A stretch of DNA of 64,000 nucleotides, taken from Lichtheimia corymbifera B2541 (lineage: Eukaryota; Mucoromycota; Mucoromycetes; Mucorales; Lichtheimiaceae). Made by a program: the position numbers and the translations under genes. Below the pieces are notes generated by a model. The model worked only from the letters and a program-made list of their open reading frames with translations, was not told where the DNA came from and did no database searches. Every line of letters begins with the position of its first letter. Positions within the stretch are counted from its first letter, which is position 1. Where the stretch lies: positions 62,001 through 126,000 of the forward strand of contig JNEU01000888.1 of assembly GCA_000697475.1 (NCBI GenBank). Direction: 5' to 3'. This document shows positions 1 through 64,000 of this stretch, one piece after another.

Positions 1-2
1 AT

Positions 3-323
3 CAAACATCGCATGCAGGTCTCAAATACCTGGTCGAGCATCATCCACAGATCGAGACATTACGTTTTATAGATATTGTAGGTACTTTTAGTGAAGATAT
101 GAATGTCATTCTGCCTGATTTACGTTGGTGTAAAGAATGTTATATGGGAAATGCCTTATCCAATAAACAATCGTGCATAATTTATATGTGGGGGCGGGGA
201 GGATGTGGTTGCGTGTCTGTGTTACACCTCTTCTCTTTTCTCCACACACTCAACAAAAAAAGCCGCGGCATGTCATCCCTACTCTCTCTTTCAAGTCTAT
301 TCCATGTTGACCGATCGACATGA
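3..323 (+). CDS. 3' end of an LRR-like (F-box/LRR family?) protein, partial
   Basis: The frame is open from the window edge to a stop at 321-323. Its first ~45 residues (GLKYLVEHHPQIETLRF, then VILPDLRW) read like leucine-rich repeat strands of the type found in fungal F-box/LRR proteins. The last ~50 residues are low-complexity and overlap the start of the next gene, so the true end may be earlier or spliced. The gene begins outside the window. It is probably a tandem neighbour of the F-box-like gene that follows. Function cannot be assigned. Confidence 0.35.
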   Translation, partial: QTSHAGLKYLVEHHPQIETLRFIDIVGTFSEDMNVILPDLRWCKECYMGNALSNKQSCIIYMWGRGGCGCVSVLHLFSFLHTLNKKSRGMSSLLSLSSLFHVDRST

Positions 324-1975
324 TTTCACTTGTGTCTTGACAACTGACGAAATCGGTGGCGTCTTTTCATACTTGACACAGCACGATTGTATGGCATGCA
401 TGCAGGTCTCACAGCGATGGCGTTCCTTGGTACCGCAGTATGCCCAGGCAACTTTTAGCGACTTGAGATTGGATGGCAGAAAGGATTATAGGCGACACCA
501 AAGCTTGATTGCTTGTCTTGGGCCACATGTCAAGTCTCTCGTGGTGGATGGATGCTCTGACGCGGATGCATTGTATGCTTTGATGGAACTATTGAGAGAG
601 CGTGGTTGTCAAGAAGGCATTGAATCGCTTGGTAAGGACAAGGAAAAGGATGATGTTGATGATTTCATTTATTCTATTTGTTTTAGAGCTTTACAAATGC
701 TATGTACCTGGTGATCTTGCTCTTTATCTTTGCCATTGGACACGTCTAAAGTACCTGACGCTGAGTCAAATGACCCATATCATGGACACGGAGGCCTTTT
801 ATCTCTCATTGATTACCCGGTGTGGCTCGTTAACGTCATTTCAGCTCCACTGTGATTTCATGATGATGTGTGACACGCCAACAGAACCCGTCCCTGGTGC
901 AGATGCTATGAATCTCAACATGCGCCATCTATCCTGGAAAGTATTCGGTGGAGAGCTTGAGCAACCAAACGACTTTCAGCCTCTTTTATTACAATGTCCC
1001 AACCTTATCAGTCTCGAGGGGTGGTTAGCAGCTGATTTTGATCCAATAATATTCGCATGGTGTCCAAAGCTACAGCATCTACGATGGGTGGGTCAGCAAC
1101 CGAATCGCCATTATTATCAGCTTCCAAGAAACGATCAGGAGTTACTAGAACTGGATGACAACGTGGATTACCAAGGGATGGGTCAATTGAGAGGGCTATC
1201 CATGCAGCACTATCACTTGTTGACATTTGAGGACCAGCATCAATTACGGTATCTGGAATTGGATGTGAATCAAGAGCAGCAACCTCATGCCATTCAACTA
1301 CTTGAAAGAAATGCGACAACCTTGCAATCACTTTTATTGGAAATTGACGGCATCTTATTACCCATCATATCATGTTTACGCGACTGCGATATTATTCATC
1401 GCTTGGTATCATTCGTACTTTTTATTCGACCTTCCTTCAGCAGTAGCATTGACGATAACAATGACGCCTCGAGTAGACGATCCAATGCAGCATTGCCTGA
1501 CTTGATCCACGACCTGCAAAAGACGGTGTCTCAAAGCACAACGTTGGAATGGATGGCGCTTGATTTGCTAGACATATTTGGCGATTTCAGTCTTGAAGAG
1601 CAAAAGAGGATGCTATCGATGATTGGCTGTATCCCCCATCTCAAGAGTATCGATATTGAGGAAGATACATTGGATCCGGAGGTCCTTTTGGCATTGTTTC
1701 AACGTGCAATGTCGTTACAGCAAGTGGTGGTCCGTTGTAATCATTTGGATGTGACATACGAGATATTGGAGGCCTTGGTCCGTTTACCGAATCTCAAGAG
1801 GCTTCATCTCCGTGCTGTTGGATCTATCAGTGCAAAAGGCGCTCGACGTTTAGCCAGCAAAAAGGACATGATGTGGATCGTGGAGTTACTGGAATCCGAT
1901 GAGCAGGACCATGCATGTTTCGACGACGCAAAGGAAATCATGAAGGATAGATTCTCATATTACCAAAAGCCGTGA
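304..1975 (+). CDS. F-box/LRR-like protein
   Basis: Two exons, 304-631 and 687-1975, separated by a 55-nt GTAAGG...TTTTAG intron; the join restores the frame (GAG). The product is about 538 aa. Residues ~13-50 have an F-box-like pattern (LTTDEIGGVFSYL, then D-C-x-x-C-x-QVSQRWRSLV). The rest is an irregular leucine-rich repeat array (for example LKYLTLSQM, LRYLELDVNQ, LPNLKRLHLRAVG). Such proteins usually act as substrate receptors of SCF ubiquitin ligases by binding Skp1 through the F-box; the substrate cannot be told from sequence. The ATG at 304 is chosen because it starts the F-box frame directly. Large expanded families of this type are common in Mucoromycota. The F-box call rests on pattern only. 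Confidence 0.68.
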
Positions 1976-2289
1976 TTGCGTCTTTATTAAAACAAAGATT
2001 GTATGTTATCATATGGAGTGATGAAGAAGAGGTTTACATGGTGTGATAAATGGGGTGAATAGCATAAAGTTAAGTACCCTTTGTTGGCATTGTCATTTAC
2101 AACTTCCACCTTTGTCCAAATATTACTTTATCATTTAAAGGCATTATAGAGAGAGAGAGAGGAATGGTTTTAAAAAGCAAGTTTATTGAATATCAAATTA
2201 TGAAACTACTTAGTGCCAATGCTTAGCCCACCATGAAGATGGTTTCCAGGTGCGACCACGGGGAGGTGATTGGCAATCCACACCCATAG
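1976..2289. other. 3' flank of F-box gene, no gene seen
   Basis: AT-rich flank with a short GA run (gagagagagaga near 2150). No coding signal is seen. It leads into the minisatellite. Confidence 0.5.
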
Positions 2290-2780
2290 TTTGACGTCTT
2301 TTCGGACGGGCCCTTTTAACGTCCATGGCAGACGGCTAGTTATACGTCATTTAAGCTACGACGGCATTTATACGCAAAGGTGCAAGCGGGTAAGTTTAAC
2401 GTCTACCACGACGCCCCCGTTTAACGTCCACTGTATGTGCAGACGGCTAGTTTACGTCTTTCAGTCTACGACGGCATTTTACGCAAAGAGGTGCAAGCGG
2501 GTATGTTTACGTCTTACCAAGACGGCATTTTGTCGCAAATGTGCAAGCGGTGGCAGTTGACGTCTTACCGAGACGGGCCAGTTTAACGTCCATGGCGGAC
2601 GGCTAGTTATACGTCTTTTAAGCTACGACGGCATTTTGACGCAAATGTGCAAGCGTGGCAGTTTACGTCTTACCGAGACGGGCCCTTTTAACGTCTATCG
2701 CGGACGGCTAGTTATACGTCTTTTAAGCTACGACGGCATTTTGACGCAAATGTGCAAGCGGCAAAGTTTAATGTCATTGC
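2290..2780. repeat. Minisatellite of ~108-bp units built from ACGTC...GACGG modules
   Basis: About 4.5 degenerate tandem units of 107-111 bp. Unit starts fall near 2291, 2399, 2510/2558 and 2665. Each unit is composed of about four sub-modules of ~27 bp that begin with ACGTC, carry GACGG 7-11 bases later, and end with a T-rich spacer. Sub-module landmarks are GGACGGCTAGTTA, CTACGACGGCATTT and ACGCAAATGTGCAAGCG. The array lies in the gap between two convergent genes. ACGTC is the half-site of CRE/ATF-type bZIP factors, but a regulatory role is inference only. It could equally be a subterminal repeat of a mobile element. Confidence 0.8.
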
Positions 2781-2789
2781 AAGACAAAG

Positions 2790-3505
2790 GAGAAAGAGGC
2801 TGCTGCGGCAACAAGCTTACGTTGCTATACACCCGTTGCTGTGTTTGAAAAATGACTCCGTCACCAAAATTCCATATATGGATTACAGCGGGCAGACTTT
2901 GCATAGCTCTGCATGAGTAGTAGTAGCACCTTGGTATCCATGGCGACGTTTCCTCTTTATTTCAAACAGCACCAAAATCAACGCCGACTCCTCCAGAGCA
3001 CTCACTGATGCCGTTTCCATCGCAACAACAACAACGTCACCGGCGAAAAGAAACAGCCGTGGAGCGTGTCAAATAAGGGTCGATGACCCATGCTGCCTCC
3101 ACATTAAGCAAGAGAGTAACTACGATCCACCCCATGACTGGAGCAACACAACAGGTATGTCCAAATACTTCTTCCTGCCTTTATCAAACGGCCAAAATAC
3201 CAGCAAGATATCACCCAATTCTTTTCACAATCGTTGATATAAGGCGTACCTCGTTTTGATCAAGGAGTCTAGACAATGTTGGATGATGTTGATATCAAAC
3301 ATATCATTGTAACCTCCCCGTGGAGGGCTGACCCAGTTGTTATGAACACCCAAGCAGTTCCATACAAGAGCTGTTAAATACCTATGCGTAAAGCAATGCC
3401 AATGAAGTAAATAAAACACCCTCCATGTTTAGAAATGACAAACGACTAAAGAAGCTTTTCACAAACGTTGATTTGGAGTATTCTTTGTATTTATGGCAAC
3501 GATTA
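2790..3505. other. Intergenic region with no supported gene
   Basis: Contains only short open frames without recognisable motifs. It lies downstream of the TPR/Mlp-like gene and after the minisatellite. A GTAGTAGTAG stretch is near 2918. Confidence 0.5.
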
Positions 3506-3527
3506 ATATATATATATATATATATAT
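3506..3527. repeat. (AT)n microsatellite
   Basis: A run of about eleven AT dinucleotides immediately downstream of the stop codon of the coiled-coil gene (minus strand), so probably in its 3' UTR. Confidence 0.9.
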
Positions 3528-3540
3528 GTACACTTTTTAT

Positions 3541-6500
3541 TTATCTTTTGGCAGCAGGTTGTTCAACATTGTCATCTTCTCTAGCTCTTTTGTTGGTGGC
3601 AAGTGCATCCAGTTCATCTTGAAGCTTGGCAATTTTCTTGTTGGACATGGATTGCATCACCTTGGATCGACCTTGTTCAAGCTCCAGTTGCTTTTGTACA
3701 TTCTCTACTTGGGTTTTTGCTTCATCCATCTGCTTTTTGATCTCCTGCATTTCATTCTGTGCCTTTTCCAACTCCTCCGAGGCCTTCTTCTGTAATCATT
3801 GGTGAGTATACACGATGCTCTCTATACACACACACCAACACACAAGCTCTTTTTACCTTTTCACTGATCTCTTTCTTGGCACGCTCCATAAGTGATTTAT
3901 GTTTTGCCTATATGGACGATAAGTAAATGTGGATTAAATATAGCCGTTCAACCTACCCGTAAATCAGTCAAATCCTTGTTCAACTTGGTATTCGAACGTT
4001 GCAATTGCTCGCTTTCTTGGGTCATCTTTTTCAATTTTTCTTCCATGGCCTGTTTTTCAGGTGCATCCGAGCTCTAGAATAGGTGTGTGAGCCATGGTGG
4101 TTCTCCCCTCCTCCCTCACAGTTATTATTACCTTGTCTCCTTCCAATTTTTTAAGATCGGCTTTTACACTTTCCCAGCGTCTTTTGAGACCAGCAGCTGC
4201 ACGTTGGTACTTGAGGGCCTATTCACAGACGATCAATACATGAACCCATGTGTCCCTTTCTTTACTTACCGTTTCATCTGCAAATTTCACCTTTGTTTCT
4301 AATTCCGCAATCTTGTTGGCCGAAAGCATCTTCTCTTGCTCCATGTTCAAAATTTGACTTTGTAACTTGGCTTGTTCCTCTTTGAGCATTTGAACTTCGG
4401 TGGGATCCGCTTTCTATAGATGAAAAGTTGAGTGATTTCGTTCATGTATTTCACTCACGCATGCATCCATACATTATACTTGTTAAGAATCTGCGAGGTG
4501 CGCATGTTCCATTCTTGTTTGGCCTTGGCAAGGAGATCCGTGGTGGCAATGGATTCATTGATTTGCTTCTCAAGCGATTGGATACGGTCTGGATATGAAA
4601 GCGTCAATTATGCGTGTAACCCTGTCGTGTCATGTTTGTGTTACCTGATGCTCTCGCCAATTCCTCTTTTGTCGTGACAAGTTGCTTTTCAAGGTCATGC
4701 TTGGCACTCTCTGCTTCCGAAAGCTTCTTTTCAAGAGATGCAGGAATGCTCACAGTAGCAGTAGCAGTATCCAATGTGCCTGTTGCATTCGCCATGGTAG
4801 CAGCATATTTCTCCTCGAGTTCCAAATTGGTCTTTTGTAATTGATGCACTTGAGCCTCGGTCAATTCCAACTTGGCCACCACCACTTGAAGTTGTCGTTG
4901 ATGTTCATCACTGGTAGCCAATGCTTGCTTATACTGGGCATACAATCGATCGTTTTCTTGCACAATGCCATCCATACTGGACCGAAGCTCGGTCACCGCC
5001 TTGTTGGACAGATCCGATAACGCAGAGCCGCCATGGTGGCCGGTCTCCTTGGTAATCGTGGAAAGTAATTGATCATGAAGTTGGGTGATCTTGAGTAATT
5101 GATGTCTGCTCGTATCAAGTCTTTAAGAAAAAAGAGCACGTGTAAGAATCCTTTTCCATGAAAATCCATCATCACCCATACTTACTCGGATCTCAAGGAT
5201 ATTTCCATCTTGGCCCATTCTTCCTTTTCGCTTGTCCATTGCAATTCCAGTGTTCTTAACCGACCTTCCGTCTTGAAAATGATCACGCGAGCTTCAGAAA
5301 GGGAACCATTCAGGGTGCGTACTTGCACTTGCAAACTCTCAATCGTCTTGGTATCTTTGATGTGTGCTGTTCGTTCACGTTCATAGTCAGATTGCAATGT
5401 TTGGTATTGACGTTCAGCAAGCTCCATCTTGTTTCGCAACGAAGCGAGTTCCACCTCCAAGGTCTGCTTGTCACTCTGCAAAGATTCCACTTGTGTCTTC
5501 ATTTCTTCAAGCTCCTTGGTCCAACGTTGCTCGGCTTCAAATTGGGATTGTTTCAACACTTCATTCTCCTCAATCACAGCTTCTGATTCCTTCAACTTGC
5601 TCTCTCGTTGCTGAGCATCCATCTTTGCATCATGAAGCTTGTTCCGCAAATCATCCAATAACGCATCATAGTCAGCCTTCATTTTCACAATGCGGTCATT
5701 GATATGGATGTAACGTTGCTCATAATCCTGCGTTCGTTCTCGTAACACTTGGATATCATCTTCATTGTCAGCAGAGGAGGGTTGTCGTCGTGTGGTGGTA
5801 GGTTCCATTGCCTCTTGTTCTGCTATTTTTGCTCTGAGTTGCATCAGCTCGGCTTGTGATTCCTCGTACTGCAATCTCAAGCGCTTGAGTTCGTTGCGTA
5901 GATTCTCAATGGTCGATTTTTCTCGTTCCATATGCACAGTTGTCATGGTGCGAAGCTCATCCTCTGCCAATCGTAGCTCCTCCTTGAGTGAACTTATCTC
6001 CCGCTTTTGACGTTCAGTTTGGGTTCGAAGACTTTCCATGTGTTCAAGTTGAGTATCATGACTATCGTCCTGTTGAAGCTGAAGCTCTCTGTAAAGGGAC
6101 TGGAGCTGATTGTGATTTTCTTGCAGCACTGCATAATCATCGTCTCGTTTCTGTTGGAGTTGTTGGACGTATTCAAGTTGTGTGTTGATGTTGGCAAGTT
6201 CAAGATTCTTTTGTGCTGACTCCTCTTTGGCAGACAAATACTCTGCATGAAGCTCCCTTAATGTCTTTTGTTGCTCATTCAACTGCTGGGTCAAGACATT
6301 CACTTGCTGCTTTTGCTGTACCAACTCCAATTGAGATGAATTGAGCGATTCTTTCAATTGTCCACATGTCTTCATCAATCCCTTCTCCCTGACTTCTGCT
6401 TGCTGACGATCTGAAGTGGCGGTAATGACAGATTGTCGATTTTGCTTCAATTCTTCCTTAAGCGTGGCTATTTCCGCCTCCATTGCACGATTCTGCTCTT

Positions 6501-8619
6501 CTCTCTCACGTTCATATTCTCCAAGCTTTTCCTTGTAGTCATGTATAAGAGCGTCAGGATCGATATGATTGGCATGATGTGGATCTCGTAAATGGTCTTG
6601 TATCATTTGCTTATACAGATGATTGTCCTTGATGGCCTTATCGAGACTAGTAATTTATCACCATCATGTTATTCTCCTTGTGGATTTCGGGTTTCCGCAA
6701 AACAACTTACCTGGATTGTAAATTCTGAGCTAGTCCTTCCAATTCTGAGATCTTGCCGTTCGATTGTTGAGTATCATGTTGATAGTTGATGGCAAGCTGC
6801 TGATGCTCATTTTTCAGGCGATCCGATTCTGTTGAAACACGCTCGAGTTCCTTTCGAAGTCGAGTGACATCCAAAAGCAACTCCTGATTCTTTTTGAATA
6901 ATTCATCGACGTCATGGAAGACTGTACGCTCATGAGTAACGCTGGGTGTGGTCGATGTATAATCGGTGATACTGCTGCTGTCATCGAATCCAGGAGGAAG
7001 GTATTGATTACGGCTTTGTGCATCACGTAAGAGGTACTTGAGCTGATAGGTGGCGTTGCGAAGTGAAATGTCAAGCGTTTCTTTTTGTTGTGTCATTTCA
7101 TGGAGCTGTGATTTGAGCCATTCCACCTATCCGAGAGAATATGAATCTTTTACTGCCATAGCCAATGAGAGTTGTCGTTATTACCTCTTGTGCTAAATGA
7201 GTATCGGATTCACCCGTTTGTCGAATTCGTTCTCGCAAGGCGCTCAATTCAGACCGTAGGCGATCATTGTTCGAGGTGACGTCGTTGTAATCTTGGCTGA
7301 TCTTATCATATGCCTCCACACATTTCTGGTTGTTGCTTTGGAGGCTCTCCTTCTCAAACGTCAATTTGGTGTGCTCTTTGCGTAGCTGATCCAATTCGTC
7401 AAATAGCTGCTGCTGATCTTGAGGTGAAGAACCATCGCTGGGTGGTAGCAAGCGTTTGCGGCACTGAATCAGCTCTGCTTTGAGGGATTTGTTTTCTTCC
7501 AAGATCGCTTTTTCCGCCGTTTGCTGCTCCTCCAATGCATCACGTGCTTTCTTAAGCTCCTTCAATTCCATCTCGCGTTGTTGTTCAAGAGATCTGATAG
7601 AAGATTGGAACGTGCTCTTTGTATCCTCCACGTGCTTTTTGAGTCGATCACGTTCGTCTTGGGTCGTCTCCAGTTGCCTCGACATCATTTCATTTTGCAT
7701 CTGCGATTCACCCAGTTGTGAAGATAAGTTGGCATGGTTGACACGTAAATCATCGCGCTCTTGTTCAATCGTCGTTTTCTCTTGTAATAAACGTTGGTAT
7801 TGTTGTTGCTATGAACATAAATGAGCCCTCGTTTCCATGACATTTTCCATATGTTCTTACCTGAGTATTGACAATATCCCAATGTTCGTTTTTATAACGC
7901 TGCATCTCGGTTCGGAGCTCCTCCAATTGATTGACGAGTTGCTGCTCTCGGTTTTTCAATAGCTCATTGTATGACTAAATTCCCCATCCATGGTTAATGC
8001 ATATCCACGAGATCCGATCAACTACCACTGCTACTCACTTGCTGCTTCAACGCTTCACGCTTCATATCTTGATTCTGTAAAGATAACTCGGCAATCTCCT
8101 TTTTGAACTTTGAATGATAGCCATATAACGACTTGTTTCGGTCTAAACATAAGCCTGGTTAATATAGAAGAAGGACTTTCACACACTATCATCTCTCTGT
8201 TACCTCTGTGAGCAAGGAGCTGTTCCCTTAATGATGCGACTCTTGCAAGCAGTGACCGATTATCTCCTTGTAACTCTTCTACTTGAAGACACGCCTCGTT
8301 GTGGAGCTTCTTGGTATCTTGGGACGCATTCTTAACAGCCCGTAATTCTGACTGAGCCAATTCGAGTTCATTTTCTACCGTCATTGATATAAGTTTTCAT
8401 TGTTGTCGTCTCAAGGGATGGTTGTCACGTACTCAATCTCTCTTCGTCATTGGTTTTCTTCGCGTGGGCTGCTTGAAGAGCTTCATAGTCAGCAAGGAGT
8501 ACTTCATAAGTGAGAGCTAGAAATGGAAACAGAGCATGAGAATAAAGTATAGAGGTGCATCGACAAACGCGTTGCTGGTTACATTTTGAAGACTCTATTG
8601 CATCAGAGAGTGTTGACAT
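3541..8619 (-). CDS. Nuclear pore basket protein, TPR/Mlp1-like coiled coil
   Basis: Fifteen exons in transcription order: 8619-8583, 8516-8433, 8374-8204, 8142-8039, 7974-7861, 7808-7185, 7126-6711, 6646-5186, 5120-4645, 4588-4473, 4413-4270, 4218-4132, 4073-3957, 3907-3857, 3789-3541. All joins keep frame and give 1416 aa. Almost the whole chain is heptad coiled coil rich in E, Q, K and L. Residues ~900-1030 resemble the TPR/MLP1/MLP2 domain (DYERERTAH, later LELQWTSEKEEW, then ITQLHDQL), and the C-terminus has a basic, nuclear-signal-like NKRARED...AAKR tail. In this family the protein lines the nuclear basket and helps mRNA quality control and export. It is shorter than yeast Mlp1 or animal TPR and lacks their long acidic tail. 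A generic coiled-coil tether is the main alternative. Confidence 0.72.
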
Positions 8620-8877
8620 TGGAGCAGACAAAGAAATCGCACTTGTCCGCTGCTGGCGGGTAGATTAAAGTCAGCGGGGTTCATTTGACTGGGAGGAGCG
8701 CACAATGAACCAAGTAGGCTTACATGACCTGTAGTGAATGAGAAAAAGCCTCAGCGTCTCTTTGTTAATATGAAAGAAAGAAACGTTATAGAACATCTTA
8801 TTATCACAGTGCTGCGAAAAGAACTTCATTCACCCACATGCGATAGGCGTCCAAGCACATCTGTACATGAGTAAAAT
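8620..8877 (-). promoter_or_regulatory. 5' flank/promoter of the TPR/Mlp-like gene
   Basis: About 260 bp separate the start codon at 8619 from the terminal repeat of the repeat island. It has no open frame of note and must hold the promoter of the minus-strand gene. No clear TATA box is visible. Confidence 0.45.
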
Positions 8878-11400
8878 ATATAATAAAGGTACCTGTTTCT
8901 CCTCAAAACCTTTATACTATAATGGGGTAACCAATATTTGCGATATTGAGCGTATCATTATGTTATCTTTGACTCCAAACCCTAGACATCTTATCTCATT
9001 AGTGGATGCTGTTTGCATCCCTCTGTAAAGGCGATCATTATTCCATTTATGCAGCACCGTGGCGCGTATAACAACCACATGTCGTCAACGCTGAGAGCAT
9101 CTTGGCTTTATTAGTGCTCTCGACACAATCCATTAGTAGGAACAGCTCCATCGCCCTTATTACAGTATAGGATCATGAAGATACCTGCTTCTCGATAATT
9201 TTACAATGAAGCGTGGAGACTTTATGAGAATGAAATTGATCAGCGTGCCTGGGAGCATCTTGTGTGAAAATTTCAAGTTCGAAGTCGGGAATCTCAAGGT
9301 GATGGAGCGTCCACTCTGCTTTATGTTCCCATGCGTTATACATTTGTATCCTCCCATTCAAAAACTTACAATGGAGCATGCGCTTTTTAAATGAATGAAG
9401 TTGATCAGCATGACTCAGCGAACCTTATTACCAAGTTTCATGTTCGAAATGGAGAATCCCAAAATACTGCATACTAATCCACATTTCATGAATTTGGTCG
9501 GGTGCGGGATTTCCGACCAACATAGTAAATCCCATATTACACCCTCCCATTCCCAATTTTCAAATGAACCATGAGGTATTTATGAGAACGAAATTGATCA
9601 GCATGTCCAAGTGCACGTTGTGTGAAAGTTTCATATTTGAGAAAGGGGATTTCGAGTCATGGGGCCGTGCAACCTACATATATTTACGTGCGTTCATCGT
9701 CGGACGCCCGCATCAACGTTCTCATAATGAAGTGTATGGTTTTTATTTGAATGAAGTTGCTCAGAATGTCCAAGCCCACGGTCCTGACCAAGTTTCCCAA
9801 TGGAGATGGGCAACGGCGGGGGTGTGCACTATGTACCCTACTTGCGCTCCGTCCGTCCTATATTTGGACCGTCCGATTCATAAAATATCATAATGAAGCA
9901 TACGGTTTTTAAATGAATGGAGTTGATCAGTATGACTCAGCGAACCTTCATGCCAAGTTTCAAGTTCAAAATAGGGAATCCCAAGATAATGCATACTAAA
10001 CGACATTTCATGAATCCGGGCGGGGTGCTGAATTTCCGTCGATCATAGTAAACCCCACATTACACCCTCCCCTTCCAAATTTTCAAATGAAGCATGGCTC
10101 CTTTATTAAGACAAAGTTGATCAGCATGACCAAGAGCATCTTGTGTGAAAGTTTCAGGTTCGAGAGAGGCAATCTCATGATCATGGATCAATTTACAGTG
10201 TACATGAATATGCAGGACAGTGCCTGACCTAATTAATTTCCAGCTCTTCCACCCCCACTTTATTTTTCTCTTCCACCCATTCTCAACTGTTGCCGCACTC
10301 AACTACAACTACTACCTGCGATTGATTGTCCTCTTTCAACCCATCATGTCAATCCTACAACTGTCTTGATCCGACTGCCTTTGACTGAATGGCAACTCCA
10401 TGGCGTGTGCACCCCATTACAGCACTCGCGTTTCTTGACACTCCACCTTCTTTTGTACAATCCTCAACCACCATCAAACGTAACAGCATTCATTCCAGCA
10501 GTGGCTATAAGCAAGTCTTTACTCTGTCTCAAACAGCATTCATAGCCTTGTCAGTCTACTATAACACACGCTCTTGCACACTTCTCTGTTGCTATCAGCA
10601 AATTCTTTGCTCTATTGTCTCGAGTTACTTGCAGCAACTTGTTTTGAAACATACGGTTACAATGGGTGGGATGCCATATCAGCTATCAAGTACACCGCAA
10701 TACAAGTAATCTTCATCTGGTTGGGTTGCGATGGAAGAAAATGACCCAGCAAGGATTGACCAGCAGCCGGATGGGACAGGAAGCATATCAGCAGCGATCA
10801 CATGGCTCTTCTCAACCAACATATTGGCTATGATGGAGGAATTCAATCAAGTACAGTACTGAGAATCGTGGTGGTCACTTGGCGCGTCGCCCCGCAATAA
10901 TGATCACATGGATACCACTGAGGAGGAGGATGGATTGGATGGGATCGACCAAATGGATGATATCTTGGTGGAAGGTGCTTTACAGTCAGGGACGCTATTG
11001 GAATACTCAGGTCAATGCATGCAGCAGCTATTTTACAATCATGGATGAAGGATGTTTATGACGGCAGCAATCAAGGATACAATGGCACAGTTATCCCTAT
11101 CGACTCGATGTGACACACCCGTAGCTTATCAATTTACAATGCTGTTCCCTTATCATACTTTCTCGATAAACAACATATACACTACCATGTGCTATTCTTC
11201 GACTGTTCCATTAAATTCAACATATTATCTAAACGAGCATCATGCCATCAGTTCATATACTTAAGTTGTGGATCACTGGGTGGTTTCTGGATTGAAAGGA
11301 GGGAGAATATGTAGAAACTTGAAGGTTGGAAAGCTAGATTGGATCATTTACATCATCGTATCGAGATGCTTTTATTCTTTTGTCACAGGTCCTAGTTCAT
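8878..11400 (+). repeat. Left inverted arm (copy L)
   Basis: Contains successive diverged ~120-150 bp units that open with (T)ACAATGAAGCGTGG and continue with ATGAGAACGAAATTGATCAG, CATCTTGTGTGAAAGTTTCA and GTTCGA. These are followed (10200-10700) by a segment starting with pyrimidine-rich TTCCACC motifs, then by a decayed coding-like stretch (10650-11100). It is inverted relative to 15990-18421 and to 12060-13740. The inner boundary is not sharp. Confidence 0.7.
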
Positions 11401-12027
11401 GTATTGATGACGAAAGGCAGGAATGGTTCTCGAATGCTTGCATTGCAAGATATTAATTTCGGGAGTGATGATACCCAACATAGTGCCTGGTTCATTGTAA
11501 CTTGATTCACTCTGCTCAAGAAAGAATAAGCTGTTGTGATACAACTATTCACGAGTACATGAACGTGCCATTCTTACCTATGATAGCTTTCAGCTACGCT
11601 AGTTTATACAACATTATATGTAGGGGCAAATGAAAGGTTCTTATTGGTGGAGGGTGCATGATAGACAATCCCTAAATAGTAAGGTCTGCCTATGATGGTG
11701 TGGTTAACAAGCATAAATGATCAGCGCATCCGAGACTATGAGCGGTAATGGTATTGTTTGCCTCTAGGGTTCGTTCTTATATAAGGCTATACATACAAAA
11801 TGGGTCATGCTGATAGGGCCGTTGTCATAGGTAAGCATTATGATGTATGTACTTGTGCTACAGAGCTCATAATCTTTCTTACGTAGCCGTAATGATTTAA
11901 GCTTACAATGGGTCAAGCTTCCGTAACAAGCAGGGTTGTTGGGTACTATTACTATGGGTTTATTAACAATGAAAATACAAGCGTCTATTTAACATGTATA
12001 CAATCAGTTATTGTCACTACCCATCGT

Positions 12028-12549
12028 CTAATCAGCATATGAACAATGAAGCTTTAATGAATGTAATATGACAGAAGGAACAAGAGCGTCTCGATACAAT
12101 GATGTGGGTATAATCCAATCTCCCATTCCGGCCTTCAAATTTCTATCCTTCCTTTCCTTCCAGATGCCAACCAGTGGATCACAAAGAATCAGCAGGTGTC
12201 GTTGTGTCATTGTATTCTTGGTTGCTGCCGTCATAAGCATATTCACCATGATTGTAAAAGTAGCTGTTGCATGCACTGACTTGAACGTTGCAATATCATC
12301 CATGGTGGTAAATCCTCTCTTGTCAAAGATATAAGCCCTCGTTTCCATGCCATCCAATACAACCAATCCATCATCATCCTCAGCCGTATCCACGTGTTCG
12401 TTACTGCTGACGACGAACCAAGTAGCCAAAGCAGCATTCCAGGATTCCACATTAGTGCACTTGATTGCATCCATCCATTCATCCATAACCATTGCGAGTC
12501 CAATGCGAAAGAGCCTCTGTGATCGCTGCTGATATGCTTCCTTTTCCAT
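12028..12549 (-). pseudogene. Decayed ORF shared by three arm copies, function unknown
   Basis: An open frame of 173 codons containing SWNAALATWFVV, a D/E-rich stretch, then RAYIFDKRGFTTMDDI. The same order occurs in copy R on the minus strand at 16146-16520 (SWNVALVAWRIIS ... KAYIFSERQFTPMDDI), and copy L has frame-shifted remains at 10650-11100. An upstream exon-like part (AISAIKY-A-QA) is conserved in all three but needs frameshifts to join. It is unclear whether this is the element's own former protein or a captured host fragment. No family is recognised. Confidence 0.4.
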
Positions 12550-13250
12550 CCGAGTATTGGTCTCTCTCTTTCTTGGTCATTTTCAGTGCAGCTCAACAAG
12601 GCGAAGAGTGCTTGCATTGCGGGATATTTGATAGCTGATATGGGACCATCCATTAGAAGTCGTATGCATCATTGCAAGTTGCCACACATAAATCAAGCTG
12701 CTTTTATACAATGGCTATCAGCTGTCCACGTGAAGAGGCCGCAAGCAACTTGAGACAATGGATACCTTGCTATTGGCAGCTGCTGTTACGGGATGGTTGT
12801 GGCAGAGGAGCGCGTTGTAGCAGTAGAGTGACAAGATTGTGGATGCTGCTTGAAAGAATAAAGTCATTGCTAATAGTAACTGCTGGAATGAATGCTGTTT
12901 CGTTTGATTGTGGTATTGGAGTGTGCAAGACAGCGTGCAGTATCAAGAAACGCGGGTGTTGTCGTGGGGAGCACACGCCATGGAGTTGCCATTCAGTCAA
13001 AGACAATCGGAACAAGCCACTCGTAGCATTGACATGGTGGGATGAAGCAGGACAATCGTTCGCAGGTTATAGTTGTAGTTAAATGGGGCAACAGTTGAGA
13101 ATGGGAAGAAGTGGGAAATAAAGTATGAGTGGAAGAGGTGGAAATTAAATCTGTCAGGCAGTCAGACATATCCATATACACTGATATCAATGCATGATAC
13201 ATATTGGAATTGCCTGTCTCGAACTTCAAACTTCCACACATTGTGCTCTA

Positions 13251-13454
13251 GGACATGCTGAACAACTTTGTCTTAATAAAGAACCCACACTTCATTTGAA
13301 AATTTCGAAAGGGAGAGCATAATGTGGGGTTTACTATGATGGGCGGAAATTGGGAAAGCGCCGGATTTATGAAAAAGTCAATTAGTATGTAGTTTCTTGG
13401 GATTCCCCATTTCGCACTTGAAACTTGGTCAGAAGGTACTCTCGCACATGCTGA
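13251..13454. repeat. Perfect 204-bp direct repeat, first copy
   Basis: Identical by eye to 13483-13686; the start-to-start distance is 232 bp. The 28-base spacer (13455-13482) mostly duplicates an internal piece around 13356-13379 (GCGCCGGATTTATGAAAAAGTC). This is a recent duplication within copy M. Confidence 0.9.
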
Positions 13455-13482
13455 GAAGCGCCGGATTTATGAAAAAGTCTCT

Positions 13483-13686
13483 GGACATGCTGAACAACTT
13501 TGTCTTAATAAAGAACCCACACTTCATTTGAAAATTTCGAAAGGGAGAGCATAATGTGGGGTTTACTATGATGGGCGGAAATTGGGAAAGCGCCGGATTT
13601 ATGAAAAAGTCAATTAGTATGTAGTTTCTTGGGATTCCCCATTTCGCACTTGAAACTTGGTCAGAAGGTACTCTCGCACATGCTGA
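13483..13686. repeat. Perfect 204-bp direct repeat, second copy
   Basis: Second copy of the 13251-13454 segment. It starts GGACATGCTGAACAACTTTG and ends CTCGCACATGCTGA. No differences were noticed, in contrast to the strong divergence of the other units around it. Confidence 0.9.
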
Positions 13687-14082
13687 TCAACTCCATTCAT
13701 TTAAAAACCGCATGGTTCATTATGAATATTTTGAATGCGGGCCAGCCCAAATGTAGAAAAAAGTAGGGTAGACGCTCCTGCTCGCCGAGGTTGCCCACCT
13801 CGAACCTGAAACTTTCACACAACATCCTTTCGTCCACGCCGAGCAATTTCGTTCTCATAAAGTCCCCAGAGTTCATTATGAAAAGCTTGAATTTAGGAGA
13901 GACGACGAATGGATGGTAACATTAAATAGGGTGTACGGCCGTGCGCGCCGATATTGCTGGTGGGGACGTCGAAACTTGGTCAGGAGGTGCTCTGGGGCAT
14001 GCTGATCAACATCGCTCTCATAAAGTCTCTACACAGCATTATGGAGATTTGGAGAAACAGGTACCTTCATGTTTTACTTATT

Positions 14083-14251
14083 CTGTAAGCGTGATGCCAT
14101 AGGGAAGGTGGTCTTTGTTCATTGTGAAGTAGCTTGACCCTGATAGAGCGGAAGATGCAGACGGACTTCTTTGTGCCACACAGCTCATTTGCATGATACT
14201 TCACAATCAATTAAGATCACTTGCCATATAGCACCACACTTACAGCATATG
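14083..14251. repeat. B-type palindrome (copy in first island)
   Basis: Left arm (TGTAAGCGTGATGCCATA ... GTTCATTGTGAAGTA) and inverted right arm (TACTTCACAAT ... GCACCACACTTACAGCATATG). The centre has GACCCTGATAGAGCGGAAGATG and CTCATTTGCATGATACTTC. It is the same unit that is repeated eight times at 47351-50355. Confidence 0.7.
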
Positions 14252-14267
14252 TAAAACATAAAGATGC

Positions 14268-14580
14268 CCATAACTAAAAATTCTACAATGAAACGTGGGG
14301 TCTTCAATCGAACAAAGTTGCGCGGCGGGGCCAAGCGCACTTTGTGTGCAACTTTCACGATCGTCGTGGCCGATCTCAGATTCACCCAATGTCACCACCA
14401 GCCAAAGTCGATCGTGGGCCAACCTCTTGAATTTTTTTTTCGACGAGGTGGCCGGTGACATTGGGTGAATCTGAGAATGGCCACGACGATCGTGAAAGTG
14501 GCACACAAAGTGCGCTTGGCCCCGCCGCGCAACTTTGTTCGATTGAAGACCCCACGTTTCATTGTAAAGTTTGGAGAAAC
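14268..14580. repeat. A-type palindrome (foldback, ~130-bp arms)
   Basis: The arms run from AATTCTACAATGAAACG inward to ACCCAATGTCACCACCAGCC and back in inverted form from GGTGACATTGGGTGAATCTG to TTTCATTGTAAAGTTT. The loop carries a T-run (GAATTTTTTTTTCGACGAGG). The near-perfect arms would fold into a long hairpin. Further copies lie at 47030-47327, 48212-48504, 48728-48977 and 49867-50150. Confidence 0.8.
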
Positions 14581-14761
14581 AGGCACCTTTATGTTTTACA
14601 TATGCTGTAAGCGTGGTGCTATATGGCAAGTGACCTTTGTTCATTGTCAAGTAGCTAGACCGTAATAGAGCCAAAGATGCAAAGAGGCGTGTTTATGTAC
14701 CTGAGCTAAAAAGTCAGCATTTCAGGGACAATGCATGACAGCTACGCAAATGTCATTTCCA

Positions 14762-15117
14762 ATGCATACATTGGCAGCTAACATGCACTTTTTCTCATTC
14801 CCAGCTTTTGCTCAATCCACTTGATAGGAACGATGCACCTGCTCCAGACATTCGTCTCCATCAATTAACTTTGTTGATCCGAGCTGATTTGACCGAGTTA
14901 CGCTCAAACAAAGAGCATATCAGCCTATACATGCAGCATGCACTATCTGCCTCAACTGATGTCTCTTTGTTTGAGCTAACTCTGCCAAATCAGCTCGGAT
15001 CACGACAATTGAGTCATGGAAATGCTCGACTGGAGCAGGCGCATTATTCCCATCGAGTGGATTGGGTAAAAGCTGAAAGTGGGAAAAAGTGCATGTTAGC
15101 TGCCAATGTATGACCGT
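14762..15117. repeat. C-type palindrome (~160-bp arms)
   Basis: The left arm starts TGCATACATTGGCAGCTAAC and is repeated inverted at the right end (GTTAGCTGCCAATGTATGA, to ~15115). Shared internal landmarks are CACTTTTTC, CCTGCTCCAG and GATCCGAGCTGATTTG. A half copy lies at ~46720-46870 in the second island. Confidence 0.75.
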
Positions 15118-15239
15118 TATTGGATCGTCCATTAACTATCATACATTCACCCTTTCTGTTCACCCCAATCAGATGTGCGACACAAGCACACCCCTCTGCA
15201 TGGTTGGTTATATTAGGCTCAAGCTATAGCATCACGCTT

Positions 15240-15460
15240 AAAGCATATGTAAAATATAAAATTGCCTGTATCTCTAAACTTTACAATGAAGCGTGGGGTC
15301 TTCCATAGAACAAAGTTGTTTGTCGTCGTCGAGTGCACCTTGGGTGCAAGTTTCACGATCAAGCTGAGCAATATTGCACTTTTAAAGAGCCCGCGTTTTA
15401 TTGTAAAGTTTAAAGATACAGGTAACTTTATGTTTTACTTATGCGGGCTGTAGCATGATG
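15240..15460. repeat. Diverged A-type arms
   Basis: TTTACAATGAAGCGTGGGGTC near 15281 pairs with CGCGTTTTATTGTAAAGTTT near 15393-15412; the centre is short. It is a small, decayed relative of the A palindrome. Confidence 0.6.
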
Positions 15461-15720
15461 GAGTTGCTTTCTCCTAGTGGATGGCGTGGGCTGCATTAAC
15501 AGAAATACCGAAAGCTGAGTGAAATGACACGTGGTGGTTACACGCACACGTCCCTGATAGGTTGTTGCACAATGGATGATGATGATGATTCCCTTTAGGA
15601 AGATTCATAAGTAAACCACATCTAACACGTAATGAAGGTGTGTCAGTGTACGTATATGGGAATAGTGGTTTCATGTCATATTAAGATGTAGGAGGGGTGT
15701 GTTCCATAAACCATTAGTTA
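15460..15720 (-). repeat. Likely second copy of the element terminus
   Basis: The segment with GGAGTTGCTTTCTCCTAGTGGAT, GTGGTGGTTACACGCACACG and TGATGATGATTCCCTTT parallels the right terminus at 18140-18260 (GGAGCTGTTTCCTACTAACGGAT, GTGGTTGTTACACGCATCG, TGATGATCGCCTTTAC). This suggests that one nested element ends here. Confidence 0.45.
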
Positions 15721-15989
15721 AAGTTATTGATGAGCACTGACATCCATGCTGAACAAGGCCCGCTCCCCGTGTGTGTATCCGAAGATCCAGTAGCAGCATT
15801 CTTCTCTCATCCTCACTTTCATGTTGTACCTGTCCTTATCCAAGTGATTCACCATTGTCTCTGATAATCCATTACTTCCTTCCTTGTTTGTATTATTGTC
15901 ATCAATTGACCATATGGGTCATGGTTCATAGTTCACGGAGTACGTGTATTTTATAAAAACATCAATGTCCACTAGCTATAATGTTGAAA

Positions 15990-18421
15990 CCATCTAGCTA
16001 TGCACCACCACCGAAGCACCACGACCAGCAGATCCATTCCAGTCCCCTATAGCATGACCATGAAGATGTGTCTGATCCTTCCCTTCTCCTTACCATTGTA
16101 GGATCCTCCATGTCATCCAGCAGGATAAGTAGCTTCAGGTAATATTCAGTGTTGATGCCCTTTGTATCTTCGCGTTTGTGTCGATGAATCTTGTGGATAA
16201 TGATATGCAATCAATCCTATGCCGCCAAGTGCTTCCAACCATAAGCTCATACAACGTCTCTGCATCGTTATCCTAGAAAGATCGAGTATTCCAATGTCAT
16301 CCATGGGCGTAAACTGCCTTTCGCTAAAAATATAAGCCTTGTCAACAATCCCATACAATTCATCATCATTCTCAGACTTACCCACGTAGCATGATCTATT
16401 CTTCCTGCTGATGATGCGCCAAGCAACCAAAGCAACATTCCAGGACCTCACATTACTGCCGTTAAAAAGTTGCTGCCAATGTGTGAAAGCTGTTGCAACA
16501 CCCGTGATTGCATCCACCATCCATAATCATTGCAATCCAATATGCTGGTTGAAAAGAGCCATGAGGTTGTTGCTGGTATGCTTCCTTTTCCATCATGCGC
16601 TTGATCCATCTCTTTCTTGGTCCTTTTTCATCGCAGCTCAGCCAGACGAAGATTGCTTGTATTGCGGCGTACTTGATAGCTGATATGGCACCCCATCCAT
16701 TGGAATCCGTATGTATTAAAGCATGTTGCTATACGTAAATAAAACTGCTTGTATACAATGGCTAGCTGCTGTTCACGTGAAAAAGGCTGCAAGGCATGTT
16801 CCTGCAAGTAGCTGGAGACACTGGCGTAAAGACTTTGCTAATACCAACTGCAGTATCAAGAAAGGCACGTGTTGCAGTAGTCGAGTGACATGGCCGTGTA
16901 CACACCATGAAGTTGGCATTCAGTCAGAGACAATCGGATCAAGAAAGTTGTAGGATTGACATAATGGATTGAAGCAGGACAATCGTTCGCAGGTGGTAGT
17001 CGTACTTGAATGGGCCAACAGTCGAGAATGGGAGGAAGGGAAAATAAGATGAAGGTGGAAGAGCTGGAAATTTAAAGTAGGCTGAGCAGCCAGGCATATC
17101 TATGCACACTGTAAATGATGTCAATGGTCTTGGGATTGCATACATCGAACCTCAAACTTGCACACAAGATGCCCTTGGACATGTTGATCAACTTTGTCTT
17201 AATAAAGAACCCACACTTCATTCAAAGATTTTGAATGGGAGGGTATAATGTGGGGTTTACTATGATGGACGGAAATTGGGTGCCCGCCGGCTTTATGATT
17301 TATAGATTTAGTATGCATTACCTTGGGATTCCCCATGGTGAACATGAAACTTGGTAAGAAGGTTCTCTGAGTCATGCTGATCAACTCTATTCATTTAAAA
17401 ACCGTATGCTTCATTATGATGATTTTATGAATCGGACGGTCCAAATATAGGACGGACGGAGCGCAAGTAGGGTGCATAGTGCACACCCCCGCGGTTGTCG
17501 ATTTTCATCGTGAAACTTGGTCAGACCGTGGGCTTCGATATTCTGATCAACTCCATTCAAATAAAAACCATACTCTTCATTATGAGAACTTTGATGCGGG
17601 CGTCTGACGATGAACGCACGTAAATATATGTAGGTTGGACGGCCCCCCTGACTCGAGATTCCCTTTCTCAAATATGAAACTTTCACACAACGTGCACTTG
17701 GATATGCTGATCAATTTCGTTCTCAAAAAGACCTCATGGTTCATTTGAAAATTGGGAATGGGAGGGTATAATGTGGGATTTACTATGATCGACGGATATC
17801 CCGCACCCGCCCAAATTCATGAAATGGCGATTAGTATGCAGTACGTTGGGATCCGCTATTTCGAACATGAAACTTGGTAAGAAGATTCGCTGAGTCATGC
17901 TGAACAACTTCATTCATTTAAAAAGTGCATGCTCCATTGTGATGGGAGGATACAAATGTATAACGGGTGGGAACATAAAGCAGAGTGGACGCTCCATTAC
18001 CTTGAGGTTGCCGACCTCGAACTTGAAATTTTCACACAAGATGCTCCCAGGCACGCTGATCAATTTCGTTCTCATAAAGTCTCCACGCTTCATTGTGAGA
18101 TCTTCGAAAAGCAGGTATCTTCATGATCCTACACTGTAATAAGGGCGATGGAGCTGTTTCCTACTAACGGATTGTGTCGAGAAGTTAACGATACGTGGTT
18201 GTTACACGCATCGTTTTGTTGCATAAATGTAATGATGATCGCCTTTACAAAGGTGGGCAAACAGCATCTATTGATATACATAAATTAATGAAATAGGATG
18301 GCTAGGGTGTGGAGTCAAAGAGAACACAATGATACGCTCAATATACACAAACAATGAATCGCTTAAATTGCCCCATTCCACATATAAAGGCTTTGAGGAG
18401 AAACAGGTACCTTTATTATAT
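15990..18421 (-). repeat. Right inverted arm (copy R)
   Basis: Read on the minus strand it repeats the order of copy L: terminal segment, ~120-bp units, AT-rich and TTCCACC-containing segment (16930-17110), and then the decayed coding-like stretch. It runs inward from 18421; the inner limit is approximate. Confidence 0.7.
16146..16520 (-). pseudogene. Decayed ORF, copy R homologue of 12028-12549
   Basis: A 124-codon frame with SWNVALVAWRIIS followed by an acidic patch and KAYIFSERQFTPMDDI, matching the order of the copy M frame. An upstream part (minus strand, ~16520-16700) reads AISAIKYAAIQAIFVWLSC in another frame, so the copy is frame-broken. No known domain is recognised. Confidence 0.4.
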
Positions 18422-18643
18422 GTCTACTTAAACTATAAACTCGATCATCAGGTCATTGGGTCTTAAGGAAACGAGAAGACATCCATGGGAACAAGCTTAA
18501 TAAACATGTTGCAATCGAGCAGGGCGGATGGCGTTATCTTTAATGCCGGAGTATCATTCATCCATGGGGTGGTACAAGGATGATCATTTGTAAAGCAGCA
18601 GTAGCATCTTGGTAACGCCGAAATATTCCATCTTTCTTTCACC

Positions 18644-20127
18644 ATGTTTTCTTTTCCACGTATATCTCGAGTAGCTATCATTGGAGCTGGACCGGGTGGT
18701 ATTGCTGCTGCCAGAGCTTTGCGTGCTGAAGGCGATGTGTTTGAAAAAATCACTCTATTCGAACGTAATGCAGCTGTTGGAGGTACTTGGTAAGGAAGCG
18801 TGAGAATGAAACGAAAGCTCTACCTATTATTGACACTATTGAAAGGATCTACTCACCAGAAACCAATGCGATGCCTCCGATGCCGTCGGTGAATGCGCTT
18901 CAAGTCGACCCTCCTTGTCAGGCAGTTCCACCTCATCCACCAAAGTCACCAATGTACCAAGAGTTGCACACCAATCTCCCTTCTGATGTCATGGCGTTTC
19001 GAGACATTGCCTTTCCTTCGGGTACACCGACGTTCCCTGATCGAAAACAAGTGCTGGACTATGTGGAGCATGTGGCCACCCAAGAAGGACTGAAACCGCT
19101 GATACGATTCAACAGCACGGTGACACGAGTGAATCCTTTACAAGATAATACATGGCAGGTCTCAGTAACGGATCAAAATGGTGATGGGAAGAAGGAATAC
19201 CAAGAACAATACGATGCAGTGATTGTGGCTTCAGGTCATTATTACGTGCCGTATGTGCCTGACTTTGTTGGCTTGAGTGATTATGTGAAAACATCCAAGG
19301 TGACAGTGATGCACTCGCGTGAATATCGAAAGGCCTCTGATTTCAAAAACAAGGTTCGTACATGCAGTAAAAGGAATACAACGACCGCCCCTACTCATAT
19401 TCTATGATAGAATGTACTTGTCGTTGGCAGCGGCTCTTCTGGGTCAGATATAGTGCGCCAAATAACGGATGTCGCATCCAATGTATACCATTGTGTCCGC
19501 ACCCATACCTCCTTTTCACAATCATTGCATGATCATGCTCCTGCCAATTTACAGCTTGTTGGCCCACTGACAACATTCCATCCAACGACAGGCGCTATCG
19601 ACTATCAAGAGTATCACAACAACGACAATGGCAAGCAACTCGTGAACCTTGATGCAGTGATTTTCGCTACTGGATACCTTTTCAGCTTTCCTTTTCTACC
19701 ATTCGAGAAAGATGCTATCATTGTCGATGGTCAAAACGTCACGGGGTTATACAAGTGGATGTTTTATATGAACAACCCTACCTTGAGCTTTGTGGGTTTA
19801 CCCATCCGTGTGGTTCCTATGCCGTTGATGCAATCCCAGTCCACAGTCATTGCTCGTGTATTGAGCCAACGTATCCCTTTGCCATCCACCACGATCATGC
19901 AATCACACGTTACCGTGAGCAACAATGACAGGCATAGTATTGTGATGGGCGCACAGACCGAATTCGACTATGTGGAAAGTCTAAGTGCATGGGCCGAGAA
20001 CAAAGCAAATGATATGGATGCCTGGAGAAAACAATCGACTGATATAATTACAGGTCCTTTGTCTGAGAGGTGGAAGGAACGTCGACAACGGTCTTTACAA
20101 CTACGTTTAGAATGCCTTGGATACTAG
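18644..20127 (+). CDS. Flavin-containing monooxygenase (FMO-like)
   Basis: Three exons, 18644-18789, 18846-19353 and 19411-20127, giving 456 aa. The N-terminus has the FAD-binding GxGxxG (VAIIGAGPGGIAAARAL, glycines 14/16/19) followed by FERNAAVGGTW and IYSPET as in FMOs. An FMO-type VMHSREYR element precedes the second Rossmann motif for NADPH (NVLVVGSGSSGSD, from residue 219), and ATGYLFSFPFL follows later. Family members use NADPH and O2 to oxygenate soft nucleophiles (N- or S-containing compounds) or act as Baeyer-Villiger enzymes. The F-x-G part of the FMO signature is degenerate here. The gene starts only ~220 bp from the repeat island. The first intron cuts inside the GGTW codon pair, which fixes the splice. 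Confidence 0.85.
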
Positions 20128-20923
20128 ACTTTAGATCATATATTGCAAGTCCTAATAGAATCTTTTATTCCACCTCACTCATAATGGAGTATAGCCATGG
20201 AAACAAAATTGTGACACATGGACCATGCATTATTGTTTGAGCCAACACGTCCGCTGATGCTAAAGTTGTGGTGGTTGTGGTGCCTGCTTTTGTGCTACAT
20301 CTCATTCAGGTTGGTGAAACCACGCATGGTAGCACCTGACAACGTTTTCAGGCCAAGATCACAAAACTATGTGCGTGTGTGGCGTCGTGCACATGTTTTT
20401 TTGTTTTTAGTGGCAGCAGCCCTTGAAGACTTTGAGAGAGCTAAACTAAAAGATGGATCTTTTGTGATGAAGGTGGGAAAAGTTGGTATATGGGATATTT
20501 ACATCGCCGATCCAAACCCGGTGGATCTTTTTTCATTTCCCTGAAAATATGGGGTAAGGTAGCTTGCAAACGTATGGAAGGGAGAATGGGTTCAAGGAAA
20601 GCAAAGAAAATGAGGTTTCTTGCGGTGGAAGGAGTCAAATTGAGAATTTCATATGCAAATGATGCATCATTTTGTTGCATGTGTACGTGTATGCGTGTGT
20701 GCGTGGGGGAGTGTCACCAAGCTTAATTGCACTAGTAACCTTCTTTTTTATATAGCACGCGACCTTGTTGCTGCATGTATTTTTTTTCTCACTCCCTCTC
20801 TCTTTCTTTTTCTTTTTACGCACGCACACAGCACCTAATATTATACTTATACCTTTGTCTCTCCTTTCAACGTACGCTCTCCATACCCATACTTTTTTAC
20901 TTTAATACGACAACAACGACAAT
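20128..20923 (+). promoter_or_regulatory. Intergenic region with promoter of the acyl-CoA synthetase
   Basis: Holds TATATAG at ~20749 and a long pyrimidine tract (about 20775-20818) upstream of the ATG at 20924, a typical arrangement here. A 108-codon open frame at 20218-20544 has no family resemblance and is not called. Confidence 0.5.
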
Positions 20924-23299
20924 ATGAAAAACTTTTCGGTGGAAGTGGGACCCAATTCCCAACCCAACGGTGGACGTATTCGACGTGCTATCTACTCACC
21001 TGAAGAGCTGGTACGCATTCCTCATACAGATGTGCACACGCTCTATGACGTGTTGCAGTACAGTGTCAAGCGGTTCGGCGAAAAGCGGGCATTTGGCTTT
21101 CGCAAGGTGGAACAAATCATTGAAGAGGAAAAGGAAGTGGTCAAGTACGTGAATGGTGTGGAGCAAAAGAGCACCAAGACATGGAAATACTTTCAGTTGT
21201 CTGGCTATCATTATCTCAGCTACAAGTCGGCGTCACAACTTGCACATGAGCTTGGATCTGGTTTTGTTCATTTGGGTCTGAGTGATCGTGCCAAGGTGGA
21301 GCTCTTTGCCCCAACAAAGTAAGTCATTTTCTCTTGAGTAGTGATATGGATATATATACAATGGATTGACATGTCCTTAGTGCACATTGGTTGATGACAG
21401 CTCATGCATTATTCACGCAAGGTAATACGATTGTCACTGCATATGACACGCTTGGCGAAGAAGGATTGTTGCATTCCATGAACGAAACGGGTGTCGAAGC
21501 GATTTACACCACAGGCGAATTGTTGCCAACCGTTGCCAAGGTGATTGACAAGTGTCCCACTTTGAAATTTGTTGTCTTTCAAGGCGAAGCTTCTGCTGAT
21601 GCTATTGAAAGCATCCAAAAAAACAGCTCATCGGTCCAGCGTATCATTTCATTCGATGATCTTGCACGACTTGGCAAGGAACACATGCGGGATGCACGTC
21701 CTCCAGAACCAGAAGATTTATGCTGCATCATGTACACATCGGGTAGCACGGGTAATCCCAAAGGTGTCATGTTGACTCACAAGAATATCGTGGCTGCCAG
21801 TAAGTTATTACTACTACATGCCAAACGGGATCATCACTCATCTATACATATATCTAGTTGCTGCATGTAACAAGATCTTGGGTCATTTGGTCAATGAACG
21901 TGATAGTATGATGGCCTATCTCCCTCTTGCCCATATCCTTGAATTTGTTGTGGAGAACCTATGTATATTTTGGGGTGTTACCCTTGGTTATGCCTCTGTG
22001 CGTACATTGACGGATAGCTCTGTGCGCAACTGCAAGGGCGATATTCGTGAATTCCGACCTACCATCATGACAGGTGTACCACAAGTGTGGGAATCCATTC
22101 GTAAAGGCGTACTTGCCAAAGTCAACGCCTTATCACCTAAGGCTCAAGCCATGTTTCACAAGGCATTCGCTACCAAGCTCTGGCTCATGGAACGTCAGCT
22201 CCCCACAGGTTTCCTGGATAAAACCATCTTTGGCAAGATCCGTGATCAAGTGGGTGGTCGTTTAAGATTTGCGCTTTCTGGTGGAGCACCAGTATCGATT
22301 GAAACGCAACGTTTTCTTTCTGTGACGGTATGTCCCATTCTTGGTGGCTATGGCATGACTGAAAGTAAGTGATTGTTTATTTGTTTGTACATGTATCATG
22401 CAGGATGGGGGTAAATAACTAATGATGATGCACGTGCACTGCTTTTTGTTATATCATAGGTTGCGGGTAAGTGGGATTGTGACGAGGAAGAAGAAGAAGC
22501 ATGGTTAACCCAAAATTGTATAGCATGTGCGGAATTATGGTGCCAGAGCAATTTGGCTATGGTCATGTGGGTAGTCCAGTCCCTTGTTGTGAAATTAAGC
22601 TTGTGGATGTACCGGATGCAGGCTATCGATCGACAAACAGCCCAAAGCCGCAAGGTGAAGTATGGGTTCGTGGACCTTCGATTACTCAAGGTTATTGGAA
22701 ACGGGAGGACCTTACACGTGAAACCATCACCGAGGATGGATGGCTGCAAACGGGTGATATTGCCGAGTGGAACGAGAATGGTACCTTGGCCATTATTGAT
22801 CGTAAAAAGAATCTTGTCAAGCTCAGCAATGGTGAATACATTGCTTTGGAGAAGCTCGAGTCAGTGTACAAGAGCTGCTTGTACGTCAACAACATCTGTG
22901 TGTATGCCGATCCATTGCGTCCACGTGCAGTAGCATTGGTGGTACCTGTCGAAAACACAGTTCGTGATCTTGCCAAAGAACATGGGCTTGATAAAGCTGA
23001 ATGGGAAGATATCTGCAGCAGCAAAGATATTCGACAAGCTGTTCTTAAGGCCATGACAAAGCAGGGTAAAGAAGCCAATCTCAAAGCAGCCGAGTTATTA
23101 TTCGATGTGTATCTTTGTCCTGAAGAATGGACCATTGAGTCGGTAAGTTGTATTGGGTGTGTGTGTGTGTTCATTGTAATCCCAACCTGCTGACTGATTT
23201 CGGGGATCACATGTGAAACAGGGGCTTCTCACCGCCGCACAGAAAATCAAGCGCCAAGATATCAATCGTCGTTATAAGGACCAACTTGACACGATGTAA
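20924..23299 (+). CDS. Long-chain acyl-CoA synthetase (AMP-binding)
   Basis: Six exons: 20924-21318, 21381-21799, 21858-22364, 22460-22466, 22524-23142, 23222-23299; 674 aa, the usual family size. The fourth exon is only 7 nt and restores the conserved YGMTES-C-G-M-CGIM stretch. The AMP-binding P-loop [11 protein letters not shown] is at residues ~250-260. Further family marks are [77 protein letters not shown] (written in parts: [24 protein letters not shown]). The enzyme activates long-chain fatty acids with ATP and CoA for lipid synthesis or beta-oxidation. No N-terminal membrane anchor and no SKL-type peroxisome signal (end ...DQLDTM), so location is uncertain. Confidence 0.93.
22460..22466 (+). 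other. 7-nt microexon of the acyl-CoA synthetase gene
   Basis: GTTGCGG lies between an ATAG acceptor and a GTAAGT donor. Including it turns GAA A / CATG into E-S-C-G-M-C, which matches the conserved motif and keeps the frame. Skipping it would break the frame. Confidence 0.8.
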
Positions 23300-23835
23300 G
23301 TTGGAAAGCAAGCTCACATGATGTTGTCTCTTTTTCTTACTTTGAAATGATATTAGGAACAATGCACAAGCATCTTGATTGAATTATTTAGTATAACGTA
23401 TTATATAACGCTTAATATACACTCTTTTTCCCATAGTTGAGTTGGGCGTCATTTTCAATGTGTGGGGAATTAGATTGGTGGGATTATTGGGAGAGTGGGT
23501 GGATCGTGGGTTGACTGCAGGATTTAGTGCAGGCCGAGAACACAGCGAGGGTGGTCTTGGTTACCCTTTTCCCTTTCTCTCTCACTCCAGACGCTTTATC
23601 TCTTTGTCTCTCTCACACATACACAAGCAGCAGACTCGTACCTCTTAAACAACGCTTCTCTCTCTTTCTTTCTTTCTCTTGATACATTCTCTCGCCCATT
23701 CTATCTACTCATCTATATCCCGATCGCCTTATTGGACGATATCAATCCCGTGCCCGATTGCTTCATCAGCGACTACAACTTTGATCAACTCATCGCTCGC
23801 TTTATTCCACTCAACATCTCGAGTTTCTTATCTTC

Positions 23836-26147
23836 ATGGCTTCACGAACAAGACCTCGAGCACATAGTGAAACGGGAACAGTGCACCATGATTATGGGTA
23901 GGTTACTGCTATGCTTACTGCTCGTTTGCGACAATGAGCTTATATATCCCAACGATAGGCAACTCGTATCTGAAGCCTTTCAACGATATCAGCTACCCAA
24001 CAACCTAGGCCATGAAGGTGGAGGATGGCCATCCGAAGAAGGTGTTACTCGACGAATCCAATCTCGTTTCCTTGGCTTATCTTCACTCAAGCTCACTCAT
24101 TGTACACTACCAAGCATGGCCTTTTATGAGATCACCGAGTCGGAAATTTCAGTGATTGCATCTCGACAGCAACATCAACAACAACAACGACAACCTGATT
24201 TGGGTGAAGAGGATGATAAGGTGTCATTGTCTACAACGAGTGCTTCATCTCCCGAGTGTGTGGATGCTTTATTATCACTGGCCCAATCGAGTCCGCCGCC
24301 GCCTCCGTTAGGAGATGCCATGATCCTGACTGATAATCCATCATCATCCACTACCCGTTCCTTACCGCCAAAGAAAAGAAAACGCCGTCGTGTCATCAGT
24401 TACAATGTCGTCTTTTGTATTCCATCAACGATAAACGAGGATCTTCTCACCCTTCCTAACCCCGATCAAGATTATTTCATATTTCCTCGGGATGCTGTGG
24501 TCGAAGCTGTCAATCAAACATCGACACCTTTGGAGGTAAACTTTTCTATTGAAGATCTATGCGTGTGTGTATATATATACTTATCTCTCCAATAATAGGT
24601 CATGTTCTCATATCATCTCCCTCAATGCACTACTGAACCGACAACATTGATCCATACTTCTTCCCTGTTGCATTCCATGTGTTCATGCCGATCATCCACC
24701 TATCCATCTAAACTGGAGGAATTCGCAACTGTATGTTCAGATCACCTTGCGTCCACCACCAACCACAACAGCACTTTTCTACGCTCGCAACGACGTTTCA
24801 CCGATCCATGCATACAACCCGAAAGTTGTCATGTCCTCAACATGCGGATGACCGGTGTATCCAAGGACTTATATGATGCCATGAAACAAGTGGTTTCTAA
24901 TTTCGAATCTGTATGTCAACGCATGATGGATTTGGTATGTATCAAGGGCAACCCAATAGATTGAATGAGTCATTCATTGTGTGTGTATATATAGATACGC
25001 TTGCATACCGAAAGGATGAACAATGAAAAGGCGATTGATTTGAAGCAAGAAGATCAAGATATGACAGAAGAAGAAGCTACGATTACAACCATGTTGACCA
25101 AGACTCAAGTACAATCCGAAGAGGAGGAAGAGGTGGATCCAATGCTCTATGATAGCACAGCTGCTGTTGCTACTGGAGGCGGTCATTGGAGCAGTGATGA
25201 ATGGGACAAGGGTCGGTATAAAACATTATTTTGTCGTTTTTTTCTTTCCCTTATGCTGAACTCTCTATATTATGTCATCAGATTTGGATGATGACCAAGA
25301 TGACACTGATTATTGCATGACATCACCTCACAGCAAGTCAACGATTGCAAGTACAAGTAGTCATTATACAGCAACAGCAGCAGCACCTCCTGCTCAACCA
25401 CAACCACCCCCGCCACCAACACCTGCTACTACGACTACTACGACGACGACAACGAGTAATACAGACACAAAGAAAGGAGGCAAATCAGGGAATGGAAGCA
25501 ATGGCATGAAAAAGTGTTTGTATTGTGGATCAAAGTCAACGCCCATGTGGCGTCGTGGGCCCCAGGGTGCAGGTACACTCTGCAATGCGTGCGGCGTCAA
25601 ATGGAAACACGGCAAGATTCTCTGCGGCAACGATGCACCTAGTCAATCCAACACGGCTTTATCATCATCATCATCATCGACACAAGCCAAGGAATCACAT
25701 CCTCGAAGGAATAGTGGGAAAGGAGATAAACGACGACGCAAAACTTCTTCAGCTGCAATCAAAAAAGATAAAACCAAAAACAAGGCAGCACAACAAAGGA
25801 AACGTGCAAGCATACAACAAAAGATGGAATCAGACGAAGATGACATGATGACGGGCGTGCAGTATACCTTTACTTCACCAAGAGACATTGTTCCTGAATC
25901 ATTCCACCACCCTCGTTATCAACAACAACAACGAATGTGGGAGCCTAGCAGCAGCGTATCATCTTATTCCCATTCATTTGAAGAATCATCATGCAGTCCG
26001 CCTTTGGAATCGTTTTCCTCATCCCCCAACTCTTCCATTCATGATCCAATGATGGATAAGAACTCCTCTTCCTCCTCCTCGTCATCATTCCCCTTATCCG
26101 ATGCTGTTGAAGCCGCTACTGTTTTAACCTTATTGAAACGAAGCTAG
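23836..26147 (+). CDS. GATA-type zinc-finger transcription factor
   Basis: Five exons, 23836-23897, 23959-24535, 24599-24934, 24995-25211 and 25282-26147; 685 aa. The ATG at 23836 is chosen because only this frame joins across the first intron to the [10 protein letters not shown] frame; the longer open frame upstream has no ATG. The single GATA finger has Cys 476/479/498/501 (C-x2-C-x18-C-x2-C) with [21 protein letters not shown], followed by a basic KRRRKTSS region. Low-complexity Q, P, T and S tracts surround it. Such factors bind GATA-core DNA; many fungal members control nitrogen, light or iron responses, but the N-terminal part does not match AreA, WC or SreA that I recognise. A pyrimidine-rich leader (23575-23700) precedes the gene. 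Confidence 0.87.
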
Positions 26148-26279
26148 GAACAACTATTTACTCCCTTCACATTATCATCCGCGACTACTATCCCTATCTC
26201 TTTGTATTTTATTTTCATTTTCACATTGTAAACAACCTTCTCTTTTTTCTGTTTTGAATACAATTCTGCCTTATCCACC

Positions 26280-27432
26280 TTACTCGTACAAAGGAATATC
26301 AATACCATAAAGCTCAAGTTCATTGTATCGAATGTTCTTATCCATGTCAGTGATCACCTTGTAATCTTCATCATCCAAAGACCAGGAAAACAAATCGAGG
26401 TTTTGTTTTTGGCGTGTGTCGTTGCTACTCTTTGGAATGACTGCCACCTTTCTTTGTACTTGCCAGCGTAACAAGACTTGGCCTGTGGTCTTGCCATGCT
26501 TGTCAGCGATCTTTTTGATGGTTTCATGTTCCATCAAGGGGACCAGATGCATGTTTTCCGCGGTGAATTTATCGAATGCTTCGGGACCGAATTGCGAGTA
26601 AGCTGTCACTTGGATACCTTGTTTTTGGAACCAGTCGACGACTCTTTGACGTTGCAAATAAGGGTGCATCTCGATTTGTAGCACAGCAGGCTTGATCTCG
26701 CAATAAGTCAATAGATCCAATGTCAGCTGGACATTAAAATTCGAGATACCGATATTGCGTAGCTTGCCATCCTTGACCAAAGCTTCCAACTCACGCCATA
26801 AATCTTGAAGAGGGGATCTTTCCAACTCTAGCTTTTTCGAATCAGGATCTACCCATTCAGGTGGATATTGACGAGATGGGTCAACGTATTTTTGTGGAAT
26901 GGGCCCTATTATTATCATTTCATGTCAGCAACAACAATGATCCTATCCCTTGGTTCTTTTCTTCCTTACAATGGATATGATACAAATCAATGTAATCAAG
27001 ACCAAGTTGCTTGAGATCACGTTCAAATTGAGGACGCACATGACTCTTGTGATGATAACAGTTCCACAATTTGGCCGTAACTACATATGCAATGATTTAG
27101 TGCCATCCTATTTGGCTCCGACAACATAGTTACATCAATATACCAAAGATATCCTCGCGCTTTACAATACCCTCGTCAATGGCACGGCGAATACCCTTGC
27201 CAACACCTTCCTGGTTGTCGTATAGCAAGGCTGTGTCAATAAGACTAGAGACTGACGAGCTTAGTGATTGGTGATGTACATACCCTTTTCCTTTTTCTTA
27301 CCGGTAGCCATTCTTGATAGCTCTATAAATCATTTTTTCGCCTTGGTCATTCGTAATTTTCCAAGTGCCCAAACCCACAAGTGGCATCTTTTGTCCACTG
27401 GGTTCCAAAGTAATTGTGTTTTCTTGTGCCAT
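26280..27432 (-). CDS. Aldo-keto reductase, xylose reductase type
   Basis: Four exons (27432-27302, 27244-27144, 27080-26970, 26905-26280) encode 322 aa. The AKR tetrad is visible: Asp47, Tyr52, Lys81 and His114 (LIDTALLYDN, TAKLW, YHIHWP). ISNFN, LQIEMHPYL, AYSQFGPE and IPKSSNDTR follow in the order of D-xylose reductases (AKR2B), including the YPPEW insertion after HWPIP. The enzyme would reduce aldoses such as xylose with NAD(P)H in the cytosol, but other aldehydes are possible. It is convergent with the GATA gene, with only 132 bp between the stops. A TATAAA box lies at 27504-27509 (minus strand), ~75 bp upstream of the start. Confidence 0.93.
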
Positions 27433-28397
27433 TGTATGGATATGTGTTGGGGAAAAAAGAAAGAGGAAAAAGGACGCGACGCGAGACACAAAGTGCGGAT
27501 GACTTTATATCGGAGGAGGGCTGTTCTCACAGTAACGTTGCTGGATGGGTATTCACTCCGAAAAGCCCTTGACTATAGCTTATTGATCAACCGCAATGCT
27601 GCTTTTGACATGTAAACCATGCTAATACACGATGAGGCAATGTGGATTGTTGTACGTGCTAACGAATCTCAATCGATGTGCACGTCACGATAGCAACCGT
27701 GTCCATGCATGTAGGTTACTGGGATACCTACTACTTACATGCATGGATGTTGGCCCAGCATAGCCAGGTGACGTGTGGTGGTGTTGTTGTTGCTGTAGTG
27801 ACAGCTCCGTGGAAACAGGGTGCATGACTAGGTGGTCAAGGAGCTCATGCAGGAGCGTTCAGCACAGGTTTAGAGTTGTTTTTCTTTGTGCGCTGAATGC
27901 TTAACAACATTAAACTTTCAGAACTAATGCTTTTGATGGCTGCAGTAAGGAGCATTCAGAATTGGTCAAATGTAATGGTGACGATCTCTCGTTTTGTTAT
28001 TGAAAGAAACATGGCTTGTAATCCAGCAGGTAGTGGAATCCGCTCATCATCCCAAGAAGACGAATACAAGAAGCTCCTGCATACCGTGTACTTGGAGAAG
28101 ATGATCAACTCTTAATTACATAGCTGCAAATGATTATGCTAAATACATTCAATTAAATCAGCCTCGTTTCAGATTGACAAGCAACAATATGTTAATAGCC
28201 GATGTGAGAAACTGCGAATTATCGAATCCGGGATGTGGTTTTTTTTGGCAGTTGCAGTACAGTAGCAGCGAGGACACTATCCGTATGACCGGGTACATGC
28301 ATATTTTGTGCATCCTGGCCCATCATCCTGGATCTTGATTATAAACCTATTTAAGAATGCCTCCTTCTTTCTTTCTTTCAACAACCCATTATCCATC
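27433..28397. promoter_or_regulatory. Divergent intergenic region between reductase genes
   Basis: Contains the promoter of the minus-strand aldo-keto reductase (TATAAA near 27505) and, at 28340-28345, a TATAAA box 53 bp upstream of the ATG at 28398. A 72-codon frame at 27897-28115 has coding-like composition but no family and was left uncalled. Confidence 0.55.
27703..27746. repeat. Short perfect inverted repeat (11-bp arms)
   Basis: CCATGCATGTA at 27703 and TACATGCATGG ending at 27746, with a 22-base loop that contains a second GTAGG/CCTAC pair. It is located in the divergent intergenic region. Confidence 0.8.
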
Positions 28398-31300
28398 ATG
28401 ACAACGCCTATTCAGCATTCTTCTTCTTCTTCTCCGTCACTACCCCAATTCCACGAACCATCCCATTATCATGCATTCATCAATCTCTTCCGGCACTTGG
28501 TGACCCAATATGAGACACACGCATGCATCTACTATCAGGGCAACAGGAGCACGTCATTCCACTGCTTGACTTTTGGTCAAGTTGACCACATTAGCACCAA
28601 TTTGGCATGTCACTGGGCGCCCTTTCTACCTGCGAATGGTGGTGGTCATAACAATCATATGCCCGTTGGTTTTTTGGCCGACCACTCTGTCGACTACTTT
28701 ATATGTTTTCTTGCCATTCTCAAGCTACGGATCCCTTTTTTGGCCCTGTCTCCACGAAACTCGAATGTGGCAATTGCACACTTGCTTGAAAAGTCAAAGG
28801 CTAGGTTCCTTTTATCATCGAAAAAGTATGACCTTAAAGCTACGGATGCGTGTGACCTCGTCAACAAGCAACAATGCAATGATGGGAACACTCTAATAAT
28901 ATCCCATCAGCTATTTTCAACCTTGGATCTTGAAGAACTTTTAGAAGATCCATTGCATCGCGACGCTTCCTCTATTGTTAATACACGCTTCACACAGGAG
29001 GATGAGGATATGCCAGTACTTTACACTCACAGGTTTGCTGCATGGCGTGCCATGGTATGTTATGAGACATTCCTAAGCTGTTGTTTATGCATCCTAGTTC
29101 AGGGACCACATCCTTTCCCAAGCTTGTTGTCCATACAAATCAACGGTTCATGCTGATGACCCAGACGTTTGCTCACGATTTTCAAAAGATGCAGCAACAG
29201 CCCAAATTCATATTGGGCGCATCCGATGTGTGTTTGAATACCTTTCCTATGTATGCAAAAGGCGTTTTGTTTTGGGGGGTGGAAGAAAGAGAAAGACTAA
29301 TTTTCTGCAATTGAGTGCAGGTTTCACATTGCAGGGATAGAACAAACACTTTCTGCAATGGTGCATGGTAGCGCATGCGTATTCTTGTCCCAGCCTCTTG
29401 CGCAATCCACAGATCTGGTACTTGCAATGAAACAATGCCCGGTCACATATGCAGCCTTACCGCCTTTGATGCTTGATGACCTTGCTGTGTATCTCAAAAA
29501 CACAGCTAACTATGAACCTTTTCAGCGGCTCAAATACATCACGCAAGTATCACTGATAAATTCTGTCGCTGGGTGTTGCATGGCTGATGATGCTTATGTT
29601 TATGATAGGTTCGCGGGTGCCCCATTACGGCCAAATGTTGGTGACTTTTTAGCTGCTCATGATATTCGCTTGCAGAGTGTGGTTGGATGCACAGGTAACA
29701 AAGAGAGAGAAAAAAGCGTGCATATACAATATTCATTGTTACGCATTATTAGAGATTGGCATTTCTTTATGGAACGATTTTAATGAACCACGAGCATCTT
29801 GGAATGCATGTAGACCATCCGATCTTATAGCAGAGTATTGTTCATGGGAGCCATTTGATGAGCTTTTAGAGGTATATCACTTGGTGATCAAAGCAGGGTG
29901 TCCAAAAATGTCACCTTGCATTGCGAATCGCGTCAACGGTGACTTTGCAACCAATGATCTATTTATGGAGGATCCGCCAGGGTCTGGTTACTGGTGTCAC
30001 CTTGGCCGTATTGACGATACTTTGGTGATGGAGAATGGAGAAAAGACGAATCCCACACCTATGGAACAAGTGATTCGTGCATCGCCTGTAGTCAAGCATT
30101 GTATTGTCATTGGACAAAATCGTCCGTGTACCGGTGCACTTGTTGAATTGAAAGATGATGTTGTGCTCTCTCATAAGGATATCAAAGAACAAGGTATGTA
30201 TGATAGTAGTTATCATTGGGATAAGAACTCAGCTGACTAAAAAGTATATGTACATATAGTCCATGCTGCAGTAGCTGCTGCCAATAAGGATGCACCGGAT
30301 CATAGCCATATTTTACCACACATGGTTTACATCCTCGCGGTCCATGAGCATCTGCCATTGGATGCAAAAGGAAATGTTGTTCGAAAAGAGACAATGAAGC
30401 AGTTTGAAAATGTCATTGAAAACATGTATGACGAATTTATGCAAGGAACAACCTCCGCGTTGAATGTGTCCAAAAATACAGATACCATCATCCTATCGAA
30501 CGACCAGCAACTCGAATCTTTCCTTTGCAATGAAGTTGCTTCCGTATTGGGAAAGGAACCTTCGCTCATTACCACCAACAAGAGTCGCTCATTATTCGAC
30601 CTCGGTCTCAATTCACTGCTTGTCATTCATCTACGCAACATCATTACCAAAGCGTTGAAGCTATCCATACCCAACAATTTCATATATGAAAATCCATCCA
30701 TTCAAGCCCTGGTACATGCTTTGAGGAGAAGAAGAAAAGATGACCAATCCTTTACCACCACGATGGAGCAACATTACAAAGAAACACAAACCTTGCTTGA
30801 GAGTTACCTTGAGCGTGCCAAACGTGATTTTCAAAAGTGCATTGCGGTACACCAACAACACCATGACCATGTCGTGTTGCTTACGGGTGCCACAGGATCA
30901 TTGGGTTCATTTATGCTGTGCGACTTGATTCAGTCGTCACGTGTCACAAAAATCTATTGCTCTGTGCGCACCACCACCAAGGAGGAGGCCATCAACCGCA
31001 TCCGTCAATCATTTTATGATCGTATGCTTGATGTATCGTTACTGGATCATGTCAAAGTGGAAGCACTACCGACCGATTTCAATGCAACTTACTTTGGATG
31101 GGGCAAGGAAACCTATAGCCGGCTACGACAAGAAGTCACCATGGTACAAGCATGTGGCTGGCTAGTTGACTTCAATCAAACTATCACCCATTTTGACAAG
31201 GAATGCATTCAAGGTCTCTATAAGCTGCTAAAGTTTGCACACCATTCCATCAATCCAATGTATGTGCATACCATTTCAAGCATTAGTACTACTGCTGCTG

Positions 31301-31983
31301 CACCAAGGCATCGTTTTATGCCAGAGGTATTTCCACCGCAGGATCCACATGTGGCACTCCCTATAGGATATGCTCAATCCAAGTACATCGTTGAGCATCT
31401 ATTTGATTATCTCACAAGAGAAAAACACTTTCCTTGCATTGTGGAGCGAGTGGGTCAACTTTGTGGTGATACGATTCATGGCTCATGGAGTAAAAATGAG
31501 CAGTATCCTTTAATGATCATGGGCGGTGGAGATAAACTACATAGGATGCCCGACTTGAAGGATACGATGATTGATTGGCTTCCTGTGGACTATGCATCCG
31601 CTGCTATTGTAGACATTATGCTAAAGGCATCATCAGTATCATTCATCCCTGAAGATTTGGTGGGACGCGTGTTCCATATTGTCAATCCTAACCGTGTAAG
31701 CTGGTCTCATGTTCTCAAGGCAATGCATGGCTGCGGAATGGATTTTCAAGTTGTGGACCCAAAAGAGTGGATTACGACGTTACAAAACCATCAGACCAAC
31801 CCAGCCTACCGCTTGTTATCATTCTATCAAACTTTTCTACCTCAAGGGGAAAACGATGCAAGGCACACGCAAATCTGGGAAACCAAGCACACTGCAAGGC
31901 TAACAAAGATGCTGGCAAAAGCCCCGGTTTTGGACACAGACCTCATGTCGAAATATTATCAATTCTGGAAAAGTCATCCATAA
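28398..31983 (+). CDS. Adenylation-thiolation-reductase (A-T-R) carboxylic acid reductase
   Basis: Six exons: 28398-29032, 29098-29250, 29321-29542, 29609-29694, 29753-30193, 30260-31983; 1086 aa. The A domain carries core motif A3 split by the first intron (YTHSSGTTSFPK, ~209-220) and FHIAGIEQ. The carrier domain has LFDLGLNSLL with the phosphopantetheine Ser at ~631. The reductase domain has the NAD(P)-binding TGATGSLG (~721-728) and the SDR-type Y-x3-K (GYAQSKY, ~883-887). It is thus an NRPS-like enzyme that activates a carboxylic acid as AMP ester, transfers it to its carrier arm and releases it as aldehyde or alcohol. It lacks a condensation domain; L-aminoadipate reductases are larger. 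The third intron appears to use a GC donor (GCAAGT). The substrate is unknown. Confidence 0.88.
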
Positions 31984-32767
31984 TAAGGACTTGCAAGCAT
32001 TTAAATCACGTAGTAGTACTGTCATTAACTTTAGGAAAGCATAGTGATTGAGGACTATGTTTACAAAGTAAAATGCAATCATGCATGCTGACATCGAAGT
32101 TTGGTCACAAGCGAGAAGAATAGTAATAGGATTGTACAATAAGGTTTCTGCATACCGCCTCCTTGCCAGGGAACTATACATAAGAGGGTCATGAACGAAA
32201 ACAATATCAAGTGTTGTTTTGGCATATACGCCTTTAATATCGGTACGAAGCACGGGCCACCTTTATTATCATCATAGAGCTGGGTTAGCACGTGAGCAGA
32301 TTGCAGATCAAGCGATGATCGGAAAAAACGGCAGAATGTGATCCGAAGCCAAACGTGATACAATTCTGTTCCGAGCAATGTGGGTAGATTAACCATGCTT
32401 TTGGTAGTCGTAGTGAGATTATGTTGCATTATTGCTGGCCAAAGTAACACAAGGTCAAATGATGCCCCTTTATACAGATTATCTTTCAATTGGTTTGATG
32501 AATGACAGATGGTACATTGTAAAAACAAGGCGATATTTTGTCGAGCAATGAAGACATTGAGTACAAAATATAGAAAATGTTGGTATATGGGTATGTGATG
32601 TGTTCTATCAGTTTCCAAAGAAGACGAGGGAAGGCAGGAGGAGGGAAACGAGATCCAGTCACACAAGGTTGCCCGTCGTCCAGTTGCATGCCCCAACCTT
32701 TGTTCTTTCTCTTTTTTCCTTTCCACTTGGTCTTTCTCGAGCCGCGTGCACACACACACACAACACT
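31984..32767. other. Intergenic region upstream of the trehalose gene
   Basis: Long open frames on the minus strand (32079-33007) show no motif and run antisense into the next gene; I regard them as chance. The 3' part has a pyrimidine-rich leader and a CA repeat (CACACACACACA at ~32751) just before the ATG at 32768. Confidence 0.5.
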
Positions 32768-35700
32768 ATGCCTGGAGGACGAGTACTTTGTACCTCGCTG
32801 TTCCTTCCTTATACTATCGACTTTGAACTTGCAAGGGACAAACGGTCGCGTTATCTCACAACGACAACACCCACCAGTACAACATCCCCGACATTGCCAA
32901 CCGAAGCAGCACCTGCATCCAATGTCCTTCGTGAACCATTGAGCCACCACCAACACCATGAACCACCACCCAACTTGATTGCCAGCTTGAAACAAAAACA
33001 ACGCCATGAAACCAATGACAACAACAACGCGTCGTCCGCCACTACGCCGCTAACCAAAAGCAGTATTCCAAGCGACGATACAAGGGCCATGTTCGATTTT
33101 AAGAAGCCTGAAAAGTTGGTACAACCCAAGAGCAAAGCTCAGCGAGAAAAGGATATGAAACGACCTTCACCACTCATGGTTCAACCTGTTGCACCCACGC
33201 ATCATCATCATCATCATCGAGAACAATCGTTGGATAGTGCCACTTTATTTGATGAAGCTCCTTGGACAGTGAAGCCTTGTATCGCTGGCAACATTGGATT
33301 ACACAACGCACTAGTATCAGTACAAGGCAAAGAGGGAGATGTATTGCAAGACCGTAAATGTATGTGGATTGGTACACTCGGCATGTCCACCGATCAATTA
33401 TCCAACCAGACCCGGGGTGATATTCGATCCAAGATGATTCTCGAGTACGATGCGTATACCGTGATGCCCTCCGATACTGAGTTTGAAGGACACTATGATC
33501 GATATTGTAAGCAGGTGAGATCATATCTATTTGAAGGGTGGGTGTTCAACAAAGCAAAGTTATTGACTCTCTTGGGTAGGTGCTCTGGCCGTACTTTCAT
33601 TACGTGGTGCAAGATGATTTGCAAAACATGATGTACCAGAATGATGCATGGATGGCATATAAATCGCTCAATCAACGGTTTGCCGATGTCATTGTGGAGA
33701 ATTATCAAGAGGGTGATATAAGTAAGTATACGATCATCTGCCTTGAATAATAATACTCAATTTATCCAAAGTCTGGATCAACGACTACCATCTTATGCTA
33801 TTGCCCGGATTGGTCCGTGAAAAGTTACCACACGCTGTCATTGGCTTCTTTTTACATATTCCGTTTCCAAGTTCCGAACTATTCCGCTGTCTTCCCAGTA
33901 AGTGCCCATCTCCCCCCACTCAACCGGATAAACTACTAACAGTTTTGATTTAGCACGCAAAGAGCTATTGAGCGGCATGTTGGAAGCTGATCTCGTTGGA
34001 TTTCAGACATATTCATTTGCAAGACACTTTTTACAAACATGTTCTCGCATCTTATCTCTGGACACCACGCCATCAGGCATTCAGATGGATTCGCATTATG
34101 TATCGATTGGTATCTTCCCTATCGGCATTGATATTGACACGCTAAACAAAAAAAGGTTAGTGAATCTATATACACACACACACACACACAGAGCTGGAGG
34201 ATATTCATTGACAACAACCATAGATCAGCACCTGAAGTACAGCGATCGGTTGAGATGTTACAGGAAAAATATGCAGGCAAAAAGTTGATCGTGGCACGTG
34301 ACAAGCTGGATTATATCAAAGGAGTGCGACAAAAATTACTTGCATTCGAGCAATTTCTGATCAGGCATCCTGAATGGCGAGAAAAGGTAAAGAAAAGAGA
34401 ACAGGATGGATGATAAACAAGGATTGACAGAGGTTGTTGTTTTAGGTTGTCCTTATCCAGATTGCGTTGTCCACAGCTGAAAAGAATGAATTAAGGGCTC
34501 ATATATCGGATGTTGTCTCTCGAGTGAATTCCAAATTCAGCACCATTTCCTATCAACCCATTGTATTTCTTCATCAAGACATCTCCTTTTCGCAATATCT
34601 TGCCCTGCTCACTGCAGCCGATACCTCCCTCATCACGCCATTACGTGACGGCATGAATCTCACGTCTCATGAATACATTGTCTGTCAAGAAAACAACCAT
34701 GGTCCACTCATCTTGAGTGAGGTATGTATTTATATATCTATATGACTGTCTTATTGACGACGACCCGTTCTAGTTCACTGGTACCTATGGTAGCTTTGGA
34801 GCATGTTTACGAGTGAACCCATGGGATTATCGTGTAAGTGCATCATTGGTAAAAACGAGGATGTATGCTGACATTTGACCACAGCAAGTGGGTGACGCCA
34901 TTCATGAAGCACTCTCCATGGGTGAAGAGGAAAAGGCTGGTCGATGGAAGGTATGTCGAATGATATTAAACAATGACACTTTTGCTGATTTCCATGCCAA
35001 TAGGAATTATACAAGAGCATTGTCACCAATTCTGGTATGTTGATTTGCCCCCTTTAAAAGAGGCGTGTGTATTGAAAGGATATGCCTGTTCCATTTCTAG
35101 CGCAACACTATGCCAGCAGCATTATCAATGAGTTGATCAAGGCAAGTAGAAAGACATCAAGTCAAAGGGATCGCATTTCATTTATACCTTTTTGATAGAT
35201 CCGCAACGGTGAATTACATCGTATTCCAGCACAGATACCTCCTTTGGATGTTGATCACGTGAAAGAACTGTTTCAATCCAGCAAGAATGGCTTGTAAGTA
35301 TTTGTTCACTGGGAGTAGCATGGATGATGTTTCTGAGATGATGATCATGTTAGGCTCTTGTTTGATTATGGCGGAACGTTGGTGCCACATGGCAAAACAG
35401 CTGGACCTGGTGATTTAGATCGGATATCTGATATTCTTTCCAAACTCACACAAAGGAGCGCAGTCTATGTGATATCGGGGAGGACACAGCCTATCATTGA
35501 GAGGGACCTGGGCCATATACCCAAACTTGGATTATGGTAAATGGAGAACCGGGGGGGGGGGAAGGGCGGGATGGATTTGGATATGGGATAGCTGCTTACA
35601 AAGAAGGACACAGTGCTGAAAACGGATTCCATATACGACCTCGTGGTGAATCATGGCAACGTATGCGAAGCGATGTCGATATTTCGTGGATGTCTGCCGT

Positions 35701-36379
35701 CAAGCAGGTTGGTTTTGGAATCAGGATAATCGAGATTACGCATATATTTATTTACATGGATGGTTAGATCTTCCAATATTACACTGAAAGGACTCCAGGT
35801 TCATATATCGAAACGAAGGATATCTCGATTGTATGGGTAAGTCATCTACGAGTCATATGTTGAAAGGAGGGAGGGACTGACAGACGCATGTAGCATTATC
35901 GAAGCACTACAGCAGGACAAGATGCTCAATTTGCGTAAGTATGAAATGGATGTACCTGAATATCGATACTCACGACGAATCTATAGTGGATGGCAAGCCG
36001 CTGAATGTCAAAATCATATTGCAGATTCAGTCAACAAGAACTTTGCTGTGCATTCTGTCACTGGAAAAACCAACATTGAGGTAACAAAAAAGCAAGTGAT
36101 GGAAGAAAATGGTTTATACTGATGACAATCTTTCAATAGGTGATGCCACATGACATTAACAAGACAGCTATTGCCAATCGGATCCTTCAAGATATCAAGC
36201 CCGATTTTGTACTTGCCATTGGGGATGATCGAATGGATGAAGATATGTTTGCATTTCTCAACAAGCAAAAGATACCACATGTCATTACCTGCACTGTTGG
36301 CCCTCGTAGCACTGAGGCAAAGCATTTTGTGCCCAATGTTGAAGGGGTTTTAACCACGCTCGAGACTCTCTTGTCATGA
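32768..36379 (+). CDS. Trehalose synthase complex subunit, Tsl1/Tps3/TPP-like
   Basis: Seventeen exons: 32768-33514, 33580-33721, 33772-33897, 33954-34155, 34224-34386, 34446-34721, 34774-34833, 34885-34950, 35004-35034, 35101-35141, 35199-35293, 35354-35536, 35614-35707, 35768-35836, 35894-35934, 35987-36080, 36140-36379; 889 aa. After RVLCTSLFLPYTIDF there is a ~190-residue low-complexity insert, then a glycosyltransferase-20 domain (LWPLFHY, WINDYHLMLLPG, FFLHIPFPSSE, LRDGMNL) and a HAD domain (LLFDYGGTLVP, INKT, GDDRMDED). In the GT domain the usual D-R-LDYIKG is D-K-LDYIKG. HAD motif I is DYGGT at 654-658, not DxDGT. Both changes point to a regulatory rather than catalytic subunit of the trehalose-6-phosphate synthase/phosphatase complex. 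The tenth intron has a GC donor. Confidence 0.88.
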
Positions 36380-36582
36380 ATAAATCTCATTCATTTGCAT
36401 TTTATATATACAGATGTGTGTGTCATGGAAACAATGTTGCCGGGAGACGCCAAAAATGCCGATGTGCATGCAGCATGGTTCAGTTCACACTAGTCACAGG
36501 ACCTGATTTTTGAACCTCTTGTCACCAGACAAAACTCAACCCTCCTACCCCACCCACTCAAATCCCACATTGCCCTCACACC

Positions 36583-37199
36583 ATGTCGCCCTCTTTGGTC
36601 ACCGCCCCTTCAGAACGCATCGATCTGGGCGATATCACTCACAACAATGTTGGTCAATTGCGTAAACTAAACACGGTCATTTTCCCTGTCAATTACGGCG
36701 ACAAGTTTTACAGTGATGTCCTCCATGCTGGCGAGTTGGCCAAGCTTGGTAAAGTAGAATACGCGAAATGTGGGTCTATGTGTACTTATGAAGGTGTGAA
36801 TAGTGTATTACAATGATATCTGTGTGGGAGCAGTATGCTGTCGTAAGGAAACCAAGGACAATGAACAACGGCTATACATGATGACTCTTGGTGTTCTCAA
36901 GCCATACCGTCAACTTGGATTGGGTTAGTTAGTGTATATGAAGGATGGAAGTGAGAGTTGATTTAACATTGGGGATGCAATTAGGAAGCAAGTTGTTGGA
37001 GCATATTCTTGAACACGTTGCCAAGCACCCTGAATTGGGACCCATCTATCTTCATGTCCAGATCACCAATGAAGCAGCACTCAACTTTTACAAGAAGCAC
37101 GGTTTTGAAGTGGTTGATACCGAAAAGGATTATTACAAGCACATTGAACCCAAAGATGCCTATGTTCTCCGCAAGAATGTCACTCAAGCATCATCGTAG
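36583..37199 (+). CDS. NAA50: N-alpha-acetyltransferase 50 (NAA50/San-like)
   Basis: Three exons (36583-36748, 36804-36923, 36985-37199) give 166 aa, the family length. The GNAT fold is clear: QLRKLNTVIFPVNYGDKFY and VLHAGELAKL at the N-terminus, YYNDICVGAVCCR, then the acetyl-CoA loop RQLGLGSKLL and LHVQITNEAALNFYKKHGFE. NAA50 acetylates N-terminal Met-containing or Lys substrates and associates with the NatA complex; in animals and plants it is needed for sister chromatid cohesion. The gene is close to its neighbours (203 bp from the trehalose gene, 200 bp to the Nudix gene). Confidence 0.93.
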
Positions 37200-37398
37200 T
37201 TGTCATAGCAGACTGTGTACAATAAAAAGTAATCTCTATTTACCCCACATTGAATATATCATGCAAGTATGGCATAGGATGTCGCAAGTGGGTTGCACAT
37301 GTCAAGGATCACGGGTTGGGTTTGCTTTCAAATTTGGGATCGCTGAGTCAGGTTAAATGAAATTCATCCATATCTCTTCACTGTTATCTGTTTGAAGG

Positions 37399-38808
37399 AT
37401 GGCTCTACAAGGTATGTATATATATATATATGCTTTTATACCAAACTATGATTGACTTTTATATATAGCCCTTAAAACACTTTGTCAGCAACTTCAACAA
37501 GCAAAGCCTTTGCATATCGATTCGCCACCTGAGCAACCTCGTCGTGCAGCTGTCGCAGCCATTCTACGATGTCGTCCCATTGACCATGACCACGCATCCC
37601 TCAACACTGACCCCATTTCCAATGTCGCTGATTTCCTTCAACAACCTTGGGTGCAACAGTCGAGTGAACCAGAACTTTTATTTATTCAAAGAGCAACGAG
37701 GGAAACAGATAGGTGAGAAGATAGACAGACTACATGCCATGTGTTGATATCAACATGGGGTGAATAGATGGTCAGGTCATGTTGCATTCCCAGGCGGTAA
37801 GAACGAAGCCAATGAAACGGATGAAGAAACAGCCATACGAGAAACCATGGAGGAGATCGGCTTGGATATCGGTAGCTCGGCATTTGTAAAAGTGGGACAA
37901 CTCGATGAGCGGGAAATCACATCCACGGCCACTGGCAGACTCATGATGATCTTGGCACCTTTTGGTAAGTTGAAATAGACTTCAAGTATCCCAAATCTAA
38001 TTAGGATAATCCTTAGTATTCCTTCAAGTGGTACCTGATACACCTCCATTGACCATCCAGGAATCCGAAGTGGCTACCGTACAATGTAAGTAGTCCATAT
38101 CCATCATCATCGTTGTATTCACAAAGGACAATGATAGGGGTACCATTGCGCTTCTTTTTGTCATCTACACCTTATCCTGATCAATCGATGCAAGAATCAA
38201 TTGCACCAACACGTCGACGTGATAGTCGTATGATTGCTCCTTTGGCAAGAGTCATGCTTGGCACTGTCAGTTTCCCTGCTATTGATTTACCCGTGGATGA
38301 TCCAGAGGAGCACCGAATGCGTTTATGGGGCATGACATTGGGAATGACGCGTGAATTGATTGAACTTACCTGTGAGGATACAACAAGTACAATCGATGGG
38401 AGGCCTGCATGGCAGCAGCAATTTGTAACCATGGCTGCCGCCAGACCCAAGTTTTCCAATCTTGATATGCAATGGCTTGTTGAATTCTATCTACGCATGT
38501 CCAAACCACGTTCAAAGGTTCTCCACTCGTCCTCTTTGTAAGTTCGTATCACGCTCTCCCTCTCTCTCTTTTATATACGATGGGCAGCAGCAGCAGCAGC
38601 AACACAGCTAGACATTGGAGAAAATTAACCTGGATCATCATATCAATGTAGGCGGAAACACAGACATACCAAGGAAACTATTATTTATATTACTGCCTTT
38701 CGTCGTGCCATCTATACCGCTGTTGCCTTACGCATCCTCCTCCTGTTGGCTGGTATCGGTTATCTAGGACGTCGTTTACCCTTATCACGACTCATTAAGC
38801 TTTACTAA
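37399..38808 (+). CDS. Nudix hydrolase (CoA-diphosphatase type) with C-terminal membrane segment
   Basis: Six exons: 37399-37411, 37469-37712, 37768-37964, 38017-38085, 38138-38537, 38652-38808; 359 aa. The first coding exon is only 13 nt (MALQ + 1 base). The complete Nudix box G-x5-E-x7-REx2EE-x-G is visible (GGKNEANETDEETAIRETMEEIGL, given here in parts: GGKNEANE, TAIRETMEEIGL), with FIQRATRETDRWSGHVAFPGG before it, as in the NUDT7/PCD1 group that cleaves CoA or its esters. A VFLQVVPDTPP and EVATVQWVPL section follows. The last exon adds a hydrophobic segment (VALRILLLLAGIGYLG) flanked by basic residues, likely a tail anchor, which is not typical of peroxisomal CoA diphosphatases. Substrate specificity is inferred, not proven. 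Confidence 0.82.
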
Positions 38809-39435
38809 AGTTGATTACACAAAAACACCCATTATAATAATAAACACTTTGGGCATGGCTCAGGTCCTCATACTTGATGACAGCAGCAATGTGTTATAAT
38901 GTCCGTAGCTACCCTCCGCACGAACAAAGAGAAGATGCGAGATGAGTGTCCTTCACAATGGTGCACGTATCACAAAGAAAGAAAGTGAACCCCTTGAATC
39001 CATTGTGTGGATAAAGTTAACCCTGTGGTGATATAACAATACCTTTAAGGCTTCACGAGGTTGTTTAGGATAGTATCTCTGACCAAATTTCTCAGCCTTG
39101 AAGATGGCCCATATTGCACCATGATACTCCATGCCGCTAATGGATCGAAAAAGGTTCAAAACGTTGAACACAATGGAATAGATTTTACTTTGTTCTACTA
39201 GCTGGACATTGCAATGACAACCATGAGACTAGGCTCATTATGATAAACTATGGATGACCATATTATTTGTGTAGCATCATCCAGAAGCATTCTCCAGCAA
39301 ATGATATCTCCAAAGGTATAGCGGGTTCCCTTTGTCCCTTTCAATTTTCTCTCATTCTTACGCATTCTTAGTGCTATAGAAGATTCATTGTGTATACGTA
39401 TTCTCTGACAATGAGACTGAAGGTGCACAACATTT
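38809..39435. other. Intergenic region, no supported gene
   Basis: Two short minus-strand frames (38953-39171 and 39198-39491) have coding-like composition but no start context or family. They may be remnants. No repeat is seen. Confidence 0.4.
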
Positions 39436-41040
39436 ATGTACAAAGGTCGACGCGATATAAAAGTTCCAGATATTGCTGTAATGGTAGGCATCTCCTGTGT
39501 GATGTCCCAAAACTCTTTTCCCTACTCACAGTTTTCAGTTTCGAGCCTAGGAACAATCCCAGAAATACCAAGGAGAGCTCGACAACAACAAGAAACTCCT
39601 CAACGACAACAGCAGCAACAGCAACCACCTCCAGACATATACGCTTGGTTGAGTGGTATCACTGTGCCAGAAGCTTCCGAAATTCAAGGTAATATATATT
39701 AGAATGAGAGGATTCAACCATCGTCAGCTTTATGTAACATAATAAATTTATTAGCCACAGCTCTCATGGATCATATTCAGTACAAGTGCCGACTAGCTAT
39801 TCAATTCCTTGGGATATTTCCTAATGATGGCGAGGAGGTGGTGGAGCAACAGCATCATCTTCACGGGACTCTGCTTGAGGAACTTTGTATGACTGTCCTT
39901 TTATCAGTGAAGGCGGTGGTGTATGCGATCCTGTTCGTACCCAAGGAGATCCTCTTTAGCCTCTTTGCCTATATCGATATGTTTGTTGTCTCGACGATTT
40001 TCAACTTTATCCTTTTCCACCTAAAGAACTTGGGTCGTTGTCGCGATCGCTCCTATGTCGATGGACACAAGCTATTCTCGGTTCGTGGCACGGAAACAAG
40101 AGCAGGGAGATCCAGAGTTGCCATTCGTATTTTAGCCATATGGTTTGCAATTGAATTGTTGAAATCAAGCATGGATATCAGTGTCACGGAAGCAATTGAC
40201 AACATTTCGCCCTTGTGGAAAAGCCCAAAGATAATCGAGTGGAAAGATGGCATGGAAATAACGACCTTTATGGACAACACGGTATCCAAGCGACATTATC
40301 CACTATCAAAAGAAGAGCCACCAGAGATTCATCCTCACAGAGGGCCATCGCCATGTGTCCAAGTACTCCGTAACTGTATAGCATCAAAGTTGCCACGCTG
40401 GTTGTTCATGAGCAATATGGGTCCCAATCCCATTTTATGCAATGTGTGCAATCGTTTCTTGACGGGTTGTGAGTGTTACCAAGACATGGAAGAACTGCCT
40501 GATGCTGCATTGGCCACCCATGGATCGCGTGTCATTGGCGAATTGACATCACCGACTTTTCAAGGAGGCCTATTTACCATATTGAAACAACGACGCCCTA
40601 GTCCCATCACTGCCATTTTGCCCTGGGAGGAACCTGGTGAATGTTGGCCGATGGCTGGTAGAAATGGGTCACTTGGTGTGGAGTTGAGCCAACCTGTATC
40701 AGTGAAAGCGATCTCGATCGATTCTTCGGATCATCCCTTGGGCTTGGCCAGTGCGCCAGCGGATTTTGAAGTATGGGGTTTGATCCACTACCACGACGAA
40801 GATGATCGATCTTGGAAGTATCCTTGGGATTCCTTTGAGTCTATGGTGGATAACAACGTCTTGTTTCTCGGTCGGTTTACATATAACTCAGCAAAAGGCC
40901 CTGCTGTACAAACATTTGCAATCGGTACAACGGTGGCCTTACCTCCCATCAAGACCGTTGTATTCCGTTTTCTCAATAATTGGGGCCGTGACGACTATAC
41001 ATGCATCTATCGCGTTCGTGTCCATGGTGGAACCTATTAG
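39436..41040 (+). CDS. SUN-domain nuclear envelope protein
   Basis: Two exons, 39436-39688 and 39755-41040, give up to 512 aa. Later in-frame ATGs at 39481 and 39502 have better start context, so the N-terminus may be shorter. The N-terminal part is Q/P-rich, followed by hydrophobic stretches (~131-174, VVYAILFVPKEILFSLF; ~206-221, VAIRILAIWFAIELL). The C-terminal ~170 residues form a SUN domain: PGECWPM, VELSQPVSVKAISIDSSDH, SAPADFEVWGL, FLGRFTY, VVFRFLNNWGRDDYTCIYRVRVHG. SUN proteins sit in the inner nuclear membrane and pair with KASH partners to tie nucleus to cytoskeleton. A CNVCNRF...GCEC cysteine patch before the SUN domain is unusual. Confidence 0.9.
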
Positions 41041-42075
41041 TATAGACATCCACCTTTCCCCTTATTAGTAGTGTTGCCATAAATACATGATAATAATACT
41101 TTATACATCTCCTCTTTGGATTGGTACGTAGCAAATCATCTATAAACATCTTTGATGGTCTTTAAAGCAGCTTGGAATGGTGAAGCAGAGAGGAAAGAAC
41201 CTACCTTGAAACTTAGGGCTGTGCATGCCGCACGGTATATACAGTCTCTATGCTGCATGATAATGCATGTTACACACAGACATCCCTCTCCTCCAAGCAT
41301 GTTCTTCGCCCCTATTGGTCTCGGGTTAAGGCGTTAGCACATTGTGGCATAATATTATCACCCAGTCTGTAGTTAGAGCAAATTGATTGCTTTTTGTCTT
41401 GTCCAATATGCTCTCTATAACAATTAAAGTGTGCATCTTCCTAGAATACTGAGCTAGCCAACAACATTCTGTTCTTTTTTGTTTCAGGTGTATACATACC
41501 CCGCCCATATAGGTTGATGTACATCATCGCACTAATTTCAGGGGCTATTTAATGCTCTATGAATGTACGTTTATCCTATGTATATCAGATGATCCACGAT
41601 CAGCCAAGGCTGTATGATTTATTGGATGCATTTGATGGTATGATACAAATAGGTAGAATCATCTAAGCGCTATTGCTTGGAGTGTACTCATCATTGAATC
41701 GCGCATGTACATGCAGAGAGGGGTTATATAGATCCGAAAAGTCGCATAACACCACGTTGGTTAATGCTTTGAGAAGAAAGGTCCACATGTAGGATTCCTT
41801 AGACGCATATTGAAACTGGAGATAGGTGCTATTCATGATTCAGGGGCCCAGTTAGCCATTACATGTTCCCTTAGTGTGTGATCAAACTGTCTCAATAGCA
41901 CATCCCATTCATTTTATTCTGTTGATGCAAACATCTTTTAGTATGGTATTATGATCTAAGCATCATGAAGGATGGAACCATCATCTACAACTATAAAAAG
42001 GAAGAATCAAAAACATGGATGAGCGATATCAACAACCTTCTTTTCCTTTCAACGACTCGTAGAACAACAATCAAC
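41041..42075. other. Intergenic region with TATA-box promoter for small secreted gene
   Basis: No gene is seen in 41041-41950. TATAAAA lies at 41992-41998, about 78 bp upstream of the ATG at 42076. Confidence 0.5.
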
Positions 42076-42372
42076 ATGCTTTTCAAGACCACCCATTTCA
42101 TCGCTTTTGCCGCTGTCATGGCAACAACTGCTTTTGCCGTACCTATTTTGGGACTTGATGGGAATCAACAAGAGCAGCAAGGCACCACTGAGGGAGGCCA
42201 AGCTGGTGGACAAGAAGGCGCTGGCGGTCTCGTCTCCAATGTGCAGAATACTCTCAAATGTACTGTGGACTGTGTTACCTCCTCGGGTCAACCTCTTAAT
42301 TCAGTGGAATGCATCAACGCCGGCTGCGGTGGGCAACAACAAAGTGGCGGTGGTTCCTCGGAGCAGCAGTAA
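42076..42372 (+). CDS. Small secreted Gly/Gln-rich protein with four cysteines
   Basis: A single-exon frame of 98 aa. The ATG at 42076 starts a clear signal peptide (MLFKTTHFIAFAAVMATTAFA, cleavage near AFA-VP). The mature part is GGQ-rich (QQEQQGTTEGGQAGGQEG) and carries one four-Cys block, CTVDCVTSSG and ECINAGCGG, suggesting two disulfides. A TATA box ~78 bp upstream supports expression. No family is recognised; it may be a small cell-wall, effector-like or hydrophobic surface protein, but this is a guess. Confidence 0.62.
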   Translation: MLFKTTHFIAFAAVMATTAFAVPILGLDGNQQEQQGTTEGGQAGGQEGAGGLVSNVQNTLKCTVDCVTSSGQPLNSVECINAGCGGQQQSGGGSSEQQ

Positions 42373-43727
42373 TTATTATCGTAATGGTGTCAATCAATAG
42401 CTTCCATAAGGAGACCCATTTACATTCATTCAGAAGCACTTTATACTAGCACTAGTTGTAGCTCTTTTATCCATTGTGCTTTATATTAAACATCCAGTGA
42501 TTAACAGAACTCTGCAGTGGGAAAAAGCAGTGGTGTAAATGGTATGCAAAAGGGGAATGTTGTTGATCGGACAAGCCATGGATGAAGATGATAGTTATCA
42601 TAAAGACATTATATTCCATTAAGTAGTTTATTGGGTTTACACAAAGACTATGCTTGTTTTCTGCCATGATGTCGCTGTCTGAAATTTGTGAGGAATCATG
42701 CAACCTTCTTCTCTACCTCTTCCGGTCCAACACAAGAGACAAGGTTCGCAAAACCAGCTCTTCTTTATACAAGACCACTGTTATCCAAACGATAGCGACT
42801 TATAAGACTCAAGGGGGTGTCATGTACATGGGGGCAGCCACACGATGAGACGATTTCAAGCCGACATTGAACCCATCAGCAACAGCAGGAGGAGCTTCGC
42901 AATCCACACCGAATGACAATTGTTGAACGCACGCTGCTTATTTGTGTTTGACTTTATCCGAAAGGTGGATCAGCATACTTTCTACATGGATGAATACAAC
43001 GATGGAGGTTGTTGGAGTTCTCAATACCTACTGGGATACGCAAGAGGATACGGTTCAAGATCGTTGTGCATGAACTGCAGGGTCGGTTATCCGAGGATGG
43101 ACTGACGAATATGGAAAAAGCTCGCTTTGTTTACAGCCCATAATCCCACTTTTTACTCTCGCAGCATACTTCCAACGCAATGATCCACCATCAACAATGA
43201 TAGCCGCCGGTACAGCAAATGATAAACGAGATGATGAGGTGAGTTGATTCTCCAAAAGCGGGATTGATGATGAAACACTAATTGGGATCAGCTGATCACG
43301 TGCAAGTAGTACATCAATGCATGCAGCCCACCTATAGCGACAAGTCGGATTGATATCAAGAACACCGGAAGCTTTCACATATACTACTACTATACATCAA
43401 GGACCGTGTCTATTGTAAGTCATCTTGAAAATCAATAGCATTCTTATCCACTACTAATACCACCATTTAATAATCAGCCTAAATATGTCTTATATGGGGC
43501 CAACCATGACGGGTCAATTGCATTCCGAGAGTCAACAAATGCCAACCATTCTGTGTCACACGCTAGTTACCTTTTTGAGTCATTGACCGGAAACTGAAAA
43601 AGGGCGCATTGCATCAGCAGCTCTCTCTTTCTCTCTCACACCTCCTCTCTTCTTTCACTTTCCTCTTTTTTCTTGTATATAAACCGCAGCACACACATAC
43701 TTTTCTTTCTCTCACACACACACATAC
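42373..43727. other. Intergenic region, possible gene remnant at 42650-43130
   Basis: Plus-strand frames at 42654-42848 and 42920-43105 have some coding-like composition, and a frame ending ELQGRLSEDGLTNMEKARFVYSP lies around 43070-43130, but frames do not join and no family is recognised. The right end (43618-43683) is a pyrimidine tract with TATATAAA at 43676-43683, the promoter of the next gene. Confidence 0.35.
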
Positions 43728-44531
43728 ATGGATAAGAAAGCAGAATTACCACCTCCACCTGTCATTGCTTGGCAGCATACCAATGAGACACACAAACGAT
43801 GGACATGGGTGCGTCGCTTTATTGCCGTCTTGGTTGTCTTGGCTGTAGTGATGCATTGTACAACTCCACGTGCTCGTCTTTCACAACTCTGGAAACATAC
43901 CAACAGCAACGACAAGGAGCCCCAGCTAGTGCTTCATACTGGCTTCCCAGTGCCTGATGCTGTCGTTGGCCAAACGATTCAACCCAAGGGATATTCAGCT
44001 GCGATGGCGTTTGCACCTGTAGACACATCATCATCCTCTTTGACAGTACAAAACAAGGAAAGCTGGTGGGACCGTATTTTCTCATGGCGTCATGTTCACT
44101 TGGCATCTGTTCAGTTGGCTGTCACAAGCCCTGGTCCCCTTGATCACGTACGCGCTACTATTTCTATTTGCACATCCACCCATGACGATCTATGGCAATC
44201 CATCCCAGATGCAACAAAGTGCATAGCATCCACAATGCGCGGTGTGGATGAAGGCACAGCACCAGATGAACCTCTTGGCATTATCACATGGAATCCTGTA
44301 CAAGAAGAAAAAGATGCTATCGTCCTTAAAAAGAACAAAGTCTACTGGCTGGTCGTCGAAGCTCCCCCTGGTGCTGATGCATTTGAATGGGCACTTGCTC
44401 AAATTTCTGGTGGTGTCGGTGCTCATCAAGGTGTCGCTTTGGAAACTCCCGAACGTGGATGGCAGTTGCAAAATGCCGATGATGATGACGCACCTATTCC
44501 AAGTGTAATGTTATCCGTAGTTGCCCATTAG
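43728..44531 (+). CDS. Type II membrane protein of unknown function
   Basis: An intronless frame of 267 aa. A short Pro-rich cytosolic N-terminus (MDKKAELPPPPVIAWQ) is followed by basic residues and one transmembrane segment at ~31-45 (FIAVLVVLAVVMH). The remaining ~220 residues would face the lumen or outside. They look like a beta-rich domain (HLASVQLAVTSPGP, ATISICTS, VYWLVVEAPPG, FEWALAQISGG) with two Cys (CTS and DATKC). A TATATAAA box lies 45 bp upstream. No family is recognised. Intronless genes are uncommon among its neighbours. Confidence 0.72.
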   Translation: MDKKAELPPPPVIAWQHTNETHKRWTWVRRFIAVLVVLAVVMHCTTPRARLSQLWKHTNSNDKEPQLVLHTGFPVPDAVVGQTIQPKGYSAAMAFAPVDTSSSSLTVQNKESWWDRIFSWRHVHLASVQLAVTSPGPLDHVRATISICTSTHDDLWQSIPDATKCIASTMRGVDEGTAPDEPLGIITWNPVQEEKDAIVLKKNKVYWLVVEAPPGADAFEWALAQISGGVGAHQGVALETPERGWQLQNADDDDAPIPSVMLSVVAH

Positions 44532-44977
44532 TAGTAGTAGTTGTTGTATAGCACTGCATTTTTTTTGTTTCCATTAAAGTTGAGGATATCTCCATGACAA
44601 CAGTATGAAGCGGAGCAAAATAGTATAATCGATCCGATGACATATCAGCATGACATTGCGCATATAATACTCTCACGCCCCCTTAAAGTGTCCTATACAG
44701 CTGCATTCATTCAATATGGTGATTGTTGAAAACTTATTACTGCCGCCGTTGTATCATTTATAGGCTTGTTTAAAAAAGTCTTTTGCATATTAGCTATACT
44801 ATTACTACTACTAGGATAAATTGGTTGTAAGGGTACTTGATAAGGAATGGAGGGGGAGAATCGCTGATCTCATACGTCATTTCTTTATGATATTATGACA
44901 CAAGTAAAATGGCTTAGTATCTATGATAAGGTACAGCCTTTGTTATTGACCTGCTATTTCAATCCACGAATCATTGT
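44532..44977. other. Intergenic region, no gene seen
   Basis: AT-rich, with TTTTTTTT near 44560. It lies between convergent genes. Confidence 0.5.
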
Positions 44978-45166
44978 TTACTTACGACCATTATGTGTAT
45001 GTGCACGCAACGGCCAATCCCAAATGCAGTCGTCTTCGTGTTCTTTGCATCCGTCCTCGTCGTCATGGAATTGATTGCAGTCAAGGGCGCTTATGACAGA
45101 GGATTGGATGAGTACCAGGAATAGGGTGGTAACACAGAATGCAGTAGGAAAAAGACGGAAGAGCAT
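44978..45166 (-). CDS. Small secreted acidic Cys-containing protein, possibly only the first exon
   Basis: The ATG at 45166 starts a signal peptide (FRLFPTAFCVTTLFLVLIQSSVISA) followed by an acidic DCNQFHDDEDGCKEHEDD and CIWDW. Three Cys in C-x9-C-x6-C-x-W form resemble the CKELSTNESSCKNQGHCQW segment of the secreted protein at 52298-52870. The frame ends HNGRK-stop, but the stop overlaps a good GTAAGT donor, so the gene may continue in an exon I could not identify. Two of the family's cysteines would then lie further on. Function is unknown. Confidence 0.45.
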   Translation of the reverse strand: MLFRLFPTAFCVTTLFLVLIQSSVISALDCNQFHDDEDGCKEHEDDCIWDWPLRAHTHNGRK

Positions 45167-46700
45167 GGTGGTGGTGAATGTTAGTAAACAGACACACCTT
45201 GTTCAAGCTTCTTATATTTGGGTAAATGGGAACCATCCTCCAAAACAAGTAAAAGGGCGTATGAAACGCGAGATCTGGATCTTGGTATACAGTGAGGTCA
45301 CACCACCCCCGTTCAATGGTAATTCGCATGTGTGTCTCAGGGGCAGATAAGGCCACCTTGGATGCGTTTGACTTTTACTTTAACATCTAGAAGATGATGT
45401 TACCCCTATGGTGTCAACTTTTATCGGGATAGTTATCATAATCGATCGGCCAAAGACTATTTTGCACTGTAATTGTTTACTAGACGCTGTCTTATGTCTG
45501 AACCGGAAATACCATGCAACAATATTAATGTATGATACTTCGAAGTATATAGCCCCCATATCCTAGGGACTCGTGATGCGCTGCCTGATCTCCTTTCTTC
45601 TTCAAGCTTCTTCTTGTAGTCGTCTTCATTGCCGCTAGTAGGAACCCATCTTTCATTGCTGCAATAGGATGATCAATGAAAGGAGAGTGGGTATCTTCTC
45701 TTTCTTTTTTTGCCCTTTCAGAATTCTCAAAGTACACCCAGAGGAGGTAGTTACCTTTCGCGCGCATTGCAGGTTTGGGTCTCGCCTCCACACCATGTTC
45801 CTTGTTTTACAAGAAACCCATAACGTTATCGAGAATACAGTCATCCCCCTTTCGCCCCTTTTGTGGCATAAAGTGCCAGAGACTTGGGTTGCTATTTGTG
45901 TAGCAATGGTGATGCCCCTGCTATGTAGATCAAAAAATGCAACGTTTATAATGGATTCAATGGATATACACACACAAGGCTGATAATCCCCTTCACAGCC
46001 TCAATTGACACCGCCCTTCTATCAGCAACTGCTATAAAGAAAGTCCAGTGCAATGGAAACTCCCATCTCTTTAAAAAAGAACGTGCATCCATGTTTTCTT
46101 CTTTGGTATCTTCAAGGATGTGCACATCCCCTTCTCCTTTTTCTGCATCCCCACACCGAAAACAAAGAAAATATATGGTGCAGCTAAGCCTTGTCTAGGC
46201 TGGTGTGGATTACTTTCTACATACCCTGGGTTTGTCTGTGGAATTAATGGTATAGTAGGGGTAAATGGACAAGGGGCAAACTTTCTTTCTTGCCATCTCC
46301 ACAATATCCTTCCAAAAACGAAAGCGTCGTTCATACACACACACCAATTTTTACGTGGATCGTAATAAACAGCTTGCTTTATCATTCTACTTGGATTCGA
46401 TAACTCGTCACGGCACTCTGAAGGTCAATGCCCATGTAAAGAATGGTGCATGATACTAAATTTATCATTGGGTGAGTCGTATTTATGATATGATACAAAA
46501 ACATCCATAACCCGTGTTGTATTGAGGAACAAGCACCTAGGATTGATACATGCCCAAATAAAGTTTCTTGCTGTTGTACATATACCAGCTTGATCTACCG
46601 GTAAGCTTTGATTCCTCCTCGCTAGAGTTCTTCCTTCTTTAGTTATGATCAGCAAAAGATTCTCCTACACTGAATATTTGAGATAGGTAGTGCATACTGA
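45167..46700. other. Intergenic region, no supported gene
   Basis: Only short frames without motifs on either strand. It leads into the second repeat island. Confidence 0.45.
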
Positions 46701-47029
46701 AGTGCCCTTGTTTGGGTGTAGCTCTCAGTGAAATCAGCTCGGGTCAAGGCAATTGAATCATGGAAATAAATGTCTGGAGCAGGAGCATTGTTCTGATGTT
46801 ATACAATTGACAACATTGCCGATTGTAAGGAAACTGCTGTTAGCTCGCAATATATGAACTATATAAGAGTATCATGCATTCATCTCTCCAGTTCTACCCA
46901 ATCAGCTGTGTTACACGAAGAAGTGTTTCTGCATCTTTGGCTCTATTAGCGCATAGCTACTTTATAAAACTCACTTCCATATAGCTTCACGTTTAAAACA
47001 TATATAAAACATAAAGGCAGTCTTATCTC

Positions 47030-47327
47030 AAAATCTTGCAATGAAACGCGAGATCTTCAGTCGAACAAAGTTGCTCGTCATGGTCAAGCGCACCTTGGGT
47101 GCAAGTTTCACGATCGTTGTGGCCATTCTCAGATTCACCCAATGTCACCACCAGCCTCGTCGAAAAAAAATTCGAGGTCGATCAGATCCACTTTGGCTGG
47201 TGGTGACATTGTTGGGTGAAACTGAGATCAGCGAGCTAGATCGGGAAACTTCTACACAAGGTGCGCTCCACCTCGACGAGCAATATTGTTCGATTGAGGA
47301 GCCCACGTTTCATTGTAAAGTTTAGAG
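47030..47327. repeat. A-type palindrome
   Basis: Left arm from CTTGCAATGAAACGCG, centre with TGTCACCACCAGCC and GGCTGGTGGTGACA (14-bp perfect arms), right arm ending CATTGTAAAGTTTAGAG. Confidence 0.8.
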
Positions 47328-47350
47328 ATACAGGCACCTTTATGTTTTTA

Positions 47351-47528
47351 CATATGCTGTAACCATAATGCTCTATAGAGAGTGGTGTGTGCTCATTGTG
47401 AAGTATCATGCAAATGAGCTGTGTTACACAAGCACGCCCCTGCGCACCTTCCGCTCTATCAGGGTCAAGCGACTACACAATGAACAAACAACAGCACTTG
47501 TCATATAGCATCACGCTTTCAACATATG
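47351..47528. repeat. B-type palindrome, copy 1
   Basis: CATATGCTGTAA ... inverted ... TTCAACATATG with the centre CATGCAAATGAGCTGTGTTAC and CGCTCTATCAGGGTCAAGC. Confidence 0.75.
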
Positions 47529-47681
47529 CAAAAACTTAAATGTGCCTGCATCTAGGATCGGCAAGCTTGATCATGAAACATGATTGACAAGGTGCGCTCC
47601 ACCACGACGAGCAATATCGTTCTATAAAAGATCCCTTGTTTCATTGTAAAGTTTAGAGATAAATGCACTTTCTCGTGTTCA

Positions 47682-47858
47682 CATATGCCGAAAAGCATGG
47701 CGCTATATGACAAGTGGTGTTTGTTCATTGTCAAGTAGGTAGACCGTGATAGAGCGGAAGATACGCGGGAGAGTGCATGTGTAACACAGCTCATTTGCAT
47801 AATACTTCTCAATGAACAAACACCACTTGTCATATAGCGCCATGCTTTCCAGCATATG
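47682..47858. repeat. B-type palindrome, copy 2
   Basis: Starts 331 bp after copy 1; arms CATATGCCGAAAAGCATGG and CCATGCTTTCCAGCATATG. The centre has opposite orientation to copy 1 (TGATAGAGCGGAAG). Confidence 0.75.
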
Positions 47859-48011
47859 TAAAAACGAGAAAGTGCATTTATCTCTAAACTTTACAATGAA
47901 ACATGGGATCTTCCATAGAACGATATTGCTCGTCGTGGTAGAGCGCACCTTGTCAATCAAGTTTCACCATCACGCTTGCCGATCCTAGATGCAGGCACAT
48001 TTACGTTTTTG

Positions 48012-48186
48012 CATATGTTTAAAATGTGATGCTATATGACAAGTGGTGCTTGTTCATTGCGTAGTATCATGCAAATGAGCTGTGTTGCACAAGCACGCCC
48101 CTGCGCATCTTCTGCTCTATCAGGGTCAAGCTACTTGACAATGAACAAACACCACTTGTCATATAGCATCATGCTTTCAGTATATG
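48012..48186. repeat. B-type palindrome, copy 3
   Basis: Starts 330 bp after copy 2. The centre reads TCATGCAAATGAGCTGTG, as in copy 1. Confidence 0.75.
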
Positions 48187-48211
48187 TAAAAACATAAATG
48201 TGCCGGTATCT

Positions 48212-48504
48212 CTAAACTTTACAATGAAACATGGGCTCTTCAATCGAAGAAAGTTGCTCGTCGGGGTGTAGCGCACCTTGGGTGCAAGTTTCACGATCAA
48301 CCTCGCCAATCTCAAATTTACCCAATGTCACCACCAGCCTCGTCGAAAAAAATTCAAGAGGTCGACCCGATCAACTTTGGCTGGTGGTGACATTCTGTGA
48401 ATCTGAGATCGGCCACGACGATCGTGAAGCTTCCACCCAAGGTGCGCTCCGCCTCGACGAGCAACTTTGTTCGATTGAAGACCCCACATTCATTGTAAAG
48501 TTTA
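48212..48504. repeat. A-type palindrome
   Basis: From AAACTTTACAATGAAACATGGG to CACATTCATTGTAAAGTTT; the centre has CACCACCAGCC / GGCTGGTGGTG around AAATTCAAGAGGTCGACC. Confidence 0.8.
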
Positions 48505-48530
48505 GAGATACAGGCACCTTTATGTTTTCA

Positions 48531-48700
48531 CATATGCTGTAAGCGTGATGCCATATGACAAGTGGTGTTTGTTCATTCTGAAGCAGCTTGACTCTGATAA
48601 AGCGGAAGATGCAGACGGACTTTGTGCAACACAGCTCATTTGCATGATGCTTCACTGAACAAACACCACTCCCCATATAGCATCACGCTTACAGCATATG
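48531..48700. repeat. B-type palindrome, copy 4
   Basis: CATATGCTGTAAGCGTGATG ... CATCACGCTTACAGCATATG: the outer 20 bp arms match perfectly. Confidence 0.8.
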
Positions 48701-48727
48701 AAAAAACATAAAGTGCCTGTACCTCTA

Positions 48728-48977
48728 AACTTTACAATGAAACGTGGGCTCTTAAATCGAAGAAAGTTGCTCGTCGAGGTGGAGCGCACCTTGGGTGGAA
48801 GTTTCACGATCGTCGTGGCCGATCTCAGATTCAACGAATGTCACCACCAGCCAAAGTTGATCGGGTCGACCTCGAATTTTTTTTTCGACGAGGCTGGTGG
48901 TGACATTGGGTAAGGTGCGCTACACCCCGACGAGCAACTTTCTTCGATTGAAGAGCCCATGTTTCATTGTAAAGTTT
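48728..48977. repeat. A-type palindrome
   Basis: Left arm AAACTTTACAATGAAACGTGG, centre CACCACCAGCC ... GGCTGGTGGTG around GAATTTTTTTTTCGACGAG, right arm CATGTTTCATTGTAAAGTTT. The right arm lacks part of the central block. Confidence 0.8.
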
Positions 48978-49004
48978 AGAGATACCGGCACATTTATGTT
49001 CTTA

Positions 49005-49179
49005 CATATGCTGAAAGCATGATGCTATATGACAAGTGGTCTTTGTTCATTGTCAAGTAGCTTGACCCTGATAGAGCGAAAGATGCGCAGGGTCGTGCTT
49101 ATATAACACAGCTCATTTGCATGATACTTCACAATGAACAAACACCACTTGCCATATAGCATCACGCTTTCAGCATATG
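49005..49179. repeat. B-type palindrome, copy 5
   Basis: CATATGCTGAAAGCATGATG ... CATCACGCTTTCAGCATATG with the B centre TGATAGAGCGAAAGATG. Confidence 0.75.
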
Positions 49180-49332
49180 TAAAAACGTAAAAGTGCCTGT
49201 ACATAGGATCGGCAAGCGTGATGGTGAAACTTGATTGACAAGGTGCGCTCCACCACAACGAGCAATATTGTTCGATGAAAGAGCTCATGATTCATGGTAA
49301 AGTTTAGAGATAAATGCACTTTCTCGTTTCTA

Positions 49333-49508
49333 CATATGCTGAAAGCGTGATGCTATATGATAAGTGATGTTTGTTCATTGTGAAGGATTATGCAAATGAG
49401 CTGTGTTGCACAAGCTCGCCCCTGTGCATCTTCCGCTCTATCAGGATCTACCTACTTGACAATGAAGAAGCACTACTTGTCATATAGCATCATGCTTTTC
49501 AGCATATG
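49333..49508. repeat. B-type palindrome, copy 6
   Basis: Starts 328 bp after copy 5; arms CATATGCTGAAAGCGTGATG and CATCATGCTTTTCAGCATATG (one-base bulge). Confidence 0.75.
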
Positions 49509-49661
49509 TAAAAACGAGAAAGTGCATTTATCTCTAAACTTTACGATGAAACATGGGCTCTTTCATAGAACAATATTGCTCGACATGGTCGAGCACACCT
49601 TGTCAATCAAGTTTCACGATCAAGCTTGCCAATCCTACGTACAGGCACTTTTACGTTTTTA

Positions 49662-49836
49662 CATATGCTGAAAGCGTGATGCTATATGACAAGTGACGTT
49701 TGTTCATTGTGAAGTATCATGCAAATGAGCTGTGTTATATAAGCACGACCCTGCGCATCTTTCGCTCTATCACGATCTACCTACTTGACAATGAACAAAG
49801 GTCACTTTTCATATAGCATCATGGCTACAGCATATG
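49662..49836. repeat. B-type palindrome, copy 7
   Basis: Starts 329 bp after copy 6; the same arms and centre with small differences. Confidence 0.75.
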
Positions 49837-49866
49837 TAAAACGTAAAGATGCCCATAACTAAAAAT

Positions 49867-50150
49867 TCTACAATGAAACGTGGGGTCTTCAATCGAACAA
49901 AGTTGCGCGGCAGGGTGAAGCGCACCCTGTGTGCAAGTTTCACGATCCAGCTCGCCGATCTCAGATTCACCCAATGTCACCACCAGCCTCGTTGAAAAAA
50001 AATTCAAGAGGTCGACCCACGATCCACTTTGGCTGGTGGTGACACAGCGAAATCTAGGATCGTCGAGCCTGATCGTGAAACTTGCACCCAAGGTGCGCTT
50101 GACCCCGACGAGCAATATTGTTCGATTGAAGTCCCCATATTTCATGTAAG
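49867..50150. repeat. A-type palindrome
   Basis: Left arm TTCTACAATGAAACGTGG as in the first island copy (14275); centre TGTCACCACCAGCC / GGCTGGTGGTGACA around AAATTCAAGAGGTCGACC; right arm decayed. Confidence 0.75.
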
Positions 50151-50181
50151 ATTTTTAGTTATGGGCATCTTTGTGCTTTTA

Positions 50182-50355
50182 CTATGCTGTACGCGTAACG
50201 CTATATGTAAAGTGATCTCGGTTCATTGTCAAGCAGCTGGAGCCTAATAGAGCCAAAGATGCAGAGGGACGTGTTTGTGTAATACAGCTCATTTGCATGA
50301 TACTTCACAATGAACAAACACCATTCTCCATATAGCATCACGCTTACAGCATATG
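50182..50355. repeat. B-type palindrome, copy 8
   Basis: CTATGCTGTACGCGTAACG ... CATCACGCTTACAGCATATG. The left arm is more diverged than the right. Confidence 0.7.
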
Positions 50356-50369
50356 TAAAAACATAAAGG

Positions 50370-51350
50370 TTCCTGTTTCTACAAGTTGCCATGATGAAGT
50401 GTGGGGTCTTTATGAGAACAAAGTTGATCAGGATGGCCGAGAGGACCTCTGACCAAGTTTCATATTCGAGATCACCAATATCGGCGGGCGCGGCCCGTAC
50501 ATCTTAACTATGTTTCCCTCCGTACATCCAGGCGCCGCCAACCAAAACTTCATAATGAAGTGTGGCATCTCTATGAGAACGAAATTGCTCGCCGTGATCG
50601 GAAGTACCTTGCATGAAAGTTTCAGGTTCGAGGTAGCCAATCTCAGGCTCAGGGAGCGTCCAACCTACTTTTGCCCTACATTTGGGCCGCCCCGCATTCA
50701 AAACATTTATAATGAAGCCTGCGTTTTTTAAATGAATGTGGTTGATCAGCATGCCCCAGCGAACCTTCTGACCAAATTTCAGGTTCGAAATGGGCAATCC
50801 CAAGTTAATACATACTACTTCGATAAATCATAAATCCGGCGCGTACCCGATTTCCGACCATCCATAGTAAACCCCACATTATACCCTCCCATTCAAAATT
50901 TTCAAATGAAGCATGGGTTCTTTATTAATACAAAGTTGATCAGCATGACCAAGAGCATCTTGTGTGAAAGTTTCAGGTTTGAGAGAGGCAATCACGGTCA
51001 TGGATTAATTTATAGTGTGCATGAATCTGTCGGACTCAGTGTCTGACCTATTTAGTTTCCACTTCTTCCACTATCAACTACAACTACAACCTGCGAACAA
51101 TTGTCCTGCTTCAACCCATCATGTCAATCCTACAACTGCCTTGATCCTATTTGTCTTTGACTGAATGGCAAGTTCATGGCGTGTGCACCCCACGACAACA
51201 CCCGCAATTCTTGGCACTCCACTTTCTCTTGCACACTCCTCTGCCACGACCAACGTAACAGCAGCTGCCATCAGCAATGTCTTCAACTCCATTGTCTCAA
51301 GTTACTTGCAGCAGCTTGTCTTTGGGCCTTTTCACTTGGACAGCAGATAG
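50370..51350 (+). repeat. Arm fragment (family of copies L/M/R)
   Basis: Same orientation and order as 9560-10640 in the first island: ~120-bp units followed by the TTCCACTTCTTCCAC and CTACAACTACAACCTGCGA segment and CTTGACTGAATGGCAA-like sequence. It ends near CAGCAGCTTGTC (51310). Confidence 0.65.
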
Positions 51351-52297
51351 TCATTATATAGAAACAGCTTTATTTTGCGTGTAGCAACTTGCTTGAATAC
51401 ATACGATTTGCCTAAGGAAATGGATATGGATATTGCTTTGGTATATGGGATGGGAGGAATTGGATATATCCAACGCGTGGAAAGAGGGCCTTGTTTTTAT
51501 GCATTCATTGTCAACTTGCTTGGGCATTATGCGTGCTACTATCATCCTAAACCATGCATGCATGCATGTAATTACCGTCTTTTACATAAGCTATTCCATG
51601 GAAGCCACTGTCATCACCCTTCATGCAACCTGTGAACCAAGTACAATCATCATCAACCTACTGCATACTTTGACATGGTGTGGTTATCATGCGATACCAC
51701 GAATCAAGAGCCACTTCACATTCATCTTGGCACAGTGCACCCGGAAGGATAGAAACCTTCCAAATCGATGCATTTCCCTTATTGGAACATTTCATTATAC
51801 ATCTCTCAATCTACCTCTTGTGAATAGTTTGGATCAAAAGGCTACACTGGCAAATAAAGCAATACGTTGCTCACCAACCAGTTCTCGGTTTCTACTGTGT
51901 AAGGCCTTCCTTTTTCCTGAACAGGACCTCATTGTATGACAGTACGATTCATGGTATGGGAAATGTAGGGCTGTAGAAGGATATCCACATATGAATGCTA
52001 TGATAAAGGGCAAAGAGAGGAAAAGAGGAGTCTTCCTGATGGATTCATTGTGTCTTGAACAAAGGCTGTATTCGGTATATAATGTATCCCCTTTTTCGTT
52101 CTGTGATTTCGATCACTTTTCATGTTGAAGATTAATATCGTACGTTGTGTCTTCATCGGTTTTATTTGTCATAATACCATATTGCTATTAGTAAGCCACT
52201 TGTTCACGGTCATTAAAGAGATGTGACGCCATCTTTAGGCAGGACTCAGCAGTTACAATAGTCTATATAGAAGCGAAACGTAGCAACAGCGAACAAC
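51351..52297. other. Region between repeat island and secreted-protein gene, no supported gene
   Basis: A 168-codon frame at 51433-51939 starts without ATG and has no motif; it is probably chance. The AT-rich 3' part is downstream of the minus-strand gene. Confidence 0.4.
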
Positions 52298-52870
52298 TCA
52301 AATCTGCATCTCTTTGTTCAAGTTTCTGTAAAATTCTACAGGTGTAAGCAATTTTCGACAGCAGCAAGGTTTTGTAACTAATGATGTGCAGTAGCAGCAT
52401 GAGTAATGAAGCAAGGAGAAACACAGCATGAATTGTGAATGCCTACCCTGAACATATTTTTCTTGGCCATCGAGTTTGTATACCATGTTATGGATATCCG
52501 TTGCACCTGGTCCTGGCCAGTAATACTTTGATGGACAATATCGGGTGCTTACACTATGCCCATAGCAGCCGCTATCGATACATCCACAATCCGAAACATC
52601 CTCGTATACGATGCCCGGCTTATCTTCGCAAAGACCTTCATTGTTGGCACTTGTAGTCCACTGGCAGTGACCTTGGTTTTTGCAGCTAGATTCATTGGTT
52701 GAAAGCTCTTTGCACCAAGGAACAAGTTGGAACAATCCATGATGAACCTTGGTTGGATGCGTGCTTGTCGTTGGCGTAGTAGTTGAAGCACTAGAAGGAG
52801 CAGGAGCAGCTTGCAAAAGGCTTGACAATGTTGCGATTGCAATAAGCGAACAAACGAAAAGGCAATTCAT
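52298..52870 (-). CDS. Secreted Cys-rich protein of unknown function
   Basis: Two exons, 52870-52447 and 52377-52298, joined over a 69-nt GTAGGC...TTAG intron (in-frame and stop-free, so retention is also possible), give 167 aa. The ATG at 52870 begins a signal peptide (LFVCSLIAIATLSSLLQA), followed by a Ser/Thr/Pro-rich linker (SSASTTTPTTSTHPT) that could be O-glycosylated. The mature core has about ten Cys: CKELSTNESSCKNQGHCQW, LCED, DCGCIDSGCYG, RYCPSKYYWPGPG, and CCC in the second exon. The C-x-x-x-x-S-x-C-x4-C-x-W piece resembles the small protein at 44978-45166. TATATAAAA lies ~55-65 bp upstream on the minus strand. No family is recognised. Confidence 0.7.
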   Translation of the reverse strand: MNCLFVCSLIAIATLSSLLQAAPAPSSASTTTPTTSTHPTKVHHGLFQLVPWCKELSTNESSCKNQGHCQWTTSANNEGLCEDKPGIVYEDVSDCGCIDSGCYGHSVSTRYCPSKYYWPGPGATDIHNMVYKLDGQEKYVQGRHSQFMLCFSLLHYSCCYCTSLVTKPCCCRKLLTPVEFYRNLNKEMQI

Positions 52871-53886
52871 CCTGCAAACATAAAATGGGATATCCTACAT
52901 TACTACTACAACCAAATATCTTTTATTTTATATATCATAAATACATGCATGGATCATGCAGGAACACGCTTTGGCGTTGAAGTAGTCAAACAAGATTACG
53001 AATTCAGATGCTGCAAACACACGTGTGGCCAATGCTTTCCTTTTGACGTGAAATTAGTTTTTTGCTATGTGCGTATTTAAGACATCATCGGGATCTTCAC
53101 AATTTCATATGTCGTTGAGCCTAGCGAGATATCTTTGGTCTGGTACCCTTACACACATTTTTTATTTCACATACAAGCAATACTAGTACCGGTCAATAAG
53201 CCCCTTAAAGTCACACCTGCATGATGATACAGTAAGCTCCTTGATGCGAATTTTTCATCATTCATGAAAAGAGTAGTAGGTGATGGTCCCGATTATTGCT
53301 CACGAGATGATTACGAGCCATAACTAGATCGATGTGTGATATAATGCTCAGCCTGGGGATCTTGTATGTATCATACGCATTACAGCATAACTGGTCAAGG
53401 ATTGGCTGATAGAACGTTACTAAAATTTGTACCTGTAATGGCTTGAGTGTGCCCCTGGGAACAAAAGGAGTCATTGTCTGTATATGCTGGCTCAATTATC
53501 GTGATAACAATCATGCTTTTAAAGGCGGTGATCACAAATCCCCTAAAATAGACATACGAATAGCATAGGATACACATGCATCTGATGTTCGCTTGATTGG
53601 CTTTATTATACGTCATGTTACAAAGAAAAGAAAAATGCACCTTGATAGTAATAAATACCCATTTATTATAGAAGATCAAGAAATGGATAATGATAATGTA
53701 TTGTGATTGTGGGTGAGATAAATAGGAAAGGATGTGTGGTTGCACTTGAATGGCCAATTCAGTGGTGGCAATAGATGATGCGACACAAAGAAGCGGAGCT
53801 GTGATGATTCCACGTCCCAAAGAGTGCCAGCACCTTCTACTCGACTTGCCTCTTTCTTACTCGTCCTTTTTCTACTTGCTCTCATC
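52871..53886. promoter_or_regulatory. Divergent intergenic region, promoters only
   Basis: TATA-like sequence at 52925-52935 serves the minus-strand secreted gene. The right part precedes the Bfr1-like gene at 53887. Open frames here lack motifs. Confidence 0.45.
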
Positions 53887-55538
53887 ATGGCTGAATCCGC
53901 AACTGCTACCACCACTACCACCACTTCTACTACACCTCCTGCTACGCTTACTCCTCCGGTCCTTCCATCCCATGTCAAGAAGCCCAATGAAGAAGAACAC
54001 AAAAAGGCACTCGCCGAAGTGAACGCGAGAATCGACAAGCTCCAGAAACAAATGGTAATTGCATACACGCGCGTGCCCATCATCTTGTCTAGTATCCCAG
54101 TTGCTTATTATCATTGTAGGATGCTGTCAAGGAAAAGATCAGCAAGTTGCCCGGCAAATCAGACAACACTCGTCGCGAAGAGCTTCGTGCTCAACTCGCT
54201 GAAGTGCGTGAAAAGCAGGCAGAGATCAAAAAGGGCAAGCAAGCTGTCTATGAACAATTGGATGCTTTGAATGAATCGATTCGCAAAAAGGTAGGCTAAT
54301 AGGTTTGGGGTGTGTGACATGAGTTGGGCCGTGCGTTATATCTTACAATGGATGTAGGTTGGCAACATCAAAGGTCTTCAATCCAAGGTACCTTACAAGA
54401 CTGTTGCTGAAGTCGATGAACGTATCAGGTAAAAAGGAACAGAAATGTAGATGATGATGATGTCATGTATCTAAAACCTTATTTATAGTGAATTGGAGAG
54501 CAAGATTGAAAGTGGTGTGAGAATCGTGGAGGAAAAGAAGGTAAAGGATGATCATCACGTTTATATAGAGAAAGAGAGAGTAGCTAACATGTATTGTACG
54601 TTGTATAGATGTTGCAAGAAATCTCTCTCTTGAAGCGCAACCGTAATGCTGTTGAGGGATTGGATGAACAGCAAGAAGCTATCAACAAGGAGCGTGCTAT
54701 CTATGATGGTATTCGCAAGAACATTGACACTGAAGAAGCCAAGAAGCTCAGCGAGCAGTTTGAAAAGGCCATGGCCGAGCTTAACAAGATCAATGCGGAT
54801 CAAGCACAACAACGTGAACAGCGCAACAAGTTGTATGATGAGCGGACACGTATCAAGGGTCTTTTGGATGAAGAATACAACCAATTGCGTTCCATGCGTG
54901 ATGAGCATCGTAAGGCCAACGACGAGTACTACACATTCATTCGTCAATTGCGTGAATACAAGCGAGAACAAGAAAAGGTGCGCAAGGCTCAAGAGGAAGA
55001 AGAAAAGCGTAAGGAGGCTGCCAAGCAGGAATTGGAACTTGCCTCATTGCCTGCTTTTGAGCATGAAATCACCTTGTGTGACAACCTTGGCAAGTTTTTG
55101 CAAAGCTTTTTGAACAAGGGCGAGACCAATGGCACTGCTTCTGCTGCTGCAAACAATGAGGAGGATGCCAAGAATGCCGCTACGGGTGGTCGTGCAATTG
55201 AAGCTCCTGACGGTGTTGCTCTCGTCAAGAAATCCGATCGTGAAGAGAACTACTTTGTTGGCAGTGGCAAAAAGAAGGGCAAGGGTGGCTCAAAGAAGAA
55301 TGCTAATGCTGCATCCAGTGGTGCTACTCCTGTCTCGGATACACTCAAGTTGCCCCTTGCTACCATGGAAGGTTTCTTTGAAGTCAAGGTCACTGTTCCC
55401 ACCAAGATCTCGGATATCCCATCGACTCTTGAAAAGTTGCAAGAACGTAAGGCCTACTATTTGGCTGAACAACCCCGTGTCACCGAAGAGAACAAGAAGA
55501 AGGCTCAAGAAAAGATCGATGCCATGTTGAAGGCATAA
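53887..55538 (+). CDS. BFR1: Bfr1-like mRNP/ER-associated coiled-coil protein
   Basis: Five exons (53887-54054, 54120-54290, 54358-54428, 54489-54540, 54609-55538) encode 463 aa, close to the ~470 aa of yeast Bfr1. A Thr/Pro-rich start is followed by HKKALAEVNARIDKLQKQMDAVKEKI (written in parts: NARIDKLQ, DAVKEKISKLP), LKRNRNAVEGLDEQQEAI, ISEL-type helices and IKGLLDEEYNQLRSMRDEHRK. This is the characteristic long highly charged coiled coil of the family, ending in a basic KKKGKGGSKKN patch and EKIDAMLKA. Bfr1 associates with polysomes at the ER, mRNA localisation and secretion. It converges with NAD kinase, 105 bp apart, with a poly-A run between them. Confidence 0.85.
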
Positions 55539-55643
55539 AGGAGATATACATTTTGGGAGGAACTATTTTACATTACAATAGACGGATAGAAGGATGGTAA
55601 CAATGACCTTAGTTTTGATAAAAAAAAAAAGTATATATCCATT

Positions 55644-57494
55644 TCATTCTTTTACACATTTGGCAAATGGGTTAGGGGGTTGTAATTCTTCTATGGACCA
55701 TTCTGGCAATACTACCAAATCATCATCTTCATCTTCATCTTCGCTATTGTAAGCTGTCGTGGTCTCGCTGTTGTTGGCTGTTGTGCTTGTTGACGATGAA
55801 TCGGTCCCATTGTTGGATTGTTTTTGCTGCTTACCATTGTGGAGACATCCAAATAAGCCTTCTTCATGCCCTGGTAAATCTTCTTTTGTAGGTGATGATG
55901 CCACAGCCGGCGTTTTCTTGTCATCTTCTTCCAATACCAAAAATGATTTTTGCCGCATACGCACATTCCATTGTAAAGAGGTTTGAAGGGAATGAAACCA
56001 GTCGCATGTGGAACCCGTACGTGCGACTGTTGTGAGTGGATTTTGAGATACAGTGATTTTGACGTGATCACCAGCTGTGGGAGAACGATCAGCTGACCAA
56101 TGTCAAATACACATGGCACATACTATACTTACGTTTCAACTCTACTCGATTACGGCCATCAAAGCTGCAATAGGCTGATCGTACACTACCAAACGGTACA
56201 ACAACACGAATGACCATTGTCTCTGGCAACAGCATGGGTCTAAAGCTGAGCGTGTGTGGGCAAATGGGAGTCACCAAGGTTGCACGTACTTCAGGATGGG
56301 TCAAGGAACCACCAGCAGAAAGCTAAATAATACATTTGTGAATAATACTTCTTCCAAAGATTATATATTACATGGCATCATACCGAGTAAGCAGTGGACC
56401 CTGTGGGTGTAGCAATGACAATGCCATCCGCTTGTACGGTTGTCAAATGACGTTCATCACCAAATAATTCCAGTACTGACATGTACGCACTTGGCCCACG
56501 ATCCACCACAATTTCATTAAGGACATCGTAGGTTGCACAAGGGGCTGCAGTATAACACGGGATTTCCTTGCTCACTGCGTCACGCTCAGGCTCACTTAGA
56601 TTACGTGATTCGATTTTGAGCTGCTTTTTCATCCAAGTCGTCTCGATATGAGCCAGCTGACATGCTTGCAAAATGGATTCTGATTGACGCCTTCGTTCAC
56701 ATGCACTATTATCTTGCTGATGCCGATAGATGGTACAGCTTAGACGCATCCGTGCTGTAGTCCTATACCCTTGTTCAAAGACTTCCTTGAACGTCTCACG
56801 GTGATCATGATATGGATAGGTTGCAAGGAAATTCAGCGAGCCCAAATGAAACGAAAGAATCGGTGGCACGTAGGATTGAAACAGCCATGATGTAAAGAGC
56901 ACCGTGCCATCACCACCAAGCTACATACATACATGCTGTGTATTGGTATCTCATCCATACTCTCTATCTCCACGGGGGACTTACCGTAAGGATCAAGTGA
57001 AACATTCTGGGGTTTTCATGCAGTAATTTGGGTGTCCAAAACTTGAGATTCTTTTTGATGAGTAGATTGACTTGAGTCATTTCATGGTATCGAAAACATT
57101 TGACATGCTCCAAGTGAGCATCCACATAACTTTTTGTGAAATAGCGTTGAGAACATGGTAGCATAAATAATGAGCGCACAGACATTTGCTTACACTGTAA
57201 ATGGATCTTGTTTGCCGAATCGGGGTGTGCAAATTAACCATTCAGTCAACCTTCTTGTCATTCTGAGCAGCTTTTTGTCGCCTGCTTTGGTGATAATGAC
57301 CAATTTGTTTTGATTTGGATCCCATTTTTGCAGCACTGGACGCACGTTGATGAATAAGGATGATAGAATAGCATAACAGCACTTTTGCACTTACTTGATT
57401 CGAAATGCTCGGGATATATAGGTGAAGATATGGGTGGTGAATGTACACTGGATTGACGACGTGGACGTGGTATATCTGTGTTAAGGTCAGGCAT
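55644..57494 (-). CDS. NAD kinase (ATP-NAD kinase)
   Basis: Six exons: 57494-57395, 57335-57194, 57129-56985, 56920-56384, 56322-56133, 56074-55644; 514 aa. The diagnostic GGDGT is at residues 131-135 (LGGDGTVLF), with NEIVVDRGPS, the DGIVIATPTGSTAYSLSAGGS block and SYRS-like PHTLSFRPMLLPE after it. The enzyme phosphorylates NAD(H) with ATP to make NADP(H). An acidic, Ser/Thr-rich C-terminal tail of about 130 residues (EDEDEDDDLVVLPEW) follows the catalytic core; yeast Utr1/Yef1 also have extra tails. A basic start without a strong mitochondrial signal suggests a cytosolic form. The promoter is shared with PEX11 (divergent, ~247 bp). Confidence 0.93.
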
Positions 57495-57741
57495 AATGAT
57501 AAAGATGTAAAGAATAGAAAAAGGTATTCATGCAAGGGGTTGATGGGATGAAGGAAGGGAAAAATGGTCAGCCGTGTGACGGGAATTAAAGTTGACCTAT
57601 CATATCGGATTGGTCCCCGGTTGGTTCTCGACAGCCCAACTCCATCACTCATTTATCTTTCCTTTTACCAACCATGTGAAAGGAAATCTTTTTGTACCTT
57701 TTTCTTCCCCGCATTCTTTACTTTTTTCGCTCCAATACAAC
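57495..57741. promoter_or_regulatory. Shared divergent promoter of NAD kinase and PEX11-like genes
   Basis: Only 247 bp lie between the two start codons. It contains a plus-strand ATTGG (CCAAT in reverse, near 57607) and pyrimidine-rich stretches next to PEX11. A common control region is likely from spacing alone. Confidence 0.55.
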
Positions 57742-58672
57742 ATGCCAGCAGACGTCAAAGAGCCTTTGAACCCACTCGCCATTGCGAAACTCCTTGGTCC
57801 TAACACACCCACGCTTGACCATTTTATTCGATTTTTCAGCACCGTGCGTGGCACTGATAAAGTGCTCATGGTAACAAAGATGATGACATTTGTGGATATA
57901 CACAAGCACATACCAACCAATCAAGGTGATCCATCTATCTACTCTAGTTTATCTCATATTGGTCCAAGGTGGTGATTTGGTTTTTGCAACGTCGTGGCGT
58001 TGATCCCAAGATTGCTATGCGTATCCAAAACTTGGCTGGTCCTGCTAGTGATTTCCGCATGTTGCTGCGTTACTATGGTTTGTTGCCCATGATCCAGTAT
58101 ATGAAATATCTCGAATACAACAAACCTCCAAGCAAATTGACCCTGCACGTTGAACGCATTCAAAACTTGTCAATGCTCTTTTACTACCCACTCGAACACT
58201 TGTACTGGCTTGGTGCCCATCAAATTGTCCCCATGACTGAAAACAAGGCCAACAAGATTAGTGTATGGAGCTGTCGTGCTTGGGCTGTGTGGGTGATTCT
58301 CGAGTTTGTTCGTCTTGGTGAGCAATATCGTGTGCTCAAGCACCGTGAAACTGGACTGTTGAAGCGCATCAAGGCCGGTGATATTGAATCAGATGAGGAT
58401 CCAGAAGCTGAAATGGCTAGTATGAAGGCTGAAAGGTCATCCATCTTTGTCAACACCATGATGAACATTGGGTAAGCATCTTTGGGAGGAGAAAAAAGGA
58501 TCCATTGGCACTTGATACTTACTCATCGGTAACCCTTTTCAAACCCAGTTATTTCCCTCTCACGTTGCATTGGTCTCGTGAAGCCGGCCTCATTCCGGAT
58601 GTCGTTGTTGGCATGTGCGGTGGTTTTGCCTCTCTTTTCCAACTCTATGCCGCCTGGCGCGACACTGCTTAA
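57742..58672 (+). CDS. PEX11: Peroxisomal membrane protein PEX11-like
   Basis: Three exons, 57742-57870, 57969-58471 and 58549-58672, give 251 aa. The N-terminus LDHFIRFFSTVRGTDKVLM runs over the intron into VVIWFLQRRG, the amphipathic helix region of PEX11, followed by ASDFRMLLRYYGLLPMIQYM, LSMLFYYPLEHLYWLGAHQIV and a C-terminal SREAGLIPDVVVGMCGGFASLFQLYAAW. PEX11 proteins remodel the peroxisomal membrane and start elongation and fission. The intron between exons 1 and 2 is ~98 nt, longer than its neighbours. It is placed next to NAD kinase; no functional link is obvious from sequence. Confidence 0.88.
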
Positions 58673-59118
58673 TTGTTAAATCATTATCATGTGTGTACAG
58701 TATCCTCTCTATATGTGTATTCCCTCTACTGTTATCCTCCAATCCCCATCCACTTGCCACTTTTAGAACTTTAAAAATATACTCACCTCGGGGCTAATCC
58801 CGCTATATTTTTCATCCGTCCGCTCATTGTTTTATATGAAAGACATGCACTCACATGCTTTTTCATTCCAACACAATGAACATTTATGCTCTACCATTGT
58901 CATGTCGTACGGCAGCAACGTGTATTTTTGCGGGGAATGGAGTTCACGTGATCACAACAAGCGACCATTTTGTTCTGTATAGTAATCAGCAATGCAAAAT
59001 GATATATATATACTACGATGACTTTTTGTAGAAGGGGGTGAACAAATAAAGCTACCCTTTGATCTAATATTGGTGGTATAATAAAAGCATATCATGCTGT
59101 GAAGGATAAGGCCATCCA
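58673..59118. other. Intergenic region, no gene seen
   Basis: Lies between convergent PEX11-like and antiporter genes. It has ATATATATATA near 59003. Confidence 0.5.
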
Positions 59119-61316
59119 TCATGTTTTAGGTTTTCTTGGTGGGCAATCTTGGATAGTGATAGTCGTTTGCCGTGGTGGTGGTGGTGGTGGTGATGGTGAT
59201 GCTGTTTCTACTGTTGTAATTTCATCAATGTCCGTGTTTGATCTTTCATCGGTGGTGGCTCCAACATCTGTGGTTGAGTCGCATTGTTTGCTTGCTGTTG
59301 TAGTAATAACAGTCTTCCCTGATAATCCAATAGCTTGTTTTTCCAAATCCATGAGGACATTCTTTTTGCCTTGTTGGGTCATCCATGTGTTACCATTGCC
59401 ATCGACTGCAGTAGTGGCAATACTTTCGAGATCGGTTCGGCTCAAATCATTACGTTTCAAGGAAAATAAATCGGATGCACGTCGTTCGCCACGACATAGT
59501 TGCCAAAGGACACGTGTTCCCACCCACACTGGGATCGAAAAACCATGCACCACGACAGATGCCAATACAATAAAATAGACAACAGGCAAAAGTGTCGCTC
59601 GTGCATATGCAAATGGGCCATCGGGTGTAAAGATATCGGTTGCAGTTGCATAATAAAAGATCTAATAATAAATCATTGACATGAGTGATGCATTTGTTGG
59701 GCATGAATTTTGTAACAACATACAGCTCCCACACCAATGGGTCCAAACCAGCCTGTGAATAAAGCCTCTTGCCAGTCATAAATTGCAGGGACAAATTTGT
59801 ACAAGAGCAAGGTGGATGGTACACGTCGTAAAAGAATAACAAGGATCGCCAACACAAAAAGTCGCCACAAGGATAGATCCACAAATGCTTGCCATGGCTA
59901 TACATTATGGATGTTGTGAGTGAACGATCTGGGGGGAGAGGTGGATGATTGTGTGTGTCGATGGCTTACCATAGTTGCACCGATATAAGTAAAAATGATG
60001 ACATTTAAAAGTGGATCAAGCACCTGATATAAAAGTTAGTAAATGATCAAAATGCCATTACAATGCACATACCTGTAGGAAATGGGAATTACGTGTATGT
60101 CGACTGAACCATTCATCCCATGAGAGTGCGACACCAGCTGTAAAGCACGCTAACAAGTCATCGCTCGTCACGAGGGACACGACACCGAGCAAAAATATCT
60201 ATATGTAATATGACAATCAGTTACCAAGCTATTTCAGATGATCTTTTTGAATGCACTTACACCCATGGCAAAGCCTACTAACTCAAGCCACTCCTTATCA
60301 ATCAGGTTCCTACAGATATATAAACACGCAGGTAAGCACATTAGGAATGTGCTATTGGAACAAACAGCCGACCGACATACCATTCATGACATTTTTTGAG
60401 CAAAAGGCGGGCACCTGTACCAAGCAAGGCGCCTATAGCAACTGAGAGCAATACACCACGCAGTACAGCTTGTATAACCCATTCTTTAACAACCTCACCA
60501 CCCGATAATTTCATCAAGTAGACTGCTAGAAAGAGAAAAGGATAACCAAGACCATCGTTGGCAGCACTGAATCAAGACACCTTAGATTAGTAAATTGAAA
60601 GGCCAAGATGAAGATAATACACAATGATCGTACCTTTCAGCAGCAATGAGATAGCGAATGCCAGCACGTACATTGCGTTCAGCGTATGGGCCTTGTACAA
60701 TGGCGTTCGATAAGACAGGATCCGTTGGCGTGAAGCAGGCGGCGATCATAAGTGCTGCTAGCTATTGGTAGATTAGTTTCTGCATATATCAAGGGGCAAA
60801 ATGGCTAAAAGGAATTGCACTTACAAAATCCATTCCAGGCACCAAGGCTTCCACTAGAGCTGCACTTACTACCCACATAAGCGACATGCCTGCTAGTAGA
60901 ATAAGGAGCATAGATAGCCATTCATCCCAGATATATCGATTCGGTAATGTAAGGCCCACAGCCATCACCTTATCAGTAGTCGTTAATATCCAATGATCCT
61001 ATTCTTCTTGTCGAAAATGTTGTTACCTGCAAATCGATGATCACTCGGCTGATTCCCAAGGTAAAGCTTTCTTGTTCTTCTGCGGTTGCAAAAGAGATAA
61101 AGTTTGCACATGCTGGACCCAACAAGATACCAAAAGCAACCGCAATGGCTATACTCTCTTGTATTAATATTGAGGAACATGGGATGCATCGATTCCTTTT
61201 TTTTTTCACATACGTGCTTCTGAAAGACACAGCCTCTCTTTAAGGAAAGAAGAGCACAGACCAAATACCAAAATAAATCCACCGAGAAACGTGGCAATAA
61301 TCGAGAGATCCATCAT
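59119..61316 (-). CDS. Na+/H+ antiporter, Nha1/Sod2-like
   Basis: Ten exons: 61316-61214, 61148-61027, 60968-60825, 60761-60634, 60566-60381, 60309-60261, 60198-60073, 60023-59970, 59897-59724, 59661-59119; 542 aa. A CPA1-type transporter with many transmembrane segments: SEAPIAVAFGILLGP, LPNRYIWDEWLSM, CFTPTDPVLSNAIV (Asp137), AANDGLGYPFLFLAV (N169-D170 ion-binding pair), SDDLLACFTAGVALSWDEWF and WFGPIGVGA. These occur in family order and would exchange Na+ (or K+) for H+ at the plasma membrane. The hydrophilic tail is only about 120 residues, much shorter than in yeast Nha1, and ends in a poly-Pro stretch. Confidence 0.88.
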
Positions 61317-62554
61317 CAGAGAAAGAGGAAGAGGAGGAGATTATTATATGAAATAGTAGGTTGTATATACAAAGAAGGAGGGTGATTTGATAAGAAGTTA
61401 TCCACAATGATGCAAGAAGATATGAATGTACAAGTGCTCACAATCAAAAGTGAGAAAAGTTCTTGCAATGGTATAAGAGGTGGTGGTGGTGAAAAAGGTT
61501 TCCAGTTACTTTAAGGTCGTCGTTATTTGATGATGTGACGGGATTCCGACAATCCGATCATCGTCCCTTTTGTACGAGTGCGCGAATTATGCCAGTGGGG
61601 CATGTCAATCCATAGTGCGTTGAACAAGCGGTGACATTACGCATCTGGCTAAAGAAAGTTTCTGCCCCCAACCCCCCTTATCCTTATGCATTGACCTTGT
61701 TGATTGCATTGAATGATCCTATGTGTATCATCTAATATCGAGTCATGCGTTGTTTTCTCTTTACGAGTGTGATCGTATCAGCAGATTGTACCAAAAACTT
61801 TTATTTACCGCAATAAGCACTCTAGAAGCAGATGGCTCAAATTTACCTGCAAAGGCAATTAGCCTTCAACACCATGAGCGGAGAAACTCCTATTTGGGGT
61901 TAAAATGATCATTTTCCCATGGTGGCGCGCGTGCGAGAGAGCGGCAGGTTCCAGGAAAATTGGTGCCTTTTTTGTTTTCATGGCAAGAACAAACATTTTT
62001 ATTCAAGCTACTAACTACAAAGGATGATCATCTCCACACACACATATTAAGCTTAATCCGTTACACATACAGTGAAGCGTTCCTTTATTGTAATACGTAT
62101 ATATATCTATCTATACTACTCTTTCTCTACTACTACCTTATCCAATCCCATCCAGTACCCACCTCATTGTGTGTCATCCCGAAAATCTGAAAGAAGATAA
62201 CAAAAGAACCTGAAACGAGATCATGTTTGTGCACAGATGCACCCTGAAATGTTTGTGTGTCCATCCACCAACATGTGATGTTGTTGATCCAAGCGCTGCT
62301 GCTGTGTGTGTTGACATTCTAGATTTCCCCCGTCATTGTTATAGAAGTAACACCTCCACCATGCGAGAAGCAAAACACGATAAACAATGCCGTTTTCCCA
62401 ATGATCCATGATCAATCAAACAAATGCTGCGTATGTGTGTCGAATCAAACGTGGGACAGCAGTAGTAGCAAATAGCAGCAGTAGTCATAGCGACAGACAG
62501 ACAGACAGAGAGACAGAGAGACAATGTTTCAAGCCAATAATTCTTTAATGTCCA
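61317..62554. other. Intergenic region, no supported gene
   Basis: Lies upstream of the antiporter start and downstream of the SR-like gene stop. It contains GACAGACAGACAGAGAGACAG repeats (~62492-62521, (GACA)n/(GAGA)n tract) and short frames without motifs. Confidence 0.45.
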
Positions 62555-63832
62555 TCAGCGAAAATCTCCATCTCGACGATACATGGGTCTGTATGGGCCA
62601 TTACGACCCCGTTCTAAACGTCGATGAGGTGGTCTATCCACAAGGCGTCTCTCATCGGGTCGGCGTAAATGTGGATATTGGCGTGATGGTGGTGGTGGTA
62701 ATCGTGGCGGTGGTGATGGTGGCATAGGTGGATGATGATGGTGATGATGATGATGATGACTATTATATCCATTGGTACGTGGATGATCATATCCAGCTTG
62801 TTGACGAGGAGGTCGATCATAATAGCTGTCAGGTGGATAATCATGATGATACCCATTAAGATGATGCTGTCGTCTTGGTGGTGGTGGTGGCAAAGGCATA
62901 TCACGTGGACGAGGTGGTGGTGGTAAGGGTGGTAATGGTGATCGTGCACGTTGTCGATTGTTGGGCCAATCTCTTCGCTCTGATGGCTTTGGATAAGGTT
63001 GTCGTTCTCTGCTAATACTACGACGTCGTGTGTCTCCTTGAATAACCCTGCGAGAACGATCCTGCCATGATGATGATGATGAAGATTCTGGAAAACGAGG
63101 AGGTGGAGTAGGTGAGCGATGTCGATAATTCAATGGTTCCCGATTGCTACCGCTACGTGGCACAATGGCTTGTTGTGGTGGTAATGGCTGATGATCTTTT
63201 GTCCGGTTGTATCCATGGTGATGATTATCTCTTGAGAATCTTCTTGGTGCTGAAGGTGGTGGTGGTGGTGCTGCTACTGGTGCTGATGATGCTGGTGGTG
63301 GTGATGTTGAACGCTGTCGGGAAGTTGTAGGACGTTGTTCTTGATCCCTTCCTCTACCTCTTCCTCCTCCTCCAACTCTGATATTGTTGCTACTACTCAC
63401 TGGTGGTCTTGACCTAGGATGCTGCTCTGACATACGACGATCATTATTATCCATTCTGGGTCGTTTGTACTGCTGTGGTTGTTGTTGTTGTTGTCGTTCT
63501 CTTTCCATCCTTTCCTTTTCACGCACACGCCTTTCTTGCTGCTCCTTTAATTCGTCCAAACGCTGCTGATGCTTGAGTTCTTGTTCACGTAACAGATCCT
63601 GTTGCTTTGAATCATTTACTTGACGTTCCTTTTCCTGTCGATGATGATCTGATTCACCAAAGATGGCTTCCTCTTCTTCTTCATCAGCTTCAAGAGATAT
63701 CACAATATCATCGGCTGAAGGTTCACTTGGTAAAGGTGCTACTGCTGCTGAAAGTGGTGGTGGTGGAGGCGGTGACGGAGAACGTGGCGACTTTGGAGGA
63801 GGAGCTGTTGACTCATGATGGCTGTCTGCCAT
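62555..63832 (-). CDS. SR/Pro/His-rich low-complexity nuclear-type protein
   Basis: A single open frame; I use the ATG at 63832 (ACCATGG context) although an in-frame ATG lies at 63880. The 425-aa product is Pro-, Arg-, Ser- and Gln-rich: PPPKSPRSPSPPPPPPLS, an acidic EADEEEEEAIFGE patch, a Gln/Glu/Arg coiled-coil section (EKERMERERQQQQQ), GGGGRGRGRD, RRRSISRERQ, then a His run (nine H) and PPPSRQYPHLRR, ending DGDFR. This composition is typical of splicing or RNA-binding cofactors with RS-like segments; no RRM or other folded domain is seen. Function is unknown. The frame has no intron, unlike most nearby genes. Confidence 0.62.
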   Translation of the reverse strand: MADSHHESTAPPPKSPRSPSPPPPPPLSAAVAPLPSEPSADDIVISLEADEEEEEAIFGESDHHRQEKERQVNDSKQQDLLREQELKHQQRLDELKEQQERRVREKERMERERQQQQQPQQYKRPRMDNNDRRMSEQHPRSRPPVSSSNNIRVGGGGRGRGRDQEQRPTTSRQRSTSPPPASSAPVAAPPPPPSAPRRFSRDNHHHGYNRTKDHQPLPPQQAIVPRSGSNREPLNYRHRSPTPPPRFPESSSSSSWQDRSRRVIQGDTRRRSISRERQPYPKPSERRDWPNNRQRARSPLPPLPPPPRPRDMPLPPPPPRRQHHLNGYHHDYPPDSYYDRPPRQQAGYDHPRTNGYNSHHHHHHHHHPPMPPSPPPRLPPPPSRQYPHLRRPDERRLVDRPPHRRLERGRNGPYRPMYRRDGDFR

Positions 63833-64000
63833 GGTTCGATCGCTAGAAGGAGCCGGGAATGCAAGAGTTGTGCATTTCATCCGTCAGCAACGTGCGGCAC
63901 AACAACGAGACAAAAAAAGATGGGCACCAGTAACTGATGCATCTTTAAACATGTTCAAACCTTGTTGGTGAAGAATGACGTGGTAACGATGGTGGTGGAC
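63833..64000 (-). promoter_or_regulatory. 5' flank of SR-like gene, window edge
   Basis: Holds the leader and start of the promoter for the minus-strand gene. No TATA box is obvious. Confidence 0.35.

What the first reader, a model, noticed from the sequence alone, without database searches (positions are those of the whole stretch)
47030..50355. Ordered array of two alternating palindromes (A-B-B-B-A-B-A-B-B-B-A-B)
Eight B palindromes start at 47351, 47682, 48012, 48531, 49005, 49333, 49662 and 50182. Spacings are about 330 or 474-520 bp depending on whether a full A palindrome lies between. The pattern B-B-B-A-B recurs, so this is a higher-order palindrome repeat rather than scattered insertions. 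Such DNA can form cruciforms and may have replication, chromatin or transposition consequences.
Basis: seen in the sequence. Interest (0 to 1): 0.75.

Follow-up and report, generated by a model that had tools for sequence, protein, structure and literature searches.

The report
Palindromic core of foldback transposon family
The ordered palindromes are the mirror-image middle part of a decayed copy of a repeated jumping-gene family, related to Mutator transposons, that is scattered through the genome of the mould Lichtheimia corymbifera and does not appear to encode its own transposase.

Summary
In detail: 46,900-50,355 contains 8 full B and 4 A palindromes in the stated order, plus a half-B that was missed at the left end. 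It is not a local satellite. The organism is Lichtheimia corymbifera (control protein 100% identical). The block is two overlapping copies, sharing one B, of a mirror-symmetric core, B-A-B-b-B*-b'-B-A-B; its inner b-B-b' part is in 20 of 20 fetched loci (chosen because they match). B loops occur 1,093 times and A arms 649 + 647 times genome-wide, control 0. Cores adjoin ~160-bp tandem repeats (D) and blocks G1, G2, F. An outer module H ends sharply at GGGAATTACTACGC... in 13 aligned copies. Seven elements have that terminus at both ends: 5 of 7 have 8-9-bp target duplications with 0-2 mismatches, none of 42 cross-pairings does; one (C260) encloses an A/B core. The same terminus lies beside MULE transposase domains in two contigs. 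Best reading: a foldback-type, non-autonomous Mutator-like family; the window array is a terminus-less relic. Tests for coding and for RNA-hairpin selection were negative. New variant of a known kind.

The parts
46696..46864 (-). E module (part of a ~470-bp palindrome that elsewhere joins two half-B copies); left limit of homology
47024..47330 (.). Ca'-A-Ca palindrome 1 (A at 47133-47222)
47351..47546 (+). B1
47540..47665 (+). Cb spacer module
47665..47858 (-). B2, centre of core copy 1
47875..48000 (-). Cb spacer module, inverted
48010..48206 (+). B3
48207..48510 (.). Ca'-A-Ca palindrome 2 (A at 48316-48394)
48513..48700 (-). B4, shared by the two core copies
48720..48984 (.). Ca'-A-Ca palindrome 3 (A at 48832-48911); region folds as a long hairpin
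48985..49179 (-). B5
49193..49316 (+). Cb spacer module
49333..49525 (+). B6, centre of core copy 2
49525..49648 (-). Cb spacer module, inverted
49662..49853 (+). B7
49856..50161 (.). Ca'-A-Ca palindrome 4 (A at 49965-50044)
50164..50355 (-). B8
50384..50998 (+). D: four tandem repeats (starts 50384, 50546, 50706, 50900), homologous to the C modules
51075..51410 (+). G1, dispersed block that follows D
51411..52070 (+). G2*, variant downstream block; matches in L016, L019, L025 and L026 reach 51.7-52.1 kb
9026..15713 (.). second cluster of the same family: H, D, G1, G2 facing F', G2', G1', D', partial core, E, half-core, H'
16289..18098 (-). third copy: G2, G1, D (H-like stretch beyond, about 18109-18268, 74%)

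Best explanation
The array is the palindromic middle domain of a degraded copy of a foldback-type, non-autonomous transposon family. Members that keep both ends start and finish with an inverted terminal module H (5'-GGGAATTACTACGCGCGCACC...). Inside lie some or all of tandem D repeats, G1, G2, F and the A/B core, in one or both orientations. The terminal ~230 bp are homologous to the ends of Mutator-like (MULE) elements in the same genome, so the likely mechanism is that MULE transposase recognised the shared ends and inserted copies, making 8-9-bp target duplications. Recombination between the many interchangeable inverted arms (especially B) then probably flipped loops, exchanged modules, chained units and truncated copies. 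Shown: modules, order, copy number, terminus, target duplications in most two-ended copies, transposase domain near the same terminus. Inferred: mobilisation in trans, and recombination as the cause of the chains. The window copy has lost its termini and should be immobile.
For: Inner b-B-b' part in 20 of 20 fetched loci (chosen as matches). 1,093 B loops and 649 + 647 A arms, reversed-pattern control 0. In the H search 10 of 45 matches start within query positions 102-115 and only the query itself starts earlier (40 of 267 candidates scored); 13 aligned copies share the terminus while flanks do not align. Terminus pattern 35 forward and 33 reverse, control 0. Seven two-ended elements: best target-duplication mismatches (8 or 9 bp) 0 (C136), 1 (C260), 1 (C397), 2 (C222), 2 (C200), 3 (C157), 6 (C90); 42 cross-pairings of different elements: minimum 3 (one), the rest 4-8. 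C260 (4,299 bp) encloses H, F, G2, G1, D and three B and three A; C397 (2,427 bp) G2, G1, D; C90 D, G1, G2, F, Ca; C136 and C222 only H-H'. MULE domain at C388:1057-1374 (78.7 bits, cut-off 27.6) and C157:3345-3497 (38 bits), each about 2.4-2.5 kb from a terminus of the GCCC variant (also 82). End homology in 6 of 6 comparisons: 114-180 identical of 168-230 aligned bases, scores 22-60 against a shuffled maximum of 17-19. L021, away from contig ends, is one 3.9-kb palindrome, 83%.
Against: Only 1 of 7 two-ended elements has a perfect duplication; C90 has none and transposase-bearing C157 only 5 of 8. The interior of C200 was not read and C157 was not mapped for modules. The window copy has no H at 46.7-52.1 kb and no terminus within 6 mismatches, so its membership rests on shared modules. 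Only one two-ended element (C260) shows an A/B core inside the termini. G2 tails and other edges end at many different places, so many copies are not clean insertions. The two most complete arm-core-arm copies (C148, C226) are mirrored up to contig ends at 98-99%, which could be an assembly fold-back artefact. For C388 only one terminus is seen. Transposition itself was not observed.
Confidence: 0.83

Rival explanations
1. Satellite-like DNA that spreads by unequal exchange and segmental duplication; the transposon ends merely happen to be nearby.
For: Copies are joined in direct and inverted chains; ends of homology differ between copies; cores are shuffled relative to G2 subfamilies (core 0.840 identity where G2 is 0.949).
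Against: Dispersal over many contigs, a sharp common terminus with flanks that do not align, and target duplications around units that contain the modules.
Confidence: 0.1
2. A lineage-specific gene family in which the core and D repeats are an elaborate, partly bidirectional promoter for a G1-G2 gene.
For: Predicted proteins of L. corymbifera match a G2 reading frame (33 hits, 31 so named); G1/G2 are ordered and point away from the core in many loci; TATA-like and AATAAA-like strings were noticed by eye in the alignment (motifs from recall, not scanned).
Against: 28 pairwise comparisons of 8 copies: mean dN 0.050, dS 0.067, variable sites flat over codon positions 145/173/167 (single pairs range from 0.15 to 2.7, and some pairs with the short L017 copy are below 0.35); stops in many copies; no Pfam family above cut-off; a frame through the palindromes was annotated as proteins in the same way (31 hits).
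Confidence: 0.05
3. The palindromes are kept by selection as long hairpin RNA that feeds the fungus's RNA interference pathway.
For: Inner core folds with z -52; dicer-like and argonaute proteins are reported in this species (PMC4133162, section 6).
Against: Arm mismatches show no strand-specific wobble excess: G-T 123, A-C 141 over 17 cores; the two arms of a core resemble each other (mean 0.900) little more than arms of other loci do (mean 0.870), and in only 4 of 17 cores more than any arm elsewhere.
Confidence: 0.05

Closest known systems
Tetris, foldback element of Drosophila virilis (PMC4079207; abstract and sections 10 and 17 read)
   Same: Long inverted arms with internal ~220-bp tandem repeats, a non-coding middle domain, rearranged forms, 8-10-bp target duplications, no transposase found, suggested Mutator affinity.
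   Different: Here the middle is itself an ordered palindrome of palindromes, copies form chains, the host is a Mucorales fungus, and a transposase-bearing element with homologous ends is present in the same genome.
Galileo, P-superfamily transposon of Drosophila (PMC3573991; passages read)
   Same: Long, partly internally repetitive inverted repeats; exchange and chimerism between copies.
   Different: 7-bp target duplications and P-type transposase; here 8-9 bp and MULE.
Tm1, Mutator/Foldback family of root-knot nematodes (PMC3169594; abstract read)
   Same: Composite inverted repeats of variable length, 9-bp duplications, MITE-like and transposase-encoding members within one family.
   Different: Different host; no ordered palindromic core described in the abstract.
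Mutator-like elements in general (PMC5225508; passages read)
   Same: Inverted repeats over 100 bp and 8-10-bp target duplications; non-autonomous members share the ends of the autonomous one.
   Different: The modular palindromic interior.

Membership tests
Mutator-like element (MULE), non-autonomous | 8-10-bp target-site duplication | tested here: met
   mismatches at best of 8 or 9 bp in 7 two-ended elements: 0, 1, 1, 2, 2, 3, 6; 42 cross-pairings: minimum 3. Met by the family, not by every copy
Mutator-like element (MULE), non-autonomous | inverted terminal repeats over 100 bp | tested here: met
   H modules face inward at both ends of C260 (114 and 454 bp matched), C136, C222 and C397; C90 has only 76 bp on the right
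Mutator-like element (MULE), non-autonomous | ends shared with a transposase-encoding member | tested here: met
   C388 and C157 carry PF10551 about 2.4-2.5 kb from a terminus; end homology scores 22-60 against a shuffled maximum of 17-19 in 6 of 6 compared ends. Both ends are seen only in C157
Mutator-like element (MULE), non-autonomous | mobilised by that transposase | not testable with these tools
   needs an experiment or empty sites in other isolates
Foldback element | long inverted arms with internal tandem repeats around a non-coding middle | tested here: met
   D repeats within arms; arm-core-arm in L021, a 3.9-kb palindrome at 83%, internal to its contig
Foldback element | the window copy itself has termini | tested here: not met
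   no H at 46.7-52.1 kb and no terminus within 6 mismatches anywhere in the window; it is a relic placed by shared modules only
Merlin (8-9-bp duplications, GG ends; PMC8101967, passages, which also counts 14 Merlin sequences in L. corymbifera) | Merlin/IS1595 transposase in the element with these ends | tested here: not met
   Pfam scan of seven pieces of the C157 element gave MULE in two and no IS1595 domain
Satellite DNA | long tandem arrays of one monomer | tested here: not met
   Tandem Repeats Finder (periods up to 500) lists no array at 46.9-50.4 kb; the units are ordered modules in short dispersed blocks
Protein-coding gene family | purifying selection on the frame | tested here: not met
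   8 copies, 28 pairs

The most novel reading that the evidence does not exclude
The core grows by itself: palindrome-driven inverted duplication and loop flipping (hairpin or fold-back replication, arm-to-arm conversion) build ordered palindromes of palindromes independently of the transposase, so that a MULE-derived element became a self-elaborating structure, possibly also a source of long hairpin RNA. Hints: the central B occurs in both orientations (13:6 in 19 cores) while its two neighbours mirror each other in 17 of 19 (counted from the table); two of 17 cores have perfectly identical 320-338-nt arms although arms of different loci differ by about 13% (assembly collapse not excluded); half-B copies join E or F modules at the B centre.
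Probability: 0.2. Interest if true: 0.6.

Novelty: new variant of a known kind. Interest (0 to 1): 0.42.

Why it matters
The 2014 genome paper reported only 4.7% repeats, found by searching Repbase with Censor (PMC4133162; section 6 read, section 21 seen as a passage). Here A and B modules alone come to roughly 0.4 Mb (about 1.2%) by count times length (inference), and pieces of the family sit in protein databases as predicted L. corymbifera proteins. Recognising the family would clean up gene models. The shared terminus gives a direct handle on which elements still move, and the many dispersed inverted copies are natural substrates for testing palindrome-driven rearrangement in a little-studied fungal order.

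Tried and rejected
Centromere: rejected, because copies are dispersed over many contigs. Subtelomere: considered when the GCCC terminus variant appeared near contig ends; rejected because flanks differ, no telomere repeat was seen by eye in the eight pieces printed, and in C388 and C157 the sequence runs on into the element; contigs probably break inside near-identical copies. A base-substitution (RIP-like) signature in the core: not seen (ts/tv 0.86 in core, 1.31 in G2). Protein-coding G2: rejected. RNA-hairpin selection: no signal. LINE link: a zf-RVT remnant beside L012 (27.4 bits, cut-off 27.5) lies outside the stretch that L012 shares with two or more of the other loci. An OTU protease and a SWIM finger in the transposase-bearing element were suspected from recall; Pfam pieces did not show either (one piece matched a ZSWIM RNaseH-like model below its cut-off) and a PDB sequence search of one piece did not support OTU. 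Weaknesses kept: DNA searches score only 40 candidates, so their counts are lower bounds (pattern counts are whole for the pattern, but miss diverged copies); structure loci were chosen as best matches to the window array; G2*, E and F boundaries are set by alignment only; C200's interior was not read. Paper searches: Lichtheimia with transposable elements and palindrome returned 0; the listings (titles and abstract starts) named no such family; only open-licence papers are covered. Whether other Lichtheimia species carry the family was not tested.

Full report
What was checked. The interval was read and scanned for repeats. Against 0 in 20 shuffles and 0-2 in seven other stretches of the window, the array holds 2,252 exact inverted 15-mer pairs. 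The spacers between B copies are also conserved modules: Ca (flanking A) and Cb (flanking the central B), both resembling the D repeats downstream (family D5).

Where it comes from. The window lies in a 35-Mb assembly of 432 contigs. A 309-aa exon at 54.6-55.5 kb is 100% identical to the BFR1-related protein of Lichtheimia corymbifera FSU 9682, a species whose published genome is 33.6 Mb with 43.4% GC (PMC4133162, section 6).

Architecture. Twenty matching loci (L009-L028, taken from the top of the list) and the window copies were annotated with the modules. All 20 contain Cb-B-Cb'. The common core is B-[A]-B-Cb-B*-Cb'-B-[A]-B, symmetric about B*; several loci have shortened or lengthened versions. 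The window block is two of these sharing the B at 48513. In 19 cores with a single Cb-B-Cb' the two flanking B copies mirror each other in 17, whereas B* occurs both ways (13:6 in raw orientation; 4:5 in the nine cores with a D arm seen on one side only; counted by hand from the table, partly re-added). Cores run into D repeats, G1 and G2 on one or both sides; units also meet tail to tail or follow in tandem. L021 is a single 3.9-kb palindrome, 83% self-complementary, inside a 314-kb contig.

Abundance. With up to 3 mismatches the B loop is found 530 + 563 times and, with up to 1, an A arm 649 + 647 times; the reversed-pattern control is 0 in both.

Is it a gene? G2 contains a frame annotated as predicted proteins (33 hits; 31 named L. 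corymbifera, the other two without a name, one of them encoded by the window). Eight copies give mean dN 0.050 and dS 0.067 over 28 pairs, with variable sites evenly spread over codon positions (145/173/167), no Pfam family above cut-off, and stops in many copies. A frame through the palindromes is likewise annotated as proteins (31 hits, 30 named L. corymbifera). These look like gene models drawn over repeats.

Is the hairpin maintained? The inner core folds as one long hairpin. In 17 cores the arms are on average 0.900 identical (range 0.82-1.00; two are perfect), against 0.870 between loci; mismatches are G-T 123 and A-C 141. That gives no sign of selection on an RNA strand; occasional arm-to-arm conversion would fit the two perfect cases, though assembly collapse cannot be excluded. 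Within a subfamily whose G2 is 0.949 identical, cores are only 0.840 identical: cores are exchanged or change faster.

The ends. Some units begin with a further module H. Searching the genome with H gave 45 matches (40 of 267 candidates scored); ten start within query positions 102-115 and, the query apart, none earlier. Fetching small flanks showed 13 copies sharing 5'-GGGAATTACTACGCGCGCACCAAAATTCGACCTCGCGC... with outside sequence that does not align. The 21-base terminus occurs 35 times forward and 33 reverse, control 0. Six pairs face each other within 5 kb and a seventh (C200) at 6.7 kb. Best mismatches between their 8- or 9-bp flanks: C136 0 (TTCTCAAAT), C260 1, C397 1, C222 2, C200 2, C157 3, C90 6; left flanks paired with right flanks of other elements give one 3 and otherwise 4-8 in 42. 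C260 encloses H, F, G2, G1, D and three B and three A; C397 and C90 enclose G/D modules; C136 and C222 are H-H' only, and C136 is inserted in a Ca/A stretch of another copy. C148 and C226 show terminus-H-D-G1-G2-F-core-F'-G2'-G1'-D', but the mirrored half runs to the contig end at 98-99% identity, so I do not lean on it.

The transposase. A terminus variant (GCCC) occurs 28 times; 15 of these lie within about 0.6 kb of a contig end as far as contig lengths were seen. In C388 and C157 it lies about 2.4-2.5 kb from a MULE domain (78.7 and 38 bits against a cut-off of 27.6; for pieces of C157). Its first ~230 bp align to H ends in 6 of 6 comparisons, scores 22-60 against a shuffled maximum of 17-19. 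The MULE criteria of inverted repeats over 100 bp and 8-10-bp duplications are as given in PMC5225508 (passages). Merlin elements also have GG ends and 8-9-bp duplications (PMC8101967, passages), but no IS1595-type domain was found here.

Conclusion. The array is a relic of a foldback-type, non-autonomous MULE family. Mobilisation in trans and palindrome-mediated shuffling are inferences. The nearest described kinds are Tetris, Tm1 and Galileo; the ordered palindrome-of-palindromes middle is the distinguishing feature. MULEs as such are known from Mucorales (PMC7928374, passage).

Noticed in passing
window 9026-18098: Two more copies of the same family, including a convergent G2-G2' junction that recurs at 84-91% identity in three other loci (C384 start, C384 133-148 kb, C152 302-317 kb).
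   Followed up: yes
window 13246-13686: A 232-bp direct duplication, 99% identical, inside the D repeats of the second cluster: a very recent local duplication.
   Followed up: no
window 2333-2761: A separate tandem repeat of 54- and 105-bp units.
   Followed up: no
G000 C14, C19, C23, C60, C95 and six other contig starts, positions about 350-550: Identical MULE terminus variants close to contig ends; the assembly appears to break inside a young element family.
   Followed up: partly
L012:2273-2926: Remnant resembling the C-terminal zinc-binding part of a LINE reverse transcriptase (PF13966, 27.4 bits, cut-off 27.5) next to an array.
   Followed up: no
protein database, P0001-P0064: 61 of 64 listed proteins are predicted L. 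corymbifera proteins that are frames through this repeat family; they may inflate counts of species-specific and expanded genes.
   Followed up: partly
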